Shown in pieces: positions 1-37,363 of a DNA stretch of 37,363 bases. Positions within the stretch are counted from its first letter, which is position 1. Every line of letters starts with the position of its first letter. The notes beneath the pieces are model-generated. The model had not been told where the DNA came from. It saw only the letters and a list, made by a program, of their open reading frames with translations, and searched no databases. Where the stretch lies: the IMG/VR virus record IMGVR_UViG_3300025127_000103, positions 1 through 37,363 of that record; one strand, 5' to 3'. This DNA comes from a virus. A program made the position numbers and the translations under genes.

Positions 1-136
1 GGCTTTCGTCAGCGGCTGCTTGTTTCTTGAGCATAGCGTCTACAGTGCTTTGCTGATTGGAAACTAACTGTCCAATCAGTTTAAATATAAAGCCAGAGGC
101 TCCTCCTCCTAGCATAGCCATAAGTTCAGTAGTCAC
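1..136 (-). CDS. Holin-like membrane protein, N-terminal part (cut by window start)
   Basis: This is the first 45 residues of a leftward gene that runs off the left edge. It is nearly identical to the start of the complete 131-residue protein at 35748-36143, so its identity rests on that copy. It opens with a GTG codon at 136, which overlaps the stop of the upstream 51-residue gene as GTGA. The visible part holds the Gly-rich amphipathic stretch MLGGGASGFIFKLIGQLVS but not the later membrane segments. If the genome is circular, this fragment and the right-hand copy are two readings of one locus from different strains. Confidence 0.7.
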   Translation of the reverse strand, partial: MTTELMAMLGGGASGFIFKLIGQLVSNQQSTVDAMLKKQAAADES

Positions 137-288
137 TTCAGTTCTTTAAATAATTTATAAATCGATAGTCCCAAAAAGACAAAAGTCATTACACCAACAA
201 TCAAACTGACTGCAGTATTAATACTTTGTAGCCCCATACAGGCAAAGAATCCAGTTGATCCTACAGTTCCTCTAAGCATAGTATCCAT
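133..288 (-). CDS. Small membrane protein, 51 aa (lysis cassette?), copy 1
   Basis: The ORF starts with ATG at 288 and ends with a TGA that overlaps the GTG of the next gene. The product has a short polar N-terminus, a mildly hydrophobic stretch (about residues 9-22), one clear membrane span (about 24-43, AVSLIVGVMTFVFLGLSIYK) and a charged tail KLFKELK. One span with a basic end beside a holin-like gene fits a small holin, antiholin or pinholin role, but there is no diagnostic motif and the function is an inference. The copy at 36140-36295 differs by only two conservative substitutions (S to G and V to I), so the reading frame is under selection. Confidence 0.7.
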   Translation of the reverse strand: MDTMLRGTVGSTGFFACMGLQSINTAVSLIVGVMTFVFLGLSIYKLFKELK

Positions 289-293
289 AGCGT

Positions 294-527
294 TTAGTCT
301 TCAGCGTCAGGTAGAGGTGTATAAGAATTAACAGTTGATGACTTCTCGGAATCATCGAGGTCGTAGTCCGTTACGTCCAACGCCCAGGTATTGTCAATAG
401 TCTCAGCAGGATATGTCATCCAGCGTGTACCTATACCATTTTTCCAGTAACTGTAGCCCTTCTCCTTGCCTTCTTCGTCGGCTCGTTCAATGGCTGCCTC
501 TTTGCTTGCATATATTAAGTAAAGCAT
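294..527 (-). CDS. Conserved hypothetical protein, 77 aa, copy 1
   Basis: I do not recognise the family. The product is acidic and compact. It begins MLYLIYASKEAAIERADEEG, contains an aromatic patch YSYWKNGIGTRWMTYP, and ends in an Asp/Glu-rich tail. It has no signal peptide or membrane span. Its ATG overlaps the fibre gene stop by one base, so it is probably translated with the fibre. The copy at 36302-36532 (76 aa) has nearly the same first 65 residues but a different C-terminal tip (NSYTPLPDAED against DHYTPLPDED). Position between fibre and lysis genes suggests a fibre-associated or lysis-timing role, not proven. Confidence 0.75.
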   Translation of the reverse strand: MLYLIYASKEAAIERADEEGKEKGYSYWKNGIGTRWMTYPAETIDNTWALDVTDYDLDDSEKSSTVNSYTPLPDAED

Positions 528-3478
528 TATGATATTCCGTAATGGTTTTTAATGTTAGTATTTAAAGCGGAGACACTGCTTGATTGGTTGGTTGAATATA
601 AAACTAATTCTTTGAAAGTTCCGTCCAGTATTTGATCTGTCCCTAGCTTTCCAATTGTGCTTACAGTTGTTGCTGGGTCATCTGATATTGTGTAAATAAT
701 AGTCTGCAACATTGTTTGTCCGCTAACGATGTCTCCAAAGTTGCCCAAGTTTCCGCTCGCAGCCGCAGACTGAAATGTTCCATTTAAATACCAACTGGCC
801 TGGTCACCAGCATTACCATCCACAGAAATTGCATAATTATTAAAATTAGCTTGGTCGTTTGAAATAAATATATAACTCTTTCCTCCTGTAGTTACGTTTC
901 CAACAATCGCCAGTAAATTACTTGCCCCAGTTCTGGCTACATTTGCAGACATCAAAGCAAAGACTGATTTTGCAGTAATAGGCGTTATATCAAAAAACTT
1001 ATTATTAAAATCAATCTCTAGAATTCCATTGGAGTCCTTTGTTAAAGAACCTTCATTCACAATCCTAGGTTGGCTTCCAGCAACTGTCTGCACGGCATTA
1101 TTGCTACCAAACTGGTCATACCAAGTTTCTACAAAGCCGTTCACTTTATCATTCGTTGGGTCAAAACCATCAGGTAGGTCAACGCCATAGGCTGAACCCA
1201 TATTGGCTTCAATAGCTGTGCGGTTATTAGTCTGGTCAGCAGTGTAGATAATTACTTCTTTAACTTTTCCCTCAATAGGATTTTGTGAGCTACCAATACT
1301 ATCTGCCTTGAAGTTATCGCTATTTGTAGCCGTAGCAGAGGCAACTCCATTTGTAAAAATTCCTAAAGTATTGGATACTCTATTTGCGGAATAAAGAAAA
1401 TCACCCGTAGTTGATAAAGTAACATTTAATGCAGGTTCAGATGGTGAAGCTTGACTATTTGCTCTAAAAAAGCCCGTTGTTGAATTGTTAGTACCAAATC
1501 CTTCGCCATCGTCTGCTTTATCACCCAGGATTCTTTGTTGCCCAGATAAAGTGTCAAATTTAATGACACTAAAAATAGCAAGGTCAGTAGCATTTAATGC
1601 GGTGAATTCTAACGATTGCGTTCCTAAAAAATCAATACCTTCTCCAGTAACCAAAGAACCATTATGTACAATCTGAGGCATACTTGATACCGCTGTTTGC
1701 ACAGCGTGATTACCTCTTGCTGTTCCCGCCTGGTCGCTTACACTTTGGTCATACCAAGTTCTAACAAATCCGTTACGATTAAATGAACCCAAAGTAATTC
1801 CGTAGTGACCAGAGATACTTTCTTCTATTGCTCTGCGCTTTGTTGATTGATCGGAGTTGTAAATAATAATCTCATTAATTTGTCCATCCCATAAAGAACT
1901 GCCAGAATTTATTGAACCAATTCCTCCGCTAGATAATGCAGTTTTACCACTTACAGATGAAACTGTACCGTGAGTGCCATCTATAGTGCCATCTAAATAC
2001 CCCTGAGCATTTGTAGAACCAGCTATTGCTTCAAATAAATGCTTATTGGTATTCGCTGTAGCTGGAGTAAGCCCTATTTTTTGTCTGCTATCTGCGTAGC
2101 CAATATGAAAATTATTACTAATTATATATGGAACATAAAATCTAAAGTCAGGATCATTCTTAGATAAGGCTAAACCTACTTGACTTGCAGTTATTGTGTC
2201 AGTGCTAGCTACAACAAATGCTGATGCAGCATTAATGTTAGTTATAAGGTCAGTAGGAATATCAAGAGTTTGAGAAGACCCATTAAAATCAATCTCTGGT
2301 CTATCAGAGGAGTCCTTTTCCAAATTACCAGCACTTACAATCTTAGGTTGGTTCGCAGCAGTTGTTTGAACAGCGTCCTTGTCATTGCCTGATTGGTCGT
2401 ACCAAGTTTTAACGAAGCCGTTACTTGAATGGGACACAATTTCAAAGGAACTGATTGTGTAGGAACCACTGTGAGTATCAGCAAACATTAGGTGCGTACC
2501 ATCTGAACTTGCAGTTAAGGTTTCTGTGTAAGTTCCATTTGCAGTAAATGGAGTATCTCCACTCGTTAAAGATGTTACACTGTTAGTTGCATTTGTACCT
2601 CTAATAGAAGGGCTTAAACTAGATGTGCTACTAAAGTTACTAACTGTATATCTTACTACAATTACATCATTAGCACCAAAAGCATAAGGAAATCCAGCTG
2701 AACCAGTTCCTCCAGCACTATTGTCAGCAGAAAATCCAGTTGTTGTAAGATTAGTTACAGTGTAATTATCAAAACTACCAGTGCCGTTAACCGCTGTTCC
2801 TACTGTTTGTATTTGATTTACAAAAGATAACAACGTCCCATCAGTAACCTCATTTGCTGTGAAGCTCTCTGTATTACCATCACTAGAACGTCTTACCTCT
2901 ACAACATTACCGCTGTAGCTAGAACTAAGGTTACGCAGGGAGTAAGCCGCTGCTGAACTCTGCACATCTAGGGGTAGGCTTGAAGTAAAACTCTCGTTTA
3001 CGAAAGATACAAGTGTTCCATCAGTAACCTCGTCAGCAGTAAAAGACTTTTGATCCCCGTTTACATTCCTGCGAACCTGCACTACATATTTGCCGTCATC
3101 ACGGGCCACGGTATCTCCTGTAGCTGTTACGGTAGCCTGTCGTGTCCCCAGGCTACGAAGCGAGTAAGCAGCGTCAGCAAGAATAAAATTACCGTTGCGT
3201 CCATCGTCCGATGTCCCAGTAACAAGTTCTTTAATATCCAGAGGTTTAATGGCCTGAGTATTTACATAACTCAGCATTGCACCTGAAGCTACCTCGGATG
3301 CCGTAAAGTCCTGCTCATCGTTGTCGCTTTCTCTGCGGACACGCACAACCTTGGGGTCACCACCAGTAAGACTACGAAGACTGTATGCTGTCGCAGGAGT
3401 AGATATCGAACTGATAGTCTCTCCTACTTGGTTCAGCCGACGCTGCTGACCCAGTTCTGAGTCAAGGCTAATGTGCAT
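527..3478 (-). CDS. Tail fibre / receptor-binding protein with three LamG-like modules
   Basis: The 983-residue protein is modular. Residues 31-73, 104-161 and 178-221 are three copies of a unit that opens with AYSLR(S/N)L, passes through VxVRR and ends FTAxEVxxGxLxSFVN. Residues about 230-350 form a Thr/Ser-rich beta domain of carbohydrate-binding character. Three concanavalin/LamG-like modules follow (about 353-565, 569-768, 780-983). Each opens NGFVxTWYDQ, has a QPxIVxxG segment, and closes with a hydrophobic strand and an xQxxxRxAIExxxxxHYG-type signature. This fits an adsorption fibre binding host glycans. The last module differs completely from that of the right-end copy. Seen directly: repeats and module borders. 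Inferred: the sugar-binding role. Confidence 0.85.
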   Translation of the reverse strand: MHISLDSELGQQRRLNQVGETISSISTPATAYSLRSLTGGDPKVVRVRRESDNDEQDFTASEVASGAMLSYVNTQAIKPLDIKELVTGTSDDGRNGNFILADAAYSLRSLGTRQATVTATGDTVARDDGKYVVQVRRNVNGDQKSFTADEVTDGTLVSFVNESFTSSLPLDVQSSAAAYSLRNLSSSYSGNVVEVRRSSDGNTESFTANEVTDGTLLSFVNQIQTVGTAVNGTGSFDNYTVTNLTTTGFSADNSAGGTGSAGFPYAFGANDVIVVRYTVSNFSSTSSLSPSIRGTNATNSVTSLTSGDTPFTANGTYTETLTASSDGTHLMFADTHSGSYTISSFEIVSHSSNGFVKTWYDQSGNDKDAVQTTAANQPKIVSAGNLEKDSSDRPEIDFNGSSQTLDIPTDLITNINAASAFVVASTDTITASQVGLALSKNDPDFRFYVPYIISNNFHIGYADSRQKIGLTPATANTNKHLFEAIAGSTNAQGYLDGTIDGTHGTVSSVSGKTALSSGGIGSINSGSSLWDGQINEIIIYNSDQSTKRRAIEESISGHYGITLGSFNRNGFVRTWYDQSVSDQAGTARGNHAVQTAVSSMPQIVHNGSLVTGEGIDFLGTQSLEFTALNATDLAIFSVIKFDTLSGQQRILGDKADDGEGFGTNNSTTGFFRANSQASPSEPALNVTLSTTGDFLYSANRVSNTLGIFTNGVASATATNSDNFKADSIGSSQNPIEGKVKEVIIYTADQTNNRTAIEANMGSAYGVDLPDGFDPTNDKVNGFVETWYDQFGSNNAVQTVAGSQPRIVNEGSLTKDSNGILEIDFNNKFFDITPITAKSVFALMSANVARTGASNLLAIVGNVTTGGKSYIFISNDQANFNNYAISVDGNAGDQASWYLNGTFQSAAASGNLGNFGDIVSGQTMLQTIIYTISDDPATTVSTIGKLGTDQILDGTFKELVLYSTNQSSSVSALNTNIKNHYGIS

Positions 3479-3479
3479 A

Positions 3480-3746
3480 TTAGACCTTGTGTAGTTGCAC
3501 TAAGCCAGAGGTTACTGTAACGGACGAAAATTGACCGTACAGTATAGTGCCAGCCCCAAAGGTTTTACCACTAAAAGCAGCAGCGGAGTGAGTAGTCTGA
3601 TCCACATTGCTAGATACTACAGCACCCATAGTAGTGTCCTGTAGAATTTGTATAGCCCCAAAGCTACCTTCAGTGAGATCACCATCTGTTGCTAGGACTG
3701 AACCTGCGGAGCTAAACTCCAGTGCGTTATTTCTTGATCTTGCCAT
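3480..3746 (-). CDS. Small structural protein, 88 aa (hypothetical)
   Basis: This short protein begins MARSRNNALEFSSAGSVLAT. It is rich in Gly, Ser, Thr and Val with alternating beta-type residues and has no membrane span or catalytic motif. It lies between the connector-like protein and the fibre in the late operon, with one base before the fibre start. A small fibre-attachment or decoration protein is plausible from position and composition, but I do not recognise a family. Confidence 0.65.
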   Translation of the reverse strand: MARSRNNALEFSSAGSVLATDGDLTEGSFGAIQILQDTTMGAVVSSNVDQTTHSAAAFSGKTFGAGTILYGQFSSVTVTSGLVQLHKV

Positions 3747-3773
3747 AATTGTGTATTATATCATATGTGGTTA

Positions 3774-4724
3774 TTATCGGGACTGCCGATTAACGTAAGT
3801 AGAGAACCGCTTGTTCACGGTATTGTTATTAGAGATTATATCAATCTTCTCTAGTTCTAGTGCTAAAGCAACGGTTGCTGTGTTTTCCTCAGCAAATGCC
3901 TTGTCAGTCTGACCGTCCATGCGGAGGAAGTCAGCGTAGGTTGCGTGAGCAAGGTAAGCAAAGAACTCGGCAGGAACCTCAACAGTGCTGCCAGTGTAGT
4001 CCGACACAGCAGTTCCTGTTACAGTAAATGGAGTGAACTCTTTTTTGTAAGAAACAAATGCTGTGTTGTCAGTTGTGGAAACAATATTAAGTATATTAGC
4101 TCCAGTAAAATCTACAAAGAACTCGTATTCAATAGCGGACTGATTTAAGAAAGCTTGCTTCCTAAATATACGATTGAATGAACCAATGTTGGTTTTACCT
4201 GTCTGCGTGTAGGGTATTAAGTTTTTGCTTTCTACTAGCAGGGAATCAGTACCTGCACGAGGTGTAAATGTCACCACATCTGTTACGTTGCCTTTTTTAT
4301 TAACATCAGCCTCGATAAATTGTTGAGTACCAGATGACACTGTAAATGTTCCATCGGATTGTTCTGTTGCAGATGCGCTAGTGTCCACTCGCCAGGCTGT
4401 CCCCGTGTTGTAAATAATTACAGTATTTGTTGTAACACCTTGGTAAACACTTGAGCCGCCAGTTGTGTTAGCACCCAGTAGCTTGTAATTCTGGTTAACG
4501 CTAGTACTTGTGCTAGCCGTTGCCCCGGACAATGTTAGTGCAAGTATGTCCCTCTTTTCTGAGGACACAAAGTATCGAGGCCAGATTGGACTCTCGTTGA
4601 ATGCTTGTAAAAACCTGCGATTAATCAGATTGGCAATATCATCTGCTTCCGTAAGGGCAAAAGATCCAACACCAGCCAGTGATTGGATTAACTTAAAAAG
4701 ATCGCCGTAGGTTCTGGTCTGCAT
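3774..4724 (-). CDS. Head-tail connector / tail tubular A-like protein
   Basis: The 316-residue protein starts with a helical segment (MQTRTYGDLFKLIQSLAGVG ... IANLINRRFLQAFNESPIWPRY) typical of podovirus adaptor or tubular A proteins. It continues as a Thr/Val-rich beta domain and ends with a helical segment carrying the AHATYADFLRMDGQTDKAFAE type of sequence common in such adaptors. It follows the capsid genes and precedes the fibre. Its ATG shares one base with the stop of the upstream 102-residue gene. The assignment comes from layout and overall pattern, not from a catalytic signature. Confidence 0.55.
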   Translation of the reverse strand: MQTRTYGDLFKLIQSLAGVGSFALTEADDIANLINRRFLQAFNESPIWPRYFVSSEKRDILALTLSGATASTSTSVNQNYKLLGANTTGGSSVYQGVTTNTVIIYNTGTAWRVDTSASATEQSDGTFTVSSGTQQFIEADVNKKGNVTDVVTFTPRAGTDSLLVESKNLIPYTQTGKTNIGSFNRIFRKQAFLNQSAIEYEFFVDFTGANILNIVSTTDNTAFVSYKKEFTPFTVTGTAVSDYTGSTVEVPAEFFAYLAHATYADFLRMDGQTDKAFAEENTATVALALELEKIDIISNNNTVNKRFSTYVNRQSR

Positions 4725-5032
4725 TAGATGTTGTTTGGGCTAAGTTCCGGGAACTTCTTATTGTAGTACTTTAAAAATTCTTTAGAATGCACGGTATCGT
4801 GACCGTACTTCTTAATTAGTCGAAAGTATTCTCTTGGAGGAATACTAGCAACTGGTCTGCCAAGAACTGGATGTTTTGTACCTTTTAGTTTCTTAGCTTC
4901 TTTGGCTGCACCGGCAACTCTTTGTTTTTCTGTCTGTCTTTCTAGATTAAAACCAGTTTTGATCTCCTTCATGAAGGCACGATCAATCTCGCCATCTGAA
5001 TAGCGCTTTAGTTTAGGAACAATTATTTCCAT
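4724..5032 (-). CDS. Basic hypothetical protein, 102 aa
   Basis: A Lys/Arg-rich, largely helical protein starting MEIIVPKLKRYSDGEIDRAF, with a middle stretch of basic residues (KQRVAGAAKEAKKLKGTKHP) and an aromatic C-terminal part. No family is recognised. It lies directly downstream of an intrinsic terminator that follows the decoration protein, so it should be made at a lower level than the capsid genes. It shares one base with the connector gene start. A minor head or neck protein is a guess from position. Confidence 0.65.
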   Translation of the reverse strand: MEIIVPKLKRYSDGEIDRAFMKEIKTGFNLERQTEKQRVAGAAKEAKKLKGTKHPVLGRPVASIPPREYFRLIKKYGHDTVHSKEFLKYYNKKFPELSPNNI

Positions 5033-5035
5033 ATT

Positions 5036-5062
5036 AAAAAAGGCGGGGGGCGCAAGCCCCCC
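5036..5062 (-). terminator. Intrinsic terminator inside the late operon
   Basis: On the minus strand a 7-bp all-GC stem (5045-5051 with 5056-5062, tetraloop 5052-5055) is followed within a few bases by six T residues (5036-5041). It lies just after the stop of the 160-residue head protein. A strong hairpin here would reduce expression of the downstream neck and tail genes relative to capsid. Confidence 0.85.
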
Positions 5063-5074
5063 AACCAGATTTAA

Positions 5075-5557
5075 TTAGCTTGCCGAGAAGCGAAGTGGGT
5101 CGAATATACGAACACCAATGATAACTTCACCAGCAGTGAGGTTAGCAACTGTGCCACCAAACTTATAGATAAGGTTGGATGCAGATGCGATACCAACTCT
5201 TGGTCCACTAGTAGCAGCACCTGAAGTAGGTGTGGCTCCAGCTTCAATATCAGTTGTTGCTGCTGAACCTAGTTTAAAAGCTGTACCAGTGTTGTAAACA
5301 GTAACACCATTGTTACCATCAACATCGAATGATGCAATTAATGTATCATCGTCTGTACCTGTACCAACTTCGAGAGTGATATCAGTTGCTCCAGCAAGAG
5401 CTACGGACTCCACAGCAAAAGCAACATCAACTGCACCACCCGCTGGGATTTGTCCCCAGACAGTTCGGTTAGTGCTTGCGTTAATAATGTCCTGAGTGGA
5501 TAGAGTAAGCACGTGAGTAAAATCACCATTTGCTTCATTTACGGTTAATTTAGCCAT
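5075..5557 (-). CDS. Head decoration / minor capsid-type protein
   Basis: This 160-residue Ala/Gly/Thr/Val-rich beta protein has no cysteine and no membrane span. It contains long runs of beta-prone sequence such as GGAVDVAFAVESVALAGATD. It sits immediately downstream of the major capsid gene, has a good Shine-Dalgarno (AAGGAG, about 10 bases before ATG), and is followed by a strong terminator. This is the usual setting of an abundant decoration or cement protein. The family is not recognised from sequence, so the role is inferred from neighbourhood and composition. Confidence 0.55.
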   Translation of the reverse strand: MAKLTVNEANGDFTHVLTLSTQDIINASTNRTVWGQIPAGGAVDVAFAVESVALAGATDITLEVGTGTDDDTLIASFDVDGNNGVTVYNTGTAFKLGSAATTDIEAGATPTSGAATSGPRVGIASASNLIYKFGGTVANLTAGEVIIGVRIFDPLRFSAS

Positions 5558-5582
5558 AATATTATATCTCCTTGGTTAATAA

Positions 5583-6593
5583 TTAAGCAGTTGCTGTGAT
5601 CTTGCCATGCGCACCAGGGTGGTATACACCGAGGGTCAAAGCACAATCAACGAAACCACGCTCACCACCGCCAAAATTTGGCAGACGAGTGCTTCCCATA
5701 GGAATAAGCTCATGAATGCCATAATACTCAGGGTTTACCACATAACCAGACATTCCTGGCTGTCCAGCTTGAGTTGGCATACAGTCGGGGTTACCATTGA
5801 CAACAGAAACTACACCGTGATCGGACTGATAGAGGTCAACAGATAGCTTGATGCTTCCGCTGTTACCATCGTAGTTAACTGAACGAACTCCAGCGTTTGC
5901 GCCGTTAGAAGCATCTGCGCCAAAGCGAGCAAAGTCGCTGATGTCTTGACGTAGGGCTGTGTCGGCAATTAGCATTAGGTCGTTGGTTGAACCCGTTACG
6001 CCAAAGATAGATGTAATTATGCCGTTCAATTCGCTTTCAGCAAAGTGATCGTCAGTTACGTCTTTAATGCTAGTGTCAGGTGTGCGAAAATCACTAGGGA
6101 CATTAGCAGAACCAGCAGCATTTTGAATCCAATCACCAAGACCACCAAGAGCGTTGGCTGTACCAGCACCGTCCTCAACAGCTTGAAGGTTAGCAGAAGC
6201 AAGAGTTGCTTCGATGTCGCGTTTTATTTCACGGATAGCTTTAGCTTCAGCTTGAGCAATCTTAGCAGGACCCACGGAATCAACAGCTTCTTGCATGTCG
6301 GATACCATGTAGTCACGGCGGAACTTTTGAACGCGGTTACCAAGTTTTGCACGACCTTTAAATTTATCTTCAAAGGCTGTTACATCAGCACCTTCGGAAA
6401 TACCGGCGGTGCTAGGAGCCGAAAGACTGTCAACTGTCCATTCAACGAATGTTGAGGAAGCTTTCTGCTTATCGGCCGACGAGAGGATTGGAGTTTCTTC
6501 AGGCGCAAGAATAGTCAAGACATCAGTCAAGTCCTCGCGGTTAGAAACAGCCGATCCTGTATTTGTAGTATCGAATGTATTTGAGAATGACAT
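5583..6593 (-). CDS. Major capsid protein, SU10-like (HK97 fold)
   Basis: The 336-residue protein resembles the SU10 major capsid family (PF17236, from memory). Its N-terminus contains LTILAPEETPILSSADK followed by FVEWTVDSL and EGAD. Next is a segment with NRVQKFRRDYMVSDMQEAV and a long helix AKAIREIKRDIEATL matching the spine helix of HK97-fold capsids. The C-terminal half is Gly-rich and mixed alpha/beta, as in A- and P-domains. The gene order scaffold, capsid, decoration supports the call. The upstream leader is A-rich without an obvious Shine-Dalgarno. Confidence 0.85.
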   Translation of the reverse strand: MSFSNTFDTTNTGSAVSNREDLTDVLTILAPEETPILSSADKQKASSTFVEWTVDSLSAPSTAGISEGADVTAFEDKFKGRAKLGNRVQKFRRDYMVSDMQEAVDSVGPAKIAQAEAKAIREIKRDIEATLASANLQAVEDGAGTANALGGLGDWIQNAAGSANVPSDFRTPDTSIKDVTDDHFAESELNGIITSIFGVTGSTNDLMLIADTALRQDISDFARFGADASNGANAGVRSVNYDGNSGSIKLSVDLYQSDHGVVSVVNGNPDCMPTQAGQPGMSGYVVNPEYYGIHELIPMGSTRLPNFGGGERGFVDCALTLGVYHPGAHGKITATA

Positions 6594-6619
6594 TTTATTT
6601 AATAATTAGTTTGAATGAG

Positions 6620-7741
6620 TTAACGGCGTGAAGCCATTTGTAGTTTTCTAAGTGCAGCAAAATCACGAGCGTTACCCGATTTTTTAAATTGACTTTGCAA
6701 GTCCTTGAGTGCCTTTCCAGTTCTTGATGGGGATGTAGAAGCGTTTGCATTACTTGTTGTCGCACCCTTGGGTGGTGTAAGTTTCATGCTTGGTTTGCTT
6801 TCGACTACAGGCTTACGACCATAGATACTGTTTGCTGCGTGAGCGAACCAGTAATCCAATTGACCCGCAACATCCGGAGCTTCTTTTGCCACGATCTTTT
6901 TCATCTTTTTGAAACGAGCATCGTTGACTGTAGCTTCGTATTGTTTGCGGACATCATTGTCTTCACCATCTAGCCAGGATAGCTCTTCTTTCGCTCTCTG
7001 CTTGAAAGCAACTTCCATATCTTCAGCGTGTTGTTTAGCTTGTATTTTAGAAAGTTGATCAGGAAGAAAGGTCTTCTGAGCCTTACGCGCCTGTATTAGG
7101 GATTTACGGACTTCTGCCTTAGTCATTTCTTTGCCTTCGATCTCAGTAATGACATCGTCAGCCGCATAATCAGCACCTTCAAAAAGAAGGTCTTCAGCCC
7201 AGTTGACTATTTGCTCTACCTCTTCGGCCTTAGCTTGAAGGCGTTCGATAGAATCTAAATCCCCAAATGGGTTATTTTCTATTTTCTTTTTTGACTCAAG
7301 GGGGTTTTGCTGTTGAAGCGAAGCTTCTAGTTTAGCTAGCTTTTCTTCTGCGGCTTTGCGTCTTGCGGTAAGTTCCCCAAAACGAGCTACAGCTTTACTG
7401 CCTAACCTATCAGCTAGTTCCCGTAATTCCTCTTCGGACGCGTTGTCCAAATCATCAAACTGTGAAAGAACATCCTTGGATGTTGATTTAACTTCTGGTT
7501 CACCTTCTTCGACCTCTTGAGTTTCTTGAGTTTCCTCAGTCTCCTCAATGACCTCTTCGGGTGTCTCGTCCGTTGTCTCTTCGGCAACTGGTTCTGATTC
7601 TGTCTCAACATTTTGTTGAGCCTTCATCTGCCCCAATCGACGATTTGCAAAATCCATTACGGATATATTAGTATTGTCCACTGGTATTTGATCTGCCCCA
7701 GAGTCAGCAGTCGTGATTTCATCTGTCATAATTCCACTCAT
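6620..7741 (-). CDS. Capsid scaffolding protein
   Basis: A 373-residue, highly charged, helical protein directly upstream of the capsid gene. The N-terminal third is extremely acidic (residues about 45-90, almost all Glu, Thr, Val, Asp, Gln). A coiled-coil region follows (LTARRKAAEEKLAKLEASLQ), and the C-terminus is basic (KALKDLQSQFKKSGNARDFA ... RKLQMASRR). An acidic coiled coil with a basic capsid-binding tail is the usual scaffold design. No catalytic protease motif was seen. Confidence 0.8.
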   Translation of the reverse strand: MSGIMTDEITTADSGADQIPVDNTNISVMDFANRRLGQMKAQQNVETESEPVAEETTDETPEEVIEETEETQETQEVEEGEPEVKSTSKDVLSQFDDLDNASEEELRELADRLGSKAVARFGELTARRKAAEEKLAKLEASLQQQNPLESKKKIENNPFGDLDSIERLQAKAEEVEQIVNWAEDLLFEGADYAADDVITEIEGKEMTKAEVRKSLIQARKAQKTFLPDQLSKIQAKQHAEDMEVAFKQRAKEELSWLDGEDNDVRKQYEATVNDARFKKMKKIVAKEAPDVAGQLDYWFAHAANSIYGRKPVVESKPSMKLTPPKGATTSNANASTSPSRTGKALKDLQSQFKKSGNARDFAALRKLQMASRR

Positions 7742-7759
7742 TTACGCCGAGAGATTGCG

Positions 7760-7775
7760 ATACGTTAATATAACA
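7760..7775 (-). promoter_or_regulatory. Possible late promoter before scaffold gene
   Basis: On the minus strand a TGTTATATT box (extended -10, 7767-7775) lies about 26 bases before the scaffold ATG. The -35 region at normal spacing is poor, so this depends on the extended -10. An extra promoter here would boost scaffold and capsid. Weak evidence. Confidence 0.3.
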
Positions 7776-7798
7776 TAGGTGAACAGTTGTTGTTCTAC

Positions 7799-8017
7799 CT
7801 AGAAATGTTCACGGTGACGGACACTTAATTCTTGCCAGCTTGATAGCTGTAAAAGCTGATCGTAGGTAATAATCCGTCCGGATATTTGTTGAATGTTTTC
7901 GCTACTTGCTTCGTGCAGTTCCTCAATAGCCTCTTCTCTAAGGTCATGCACCATCTTCATGAATCGAGCAAAAGCCTCGTAATTATGAAGTGTCTTTATA
8001 TCGTCTTGGATATTCAT
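7799..8017 (-). CDS. Conserved hypothetical protein, 72 aa
   Basis: A small helical protein starting MNIQDDIKTLHNYEAFARFM, with a central Glu-rich amphipathic helix and an ISGRIITYDQLLQLSSW segment. I recall similar short proteins between portal and scaffold genes of marine podoviruses, without known function. It has no membrane span or cysteines. It starts one base after the lysozyme stop, so it belongs to the late operon, and a minor head or portal-associated role is likely. Confidence 0.7.
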   Translation of the reverse strand: MNIQDDIKTLHNYEAFARFMKMVHDLREEAIEELHEASSENIQQISGRIITYDQLLQLSSWQELSVRHREHF

Positions 8018-8018
8018 A

Positions 8019-8546
8019 TCATTTTGCTGCGGAACGCATTACGTCTACCATTCTAGGACCTCTGGACTTTACCTGCTTGTACCAGTTACTGTCAACCATT
8101 TCATCAGCAGCCATATTGTAGTCATTATTCATAAGACCTTTTTTCATGTCCACAAATTTATTTAGCTTCGTTAGACCAAGATTGAAGGCCATATCGACTA
8201 GCGTCATCTTAACGGCTTCGGGCCTCTTGGCAAAGTTAGGATCATAGGACTGAGCGTCCTTAAATGCCTGAGTGAGGCTGTGATTATAAAGAATCCTTGT
8301 TTCTCTTTCGCTTAACGGTCTACCCGCAAATAACTCATTAATATCAATACCCTCTCGCTTGAGAAACTTGCGATTCCCTGCGTCTTCAAGATTGAATCCA
8401 ATTCCTATGGTGCGGTTACCCTTACTGTCCTTGTAGACCTTAGGCTTGTTCCCCTCGTTGAGGGAGAGCATATTAAAGTAATTCTGTGAACGCTGTTCGC
8501 GGACTCGCTGTTGGGCAAGTTGTGAAGGTGTTTTATTATCAGCCAT
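8019..8546 (-). CDS. Phage lysozyme (T4-type, GH24 muramidase)
   Basis: The 175-residue protein carries the T4 lysozyme catalytic triad at exactly the T4 spacing: E31, D40 and T46, within LNEGNKPKVYKDSKGNRTIG (T4 has E11, D20, T26). Later segments ALVDMAFNLG-like (residues about 115-130) and the NWYKQVKSRGPR C-terminal region also match GH24 enzymes. It hydrolyses peptidoglycan during lysis, or entry if packaged. The frame stays open far upstream over the portal gene, but the ATG at 8546 gives the normal family length and the portal ends at 8575. No signal peptide is seen, so a holin would be needed for export. Confidence 0.9.
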   Translation of the reverse strand: MADNKTPSQLAQQRVREQRSQNYFNMLSLNEGNKPKVYKDSKGNRTIGIGFNLEDAGNRKFLKREGIDINELFAGRPLSERETRILYNHSLTQAFKDAQSYDPNFAKRPEAVKMTLVDMAFNLGLTKLNKFVDMKKGLMNNDYNMAADEMVDSNWYKQVKSRGPRMVDVMRSAAK

Positions 8547-8574
8547 TGTGTAAGTATTTGTTAATAAAACAATA

Positions 8575-10665
8575 CTACATATTCTGAGTACTAATCTCGC
8601 CCATCTGAGCAGGGGCTGTGCCAACTCTACCAATCTGAGCATTTTGCGCTTGCTGCATCTGGAAAGTGTACTGACCTTGGTATTTCTCCATGCGTCCCCG
8701 GAATGCTTCGTCCTGCTGTAGGCGTTGCTGGATGTCGGGTTGCTGGGCGTATTGCTGAATAACTTGCATAGCAATCTGTGCGCCTGTAGGACGGGCTGGC
8801 ATTTCAATACCTGCAAAAATCTTTGTAAGGTCATCAGTAACATTCTTAACCATCTCTTGTTGAGCGTCTTGTGCAGGTTGTAGAACCGCGTCAGCCATGA
8901 CGGGATCAATGCTAGCGGCTGCAATATCAAGTAATCCATCAACATTCATTCGGTTATTTACATTGAGTTGATTCAATGCAACAAATCCTTGTAGTTTCTT
9001 TTCTACTGTATCTGGGTCATTGTCAAGCACATCAAAGTTAATCATGATGTCGAAGTTCTCATTTGGATTCCCTTTGTTCATGACTTGAGGGTCAGGGATA
9101 CCAGTAACCTGGAAGAATACTTCATCGGGTCCGAATCTCTGGAAGCACTTGTACGCCATACGAATTACCTCGGATACGTGGCTAAGGTACTTATCAACCA
9201 TGAACTGCTGTCTGGATTGAGACATTGGATCATTCGGATCCAGTCCAATCATTCGGTCAGCTTGATTGAGCAGTGTCTGCTCCATCTCAAGTGAACCTTG
9301 GTTGTATGCAGGAGTTGGTGCGAAGTCCAAATCACCCTTACGGCGGTACGGAATCATGCGACCTGGTCCCCAGTCATTGGGTGCTTGACCTACTGGGTGC
9401 AGGATCGGAGGCAGAGTAGCTAGGCTATTGCGGTCAATCCGTGAATCACGTTCTACCTTTACTTGGTTCTGAATACCACGAAGAATACTGGGAACGGTGG
9501 ATACATCATAGAGACGCTTAGTGTCCTCGGACAAGCGTGTTACTACTACTGGATAGTCCTCGTATCCGTTAAGTAGCTCGAACTTTGCATATCCGGGAGT
9601 CCCAGTTCCATCATCTCCATCAAAGTTCTTATGAAATACTGTGCAGTAAATCCCTTCGGAGCCATCCTCTTCGTTAATCAGTCTCTGGTATCCGTAAATT
9701 ATTTCAATAAGTTCATCGGCTTCGTACGCAGTGTCCGTTAGGCTCATGCTGCGACGGCCTTCTTCGTATCGCTCAAGACTATCAATATTTACGCCTCGGT
9801 ATCTCTCGATCATTATGTCCACGAAGTCCTGATCCCAACCATCGGTTGTTACTTTGAGTTCTAATTCCTGTGGAGTATAATACGTTTTCCAAAAGCAATA
9901 CGGTGCGCGTTGCGGGTCAGTAACATAAGGGGGGAAGACAAAGTCACCATCAGGTGCTAGGGTTTTGACTTCGGGGCAATTAATTTGACGACGCACTACG
10001 GGCAGTTTCGCGATTCCTTGTTTGCGTAGATCCTTGAGTGCGGTTTTTGCTCGCTTTTCTGTAACGCCGTCAAAAACTTGCTGCATAAGTAAGATCAATT
10101 CTTCATCGTTTTCACCTCGCTCTACAGCTTGAAAAATTTCTGGAGATATTTGTGCAATCTGTTGTAGGTCAATCTCCTGCTCAAAGGATCGATCCTCCAT
10201 ATGCCACCCAATGTAAGTGACTAGAAGTCCACGCTCTAGCAGGTAGTTAGCACCGAGTTCCATCTCCCTATAAAAGCGGGGGATGTATCCGGATCGTATC
10301 ATCCATTTGAGGAAACCTGACACCAGTTTGCTGCGGGCAATGTCCCCACTCTCCACGGGGAACGCTCTGACGTTAGCCCTCTTGAGTGCAGAAATAAATA
10401 AGGATGCAAGTTTCGTAATGCGTTCATCGATGAGATGGCACTCAGTATCGCTAGCACCTTCCCAAGGAAACGCATCGGATCCATGTTTGCGGTGATCGCG
10501 ACTCTTGCCCGGCCACCAGTTCCGACGGTCGTCGTAGCTTGTACGACATAAATCAAAATATGCTTCAAGCTCCGTTATTGTTTGCTCGTAAGCAAAGCGG
10601 AGTGTTTTAATGTCCGGCTCGTTGCCCACGTAGGTAAGAGCATTTGAAATATTATCGTTCTGCAT
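8575..10665 (-). CDS. Portal protein (P22-like podovirus portal)
   Basis: The 696-residue protein has the organisation of large podovirus portals. The N-terminal helical region contains RRNWWPGKSRDHRKHGSDAF and the FPWEGASDTECHLIDERI type of motif found in this group. A wing/stem region follows, and the C-terminus (after about residue 600) is Gln/Ala-rich and helical like a portal barrel (PDIQQRLQQDEAFRG). It is the dodecameric head vertex through which DNA enters. It sits downstream of the terminase genes with small ORFs between, and overlaps the 88-residue gene by 14 bases. Confidence 0.9.
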   Translation of the reverse strand: MQNDNISNALTYVGNEPDIKTLRFAYEQTITELEAYFDLCRTSYDDRRNWWPGKSRDHRKHGSDAFPWEGASDTECHLIDERITKLASLFISALKRANVRAFPVESGDIARSKLVSGFLKWMIRSGYIPRFYREMELGANYLLERGLLVTYIGWHMEDRSFEQEIDLQQIAQISPEIFQAVERGENDEELILLMQQVFDGVTEKRAKTALKDLRKQGIAKLPVVRRQINCPEVKTLAPDGDFVFPPYVTDPQRAPYCFWKTYYTPQELELKVTTDGWDQDFVDIMIERYRGVNIDSLERYEEGRRSMSLTDTAYEADELIEIIYGYQRLINEEDGSEGIYCTVFHKNFDGDDGTGTPGYAKFELLNGYEDYPVVVTRLSEDTKRLYDVSTVPSILRGIQNQVKVERDSRIDRNSLATLPPILHPVGQAPNDWGPGRMIPYRRKGDLDFAPTPAYNQGSLEMEQTLLNQADRMIGLDPNDPMSQSRQQFMVDKYLSHVSEVIRMAYKCFQRFGPDEVFFQVTGIPDPQVMNKGNPNENFDIMINFDVLDNDPDTVEKKLQGFVALNQLNVNNRMNVDGLLDIAAASIDPVMADAVLQPAQDAQQEMVKNVTDDLTKIFAGIEMPARPTGAQIAMQVIQQYAQQPDIQQRLQQDEAFRGRMEKYQGQYTFQMQQAQNAQIGRVGTAPAQMGEISTQNM

Positions 10666-10918
10666 TTAGTCTATCTTTTATTAGTTGAATCATGCTAGCA
10701 AGATGAGTCCTAGAACTGCCTATCTTATCACATAACTCTATGTTTGTCATGGGAACTTTGGATTCATGCTTCACGTATCGCTTGAAAGTCTCCCACATTA
10801 TAAGACGATCCCTGTTCTGCTGGTTCCATTTGTAATCCAACGTCAGGTTCTCGTCCTCTACTTGTCCGGTAAAAGGATTCCTGTCATAAAATATCTTTGT
10901 TCTGTCAACCTTTGACAT
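10652..10918 (-). CDS. Small protein with possible helix-turn-helix, 88 aa
   Basis: I take ATG at 10918 as the start. An in-frame GTG at 10933 would add five residues but would deepen the overlap with the upstream gene. The product is MSKVDRTKIFYDRNPFTG... and ends with MTNIELCDKIGSSRTHLASM, which looks like a helix-turn-helix. It lies between the large terminase and portal genes and overlaps both neighbours. It might be a packaging accessory or a regulator. No family is recognised. Confidence 0.65.
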   Translation of the reverse strand: MSKVDRTKIFYDRNPFTGQVEDENLTLDYKWNQQNRDRLIMWETFKRYVKHESKVPMTNIELCDKIGSSRTHLASMIQLIKDRLNAER

Positions 10919-11276
10919 ATCGATAGCTAACACCTGTCTCGGATTCGATTACCTCAAAACAGATCATTTTACCTAAGAACCTTTCACTGAACCTATTAGG
11001 CACAAGAACAGGAACCTTTTTTCCAATCTCTTTGAAGTGAACCATGTTAAATCTAGGATTCGGGCAGATTGATAACACCTTGCCTCTGAAGTGCTTAGGT
11101 ATTATTTCGTTGATCAATAGACCGTCGCACAGAATGTCTTGTCCCTCTGGGCTGATCCAAGTGTTCCTTCCTTTACCGCTAATGTATTCCTGCGGTAGTT
11201 TTTCTCTAGCTATTTTGAGAGCTTCGTCGAAGTCAGTATCGTGATACTCGGCGAACTCAGTTAGTTTTACTTTCAT
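10905..11276 (-). CDS. Hypothetical protein, 123 aa, between terminase and portal
   Basis: The gene has a strong Shine-Dalgarno (AAGGAGG) inside the end of the large terminase gene, and its ATG shares a base with the terminase stop (TAATG). The protein starts MKVKLTEFAEYHDTDFDEAL and contains beta-rich segments such as VPVLVPNRFSERFLGKMICF. It has no membrane span or known catalytic motif. Its fixed position among packaging genes suggests a packaging or portal accessory function, not demonstrated. Confidence 0.7.
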   Translation of the reverse strand: MKVKLTEFAEYHDTDFDEALKIAREKLPQEYISGKGRNTWISPEGQDILCDGLLINEIIPKHFRGKVLSICPNPRFNMVHFKEIGKKVPVLVPNRFSERFLGKMICFEVIESETGVSYRYVKG

Positions 11277-12925
11277 TAGTATCCTCCTTGTTGTTTTCTG
11301 GTGATCCCCATGTCGGAGGATGCAAAATAATCAGGACCCATGCCGCCATTTGACATTCGCAAATAACGAATGAGGTCAAAAAAGTCCTTGAGGGCTTCGT
11401 CGGATTTACCGGCTGCATTGTAATTAATCATGCTCTCAATAAGATTCCCGCAGTCCTCATGCACGTAGCACCTAGGTCTGTTGGCGGGATCAAGGTCGTA
11501 GTTCGGGTTATAAAAGAACCAATCGTCCAAGCTTGTGTTACCGATGCCCTCCTGCTGACCGTCCGACGGTGTGAAGTTCATGCCGAAGTCATAGAATGCC
11601 GTGAATAAATCTACGTTGTTCTCATTCTCTTTAGCAAAGAACCTAGAGTCACCTATGCGTTCCGTGACCTCGATGCCTAGTTCTTCTTCAATGTCTTTGA
11701 ACAGTTCACAGTACCTCTCTACATCGTAGCCTATCTTGTCCGCAGCTGGACCCTTGCGCCACTTCGGATCACCGAATAACGCCCACTCGCCGTAAGTATC
11801 TCGGTCCGGCCACTCCCTGCGTATAAATATCTCCTCGTCCTCGGATACCCCTGCCCATATCGCCACGTAGTTCCTAGCAAATGCTGGGTCAACTACATGA
11901 TACCAGGTCAGTGAGTCCTTGTCAGGAAAGGACATGCCGTATTTGTTTGGCTTATCGCTAAGAACGTTGACCTCTGGGCTGAAGTTTGGCAGAAGAGAAG
12001 TCATTGACTTCGTCGGTAGTCCGTAGGCACGGACCATGATCGTATCACGGTTTGCATTCTTGAGATCCTTAGCTATGCGGTCATAACCGCCAAAGGGGTT
12101 CTCGTCGGAGTGCAGGTAAACTACACCCGCATCTCGCTCAGGGCTGTATTGAATCACCGGCACCTGTTCGCCATCCAGCAAGGACGCAGACTTTGTCTCT
12201 AGCGTCTCGGCTCCCTTGAGGTACTCCGCAACGAAGGGCGTGTACCCATCAATCGGCGTAAATCCCAACAGCATCTTACTATCTCTGGTCGCAAGACGGA
12301 AGCGTAGGGTGTTGACTAGCGCAGCGTCCCCTAAGTATTCATCCAGCCAGGCTCCTATATTTGTTCCTGTAGGGTTACGGAAACCGAACTCAAAACCTTC
12401 TAGGATCGTTTGGTTATTACTGAACTGAGTATATGTCTTGAAGTCCACCCTAGTTCTTGTGTCTGGGAAGATGAAAGAACTACCCGTAAAGCCATTCTGC
12501 ATACTGAAGTTAATGTAACCATCGATACTCTTGGTCTTTCTGCGGAACTCTCTGGGCATCATCTCCCAGATTGCAGCTTGCTGGACCTTGATGGATGTGT
12601 CCGCATTCTGACTGAAGCACACCACATGTCCATCCATGTTCTCAGTCACGGCCTCCATGACCATCTTGGCGCATCCCGTTGTCTTGCCGCTTCTGTTACC
12701 ACCAAAGGTAATGACCTCATCGTAGTCCTTCAGTGCATCCCGCATCCGGCTCCAACCAGTTAGTTCAAATCCGTGACGAAGTGGATCCTCCCGTGCTGAC
12801 TGTATCCTACCCTCGTGAGCTTCGTGCAGCGCAACCAACATCTTAGGATCCGCCTCACCTAAGATAACTATCTCTTCATCGGTAGGGGCTTCGAGGGCTG
12901 GGTGCTTTGTGAACTCAATGGTCAT
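11276..12925 (-). CDS. terL: Terminase large subunit (packaging ATPase-nuclease)
   Basis: The 549-residue protein has an N-terminal ATPase domain: Walker A GGNRSGKTT at residues 75-83, and Walker B WLDEYL with D195 and E196. The C-terminal RNase H-like nuclease has acidic residues at D346 (HVVDPAF), D426 (RIGDSRFF) and a later DLIRYLRM segment. It drives DNA into the prohead and cuts the concatemer. It overlaps the 82-residue gene at its start (ATGA) and follows the small subunit, the standard order. Confidence 0.95.
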   Translation of the reverse strand: MTIEFTKHPALEAPTDEEIVILGEADPKMLVALHEAHEGRIQSAREDPLRHGFELTGWSRMRDALKDYDEVITFGGNRSGKTTGCAKMVMEAVTENMDGHVVCFSQNADTSIKVQQAAIWEMMPREFRRKTKSIDGYINFSMQNGFTGSSFIFPDTRTRVDFKTYTQFSNNQTILEGFEFGFRNPTGTNIGAWLDEYLGDAALVNTLRFRLATRDSKMLLGFTPIDGYTPFVAEYLKGAETLETKSASLLDGEQVPVIQYSPERDAGVVYLHSDENPFGGYDRIAKDLKNANRDTIMVRAYGLPTKSMTSLLPNFSPEVNVLSDKPNKYGMSFPDKDSLTWYHVVDPAFARNYVAIWAGVSEDEEIFIRREWPDRDTYGEWALFGDPKWRKGPAADKIGYDVERYCELFKDIEEELGIEVTERIGDSRFFAKENENNVDLFTAFYDFGMNFTPSDGQQEGIGNTSLDDWFFYNPNYDLDPANRPRCYVHEDCGNLIESMINYNAAGKSDEALKDFFDLIRYLRMSNGGMGPDYFASSDMGITRKQQGGY

Positions 12926-13170
12926 TCTTCCTCCTCTGGATCCTCGGGTTCATTCTCGAACTCCCATTCAAAATTTATATTACCTTCACTGAGTTCCTTC
13001 TGCATCTCATGCAAAAGCATCCTCCCTGCTGGCAAATGATTGTAATCATAGAATAGTTCGCCCTGCTCGTTCATGACTATAAAGCAGTAGTTCTCAAAAT
13101 GCTCTCCTAAGATACCACGAATCTGATCATAGATCGGATCGTAGCTAGAATCCATGATTGACTTAGGCAT
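12922..13170 (-). CDS. Acidic hypothetical protein, 82 aa, between terminase subunits
   Basis: A very acidic small protein ending in a run of Glu/Asp/Pro (EPEDPEEEE). The middle, IRGILGEHFENYCFIVMNEQ, looks like a small alpha/beta fold. Its start at 13170 overlaps the small terminase stop by eight bases and its stop overlaps the large terminase start (ATGA), so it is translationally coupled to both. ATG at 13155 is an alternative start. Function unknown; tight coupling argues for a terminase accessory. Confidence 0.7.
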   Translation of the reverse strand: MPKSIMDSSYDPIYDQIRGILGEHFENYCFIVMNEQGELFYDYNHLPAGRMLLHEMQKELSEGNINFEWEFENEPEDPEEEE

Positions 13171-13735
13171 CCTTTACCTCGGCTTCTATAGTTTTTGCTT
13201 CCTGTATCCTAGCTCTCGCTGCCTTGACGGTAGCCTCGTAGTCATCCTGCGTAAAAACCTTCCTGTCTTCCGTGATCTGGGTAGCTTCACCTCGAGCCGT
13301 CAAAGCCTCTCTACCTGCATTCGCCTTCGCTATTGATAGCTCCTTTAGGTCACGGAATGATACCTCGAAGTTTGGATCCCCCTCCAAACGATTCCGCACT
13401 TTCTCAATAAGGTCTTCTTCCAGTGAGGACAAATTCAAGTAGTTCCTAGCTGCTAGTCGGCCAGTTATCTCTCGGAACTTCCCTATGTGATCCGCATAAT
13501 CAGTTAGAACTGAGATTACAGTATCTCGACTGAACTTATACTTCTTTACCATCTTTGTCTGAGTCTCACCCATAGCGTAGTGATACAGTATCTCTGCTAC
13601 CTTACCTGGGTTTGCACGGCTTAGGCTATTGACCTTCATAGCCTCTTTCTCTTTGCTAACCTCCTGAATACTCTCAGATATACTGGCCATTAGATCCAGT
13701 CGCATCTCTTGGGGGCTAGGATTGATTGCACTCAT
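13163..13735 (-). CDS. terS: Terminase small subunit (DNA recognition)
   Basis: This 190-residue helical protein has a helix-turn-helix-like segment (GETQTKMVKKYKFSRDTVIS, about residues 56-75) followed by oligomerisation-type helices and a charged C-terminus. It is the first gene of the leftward late operon, immediately upstream of the large subunit region, as expected. The start lies only about one base after the predicted transcription start of its promoter, so the message may be leaderless unless transcription begins further upstream. Confidence 0.8.
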   Translation of the reverse strand: MSAINPSPQEMRLDLMASISESIQEVSKEKEAMKVNSLSRANPGKVAEILYHYAMGETQTKMVKKYKFSRDTVISVLTDYADHIGKFREITGRLAARNYLNLSSLEEDLIEKVRNRLEGDPNFEVSFRDLKELSIAKANAGREALTARGEATQITEDRKVFTQDDYEATVKAARARIQEAKTIEAEVKDA

Positions 13736-13742
13736 TACTTTT

Positions 13743-13771
13743 TTGATAGGAATTACTTAGATGAATGTCAA
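13743..13771 (-). promoter_or_regulatory. Leftward sigma70-type promoter for the late operon
   Basis: The minus strand has a perfect TTGACA (13766-13771), a 17-base spacer and TATCAA (13743-13748). The predicted start is near 13736, directly at the small terminase ATG (13735). It is arranged back-to-back with the rightward promoter at 13812. Confidence 0.6.
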
Positions 13772-13811
13772 TAGTTTATGGAATCTGGACAAAAATAATT
13801 GGATTTTATGC

Positions 13812-13840
13812 TTGACACGTATTTTTCGGCTACATAGAAT
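13812..13840 (+). promoter_or_regulatory. Rightward sigma70-type early promoter
   Basis: TTGACA (13812-13817), a 17-base spacer and TAGAAT (13835-13840). It is the best -35/-10 pair in the intergenic region. Transcription should begin near 13847 and enter the early region through a terminator-like hairpin at 13916-13941. Confidence 0.75.
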
Positions 13841-13848
13841 CCGGATTC
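13837..13848. promoter_or_regulatory. Palindromic operator over the early promoter
   Basis: A perfect 12-bp palindrome (GAATCCGGATTC) covers the end of the -10 box and the predicted start site. A partial copy, GAATCTGGAC, lies at 13781-13790 beside the leftward -35. This is the expected position for a repressor site controlling both promoters. The cognate protein is not identified. Confidence 0.5.
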
Positions 13849-13941
13849 TCCGCTAGAACAAAGGATGATTAGAGCAGTAACCCTACTGAGTAGCACAGGG
13901 GGAGTCCGCGGACAGTAAGCCCCATGAGGCTTATATTTTTT
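13847..13941 (+). ncRNA. Possible ~95-nt small RNA or attenuated leader
   Basis: The stretch runs from the predicted early transcription start to an intrinsic terminator and has no convincing ORF. It contains a perfect 10-bp palindrome (GTCCGCGGAC, 13904-13913) that could form a hairpin or be a protein site. It could be an independent small RNA or a leader whose terminator is read through under antitermination. The prediction rests on promoter plus terminator geometry only. Confidence 0.4.
13916..13941 (+). terminator. Intrinsic terminator after the early promoter
   Basis: A 6-bp stem TAAGCC/GGCTTA (13916-13921 with 13928-13933), a six-base loop, then TATTTTTT. Moderately strong. It lies about 70 bases after the promoter start. 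Confidence 0.55.
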
Positions 13942-14418
13942 AGAGGGGCGTTGGATGATATATACGATTCTAGACGCGCTCGATGCTGACCCCCTCCTCC
14001 CCCGTTGCAGTTTTACCGGGCTTGCTAACCTTGGTTTCATGTTGAAAATCAATGATTTATGAAACTCGAGTTCCCAGGGTGACAGCCAGGGTCACGCGTG
14101 AAAGAATTATTTATTTATTCGCAGCGGAAAGTATTCATGCAGCATCTTCGCAGCATCGCATCGCAGCGCAGCGTCGCAGCCTCGGAGCCAGTAACCACGT
14201 ATAAAGGGGCTAAGAAGGGGGATGCTACGGAGTCACGGAAAAGGGATTCTACAAGGGCAATTAAGTATCTGGATAAAAAAGCTTGCACAGGGTTGCAGAG
14301 TGTGCATCTTGGGGGGTGCAGTTCCGTTCTTTGACAGTCCTTCCGCTAACTTCTCCTTGTTGGTAAAGCAGGGATGTATGACGACTTAGTAAGGGGGATA
14401 CGCGTTGGTAACCATTGG
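13942..14418. other. Non-coding control region, ~480 bp
   Basis: No gene here is convincing. One open frame (14098-14334, GTG start) crosses the GCAGC repeats and has low-complexity content, so I do not call it. The region holds a small hairpin (GTGAC/GTCAC, near 14079-14095), the GCAGC-rich tract, and a G-rich segment near 14311. It may carry further regulatory or packaging signals. Confidence 0.5.
14121..14180. repeat. GCAGC-rich short repeat tract
   Basis: Six GCAGC pentamers occur within 60 bases (14121, 14139, 14150, 14163, 14168, 14176), several as CGCAGCATCGCA-type units. This composition differs from the surrounding AT-richer DNA. It may be a protein-binding cluster or slippage-derived. 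Confidence 0.55.
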
Positions 14419-14466
14419 CTCGCATTCTTAGGGATGCGGGCTTTTGTGGTGTAAGCATTCCGCTTA
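14419..14466 (+). promoter_or_regulatory. Double-hairpin module A before the 60-aa gene
   Basis: The first hairpin, CTCGCAT/ATGCGGG (14419-14425 with 14434-14440), is followed by CTTTT and looks like a terminator. The second hairpin, TAAGC/GCTTA (14452-14456 with 14462-14466), follows after GTGG. An AACCAAC leader and the gene start come next. The same order recurs at 14686, 15068 and 15929. Confidence 0.6.
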
Positions 14467-14491
14467 TAACCAACAATCAAAAATCAAAACT

Positions 14492-14674
14492 ATGAAAACT
14501 GAGCTTACTGAAAAGCAAATTCAAAGACTGCAGAACCGCCTTTATAAGGTGCAAGGTGCAATACATCACTGGAACGATCAAAAGAATCAAGCCGAGTATT
14601 ACCTTGAAGCACGCACCAAGGAAAAGGAAGAGCTAGTTGAAAAACTATCTAACTCAAAAGCTACATCAAGCTAG
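14492..14674 (+). CDS. Small coiled-coil protein, 60 aa
   Basis: The start is ATG at 14492, after the A-rich leader AACCAACAATC, without a Shine-Dalgarno. An earlier in-frame ATG at 14444 lies inside the terminator hairpin region and is unlikely. The product, MKTELTEKQIQRLQNRLYKV..., is almost entirely helical with heptad spacing and many charged residues, so probably a short coiled coil. No family is recognised. As the first early gene it may act against the host or as a regulator, which is speculation. Confidence 0.6.
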   Translation: MKTELTEKQIQRLQNRLYKVQGAIHHWNDQKNQAEYYLEARTKEKEELVEKLSNSKATSS

Positions 14675-14685
14675 CTTAAACAAGT

Positions 14686-14732
14686 CCTACCTCATAAGGG
14701 TAGGGCTTTTTGGGTGTAAGCATGTCGCTTAC
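14686..14732 (+). promoter_or_regulatory. Double-hairpin module B before the 98-aa gene
   Basis: Terminator-like stem CCTACC/GGTAGG (14686-14691 with 14699-14704), then TTTTT at 14707-14711, then a second stem GTAAGC/GCTTAC (14716-14721 with 14727-14732). AAACCAACTAAT and the next gene follow. Confidence 0.65.
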
Positions 14733-14761
14733 AAACCAACTAATACAAAAATATATATACT

Positions 14762-15058
14762 ATGAGAAAAGTAACAAAGCAAATCGCGGAAGCCCTTCAA
14801 AGGGGCGTATCTAAAACAGTAAGCAACACCTCTACTTTTGAGGGGAATGTTTACTTACACGGCAATAGAATTGCTCAAATGCACGCGGACGGAACGGTTT
14901 ACATGTCCTTAGCAGGTTGGAATACTCCAACTACTAGGGAGCGTTTAAACGGTATCGCGGAAGTGTTAGGAATAAAGGCAAGGTTCTCTCAAAAGGACTT
15001 TGAACCATATTTCAACGGTAAGCCTATTGGCGCAAGTCAATGGGTTCAAATTAACTAA
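14762..15058 (+). CDS. Conserved early protein, 98 aa
   Basis: The protein starts MRKVTKQIAEALQRGVSKTV and contains the pattern YLHGNRIAQMHADGTVYMSLAGWNTPTTRERLNGI. I recall this pattern from small early proteins of several marine podoviruses, none with a known function. It looks like a compact alpha/beta domain. It has its own leader (ACCAACTAAT and an AT-rich stretch) and is bracketed by double-hairpin modules, so it is probably expressed as a single-gene cassette. Confidence 0.75.
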   Translation: MRKVTKQIAEALQRGVSKTVSNTSTFEGNVYLHGNRIAQMHADGTVYMSLAGWNTPTTRERLNGIAEVLGIKARFSQKDFEPYFNGKPIGASQWVQIN

Positions 15059-15067
15059 AACCTCACA

Positions 15068-15113
15068 GCCTCGCCTCAAAAGGGCGGGGCTTTTTGGGTG
15101 ACGGATGTTCCGT
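15068..15113 (+). promoter_or_regulatory. Double-hairpin module C before the 120-aa gene
   Basis: Terminator-like stem GCCTCGCC/GGCGGGGC (15068-15075 with 15083-15090) and TTTTT, then a second stem ACGGA/TCCGT (15101-15105 with 15109-15113). The second stem is in the same place as in modules A and B but with a different sequence that still pairs. Confidence 0.65.
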
Positions 15114-15138
15114 TTAACCAACTAATAAAAACGATACT

Positions 15139-15501
15139 ATGAAAATAAAAACAGATACAAACGATGCTAGGCAAACCTTAGAATCATTCTTTGATAGCGT
15201 GGTATGGATACCTAATCCAAAGTTTCAAAGCTTTTGCAGGGATACCTTCAAACGCTACGAAAACAACATTGTAGAAGCGGATTGGTTCGGCTCAGGGGGC
15301 GGGTGCTATCACCTATTGTTTCGCTTGCACAGCGGACATATCCTTGCCATGCACACCGATACCAATGTTTGCGAACATAGCTTTGATGCTTGGGAAAGCA
15401 TTGAGGACTACTGTTCCGACGAAAGTAACGATAAGTGCAGGGGCTTTGGGTGGGAGCATGAATCGCCCTATTACAACGAGCGTTGCAAGGCAATCGCATA
15501 A
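15139..15501 (+). CDS. Hypothetical early protein, 120 aa
   Basis: Starts MKIKTDTNDARQTLESFFDS after the leader AACCAACTAATAAAAACGATACT. It is rich in aromatic residues and cysteines (Cys in QSFCRDTF, GGGCYHLL, TNVCEHSF, EDYCSDES, NDKCRG, NERCKA), with His between, so metal binding is possible. It has no membrane span. No family is recognised. It is the first of three genes sharing an AACGATACTATG start region. Confidence 0.65.
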   Translation: MKIKTDTNDARQTLESFFDSVVWIPNPKFQSFCRDTFKRYENNIVEADWFGSGGGCYHLLFRLHSGHILAMHTDTNVCEHSFDAWESIEDYCSDESNDKCRGFGWEHESPYYNERCKAIA

Positions 15502-15523
15502 ATCAAACAACATAAACGATACT

Positions 15524-15661
15524 ATGAAAAATAAAAACTACTTAGAGTTAGCAACTCGAGACGCGGGTGACTTTGAACATAGCGACCTGCTTTTATTGAT
15601 AGCCAGCCTTTACGAACGGTTGGATAAATTAAACGCCTTGGAAACAGAGGATCCTAATTAA
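15524..15661 (+). CDS. Small acidic protein, 45 aa
   Basis: The ATG at 15524 follows ACATAAACGATACT, nearly the same leader as the next gene. The product, MKNKNYLELATRDAGDFEHS..., has one amphipathic helix (LLLLIASLYERLDKLNALE) and could dimerise. The open frame extends upstream into the previous gene but lacks a leader there. Unknown function. Confidence 0.55.
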   Translation: MKNKNYLELATRDAGDFEHSDLLLLIASLYERLDKLNALETEDPN

Positions 15662-15674
15662 CATAAACGATACT

Positions 15675-15926
15675 ATGAAAGCATTATTAAACCTTGAAAC
15701 TCTAGAGCCAAGCGAATTACTACCAGCCGACCAAGTTCCGTGGCCGCACCCTGATTACGCGGACTTAAATGATTGGATGTTTGAACAAGCCAACGAGGTC
15801 TTTGAGGCAACCCGATACCTCGCGGTCAATCGATACGATCTTGCCCTTTCACTATGGCATAGGGCAGGACGGCCAACCGAAGGCTTTGAGTCCGCACTTT
15901 GGACTAAAGAAGAGGCACTAGGTTAA
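15675..15926 (+). CDS. Hypothetical early protein, 83 aa
   Basis: Starts MKALLNLETLEPSELLPADQ. It is rich in Trp and acidic residues, with a helical second half (WMFEQANEVFEATRYLAVNR). The gene uses the same CATAAACGATACTATG leader as the previous gene, which suggests a duplicated expression signal. It is closed by the terminator of module D. No family is recognised. Confidence 0.65.
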   Translation: MKALLNLETLEPSELLPADQVPWPHPDYADLNDWMFEQANEVFEATRYLAVNRYDLALSLWHRAGRPTEGFESALWTKEEALG

Positions 15927-15928
15927 AT

Positions 15929-15993
15929 CTACCAAGCTCGCACCTTTACCGGTGCGGGCTTTTTTGGTAGACAGGGCTATGTATTTTCGTAGC
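15929..15993 (+). terminator. Strong terminator plus second hairpin (module D)
   Basis: A 9-bp stem GCTCGCACC/GGTGCGGGC (15936-15944 with 15951-15959) with TTTTTT, wrapped by an outer stem CTACCAA/TTGGTAG (15929-15935 with 15964-15970). A second hairpin GCTATG/CGTAGC (15976-15981 with 15988-15993) follows, in the pattern of modules A-C. It ends the small-gene run. Confidence 0.8.
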
Positions 15994-16012
15994 ATACAAA
16001 CGAGACTGCCAG

Positions 16013-16034
16013 GCGATGCCGCCAAGCGATGCCG
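16013..16034 (+). repeat. Direct repeat GCGATGCCG x2 upstream of tRNA-like RNA
   Basis: GCGATGCCG occurs at 16013-16021 and 16026-16034, 13 bp apart. A related GGCGATC lies at 16064-16070 inside the tRNA-like RNA. Could be protein arm sites; no integrase is present in the window. Confidence 0.4.
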
Positions 16035-16053
16035 AGCAGCACAACAACTAACT

Positions 16054-16120
16054 GGGGGTGCAAGGCGATCGACTTGGTTTAGAACTAAGGACGGAGGTTC
16101 AAATCCTCCCACCTCCACCA
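16054..16120 (+). ncRNA. tmRNA-like tRNA-like domain (67 nt, alanine type)
   Basis: The acceptor stem is GGGGGTG (16054-16060) paired with CACCTCC (16110-16116), with a G3-U70 pair, discriminator A and encoded CCA (16118-16120). G3-U70 is the alanyl-tRNA synthetase signal found in tRNA-Ala and tmRNA. The T arm is GGAGG-TTCAAAT-CCTCC (16093-16109). There is no D stem. Instead a GATCGAC stretch, the tmRNA D-loop analogue, leads into a 5-bp stem CTTGG/CTAAG (16073-16077 with 16085-16089) closed by the 7-base loop TTTAGAA. So the 5' and 3' ends of a tmRNA appear joined without tag ORF or pseudoknots. It may be a functional mini-RNA, a tmRNA remnant from past integration, or an unusual tRNA (anticodon position UAG). 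Confidence 0.65.
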
Positions 16121-16154
16121 TTTAATCACAACTAACAACTAACTACAAATCAAT

Positions 16155-16631
16155 ATGTATTCAGAATCCGCAAGATCCGCGCTGGCCTTTTGCCAATCCA
16201 TGACAGAAAAATATTACGAACTCCTCAACACGGGGGACATAACCGATGCCGTGCAGCGCCGGCCTAACCGGCAAAAAATTTGCGTTAATCCAGAAGCCGA
16301 AGCCAACTGGCTATCACTAATTATCATGCGAATCGAGCAGAATAAAATGAGTTGGAGGGAAGCAGCATTGGGAACTCCCTGGGAGGATAGACCTGAGGCA
16401 CTTCGTCACCTAGCGGTTAGGCGCGGGGTTTATAGCACGAAGATGCTAAGGGCAAAGAAGGCTAAAGATACTAAGAGAATAAACGATGAAGCCAAAAGGA
16501 TAAACAAGCTAGTCCGCATGGGTCACGGGCATCTAAAGGACATTGTAAAGGCTAGCACGATCAGCCTGAATCAATACTACGCAGCTAAGGGAAGGTTGAA
16601 TTTACCTCATACTGACAAGCGTGTAAGATAA
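16155..16631 (+). CDS. Hypothetical DNA-binding-like protein, 158 aa
   Basis: The protein starts MYSESARSALAFCQSMTEKY. The middle has MSWREAALGTPWEDRPEALR. The C-terminal half is strongly basic and helical (KMLRAKKAKDTKRINDEAKR ... LVRMGHGHLKDIVKASTISL), resembling a helix-turn-helix region. A regulator or nucleic-acid-binding role is plausible. It lies between the tRNA-like RNA and the promoter/iteron region, a natural place for the factor that controls them. No family is recognised. Confidence 0.65.
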   Translation: MYSESARSALAFCQSMTEKYYELLNTGDITDAVQRRPNRQKICVNPEAEANWLSLIIMRIEQNKMSWREAALGTPWEDRPEALRHLAVRRGVYSTKMLRAKKAKDTKRINDEAKRINKLVRMGHGHLKDIVKASTISLNQYYAAKGRLNLPHTDKRVR

Positions 16632-16671
16632 TTAAATCTCTTTGAACTTGAATCACTTACTAAACTTCTAC

Positions 16672-16701
16672 TTGACATAAAAGCTAGGGTATCCCTATAT
16701 A
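16672..16701 (+). promoter_or_regulatory. Promoter for the replication gene block
   Basis: TTGACA (16672-16677), an 18-base spacer, TATATA (16696-16701). It faces the replication genes and is followed by the 21-bp repeats. A TAGGG-TAT-CCCTA palindrome occupies the spacer. Confidence 0.65.
16685..16697. promoter_or_regulatory. Operator palindrome inside promoter spacer
   Basis: TAGGG TAT CCCTA is a 5+3+5 inverted repeat between the -35 and -10 boxes, overlapping the start of the -10. Classic position for a repressor that blocks RNA polymerase. Confidence 0.5.
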
Positions 16702-16709
16702 GAATTAGG

Positions 16710-16793
16710 TGTAAGTTATGTTAATCGTATGCTCCACCATGTTACTAGAATGATCCACTATGTTACTAGAATTATCCAACTTGTTACTAGAAT
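16710..16793 (+). repeat. Iteron-like array, 21-bp period (3 good copies, 1 degenerate)
   Basis: TGTTACTAGAAT occurs exactly at 16740, 16761 and 16782, spaced 21 bp, two DNA turns apart. A weaker copy, TGTTAATCGTAT, sits at 16719, the same spacing. Each unit also carries a TCCA motif; TGATCCACT (16751) and TTATCCAAC (16772) each match 7 of 9 bases of the DnaA box consensus. The DNA just downstream is AT-rich. This is either a replication origin or a cooperative operator for the promoter 40 bp upstream. Confidence 0.7.
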
Positions 16794-16852
16794 TTTACTG
16801 CACGATTTTTAAGTAAAGTTGTGCCTACATAAAACGAACCAACTAAATAAAC

Positions 16853-17074
16853 ATGAGAACAGAAAAACAAAAATCTAGCACAAAGAAATATAAGGAGGCG
16901 TTTGATAAAATGAATTTCGATGAACGCGTTTTGATTCACGAAATGTCAAATGGTCCACTCGATCCAGATGTTGTAAGGGCAAATAATTTCTTTGGTCAGC
17001 AAAAAATAAAACAAAAGCGTGAGAGATCCAAAGCCGTTATCGCTATCATGAAAATGCGTGGCATTGAAATTTAA
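16853..17074 (+). CDS. Small basic protein, 73 aa, next to iterons
   Basis: Starts MRTEKQKSSTKKYKEAFDKM after ACCAACTAAATAAAC, with no Shine-Dalgarno. It is Lys/Arg-rich, with an acidic middle and a basic C-terminal helix (GQQKIKQKRERSKAVIAIMK). This charge pattern fits a DNA-binding protein, and it is the first gene after the iteron array. It could be the repeat-binding factor. No family is recognised. Confidence 0.6.
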   Translation: MRTEKQKSSTKKYKEAFDKMNFDERVLIHEMSNGPLDPDVVRANNFFGQQKIKQKRERSKAVIAIMKMRGIEI

Positions 17075-17091
17075 CCATAACCAACTAAACA

Positions 17092-17469
17092 ATGAAAATA
17101 AAAATACACACATATCCAGATGGGCCAGCCATAGGCTTGCCTCATGATGAAATCGTATCAGCCGTGGGACTCCGTGGCCGATTCTCTGATGCTCGCATCG
17201 GACAACTTGAAGCTGGGGATCAGTACATTATGCCGATCCAGACTGAGCTAGAGCCTCGAACTGACACGCAGCTACTTGCTTTGATGGCACAAAGACATCT
17301 TAAAGCAGTCTACGTGGACAATTTAATGAATCCAGAGCTTAAAAATTTATTGATTTTAACATCGGATTCCTCGGAACTATGCCAACAGCAGTACAATACA
17401 AAGGAATGCTCTGACTTGGATGCCCTTCGTGACGCACTTAACTTCATCCTCGATCAAGAGGAAATATGA
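17092..17469 (+). CDS. Hypothetical early protein, 125 aa
   Basis: Starts MKIKIHTYPDGPAIGLPHDE after the leader AACCAACTAAACA. A hydrophilic mixed alpha/beta protein with an acidic C-terminus (DALRDALNFILDQEEI) and no catalytic motif I can name. Its stop overlaps the exonuclease start by ATGA, so the two are probably co-translated and may work together. Confidence 0.65.
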   Translation: MKIKIHTYPDGPAIGLPHDEIVSAVGLRGRFSDARIGQLEAGDQYIMPIQTELEPRTDTQLLALMAQRHLKAVYVDNLMNPELKNLLILTSDSSELCQQQYNTKECSDLDALRDALNFILDQEEI

Positions 17470-18245
17470 GTCACTTCTATAACTGCAAGAACCCATCAGA
17501 GCCTCAGTTCAAGGCCGAGGTGGGAACTCCTGCACAGGCTCGTAAAGCTGGAGCAGATATTTATCCGTCAGTCACGACCGTGCTAGGCATAGTCAAGGAC
17601 TCATTCCTTGATGAAGTCTACAAGCCAAGGATGATGACGGACTTAGCTAGAGAGCATCCGGACTTGCCTTGGGCTAATCTTGCAGAGATGGTGTACGGAA
17701 CTAGACCGCACCCAAAGGATGGTGAGTTAATACCATCGCATGAGTTCGGCACATCGGTTCACGGAACTATTGAGCGTATGATAAACCACCACGTTCTGGG
17801 CATTGATGAACACCCTGGTAAGTCATGCTGGGACAAGTGGGCTTCTCCGTTTCTGGACTGGATCGATGACAACAATGTCCAAGCCTTGGGCTGCGAGAAG
17901 GTAGTCAGTCACGGGGGCATCAAGATTGCTGGCTCCGTTGACTTCGTAGGTATCAAGGACTCCAGAATCTTTCTCGCGGACTACAAGTGCCGTGTAAATA
18001 CTAAGGGTAAGGCTAAACGATACCAGAAAGATTGTTGTCAGCTAGCCATTGAAGCTTATATGCTAATGCACCTACAGAGATTACCTTACCTTCCAAAAAT
18101 TAGATCCGTAATCGTTGACTGCGATACCGCAGAGCATATGCACTACGAGTGGACGGACGAAGAGAGCCAGTGGGGCATCCGAGTAGCGAAAGCCGCAGCC
18201 AACCTTTATTGGATGTTACGAATGCAACCCGCAGTAAAACAATAA
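17466..18245 (+). CDS. PD-(D/E)XK exonuclease (RecB/Cas4-like)
   Basis: The 259-residue protein has the PD-(D/E)XK core: an upstream GTSVHGTIE helix (H99), E144, GSVDFVGI with D159, DYK with D172 and K174, and a later Q192 in DCCQLAIEAYM. Spacing matches RecB-family phage exonucleases that resect double-stranded ends. With the ERF annealing protein downstream, it likely forms a recombination pair. It could supply free ends for replication or concatemer formation. A possible Shine-Dalgarno (AGAGGA) is close to the ATG. Confidence 0.85.
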   Translation: MSHFYNCKNPSEPQFKAEVGTPAQARKAGADIYPSVTTVLGIVKDSFLDEVYKPRMMTDLAREHPDLPWANLAEMVYGTRPHPKDGELIPSHEFGTSVHGTIERMINHHVLGIDEHPGKSCWDKWASPFLDWIDDNNVQALGCEKVVSHGGIKIAGSVDFVGIKDSRIFLADYKCRVNTKGKAKRYQKDCCQLAIEAYMLMHLQRLPYLPKIRSVIVDCDTAEHMHYEWTDEESQWGIRVAKAAANLYWMLRMQPAVKQ

Positions 18246-18247
18246 TT

Positions 18248-18547
18248 ATGAACAACGCACTACCAACTGACGCTGAGGCTCGAAAGACTTACCCAATGTA
18301 TTCTGGCCTTATTAAATACTTTCCTCACGCGCTAGCCGCTGTGTCTCATCTCAGCTATTTAGGCAACCAACAGCATCATCCAGACAAGCCACTTCATTGG
18401 GATATGGATAAGTCCTCTGACGAACTGGACGCACTTATTCGACACATAATCGATGAAGATTGGGACGCAGTAGCATGGAGGGCCTTGGCTAATTCAGAAA
18501 GAAAAAAGACAGGCAAATGCACTTACTCAAATGGGATCACGAAATGA
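18248..18547 (+). CDS. dATP/dGTP diphosphohydrolase N-terminal domain-like protein
   Basis: ATG at 18248 gives 99 residues; the open frame upstream lies within the exonuclease gene and is ignored. The sequence RKTYPMYSGLIKYFPHALAA, then LSYLGNQQHHP, PLHW, KSSDELDALIRHIID and AWRALA follow the pattern I know for the dATP/dGTP diphosphohydrolase N-terminal family (DUF5664, MazZ-type). Such proteins convert dNTPs to dNMPs and pyrophosphate. No PurZ-like gene is present, so a 2-aminoadenine pathway is not shown. It is just the short domain, and its stop overlaps the next ATG (ATGA). Confidence 0.7.
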   Translation: MNNALPTDAEARKTYPMYSGLIKYFPHALAAVSHLSYLGNQQHHPDKPLHWDMDKSSDELDALIRHIIDEDWDAVAWRALANSERKKTGKCTYSNGITK

Positions 18548-19014
18548 TTGAGATTAACTTAACTGACGACGAAGTCATGATGTGCCAGCACGTAGGACAC
18601 TTGCGATCCGTGCTGTCCAGGGGCAACAAGGTCAAGGACATGAAGCGAACCGACATGGCTGGGCTAGATATAGATGCACAGGGCGTTACTGCCGAGTACG
18701 CCGTAGCCAAACATTTCAATGTATTTTTTGACCTCGGACTCAGCCCTCGCACTGGGTCAGCCGATGGAGTGATGAAAGGTTACTCCTACGATGTCAAAAG
18801 CACTCACCACGCCCTCGGAAAGCTACTAGCAACCCTCAAGGAGAACCCCGATGTGGACATGTATATCATGTGCATCACGCCGGATCGTTGGACTGTAAAG
18901 ATGGTTGGCTGGTGCTGGAAGAAGGAACTTATAAACAAAAAGAATATAAAAGACCTAGGTTACGGAAAAGGTTATGCACTCGAGCAGAACCAACTCCGTT
19001 CCTTCAAAAAGTAG
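18544..19014 (+). CDS. Predicted PD-(D/E)XK-type nuclease, 156 aa
   Basis: I chose ATG at 18544 because it forms an ATGA overlap with the previous stop; an ATG at 18517 would overlap more. The product has AEYAVAKHFNVFFD followed by DGVMKGYSYDVKST, an E...D-x-K arrangement typical of PD-(D/E)XK nucleases. A basic, Trp-rich C-terminus follows. Short stand-alone nucleases of this kind occur in pelagic phage replication blocks. Target and role are unknown, possibly host DNA degradation or recombination. Confidence 0.6.
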   Translation: MIEINLTDDEVMMCQHVGHLRSVLSRGNKVKDMKRTDMAGLDIDAQGVTAEYAVAKHFNVFFDLGLSPRTGSADGVMKGYSYDVKSTHHALGKLLATLKENPDVDMYIMCITPDRWTVKMVGWCWKKELINKKNIKDLGYGKGYALEQNQLRSFKK

Positions 19015-19035
19015 TGTTCAAAATAGAAGGACTAA

Positions 19036-19182
19036 ATGAAAGAGATTGATGAACTTGTTACTATGGCTTTGAACATTATTGACGAAGCTCTAACGGCAAA
19101 AAATAAGCACGAGACGGGAATATATCTCAAATCTCTACGACAGATATTAAATCAAATTAAGGACCGAACCGATAAAAAATAA
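19036..19182 (+). CDS. Small helical protein, 48 aa
   Basis: A short ORF with a good AGAAGGA Shine-Dalgarno six bases before the ATG. The product, MKEIDELVTMALNIIDEALT..., is one or two helices of mixed charge. It is packed between two early genes (one base before the next ATG), which supports it being real. No family is recognised. Confidence 0.5.
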   Translation: MKEIDELVTMALNIIDEALTAKNKHETGIYLKSLRQILNQIKDRTDKK

Positions 19183-19183
19183 T

Positions 19184-19369
19184 ATGAGTATGACACAAAT
19201 AGAAAGTAACGTAGAAAGAATACAGACTAGGATTGATATGATCCGACAGGAATCACGGACCCTATCCTTCAGAATAGAAAGGATGATGGAGCAACGTAAG
19301 AACCTAACGCAAGAGAAGAAAGCCCTGAAGGATTTGCTCACGGAGCTAGATGTATCTTCCACAAAATAA
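19184..19369 (+). CDS. Coiled-coil protein, 61 aa
   Basis: The product, MSMTQIESNVERIQTRIDMI..., is almost wholly an amphipathic coiled coil with many Arg, Glu and Lys. It overlaps the start of the endonuclease VII gene by 20 bases. ATG at 19190 is an alternative start. It may be an oligomerisation partner for a neighbouring protein; function unknown. Confidence 0.55.
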   Translation: MSMTQIESNVERIQTRIDMIRQESRTLSFRIERMMEQRKNLTQEKKALKDLLTELDVSSTK

Positions 19370-19790
19370 ACTCAAGGATTGGAGGGCAAAGCATCAGCCC
19401 AAAACTTGTCCGCTGATACTGCGAAAGACTTCGGATTGGGTGGTGGATCACTGCCATCAATCCGGTATGGTTCGAGGCGTAGTATCAAGGGTTGGCAACG
19501 CCTTGCTAGGTAAGATTGAAAACTTTGCTTACCGTAGATGCAAGATCAGCTACGGTCATTTACCGGCAGTGCTACGAGGCATAGCGGACTACCTAGAGCA
19601 GGAGCAACTGGATGTATTGCACCCAGTGGGATTAACTCAGCTATGCAAAAAATTTAAGGGCTTGACATCTGAAAAACAGAAAGCCACTTTAGTTGATCTA
19701 GGGGCGAAACGAAAACAACTCATGGAATGTTCTAATGCCTCGGAACGAACCAAACTATTCCGTGAACTAACTAAACATAAACATGGATAA
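19350..19790 (+). CDS. Endonuclease VII-like resolvase with degenerate zinc site
   Basis: The 146-residue protein keeps the T4 endonuclease VII signature: VVDHCHQSGMVRG (D33, H34, H36, G39, R42, G43), then N50 and LLG (G54). The family cuts Holliday junctions and branches so that concatemers can be packaged. T4 endonuclease VII has four zinc-binding cysteines. Here only C20 is in place: the second is replaced (CPLILRK) and the later pair (usually C-x-x-C before N) is VVSRVGN. The C-terminal part is basic and helical. Zinc-independent folding or loss of activity are both possible. Confidence 0.8.
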   Translation: MYLPQNKLKDWRAKHQPKTCPLILRKTSDWVVDHCHQSGMVRGVVSRVGNALLGKIENFAYRRCKISYGHLPAVLRGIADYLEQEQLDVLHPVGLTQLCKKFKGLTSEKQKATLVDLGAKRKQLMECSNASERTKLFRELTKHKHG

Positions 19791-20262
19791 ATTAAATTAT
19801 CTTATTCATTCAAAACTCCAAGGGATTCAGTCATCCCTCAAAGCTCCGAAGGGGCAGACTAATAAGTTCGGCGGTTACACTTACCGTTCCGCTGAAGATA
19901 TACTAACAGCTGTCAAACCTCTGCTCGCTGAGTGGAACTGCACACTTGTTATTACTGACGACATGGTCGAAGTAGGTGGACGCGTTTACGTCAAAGCTAC
20001 GGCTGTGCTAGCAGATACTGAAGGTGAATACACCATCCAAGCAAACGGATTCGCTAGAGAAGCAGAGACTCGAAAGGGTATGGATGACTCACAGATTACT
20101 GGGTCAGCCAGTTCATACGCTCGCAAATACGCACTCAACGGACTCTTTGCTATCGACGATACAAAGGACGCTGATGCGACCAACGATCACGGCAAGAAGC
20201 CAATAACACCAACCAAGAAGATAAGCCAGCCAGCCAACGCTGACGCGGACTTTGAATTCTAA
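19783..20262 (+). CDS. erf: ERF-family single-strand annealing protein
   Basis: The 159-residue protein has the ERF pattern: YTYRSAEDILTAVKPLLAEW near residue 30 and the signature QITGSASSYARKYALNGLFA with IDDTKDADA after it. It anneals complementary single strands for phage recombination. The tail is flexible and ends DADFEF, an acidic-hydrophobic tip like that of SSB proteins. It pairs functionally with the PD-(D/E)XK exonuclease and overlaps the endonuclease VII stop by eight bases. Confidence 0.85.
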   Translation: MDKLNYLIHSKLQGIQSSLKAPKGQTNKFGGYTYRSAEDILTAVKPLLAEWNCTLVITDDMVEVGGRVYVKATAVLADTEGEYTIQANGFAREAETRKGMDDSQITGSASSYARKYALNGLFAIDDTKDADATNDHGKKPITPTKKISQPANADADFEF

Positions 20263-20278
20263 TAACACGCATAATACA

Positions 20279-20545
20279 ATGCCAAAATACAACAACGAAA
20301 ATACTGGGGTGCTATTCCCCGAAAGTAACCGTGAGTCCGATTCATCGCCTCACGCCACAGGGACATTAGAGGTCACCGCACCAGGTAAATACCGCGCGGC
20401 GGCTTGGAAGAACCAGAGCAAAGCTGGCCCTGTTATGAACCTACGTTTGACTCGCCTTGATGAGGACAAACAACCTGAGCAATACCGCAGGGACGGAATC
20501 CCAAATCAGCCAACAGCGGCTCCCATTGGAGACGATCCTTTTTAG
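20279..20545 (+). CDS. SSB-like small protein, 88 aa
   Basis: I take ATG at 20279 (an earlier ATG at 20252 overlaps the ERF end). The product has NNENTGVLFPES, then GTLEVTAPGKYRAAAWKNQS and VMNLRLTRL. This looks like a small beta (OB-like) domain of a type seen beside phage recombination genes. The C-terminus is GDDPF, close to the DDxPF tip by which SSB recruits partners. Single-strand binding is likely but inferred. A strong terminator follows. Confidence 0.5.
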   Translation: MPKYNNENTGVLFPESNRESDSSPHATGTLEVTAPGKYRAAAWKNQSKAGPVMNLRLTRLDEDKQPEQYRRDGIPNQPTAAPIGDDPF

Positions 20546-20564
20546 GGATTGCTTGACTATCAAG

Positions 20565-20593
20565 GGGGAGAGGGTCATGCCTCTCCCCTTTTT
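20565..20593 (+). terminator. Intrinsic terminator after recombination block
   Basis: Stem GGGGAGAGG/CCTCTCCCC (20565-20573 with 20580-20588), loop GTCATG, then TTTTT. It separates the recombination genes from the methyltransferase. Confidence 0.9.
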
Positions 20594-20609
20594 ATTACTT
20601 CTTTATTAA

Positions 20610-21947
20610 ATGAACCAACAAACAATTAGAAAGATTATTAATGTGGATATTACCAAAACAATTACACACCTCAGCTTATGCTCAGGATACGAAGGCATTG
20701 GGCTTGGACTCAGAAGAGTTCTCCCTAATTTGCGAGAGATCGCTTACGTGGAGAGGGAAGGATTCCCTGTCGCGAACTTGGTTGCAAAGATGGAAGCGGG
20801 AGAACTGGATGCAGCACCTGTGTTCACGGACGTTAAGACCTTCCCTTACAGAAAGTTTCGTGGATGCGTGGACATCCTCTCTGGAGGATTCCCGTGCCAA
20901 CCCTTCAGTGCTGCTGGAAAGCGCCAAGCTACTGAAGACCCCAGACACCTCTTCCCCTACATCGCAGACGGAATTAGAGAGTGCCAACCTCGAATTTGCT
21001 TTCTCGAAAACGTGGCAGGAATCATCTCTGCTAAGACTGGAGACGGAGAATCAGTTCTCCAATATGTCCTCAGAGAATTGGAAGGCTTGGGTTATCGAGC
21101 AACGGCAGGAATATTCTCAGCGGAAGAAGTTGGCGCACCTCACCAGCGTAAGCGAGTCTTCATCCTTGGGATGGCCAACAGCGAGGACATCGGACGCGGA
21201 GGGCGGACGTATCGAAACGGAGATGACCGACGAGGGCTTCAAGAGCAAGAGGCACAAGAGCAATCAAACCTTTGGGGCGAAGCTGCGGGATGCGGTAGAG
21301 ACTCACGAGGAGAACTGGGCAACGCCAAACATATGCGGGAATCACAACCGCAAGGGAGCGAGCAAGACAAGCGGGGATGGACTCAGCACTCAAGTGAAGA
21401 ACTGGGCAACACCGCAGACCTTCGACTCCAACAACCTAGTGCGGACTCCAGAGAAACTAGCTCAGACCAGAGCAGAGAAGAACGCGGGGTGTATGAACCT
21501 CAGAGAGCAAGTTCACTATCCAGACATGGATCACAGTCGCAAGGCAGCCAAGAACTGGCCAACAGCAACCACGAGGGACTGGAAGGATACCAACGCCACA
21601 GTTCCTCCGAGCAGGGCGAACCCATCCAAGAAGACACTTGGGCAGCGGGTGGCACACGTTGGCCTGCAAGACCGGGCGAACCCCAACACGAATGGGAAGA
21701 GCCAAGAGTCGTGGCCGACTCCAGTATGCCCGGCTCCTCACGACAGCAACAACACGGCAATGAATGGCCGAATAAAGAGGAAGCAGCGCGATCTGGGTCA
21801 TGCGACAAACGGCAAGCTGAACCCCAACTGGGTCGAACACCTAATGGGTCTTCCGGTAGGGTGGACAGACTTAGGCTCTTGGGAAACGGAGTAGTTCCTG
21901 CTACCGCAGCCAAGGCATTTATTACATTAATCAATAGGCTCGTATGA
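20610..21947 (+). CDS. dcm: DNA (cytosine-5) methyltransferase
   Basis: The 445-residue protein has motif I LSLCSGYEGIGLGL (21-34), the catalytic GGFPCQPFS (C96), ENVAG (133-137), QRKRVFIL (179-186), and a C-terminal LRLLGNGVVP (about 421-430). So it is a complete C5 methyltransferase, probably protecting phage DNA from host restriction. Between motifs VIII and IX (190-415) it is low in hydrophobics and rich in Gly, Gln, Ser, Arg, with recurrent LGN/LAN motifs. In this stretch a second frame is gene-like. The gene has no Shine-Dalgarno and ends overlapping the next ATG. Confidence 0.9.
   Translation: MNQQTIRKIINVDITKTITHLSLCSGYEGIGLGLRRVLPNLREIAYVEREGFPVANLVAKMEAGELDAAPVFTDVKTFPYRKFRGCVDILSGGFPCQPFSAAGKRQATEDPRHLFPYIADGIRECQPRICFLENVAGIISAKTGDGESVLQYVLRELEGLGYRATAGIFSAEEVGAPHQRKRVFILGMANSEDIGRGGRTYRNGDDRRGLQEQEAQEQSNLWGEAAGCGRDSRGELGNAKHMRESQPQGSEQDKRGWTQHSSEELGNTADLRLQQPSADSRETSSDQSREERGVYEPQRASSLSRHGSQSQGSQELANSNHEGLEGYQRHSSSEQGEPIQEDTWAAGGTRWPARPGEPQHEWEEPRVVADSSMPGSSRQQQHGNEWPNKEEAARSGSCDKRQAEPQLGRTPNGSSGRVDRLRLLGNGVVPATAAKAFITLINRLV
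20641..21894 (+). CDS. ORF nested in the methyltransferase gene, +1 frame, 417 aa
   Basis: This ORF lies wholly inside the methyltransferase gene in another frame on the same strand. It contains WLQRWKRENWMQHL, SFVDAWTSSLEDSRANPSVL, five WPTP-type motifs (WPTARTSD, NWATPN, NWATPQ, NWPTATTRDWKD, SWPTPV) and a C-terminal LNPNWVEHLMGLPVGWTDL. From memory, this same string of motifs occurs in proteins annotated near phage cytosine methyltransferases, so the frame is probably translated. The function is unknown; target recognition or a partner of the enzyme are possibilities. No ribosome site is evident before its ATG, so re-initiation or frameshifting may be involved. Confidence 0.5.
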   Translation: MWILPKQLHTSAYAQDTKALGLDSEEFSLICERSLTWRGKDSLSRTWLQRWKRENWMQHLCSRTLRPSLTESFVDAWTSSLEDSRANPSVLLESAKLLKTPDTSSPTSQTELESANLEFAFSKTWQESSLLRLETENQFSNMSSENWKAWVIEQRQEYSQRKKLAHLTSVSESSSLGWPTARTSDAEGGRIETEMTDEGFKSKRHKSNQTFGAKLRDAVETHEENWATPNICGNHNRKGASKTSGDGLSTQVKNWATPQTFDSNNLVRTPEKLAQTRAEKNAGCMNLREQVHYPDMDHSRKAAKNWPTATTRDWKDTNATVPPSRANPSKKTLGQRVAHVGLQDRANPNTNGKSQESWPTPVCPAPHDSNNTAMNGRIKRKQRDLGHATNGKLNPNWVEHLMGLPVGWTDLGSWETE

Positions 21948-22225
21948 AATACACATATAAGCTTAATATGGATAACGAGAAGTTTGAGTCCTGCGATGTT
22001 GTCGTAAAGTTCATGACTGACACGGGTGGACTGTTCGATGGATTCACTTCTATTTCTTCTGACCGCCCACTTTACTCCGAGGATTTAGCTTACCTAGAAG
22101 AATGGGTGATGCGGGGTGAGGATCATTGGAAACCGCAAGTTGACAGTTGGAACCAACATAACATAAAACTTAAAAACCATGAAAGAATTAGAAAGAAGTT
22201 TACTAGGGACAATACTACAGGCTGA
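21944..22225 (+). CDS. Hypothetical early protein, 93 aa
   Basis: The start overlaps the methyltransferase stop (ATGA), indicating coupling. The product, MKYTYKLNMDNEKFESCDVV..., is a hydrophilic mixed fold with Trp residues near the end and a basic tail. It overlaps the helicase start by 47 bases, which is unusually long, so the true stop or the helicase start could be debated. No family is recognised. Confidence 0.6.
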   Translation: MKYTYKLNMDNEKFESCDVVVKFMTDTGGLFDGFTSISSDRPLYSEDLAYLEEWVMRGEDHWKPQVDSWNQHNIKLKNHERIRKKFTRDNTTG

Positions 22226-23465
22226 AATAAACGATGGCTGCAATGCGTTACTGAACGAAGCAAAGGAGTCCGGCATCAATGCTGACTTCTTTACGGCTCA
22301 TGACACCCGCACAATGTGGGAAACCATGTGCAAGATAGATTCTAAGGGGGTGATCCTTGGCACAATGTCCTTGTTCACGGACTTGTCCAAGGGTCAGAAG
22401 GGACTCGATGCTAACTCAGTCTGGTCCACGCATGACGAAGGACTCAGTGAGTTACAATTTAAGGGGCTTATAGATGACATGGTTGAGTCCTATAAGTCAC
22501 GGAACCTTCACCGTCTCTCGCTTATAATCAAGGACGGTTTACAGGAGGGCAAGGACTCCGAGGAGATCCTTACTTCTATACAGGGTCAGTGCGATGCCAT
22601 ATCTTCGTTGACTCCTAACAAAGAAAATCTACAAACTATTGTTGATCAAACATATAAGGATGTCATAGGTAAAGTAGATTACTCTCGATACTTACGAACT
22701 GGCATACAGTCCATTGACGATGTCCTTTACAGAAACGGATACGGGTCAGGTCAGCTGTGCGTACTAGCTTCACGGCCAGGGTGCGGCAAGACTGCATACG
22801 CATTGAACTTCTTGAAGAACGTATGCACGAATGGCAACGGTGTACTGCTCTTTAATCTTGAGATGGGTGTTAACCAGATTATGAAACGCATCTTCAGCAT
22901 AAAGTCAGGTCTACATATGCGTAGGTTCGAGGACGGGCTAGCCCCAGAGGACAAGATGCAGACGCTGCAGGAGACTACTAAAACCGTGAAGGGTTGGAAC
23001 TGTTGGATCCGTGACAACGTCTATCGGCTTGATCATATACTGGCAACAGCTAGGGGTATGCACAGGAAGCACAACATAAATGGAATCATTATTGATTACT
23101 GCCAACTGATAAAGCCCATGTCCAAGAACATATCCAGAGAGCAGCAAGTGGCAGAGATTAGTCGTGAACTAAAACTACTTGCCAAGGACTTAGATATACC
23201 CATCCTGTTACTGGCTCAGGTGAACCGTGAATCCGAAAGGGATGACCGATCACCGATCATGTCTGACCTCCGTGAAAGTGGAGCCTTGGAGCAGGATGCT
23301 GACAGTATTATATTTCTATGGCAGACACTATCCGAAAGAGAACACCAGAGCGAATACATTCGTTGGACACTAGCCAAGCAGAGGGAGGGCATGGGATATA
23401 CTCAGGGTCGTATCCTCTTCAACAAAGGCACTCAACAAATGGAGGATTACTCACAGTTTATTTGA
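22179..23465 (+). CDS. dnaB: DnaB-type replicative helicase
   Basis: The 428-residue protein has a DnaB-like N-terminal helical domain (ERSLLGTILQ ... FFTAHDTRTMWETM). It is followed by a RecA-like ATPase with Walker A SRPGCGKT (198-205), Walker B GIIIDYCQL (D306), and the LLLAQVNRESERDD and SDLRESGALEQDADSIIFLW motifs of the family. It unwinds the phage fork. There is no primase domain and no polymerase in the window, so host primase and polymerase are probably recruited. The start follows ACCAACATAACATAAAACTT. Confidence 0.95.
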   Translation: MKELERSLLGTILQAEINDGCNALLNEAKESGINADFFTAHDTRTMWETMCKIDSKGVILGTMSLFTDLSKGQKGLDANSVWSTHDEGLSELQFKGLIDDMVESYKSRNLHRLSLIIKDGLQEGKDSEEILTSIQGQCDAISSLTPNKENLQTIVDQTYKDVIGKVDYSRYLRTGIQSIDDVLYRNGYGSGQLCVLASRPGCGKTAYALNFLKNVCTNGNGVLLFNLEMGVNQIMKRIFSIKSGLHMRRFEDGLAPEDKMQTLQETTKTVKGWNCWIRDNVYRLDHILATARGMHRKHNINGIIIDYCQLIKPMSKNISREQQVAEISRELKLLAKDLDIPILLLAQVNRESERDDRSPIMSDLRESGALEQDADSIIFLWQTLSEREHQSEYIRWTLAKQREGMGYTQGRILFNKGTQQMEDYSQFI

Positions 23466-23466
23466 T

Positions 23467-23718
23467 ATGACCCCATCTCAGAAGCGGACAGTTCGTTACC
23501 ATAAAATTATTGAGGATTTTTTCGGTGGCTATGTCTGCAACAGGTGCGGTTTTAGAGGTACGGCAGGACAGTTCGACTGCCATCACCTTCCAGAGTACGA
23601 AAAAGTTAGGCTGATTACTCAATTCAGAAGGACAGGAACTCGTAAGCAACTTATTAAGGAGCTAGAGAAGTGCGAACTTCTTTGTGCAAATTGCCACAGG
23701 CTGGAGCATTCCTCTTGA
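23467..23718 (+). CDS. HNH endonuclease-like zinc protein, 83 aa
   Basis: Two zinc-binding pairs (C24-x2-C27 in YVCNRCGFRG and C73-x2-C76 in LLCANCHRLE) bracket the DCHH motif (37-40) and final H77, the pattern of compact HNH nucleases. It starts one base after the helicase stop. It could be a homing, packaging or recombination nuclease. It is the last early gene and its stop codon overlaps a TTGACA element. Confidence 0.8.
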   Translation: MTPSQKRTVRYHKIIEDFFGGYVCNRCGFRGTAGQFDCHHLPEYEKVRLITQFRRTGTRKQLIKELEKCELLCANCHRLEHSS

Positions 23719-23738
23719 CATGAGACATAGTGCATCCA

Positions 23739-23747
23739 TGCTATAAT
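23739..23747 (+). promoter_or_regulatory. Extended -10 promoter between convergent operons
   Basis: TGCTATAAT (23739-23747) is a perfect extended -10. A TTGACA lies 21 bases upstream (23715-23720), too far for a classical pair, so recognition would rest on the extended -10. It starts an RNA near 23754 in a region without genes. Confidence 0.55.
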
Positions 23748-23753
23748 TATTCT

Positions 23754-23856
23754 ACCACACAATGGTTCGTGTGTTAGTTGGTTCATAGTACAAATACAAG
23801 GTAAGCCGAAGGAGTAATCCCAGGCGCAGTGCGGTTTTTTCATGGTCCGCACTTTT
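23754..23856 (+). ncRNA. Possible ~100-nt small RNA at the convergent junction
   Basis: Defined by the extended -10 promoter and a terminator hairpin at 23828-23856. It begins with a 5-bp stem CACAC/GTGTG (23756-23760 with 23769-23773) and contains no ORF of note. It faces the end of the late operon, so it could act as an antisense to leftward read-through or as a free small RNA. Evidence is structural only. Confidence 0.4.
23828..23856 (+). terminator. Intrinsic terminator
   Basis: Stem AGTGCGG/CCGCACT (23828-23834 with 23847-23853) with a 12-base loop, followed by TTTTGTTT on the plus strand. Confidence 0.65.
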
Positions 23857-23868
23857 GTTTAGTCCTTG

Positions 23869-23904
23869 GGGGCTGTTCCGTGTTATTCCGGGGCAGCCCC
23901 TTTT
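23869..23904 (+). terminator. Second terminator at the convergent junction
   Basis: Stem GGGGCTG/CAGCCCC (23869-23875 with 23894-23900), then TTTT. It ends directly before the stop codon of the leftward 1540-residue gene and guards the junction from rightward read-through. No clear leftward terminator was seen. Confidence 0.6.
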
Positions 23905-23905
23905 A

Positions 23906-28528
<4,623 letters not shown>

Positions 28529-28581
28529 AAGTATATTAGCTCCAGGAGCTAAAGTAATATGTGTTTAAAGACTATTGATGA

Positions 28582-29298
28582 TTAAAAGGGACGGTAGTTC
28601 TGTGCCTGTCTTATGGGCGGTGGAACGTCTCGAGTAACATCAAAGACAGGAGCCTTTGCTGGCTCAACAGGAACCTCTACGGACTCATCTACAGGTACAT
28701 TTACCTCAATGTCCTCATCCTCTACGTTAAGTTCTACGGGTTCGGGGAGTTGGTATCCAGTAAGAAATGCTTGACCTTCCTTAGTTTTTAACACTTGTTG
28801 AACAATAGGATCATCAAAAGGAATAGGATCGTCTATAAATAAATCCTCGTCGTATAGCATACCGTTTTTTAGGATTATATCTTTTCCTCCCCCAAGAGTC
28901 GCTAAGTATTCATCAAATTTTTGAGCCGCTGTGACGCTAGGCAATGATGGTGTCTGAGCTTGCATACTAGCCATATTCAGTTGAGTAATTAGGGCTATGC
29001 TTGGTTTAACACCTATAACATCTACAATAGGTTTTACGTCAGCTAGAGTAAAATCCTCTCCAAGACCAAAGAAGGAAGCTTGCGCTGGATCTTTCTTGAG
29101 CATCCCAAAGACCATCTCTTGAGCTTGTTTGCTAAGAGCCTTTTCTTTTTTCTTTTCTCCAGCAGCTTGTATAGCCCCACCAATAGTAGCACCTAGTTGA
29201 GCTAGCGTGGCAGCCTGTATCTCAGCGGCTCTTGCAAAGCCACTGTAGTCCGCGCTACCCAGTTCTGGACGTATTGTTGATCCTACTTGAAATGCCAT
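28582..29298 (-). CDS. Internal virion-type protein, 238 aa
   Basis: The protein has an Ala-rich helical N-terminus (ARAAEIQAATLAQLGATIGG) and a Lys-rich segment (GEKKKEKALSKQAQE). The C-terminal third is acidic and Val/Pro-rich (VEDEDIEVNVPVDESVEVPV). It sits between two other large virion proteins in the late operon. The make-up fits an internal or ejection protein, but no family is recognised. Confidence 0.6.
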   Translation of the reverse strand: MAFQVGSTIRPELGSADYSGFARAAEIQAATLAQLGATIGGAIQAAGEKKKEKALSKQAQEMVFGMLKKDPAQASFFGLGEDFTLADVKPIVDVIGVKPSIALITQLNMASMQAQTPSLPSVTAAQKFDEYLATLGGGKDIILKNGMLYDEDLFIDDPIPFDDPIVQQVLKTKEGQAFLTGYQLPEPVELNVEDEDIEVNVPVDESVEVPVEPAKAPVFDVTRDVPPPIRQAQNYRPF

Positions 29299-29315
29299 AA
29301 TATTCCTCTAATTTA

Positions 29316-30491
29316 TTAACCAAACATGCCGCCAGATAAAGCACCGCCTAGGATAGAACCAAACATTCCTGCACCTCCGGCACTTCGTGCAGCACCAGCC
29401 TGAGCCATTGCACCCTGATAATTAACGTCCTGTGATCGCTGTTGTAAGGCCATGTTGATACCCATGTTCGGATCAAATAGCTGAGGACCCACAGGTCCTG
29501 CTGCGCCTTGCTGTGCCTGTCCTAGGACTTGACCGCCTAGACCAATAGCAGCGGAAGGACGACCAAGAAGTGTACTACCTATGTCACCAGCTAGCTGACG
29601 GTTCATTGCAAAGGCTTGAGGCGCGAACTGAGCAGTGTAGTCCGAGCGACCAAGTGCCTCTGCCGCTAGAGAAGACGAGTCACCAATGCGACCCCTTGCT
29701 AGGCTCGCCTGTCTAGATCTTTGCTGTATATTGCGTTCCTCTTCTGGAGTCAGTTGACCCAAAGCTCTACGGGACATACGCTCTGCTATTGCTGTGCTAG
29801 CAGGATCAGCGGCACGGTAAGCCTCAACGACTTGAGGTGCGAATCTTTGCAATGCACCTACATCGGACTCACGCTGCAATTCTAGTTCCGAACGCTGTAA
29901 TGCACCCGCACGGGTTGACTGCTCCTCTAATAAATCAAATAGTCCCCTTTGCCCTGGCGAACTTTCAAGCTGCGCCATCTCAGCCTTAATAGAAGCAATC
30001 TGAGATTCGCGATTCCCACCAAGAGATTCGGCTATGCTTTGGACTTCCCTGTTGTATGCCTTGAGTTCTTCGTCGTAGTTAAGATTTTTAGATGTACGAG
30101 TTCGCCCTCTATTCCTACCAAACTTAGTGGTTGTCGTGATAGTCTTTGAAGGGGCAGGACCCGCCGCTGATCGAGCAATCTTCGTTGCCTCTTCGCTGCT
30201 GATACCTCCTTCACCTGCCTCTAGTCCAGCAAGTTGAGCTTCAAGTCTCTTGTACTGAGGATTGTCCGTGCCTCCAGGAATACCAGTAGCAAACGTATTA
30301 ATATCCGCTAACTCCAGTGCAGCGTACTGCGGACGGAATCTTTGCTCTGCGCCGATTAATCGCTCCTGCAATCGAGGGTCAGTAACGCCTTGAAAACTGC
30401 CAAAATTTTGACCGAATAAATATTCGCCCATTGACGCACCTGGGTCTATTGGTGCTGGTGGTGGTGGTGATGATGATCCTTTGCCTCCCAT
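29316..30491 (-). CDS. Virion / ejection-type protein, 391 aa
   Basis: Starts MGGKGSSSPPPPAPIDPGAS, a flexible Gly/Pro/Ser leader. A long helical, Ala/Gln/Arg-rich region follows (QRSELELQRESDVGALQRFA), and the C-terminus is Gly/Ala-rich (AGAARSAGGAGMFGSILGGA) and could contact membranes. I recall similar proteins next to the nozzle in marine podoviruses, without a defined function. Late operon member. Confidence 0.6.
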   Translation of the reverse strand: MGGKGSSSPPPPAPIDPGASMGEYLFGQNFGSFQGVTDPRLQERLIGAEQRFRPQYAALELADINTFATGIPGGTDNPQYKRLEAQLAGLEAGEGGISSEEATKIARSAAGPAPSKTITTTTKFGRNRGRTRTSKNLNYDEELKAYNREVQSIAESLGGNRESQIASIKAEMAQLESSPGQRGLFDLLEEQSTRAGALQRSELELQRESDVGALQRFAPQVVEAYRAADPASTAIAERMSRRALGQLTPEEERNIQQRSRQASLARGRIGDSSSLAAEALGRSDYTAQFAPQAFAMNRQLAGDIGSTLLGRPSAAIGLGGQVLGQAQQGAAGPVGPQLFDPNMGINMALQQRSQDVNYQGAMAQAGAARSAGGAGMFGSILGGALSGGMFG

Positions 30492-30495
30492 AATA

Positions 30496-30978
30496 TTATA
30501 TGCTTAGTATTCTGTTAAATAGCTTAGGTGTGTACTGCACCTTCGTAGGTTTTTGATTCCTGTATCTTACACCCAGTAGTGTCTTTTGCATAACCTCGGG
30601 GCATTTAATAATAAAGTTCTGTGTAAGTCGTTTAAAAGTGTCCGTGCTTTCTGCAAATAAAAAAGCCATGAAGATTGCGTTGCCGTCCGGATCATCGGCT
30701 TCCCAGTTCTGAACAAAAGGCCAGCCGTCGTCCTCGTTGCAATTATACCACATAAATATACCTTGTATATTACCTTCCTCGTCCTGCTCAAAAAGAAAAG
30801 TATGCTTCGCCATATGGTAGGCAATGAGTAACTGCATACGATCCTCTGGCCATCCTTCTAGTACTCTCCCGTTCTCGTGTTCAATGCAGAAATCTACGAC
30901 TCTATTGATGAAGTCAATGGCTTCTTTCTGTGTAGCATTCTGCAATGCTATTTGAACTGATTGCAGGAGAGGATTCAT
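30496..30978 (-). CDS. Hypothetical virion-region protein, 160 aa (possible GNAT-like fold)
   Basis: The protein has YHMAKHTFLFEQDEEGNIQG followed by FMWYNC and a later hydrophobic strand-helix pattern, somewhat like acetyltransferase-fold or acyltransferase-type proteins. It starts MNPLLQSVQIALQNATQKEA. Its start shares one base with the stop of the 243-residue gene. No catalytic residues can be assigned with confidence, so the fold idea is weak. Confidence 0.6.
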   Translation of the reverse strand: MNPLLQSVQIALQNATQKEAIDFINRVVDFCIEHENGRVLEGWPEDRMQLLIAYHMAKHTFLFEQDEEGNIQGIFMWYNCNEDDGWPFVQNWEADDPDGNAIFMAFLFAESTDTFKRLTQNFIIKCPEVMQKTLLGVRYRNQKPTKVQYTPKLFNRILSI

Positions 30979-31709
30979 TAAAGTAGTTTTTGGTATGCGT
31001 GTATTTTGTAATTAATGCCAGTGATTGTACCGCCGGCCTTAACTTCAATTATTCCAGATGAATCGGTAACTAAAACAATAATTCCACCTTGGTCTGTTGT
31101 ATCTACAACAAGCCCAGAAGCTCCGTAACCAGCATGGCTGTTATTTCCAAACGTAGTAAAAGTAGAACCCTTTGGCCTAAACATTAGAGAAGAAGGGGAT
31201 GAAGCATCAAACAATTCCATTATTACCATTGCTCGATTGGTCCCAACTATAGAAGATAAATTAAAGTCCGAAAATGAAGAAGTTGTTGAAAGGGTTCCCG
31301 TCGCACCACTGTATTTTAGGGCATATGAATCAATATAAGCCTTAATGCTTTGTTGAGACGCTAGTGCAGTAGCACTATCGGATGACATATTATCTTCATC
31401 CTTAAAATCAAACGCTTCTTCTACATCTCCTTCACCCGCGGTAGATCGACCAAGAACCTTAGCCGTGCTTATGTGTTGCATCTTAGCAAATGTAACACCT
31501 GTTGTTTTACTTGAACTATCGGCTAGTTGAGTAGTGCCTATTCCTCCATTTTTTACAATAATTTTCTGTGGAGACGAGCTATCTAAGGCTGTTGTGGTAT
31601 CATCTACGGCTCCTGCCGCAAATGTTGCACTATCAACTAAAGCATCAAGGTTAGCTGCCGTAACTTGATCGCCTGTTGAAAAATCTGTTCCTTTTGATAA
31701 AATTGCCAT
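30978..31709 (-). CDS. Tail-associated protein, 243 aa
   Basis: Starts MAILSKGTDFSTGDQVTAAN and continues with LDALVDSATFAAGAVDD, a pattern common at the N-terminus of phage fibre or tail collar proteins. The rest is Ser/Thr/Gly-rich with beta character. It is linked to the nozzle gene by a one-base overlap (TAATG). A minor tail or fibre-base protein is the best reading. Confidence 0.6.
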   Translation of the reverse strand: MAILSKGTDFSTGDQVTAANLDALVDSATFAAGAVDDTTTALDSSSPQKIIVKNGGIGTTQLADSSSKTTGVTFAKMQHISTAKVLGRSTAGEGDVEEAFDFKDEDNMSSDSATALASQQSIKAYIDSYALKYSGATGTLSTTSSFSDFNLSSIVGTNRAMVIMELFDASSPSSLMFRPKGSTFTTFGNNSHAGYGASGLVVDTTDQGGIIVLVTDSSGIIEVKAGGTITGINYKIHAYQKLL

Positions 31710-34324
31710 TATTCTGCTTTATTAGTTGAACGGAAGGATATAGATCCATCGGCTTCAATAGCTCTAATCTTTGGTCTTCCTAGTGTATTGTTAAGTGTAA
31801 ACTGAATGCCATAACCCCTGCGGTTACCTATTCTACCACGGATGGATACATCCTCATCTTCACTCAGAGTTGATCCAACGAAGTCACTGAGTGCGCCTAA
31901 AGAAAGATCGGCATCTGGGTTCTCTGTCTCAGCGGATATATCAAAGTTAGAAACCGCAGACGTATCGGACTCAATGTGCATTTCAAACTGTTTCCAGTTC
32001 TTTCTTTCTAAACTGCCGAGCGTGTATTGACGGGTAGTCAACGAACCTGGAACATTAACTATTTTTTCTGATCCACCAATTTGAGTAATTACCTTGTCAA
32101 CTCCATCAACCCTTTCGTCTATTTTCTGCACACCGCCTATGTCATTGACTGCGTACACCCCACGCTCTGCGCCTTCTCCAACAACCAATAAATTAGAAAT
32201 ATGAAAGTCCGTGTCAGCTACTTGATCGATGCTTTCCCACTGCTTATTAAGGAAGTTGTAGATTATTATGGCGTTGTTCTTGGTTGAGGTATCTAGGGGA
32301 ACAGCCAAGAAGTATCTGTTATCAAAGTAAATACCCACGGAGTTCTGCCAGTAATTCTTGTTTATTCTTTGAATAGTTAAATTGATTGGCTCGCTCAGTG
32401 GAGTCTCCGTTCCACGAAGGTTGTATTCATCAAAGAACTGAGTGCTGTAAACGCCGTTGTCAGAAAGGAAGATTACTTGATTACCCACTTGCACAATGGA
32501 CTGACGAGCTACGCAGCCAACTTCGTTTGTTAGAAGTTTAGTACTAGCTCTTTGCAGGGACGTTGTGTTAGCAATCAAGTGAATACTATTACGATTGAAT
32601 ACCATTAGGTTATCTTCCGAGAAGGAGTGCAGACCGACGTTAAAGTCAGCCTCGCCAGCATTGAACCTGTACTGAGCATATATCTGGTCATAGGTGTCAG
32701 TGTCCAAAATGTCCGATGCTATGACTTCATCGAGGATTCCTCTTGAGGTAAACGTATCCGTTCCAGTAACATTGAACTTGAAAGGCATGACTAATCTACG
32801 CTGATGATAGATTGCATACGGTGGTGCTGGCATATGAGTGAATCCTAGACCGACTGATACTCTACGAATAAATTGAGGTTTTGTGCTTATATCTGCATCT
32901 GCTTTATCTTCTATTGAATTACCTACATTAAATTTAAATTGAGTGGTGCTTGGTACTTCTGATACTATGTATTGCTCAGGTAACGTAGAAAAACTATCTA
33001 AACTTGATATTTGTGTAAATTGATTAGTTATTAATGTTGAATCACCTTGTTTTGTGCAGAGGATTTTATCGCCTACTTTTAGCCCATGTGCGTTGCTAGT
33101 AATTGTGCATTCATTGTTATCAATATCACAAGCAGTTGCAATCAATGTTACTGGTTGGGTGTAAGTTCCACTAGCGACCTTTGTAAAGTCAGTAGTTACT
33201 ATTGAGTTACTTGACACTGTATAGGTTTCGTCTCCATCACTAGTATCAAGTGAATATGTAAACTCCGTGTCGCTAGTTCTCGTAATTGATGCACCAGAAA
33301 TATTTGGGTCCGGGTGAGCCGCATCAAAGCCTAATGAATTAATTGTTACTAAGTCGCCAGTTACTAAATTATGATTTGTGCTAGTGGTTACAGTAACTGT
33401 ATTAGCACTATCATTAATAGAAGCTGCACTAATTGTAGATATTTTTAAATTATTTTCTAGCGCAGTCTTGCCGTCACGGAATATAAAGACCTTGTTGAAG
33501 GCTTGTAGCATGGATCCAGCAGAAGTCACAGTTAATCCAGTTGGATAACCAATGTCACTACTTGCTCCAGTAGCTATATTAATAGCAACCGCTTTAGTAT
33601 TAGAAGCAAATATAATGTACTGACTTGCCGATGCGTTTGGATCCGAAAAAGAACAGGATCCATATATAGCGTTTACAGCGGCATCATTGAGTATGCCAAA
33701 CTTTAATGTAACAGAACTGTCTGAGCCGCTAGAATAGTTTTGGTCAGAGACTTGAATTTCTGATGCACTTATTTTAGTAAATGCTCGATCTCCGTTTGGA
33801 TCAGCAGAAATTCCTGAAGCATCACTTATATTAATAGTTCCCGAACTAGGAAAATTAGTAAAAGCATTTGTACTTGTAATATCTAAAGTACCACCATCTG
33901 ATGTTGCCGTAACTGTTAACTCGGCGATAGTTGCTACACCTGTACCGCTCCCTGCTCCTGTAGCAGTAAAGACTACTCCTACTGTATTACTTGCTGCGCC
34001 AACCCCCGTAAAACTAGTATTACCAACTGTTTTAATAGTATATTCTCTGCCGACTACAAAACTTCCTGCATTAACATCTGTACCAAATAAAGTAAACGGA
34101 AGCGTAAGAGCAGATGCCCCTGTTAAAAGAGGGCTGGATATTAAATCAATGCCCTTTCTGACTTGGGCTTCACCCCTTCGGTCAGTTCGTAAGTTCTGTG
34201 CATCAGCAAGCAGACCTGCTGGTAGCTGATCAGGTCGCATCCGATTATTAAAACCAAGAAAGCCAACATCTCCATCTTTGGAAATGCGGTCATCTAGTCC
34301 TGCATATGTGCGGTATTCTGGCAT
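31709..34324 (-). CDS. Nozzle / tail tubular B-like protein (871 aa)
   Basis: Near residue 20 is the segment DVGFLGFNNRMRPDQLPAGL followed by LRTDRRGEAQVRKGIDLISS. This is typical of podovirus nozzle or tubular B proteins, whose beta-propeller forms the tail tip channel. The middle (about 60-470) has Thr/Val-rich beta inserts. The second half contains Trp/Tyr beta strands of propeller type (FDNRYFLAVPLDTSTKNNAI). With the connector near 3774, it would form the short tail. Confidence 0.7.
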   Translation of the reverse strand: MPEYRTYAGLDDRISKDGDVGFLGFNNRMRPDQLPAGLLADAQNLRTDRRGEAQVRKGIDLISSPLLTGASALTLPFTLFGTDVNAGSFVVGREYTIKTVGNTSFTGVGAASNTVGVVFTATGAGSGTGVATIAELTVTATSDGGTLDITSTNAFTNFPSSGTINISDASGISADPNGDRAFTKISASEIQVSDQNYSSGSDSSVTLKFGILNDAAVNAIYGSCSFSDPNASASQYIIFASNTKAVAINIATGASSDIGYPTGLTVTSAGSMLQAFNKVFIFRDGKTALENNLKISTISAASINDSANTVTVTTSTNHNLVTGDLVTINSLGFDAAHPDPNISGASITRTSDTEFTYSLDTSDGDETYTVSSNSIVTTDFTKVASGTYTQPVTLIATACDIDNNECTITSNAHGLKVGDKILCTKQGDSTLITNQFTQISSLDSFSTLPEQYIVSEVPSTTQFKFNVGNSIEDKADADISTKPQFIRRVSVGLGFTHMPAPPYAIYHQRRLVMPFKFNVTGTDTFTSRGILDEVIASDILDTDTYDQIYAQYRFNAGEADFNVGLHSFSEDNLMVFNRNSIHLIANTTSLQRASTKLLTNEVGCVARQSIVQVGNQVIFLSDNGVYSTQFFDEYNLRGTETPLSEPINLTIQRINKNYWQNSVGIYFDNRYFLAVPLDTSTKNNAIIIYNFLNKQWESIDQVADTDFHISNLLVVGEGAERGVYAVNDIGGVQKIDERVDGVDKVITQIGGSEKIVNVPGSLTTRQYTLGSLERKNWKQFEMHIESDTSAVSNFDISAETENPDADLSLGALSDFVGSTLSEDEDVSIRGRIGNRRGYGIQFTLNNTLGRPKIRAIEADGSISFRSTNKAE

Positions 34325-34327
34325 TGA

Positions 34328-34564
34328 CTAACATTTCCAACGCTTCAAAGCCAATGCCTTTCGTGTTGGTCTTCCTTTCTTGTCCTTCATTGGACCCTTT
34401 ACGCCAGACATTCTCGCACAAAATGATTTCTTTCTAGCTAGCTTCTTGCCTTTGGGGTTGGATTCCGTGACCGGAGGCTTGAGGTTTGCACCTGTCTTGC
34501 GCTTAAAGTAAGCACGGCCAGCAGCAGTCAGTCCTCCCTTTTTACTTTTGTGTTCTTTACGCAT
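34328..34564 (-). CDS. Basic conserved protein, 78 aa (DUF6321-like)
   Basis: Contains GGLTAAGRAYFKRKTGANLK, KSFCARMSGVKGPMKDKKGR and PTRKALALKRWKC, the pattern I associate with the phage family DUF6321. It is very rich in Lys and Arg, with no membrane span. It lies between nozzle and other small basic genes and could be a packaged DNA-binding protein. Its molecular function is not known to me. Confidence 0.75.
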   Translation of the reverse strand: MRKEHKSKKGGLTAAGRAYFKRKTGANLKPPVTESNPKGKKLARKKSFCARMSGVKGPMKDKKGRPTRKALALKRWKC

Positions 34565-34567
34565 TAT

Positions 34568-34780
34568 TTAAATTTGACCTGCCTGTAAGTATTTTTCAAA
34601 ATGTCTAAAAGTAGCATCGTGATGCAGAATTAATTTCATCTGGCTTTCAATTCTTAGCTCGTGAATTTCTAGCGTCTTCTTTTGTTTTTGAATGTCCCTA
34701 GATAATAAGTAAAAGGATAGCACTACCGCTATCGATAAAGCTAGACTGATAATTATTCTACGATTTTTCTTCTTGGACAT
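34568..34780 (-). CDS. Small membrane protein with coiled tail, 70 aa (spanin-like?)
   Basis: A basic N-terminus (MSKKKNRR) is followed by one membrane span (residues about 9-26, IIISLALSIAVVLSFYLL) and then a helical periplasm-facing tail (QKQKKTLEIHELRIESQMKL). This N-in/C-out layout resembles inner-membrane spanins, but the tail is short and no outer-membrane partner was found. Its ATG shares a base with the 79-residue gene stop. Confidence 0.6.
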   Translation of the reverse strand: MSKKKNRRIIISLALSIAVVLSFYLLSRDIQKQKKTLEIHELRIESQMKLILHHDATFRHFEKYLQAGQI

Positions 34781-35019
34781 TAGCTCCTTACCTTTGCTCT
34801 GGGTGTATTGGCTACGACTGTTTTTCCTCTGGCTCCTGCTGCTTTCTTTTTGCGTGCAGTTGCTGCTCTCTCCGCTTTCGTGAGGCTGAGAGCCTTTCTT
34901 TTAGGCAGGCAACGGTCAGGGTTTTTCTTATCTTTCGACGTTCCGCAAGGGCCTTTGATCGATCCATCAGCACCTATCCTTACCCAATTTTGCTTGAGCC
35001 ATTGTTTGAGTTGAGCCAT
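34780..35019 (-). CDS. Basic conserved protein, 79 aa
   Basis: Begins MAQLKQWLKQNWVRIGADGS, then IKGPCGTSKDKKNPDRCLPK and LTKAERAATARKKKAAGARG. It is strongly cationic with two cysteines. The order KGPCGTSKDKKNPDRC is one I recall from several phage and virus genomes, with unknown function. It is chained by TAATG to the 56-residue gene and probably co-translated. Confidence 0.75.
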   Translation of the reverse strand: MAQLKQWLKQNWVRIGADGSIKGPCGTSKDKKNPDRCLPKRKALSLTKAERAATARKKKAAGARGKTVVANTPRAKVRS

Positions 35020-35189
35020 TACCTACCCTTTCGTTTGCCACCCTTAGCCTTCTTTGCGTAGTTAGGATCCTTGCAATACTTTGATGCAGCTAGGTTCGCG
35101 TAAGCGGACGGATACGTGTCAAACGTCCGTCTTGCCCAAGCCTTACCTTCGGGGCATATCTTACCCCCGCTTTTTGCTTTTCTTGCCAT
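35019..35189 (-). CDS. Basic small protein, 56 aa
   Basis: The ORF is MARKAKSGGKICPEGKAWAR..., with TYPSAYANLAASKYCKDPNY and a basic tail KKAKGGKRKGR. The SAYANxAASKYCKDP pattern occurs in many marine phages to my memory, so it is a real gene. It overlaps the 79-residue gene start (TAATG) and the 40-residue gene by 29 bases. DNA or RNA binding inside the virion is plausible. Confidence 0.75.
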   Translation of the reverse strand: MARKAKSGGKICPEGKAWARRTFDTYPSAYANLAASKYCKDPNYAKKAKGGKRKGR

Positions 35190-35283
35190 TCTTTACGATT
35201 GATTTAAGTACCTTCGCTTGCCCGGCGTGAGCCTTGGATGCTTGCTCAAGCTTTCTTGCGACGGTTAGTATTTTTCTGTGCAT
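35161..35283 (-). CDS. Tiny basic protein, 40 aa
   Basis: The ORF, MHRKILTVARKLEQASKAHA..., ends with KNGKKSKKRG. The KLxxASKxHAxQAKxLKS pattern is familiar from small phage proteins next to tail genes. It overlaps the neighbour by 29 bases and is read in a different frame. Expected role unknown; very cationic. Confidence 0.65.
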   Translation of the reverse strand: MHRKILTVARKLEQASKAHAGQAKVLKSIVKNGKKSKKRG

Positions 35284-35386
35284 TTCTACCCCTTAGTACT
35301 TTGAAGTCAGCCCCAGTAATTTTATTACGAGGTGCAGCAACCCTAGCTATCTTCTTCTGTTTTGGACTGTATTTGCTAAAAGGCAT
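35246..35386 (-). CDS. Tiny basic protein, 46 aa
   Basis: The ORF is MPFSKYSPKQKKIARVAAPR..., with a C-terminal KNTNRRKKA. The M-P-F-x-x-Y-S-x-K-Q-K-K-I-A-R start is a conserved phage pattern known to me. It overlaps the 40-residue gene by 38 bases and shares one base with the upstream gene (TAATG). Cationic, possibly virion DNA-associated. Confidence 0.65.
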   Translation of the reverse strand: MPFSKYSPKQKKIARVAAPRNKITGADFKVLRGRNAQKNTNRRKKA

Positions 35387-35478
35387 TACTTCTTCCTCTT
35401 TTTCATACCCATTTTCTTAGCAACTTTTTTGACTGGCTTTTTACCACCCTTCATCATTTTTCCGTAGTGACCTGGCAT
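35386..35478 (-). CDS. Tiny basic protein, 30 aa
   Basis: MPGHYGKMMKGGKKPVKKVA... has 13 Lys/Arg among 30 residues. It has a strong Shine-Dalgarno (AAGGAG, about 8 bases before ATG), so it is very likely translated. It leads the coupled chain of tiny basic genes that continues leftward to the nozzle. Composition recalls viral DNA-condensing peptides, which is an inference. Confidence 0.65.
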   Translation of the reverse strand: MPGHYGKMMKGGKKPVKKVAKKMGMKKRKK

Positions 35479-35494
35479 TGTATTATCTCCTTGT

Positions 35495-35593
35495 TTATTT
35501 GATTATTGATTTGACCGAAGCTACGAGCTTGGATGCGATTGATTTTATCTTACAGATAAACTTGTCTTTAGTTTTGCAGATGCAGCACTTCAT
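35495..35593 (-). CDS. Tiny Cys-containing peptide, 32 aa
   Basis: The ORF is MKCCICKTKDKFICKIKSIA..., with four cysteines in the first 14 residues (CC-x-C and a later C) and an amphipathic basic helix. It starts just after the stop of the 51-residue membrane gene. It may bind a metal or the membrane surface. It is short, so confidence is modest. Confidence 0.45.
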   Translation of the reverse strand: MKCCICKTKDKFICKIKSIASKLVASVKSIIK

Positions 35594-35595
35594 AA

Positions 35596-35751
35596 TTATT
35601 TCTTTCTTTTATTGTGGAAATCGAAAAGGACTTTTACCTTTTCTGTAAGAGCCTCTAGGTTATAGTGCATCCTCGCCAGCACAACAATGAGCGTAATGAT
35701 GCCAATACCGATAGGCCAGAGGGATGATATGATTTGTAAGGTTTCATTCAT
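35596..35751 (-). CDS. Small membrane protein, 51 aa
   Basis: MNETLQIISSLWPIGIGIIT... has one membrane span (residues about 7-27), then a helical tail (NLEALTEKVKVLFDFHNKRK) that could form a coiled coil. Its ATG overlaps the stop of the holin-like gene (ATGA). It could be a holin partner or spanin-type protein. No family is certain. Confidence 0.65.
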   Translation of the reverse strand: MNETLQIISSLWPIGIGIITLIVVLARMHYNLEALTEKVKVLFDFHNKRKK

Positions 35752-36143
35752 TTAATAGTAGAGGAGCCGAAGTAGAATCCAACAATAGCTAGAACTGTTT
35801 GACGAACCTCTGGTAGTATAAGGTAACCGTTTAGGGTCTCGTATTTGATTCCTTTAAATAGACCAAAGAATCGAGATGTCTCCTGCCCTACAGTAACTCC
35901 CTCTGGGCTGTGAGCCAACAAAAAGGGGGCTACAACGACCGCAAACAGGACGGTGCATACAATGACCCTCCTGACCCACTCACCGCCCCTTGTGGAGGCT
36001 TTCTGGTGGCTTTCGTCAGCGGCTGCTTGTTTCTTGAGCATAGCGTCTACAGTGCTTTGCTGATTGGAAACTAACTGTCCAATCAGTTTAAATATAAAGC
36101 CAGAGGCTCCTCCTCCTAGCATAGCCATAAGTTCGGTAGTCAC
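35748..36143 (-). CDS. Holin-like membrane protein, 131 aa (GTA_holin_3TM-like)
   Basis: The complete copy of the gene cut at the left end. It has a Gly-rich hydrophobic/amphipathic segment (5-25), a charged coil with KKQAAADESHQKAS, a clear span (58-77, RRVIVCTVLFAVVVAPFLLA) and a C-terminal span (113-127, VRQTVLAIVGFYFGSS). Three hydrophobic regions with this spacing resemble holins of the gene-transfer-agent type. GTG start, and ATGA overlap with the 51-residue gene after it. With the lysozyme at 8019 it would complete lysis. Confidence 0.6.
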   Translation of the reverse strand: MTTELMAMLGGGASGFIFKLIGQLVSNQQSTVDAMLKKQAAADESHQKASTRGGEWVRRVIVCTVLFAVVVAPFLLAHSPEGVTVGQETSRFFGLFKGIKYETLNGYLILPEVRQTVLAIVGFYFGSSTIK

Positions 36144-36295
36144 TTCAGTTCTTTAAATAATTTATAAATCGATAGTCCTAAAAAGACAAAAGTCATTATA
36201 CCAACAATCAAGCTGACTGCAGTATTAATGCCTTGTAGCCCCATACAGGCAAAGAATCCAGTTGATCCTACAGTTCCTCTAAGCATAGTATCCAT
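36140..36295 (-). CDS. Small membrane protein, 51 aa, copy 2
   Basis: Nearly identical to 133-288 (two substitutions). The same GTGA-type overlap with the holin-like gene is preserved. Single span at about residues 24-43. This conservation against base differences elsewhere in the repeat shows the gene is functional. Confidence 0.7.
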   Translation of the reverse strand: MDTMLRGTVGSTGFFACMGLQGINTAVSLIVGIMTFVFLGLSIYKLFKELK

Positions 36296-36301
36296 AATTA
36301 T

Positions 36302-36532
36302 TTAGTCCTCATCGGGTAAGGGAGTGTAATGATCAACCGTTGATGACTTCTCGGAATCATCGAGGTCGTAGTCCGTTACGTCCAATGCCCAGGTATGGTC
36401 AATAGTCTCAGCAGGATATGTCATCCAGCGTGTGCCTATACCATTTTTCCAGTAACTGTAGCCCTTCTCCTTGCCTTCTTCGTCGGCTCGTTCAATGGCT
36501 GCCTCTTCGCTTGCGTATATTAAGTAAAGCAT
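36302..36532 (-). CDS. Conserved hypothetical protein, 76 aa, copy 2
   Basis: Homologue of 294-527. It begins MLYLIYASEEAAIERADEEG and differs mainly in its last dozen residues (VDHYTPLPDED). It shares one base with the fibre stop. Between the two copies the gene-start spacer also changed (different bases between 289-293 and 36296-36301), consistent with strain-level divergence. Confidence 0.75.
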   Translation of the reverse strand: MLYLIYASEEAAIERADEEGKEKGYSYWKNGIGTRWMTYPAETIDHTWALDVTDYDLDDSEKSSTVDHYTPLPDED

Positions 36533-37363
36533 TATGATATTCCGTAATGGCCAATAATGTTAGTCTCCAGAGCCACACGGTTTGCGGACTGAAAAGTATC
36601 GTACACTAAGATTTCTCGGCATGTTCCTGTTGGGCTTCTATCTCTTCTGTATTGAGTAGTATTGTCCTTAGTAGCATTCATAATTCCAATATTCTTTGAA
36701 CTGTTTAAGGTAAGGCCACTCTCATAAGCAAAATCCTGTTTGTTTCCATTTACTGATAATTCAGAAATAGGACCTGATACACCATCTTCAAAAGTAACAA
36801 ACGCAAGAAAGTCCTGGGCTGAAGCTCCCACGGTGACGGTAGTTGAACTAGTATTTCGTATAGTTTCAGTAGTACTTGTTTCGTTTCTAAAAAGAACTGT
36901 TCCAGTAGTTGAACTGTCAGTATTAGCTCTAATAGATATTCCTGCAGTTCCAGGGGGAAAATCTTGAATACCTCTAGTTCCTCCAAGAAGATTTCTGTCT
37001 GCAGAAGCTGTTGCTATAGTTACCTTACCTACAAAAACATAAGTAAATGGGTCTAATTGACTTTGACTGAGAGGAACAAATAACCTTTTATTGTTTGTAT
37101 CCGATGAGTCAGCGTGGGTAAACTTTAATCCATCTTGAAATACTCCCTCATCAACGATAATAGGTTGGAATGATGCAGTGCTTTGAATTGAATCCCTGCT
37201 TTGACCTGACTGGTCATACCATCTTTCTACAAGACCGTTTACCTTGTCATTCGTTGGGTCAAACCCATCAGGTAGGTTAATGCCGTGCGCTGAACCCATA
37301 TTAGCTTCAATAGCTGTGCGATTATTTGTTTGATCAGTAGTGTAAATAATCATTTCCTGGCAG
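36532..37363 (-). CDS. Tail fibre C-terminal part, alternative allele (cut by window end)
   Basis: The frame is open to the right edge, so this is the last 277 codons of a fibre. It begins within EMIIYTTDQTNNRTAIEANM, equivalent to residues about 741-760 of the left fibre, and shares GFDPTNDKVNG and WYDQ with it. After that the LamG module is a different sequence (for example FTYVFVGKVTIATASADRNL and the C-terminal TCREILVYDTFQSANRVALE), though it ends with the same type of HYGIS terminus. It carries the same kind of receptor-binding module with a different predicted surface. Confidence 0.85.
   Translation of the reverse strand, partial: CQEMIIYTTDQTNNRTAIEANMGSAHGINLPDGFDPTNDKVNGLVERWYDQSGQSRDSIQSTASFQPIIVDEGVFQDGLKFTHADSSDTNNKRLFVPLSQSQLDPFTYVFVGKVTIATASADRNLLGGTRGIQDFPPGTAGISIRANTDSSTTGTVLFRNETSTTETIRNTSSTTVTVGASAQDFLAFVTFEDGVSGPISELSVNGNKQDFAYESGLTLNSSKNIGIMNATKDNTTQYRRDRSPTGTCREILVYDTFQSANRVALETNIIGHYGIS

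What the first reader, a model, noticed from the sequence alone, without database searches (positions are those of the whole stretch)
16054..16120. Mini tmRNA: alanine-type tRNA-like domain without tag ORF or pseudoknots
The 67-nt element has the acceptor stem with the G3-U70 pair, discriminator A, encoded CCA, T arm and a D-loop analogue without a D stem, which together are the features of a tmRNA tRNA-like domain. The long tmRNA body is replaced by a 5-bp stem with a 7-base loop whose anticodon position reads UAG. It could be an alanylatable decoy that interferes with host trans-translation, a tRNA that puts alanine at CUN codons, or a deleted tmRNA captured by a past insertion at ssrA. I recall Chlamydiae/Verrucomicrobia tmRNA ends being close to it, so it may identify the host. 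A phage-borne tmRNA domain cut down this way is not something I know to be described.
Basis: partly seen in the sequence, partly recalled or inferred. Interest (0 to 1): 0.82.

Follow-up and report, generated by a model that had tools for sequence, protein, structure and literature searches.

The report
Phage mini-tmRNA without the message part
A phage carries a 67-nucleotide RNA gene that is only the tRNA-like end of tmRNA, the bacterial RNA that rescues stuck ribosomes; closely similar genes occur in about 200 other viral contigs and keep exactly the bases needed for alanine loading and for binding the partner protein SmpB, so phages probably use it to divert the host's ribosome rescue.

Summary
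Rfam's tmRNA model covers 16054-16120 end to end (57.6 bits, cut-off 47), while ARAGORN finds nothing. It is a tRNA-like domain (TLD) only: no tag frame, no pseudoknots. It is not a relic or an att core. A tight pattern finds about 97 viral contigs with a 62-74-nt form and about 104 with a 73-85-nt form; a broader pattern finds only 5 in 84,980 bacterial and archaeal genomes. Across 33 distinct short forms all six P2 pairs covary. The base pair G3-U70 (alanine identity) is never replaced: a control scan for G3-C70 finds 0. The SmpB contacts U17, G19 and A334 are nearly invariant. Relatives close the lower stem with UUCG, CUCG or other 3-5-nt loops, so "anticodon UAG" is not a real feature. Most likely this is an alanylated decoy that captures host SmpB and enters stalled ribosomes in place of tmRNA. 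New here are the breadth of the family, its conservation, and the evidence for selection on charging and SmpB binding. Function is inferred, not shown.

The parts
16054..16120 (+). mini-tmRNA (tRNA-like domain only), 67 nt with encoded CCA
   Evidence: RF00023 57.6 bits, E 3.4e-20; own model R1 85.6 bits (trained on it)
16054..16060 (+). acceptor stem 5' strand GGGGGUG; G3 at 16056
   Evidence: pairs with 16110-16116, 33/33 relatives paired
16061..16072 (+). D-loop analogue CAAGGCGAUCGA, no D stem; equivalents of U17, C18, G19, A20 at 16069-16072
   Evidence: U17 31/31 in short forms although free in the scan pattern; G19 and U17 contact SmpB in E. coli tmRNA (PMC8363625)
16073..16089 (+). P2 stem-loop CUUGGUU-UAG-AACUAAG (7 bp and 3 nt, or 6 bp and 5 nt)
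   Evidence: 6 of 6 P2 pairs covary in 33 sequences
16090..16092 (+). linker GAC; A is the equivalent of A334
   Evidence: A in 31/31 short and 47/47 long forms, 154/155 overall
16093..16109 (+). T arm GGAGG-UUCAAAU-CCUCC
   Evidence: 3 of 5 pairs covary
16110..16120 (+). acceptor 3' strand CACCUCC (U70 at 16114), discriminator A, CCA
   Evidence: U70 in all minis; scan for C70 gives 0 of 2.9 million contigs
15934..15961 (+). intrinsic terminator immediately upstream
   Evidence: 11 pairs then T run; stem kept with changed sequence in relatives
15962..16009 (+). conserved promoter-like block TTTTGGTAGACA..GCTA..TTTT..TAGCAT..CAAACGAGACTGC between terminator and RNA
   Evidence: conserved in 10 leaders compared, including divergent relatives; weak sigma70-like match 15968-15995; promoter function inferred
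16155..16631 (+). downstream gene, 158 aa, no family match; follows the RNA directly in close relatives only

Best explanation
This is a phage-encoded, tag-less mini-tmRNA. It is transcribed from its own unit, trimmed like a tRNA, charged with alanine by host AlaRS and bound by host SmpB. The Ala-TLD-SmpB complex then occupies SmpB and enters ribosomes stalled on broken messages in place of host tmRNA. Having no reading frame, it cannot add the degradation tag or resume translation, so host trans-translation is reduced or diverted during infection. Shown here: anatomy, wide conservation, covariation, retention of AlaRS and SmpB determinants, and absence of phage SmpB or a second tmRNA in the records searched. 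Inferred: transcription, charging, SmpB binding, ribosome entry and the net effect.
For: RF00023 over cut-off and in 40 of 43 related virus records, with no convincing second tmRNA and no SmpB gene. About 97 short and 104 long viral loci against 5 in 84,980 genomes. All 6 P2 pairs covary; 99.7% of cells paired against 81.8% in shuffles. G3-U70: 201 stretches with U70, 0 with C70. G19 replaced in 8 stretches: 6 are tRNAs, 1 also holds UCGA, 1 is real; U17 replaced in 9, of which 2 are tRNAs. U17, G19 and A334 contact SmpB, and mutation of G19 to C prevents tmRNA-SmpB binding (PMC8363625). A TLD fragment closed by a UUCG loop was crystallised with SmpB, and TLD with SmpB makes polyalanine without a template (PMC3929946). 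A DS6A-like TLD strongly inhibits tmRNA (PMC4131195, PMC11915505). Terminator plus conserved promoter-like block upstream.
Against: No transcript, charging or phenotype data. Inhibition by a DS6A-like TLD was reported whether or not it could be charged, so a pure SmpB sponge would not need the strict G3-U70. The nearest named phage, C75C1, lacks the RNA, so it is not essential throughout the group. Short forms lie mostly in one broad phage lineage, so counts are not independent events. Host tmRNA is unknown.
Confidence: 0.62

Rival explanations
1. Tag-less rescue RNA that helps the phage: it frees ribosomes from cleaved messages by adding alanine (perhaps several) without marking the protein for degradation, with release by another factor.
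For: Same retained determinants; strict G3-U70 fits a charged, ribosome-active molecule better than a sponge; TLD with SmpB supports template-free polyalanine synthesis in vitro.
Against: No resume codon or stop, so recycling would need a further factor; none identified; the reported in vivo effect of such an RNA is inhibition.
Confidence: 0.2
2. Decoy for a host RNA-targeting defence, or another use of a tRNA-like fold such as a processing or stability element for the downstream message.
For: Lies 20-44 nt before an ORF on the same strand in many relatives; encoded CCA and T arm make a minimal RNase P substrate (general knowledge).
Against: In about ten contigs it is convergent to the next gene with 1-2 nt between them, and contexts vary; does not explain the conserved U17, G19, A334 and G3-U70.
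Confidence: 0.1
3. Attachment-site remnant or deleted ssrA captured at integration.
For: ssrA is a common integration site; some phages carry its 3' end.
Against: att-type copies in mycobacteriophages match only the last 31-33 nt, with an integrase 88 nt further on in Validus; here both halves are present and the P2 stem covaries.
Confidence: 0.03
4. A D-armless tRNA that reads CUA or CUN with alanine.
For: In a 5-bp/7-nt reading the loop has U33, UAG and A37.
Against: ARAGORN does not call it and the tmRNA model outscores any tRNA model there; relatives have 3-5-nt caps with no shared triplet.
Confidence: 0.02

Closest known systems
Mycobacteriophage DS6A TLD-only tmRNA (Hudson 2014 PMC4131195; Mao 2009; PMC11915505)
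   Same: [quoted passage not shown] a similar molecule inhibits endogenous tmRNA in E. coli
   Different: Published as a single case; its sequence was not in the collections here, so it was not aligned. The window's RNA belongs to a large covarying family in another phage lineage
Canonical tmRNA (Rfam RF00023)
   Same: Acceptor stem with G3-U70, D-loop GG..UUCGAC, T arm, CCA, base of P2
   Different: No tag frame, no pseudoknots; P2 is 6-7 bp and capped; 67 nt instead of about 350
CDS-less plastid tmRNAs of Mallomonadaceae (about 65 bp; PMC11915505)
   Same: Same reduction to about 65 nt
   Different: Organellar, two sequences, not phage; not compared by sequence here
Engineered T. thermophilus TLD fragment closed by UUCG in the SmpB crystal structure (PMC3929946, Fig. 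2)
   Same: Same architecture, even the UUCG cap found in several relatives
   Different: Laboratory construct
Complete phage tmRNAs (e.g. phage Melnitz two-piece ssrA, PMC9004378)
   Same: Phage-borne ssrA
   Different: Those keep the mRNA-like part and could tag

Membership tests
tmRNA (RF00023) | tRNA-like domain: acceptor stem, T arm, D-loop without D stem, CCA | tested here: met
   57.6 bits, model 1-374
tmRNA (RF00023) | G3-U70 alanine identity pair and A73 | tested here: met
   invariant across the family, C70 control 0; charging itself not testable here
tmRNA (RF00023) | tag reading frame with resume codon and stop | tested here: not met
   only the 17-nt P2 hairpin lies between the halves
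tmRNA (RF00023) | pseudoknots PK1-PK4 | tested here: not met
   no room; model body skipped
tmRNA (RF00023) | SmpB-binding determinants U17, G19, A334 | tested here: met
   present at 16069, 16071, 16091; conserved in family; binding itself not testable here
[quoted passage not shown]
TLD-only phage tmRNA (DS6A type) | sequence homology with DS6A | not tested
   DS6A record absent from the collection
TLD-only phage tmRNA (DS6A type) | inhibits host tmRNA | not testable with these tools
   needs experiment
tRNA | D stem and 7-nt anticodon loop | tested here: not met
   ARAGORN none; relatives mostly lack a 7-nt loop
ssrA att core | only the 3' end of ssrA, next to an integrase | tested here: not met
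   both halves present and covarying; no integrase among the matches for the window proteins scanned

The most novel reading that the evidence does not exclude
Many unrelated phages encode alanylatable, SmpB-binding mini-tmRNAs that enter stalled ribosomes and either block host trans-translation or replace it with untagged, alanine-only rescue: a phage counter-system against ribosome quality control.
Probability: 0.5. Interest if true: 0.88.

Novelty: new variant of a known kind. Interest (0 to 1): 0.74.

Why it matters
Ribosome rescue by tmRNA is nearly universal in bacteria, and why phages would interfere with it is open. One TLD-only tmRNA (DS6A) was a curiosity. A family of at least 155 distinct sequences that never loses the alanine pair and almost never the SmpB contacts turns it into a testable phage strategy, with at least one cultured phage (Stenotrophomonas virus Jojan60). 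It would also be a naturally evolved equivalent of the TLD constructs used in structural work and a lead for trans-translation inhibitors.

Tried and rejected
DS6A could not be fetched under JN698994 or NC_023744. A DNA search of the surrounding 5 kb against named phages gave nothing; the terminase protein gave only C75C1, 71% identical, which lacks the RNA. Matches in Ruegeria RpAliso, Alcaligenes QDWS595, Xanthomonas Rb1, Gordonia GMA2 and a Pseudomonas phage record (at its annotated attR) proved to be full or permuted tmRNAs, and mycobacteriophage Validus an att-like 3' end. Vibrio D497 and D479 hits are annotated tRNAs. The downstream 158-aa gene as a constant partner was rejected, since context changes in other relatives. 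No paper on phage anti-tmRNA factors was found beyond the DS6A line.

Full report
OBSERVATION. The 67 nt at 16054-16120 read GGGGGUG CAAGGCGAUCGA CUUGGUU UAG AACUAAG GAC GGAGG UUCAAAU CCUCC CACCUCC ACCA. Rfam's tmRNA model matches from its first to its last position with the body skipped: 57.6 bits against a gathering score of 47, E 3.4e-20. ARAGORN calls nothing in the window. The record is a virus contig and holds no other tmRNA. The whole architecture occurs once in the window and 0 times in 200 simulated windows.

A FAMILY, NOT A SINGLE CASE. A 28-nt exact pattern gave five relatives whose lower stem is CUAGC-UUCG or CUCG-GCUAG, different in sequence but equally paired. Apart from ordinary tRNAs they fall into short forms (about 62-74 nt) and long forms (about 73-85 nt, larger P2 with an inner hairpin), nearly all missed by ARAGORN. 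Tighter scans give 97 short and 104 long stretches in IMG/VR. A pattern covering both sizes gives 5 in 84,980 bacterial and archaeal genomes. Among distinct sequences held, 155 carry the architecture.

SELECTION. In 33 distinct short forms 99.7% of cells are paired (81.8% in shuffles), 11 of 18 pairs change on both sides, and all 6 P2 pairs covary; RNAalifold finds the same structure unaided. Cells are not independent events, since most short forms belong to one broad phage lineage, but proteins in that lineage diverge down to about 28%. In positions left free by the first pattern, U17, A334 and U70 are 31/31, 31/31 and 31/31 in short forms and 46/47, 47/47 and 47/47 in long ones; tRNAs caught by the same pattern show 2/16, 3/16 and 7/16. 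A mirror scan with C70 in place of U70 gives 0. Replacing G19 by any other base gives 8 stretches: 6 tRNAs, 1 that also holds UCGA, 1 true variant. Replacing U17 gives 9, of which 2 are tRNAs and 7 are not called as tRNAs.

WHAT THESE BASES DO. The third pair G-U is recognised by AlaRS; U17 and A334 form part of the pocket for SmpB Trp122, and a G19C mutant does not bind SmpB (PMC8363625). SmpB replaces the missing lower half of the tRNA; the crystallised TLD fragment was closed with UUCG; TLD plus SmpB makes polyalanine without a template (PMC3929946). The phage RNA therefore keeps what is needed to be charged and to bind SmpB, and drops what is needed to tag. That it is charged and bound is inference. 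A15, the third base of the Trp122 pocket in E. coli, is not kept (the window has G there), so the pocket is not identical.

THE LOWER STEM IS P2, NOT AN ANTICODON ARM. The 7-bp and 6-bp readings are more stable than the 5-bp reading. Relatives have 6-7 bp with caps UUCG, CUCG, UAGU, AUAU, CUAGA, UAAGC and others. A UAG triplet recurs in some caps, but in different places and not in most relatives.

SURROUNDINGS. An intrinsic terminator ends at 15961. It is followed in all ten leaders examined by a conserved block (TTTTGGTAGACA...TAGCAT...CAAACGAGACTGC), then the RNA. This suggests its own promoter (inference). The next gene, 158 aa, lies 24-34 nt downstream in close relatives, but in others the neighbours differ, and in about ten contigs the RNA is convergent with the next gene. 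None of 44 records searched has SmpB and none of 43 a convincing second tmRNA, so host SmpB would be used. Records are mostly fragments, so absence is not proof.

PRIOR ART. Hudson et al. 2014 list phage DS6A as 'TLD only' and state that a similar molecule, chargeable or not, strongly inhibits tmRNA, perhaps by titrating SmpB (PMC4131195). The 2025 tmRNA database paper repeats this and adds two plastid cases (PMC11915505). The kind is therefore known from one phage. I found no paper describing a phage family, covariation, or conservation of charging and SmpB determinants; most subscription papers are not in the library. Cultured case found here: Stenotrophomonas virus Jojan60, ON045087 37722-37804 (- strand), RF00023 61.8 bits, beside four tRNAs, overlapped at one end by an annotated 46-aa hypothetical ORF.

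MECHANISM. Best: an alanylated decoy for host trans-translation. The strict G3-U70 suggests that charging, and so probably ribosome entry, matters, which a pure SmpB sponge would not need. Rival: tag-less rescue. Relic, att core and decoding tRNA are disfavoured by the data above. Sequence alone cannot separate blocking from tag-less rescue.

NOVELTY. Filed as a new variant of a known kind: relative to tmRNA it fails two defining features (tag frame, pseudoknots), and relative to the DS6A-type TLD-only RNA it is a further case, but what was a singleton becomes a broad, covarying, virus-enriched family with two size classes.

Noticed in passing
window 14331-14401 (+): RAGATH-24 structured RNA over its gathering score (49.2 bits), between the divergent gene blocks; in relatives L003 and L004 a twister-P1 ribozyme-like match follows it within 4 nt
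   Followed up: partly
L133:1493-1575 (Stenotrophomonas virus Jojan60): Unannotated 83-nt mini-tmRNA in a cultured phage, overlapped at one end by an annotated hypothetical ORF
   Followed up: yes
L184:572-651 (Streptomyces phage Alone3): TLD-only candidate below the Rfam cut-off (36.8 bits), without encoded CCA, inside a tRNA cluster
   Followed up: partly
long forms, e.g. L015, L045, L075, L105: 73-85-nt minis share an inner motif (UAAA-RCC ... GG-A) between the P2 strands; meaning unknown
   Followed up: no
L185, L186, L187, L188: Full or permuted tmRNA genes without annotation in Alcaligenes QDWS595, Xanthomonas Rb1, Gordonia GMA2 and Ruegeria RpAliso phages
   Followed up: partly
L131:1621-1716 and L187:943-999: Pistol ribozymes near phage tRNA or tmRNA genes
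   Followed up: no
window, all ORFs: Few Shine-Dalgarno-like leaders (9 of 42 ORFs) and A-rich leaders; hints at a host that rarely uses SD, not resolved
   Followed up: no
L128:2383-2466, L129:7186-7269: Long-form mini-tmRNA near tRNA genes on cyanobacterial contigs (L129 in a dense tRNA array)
   Followed up: no
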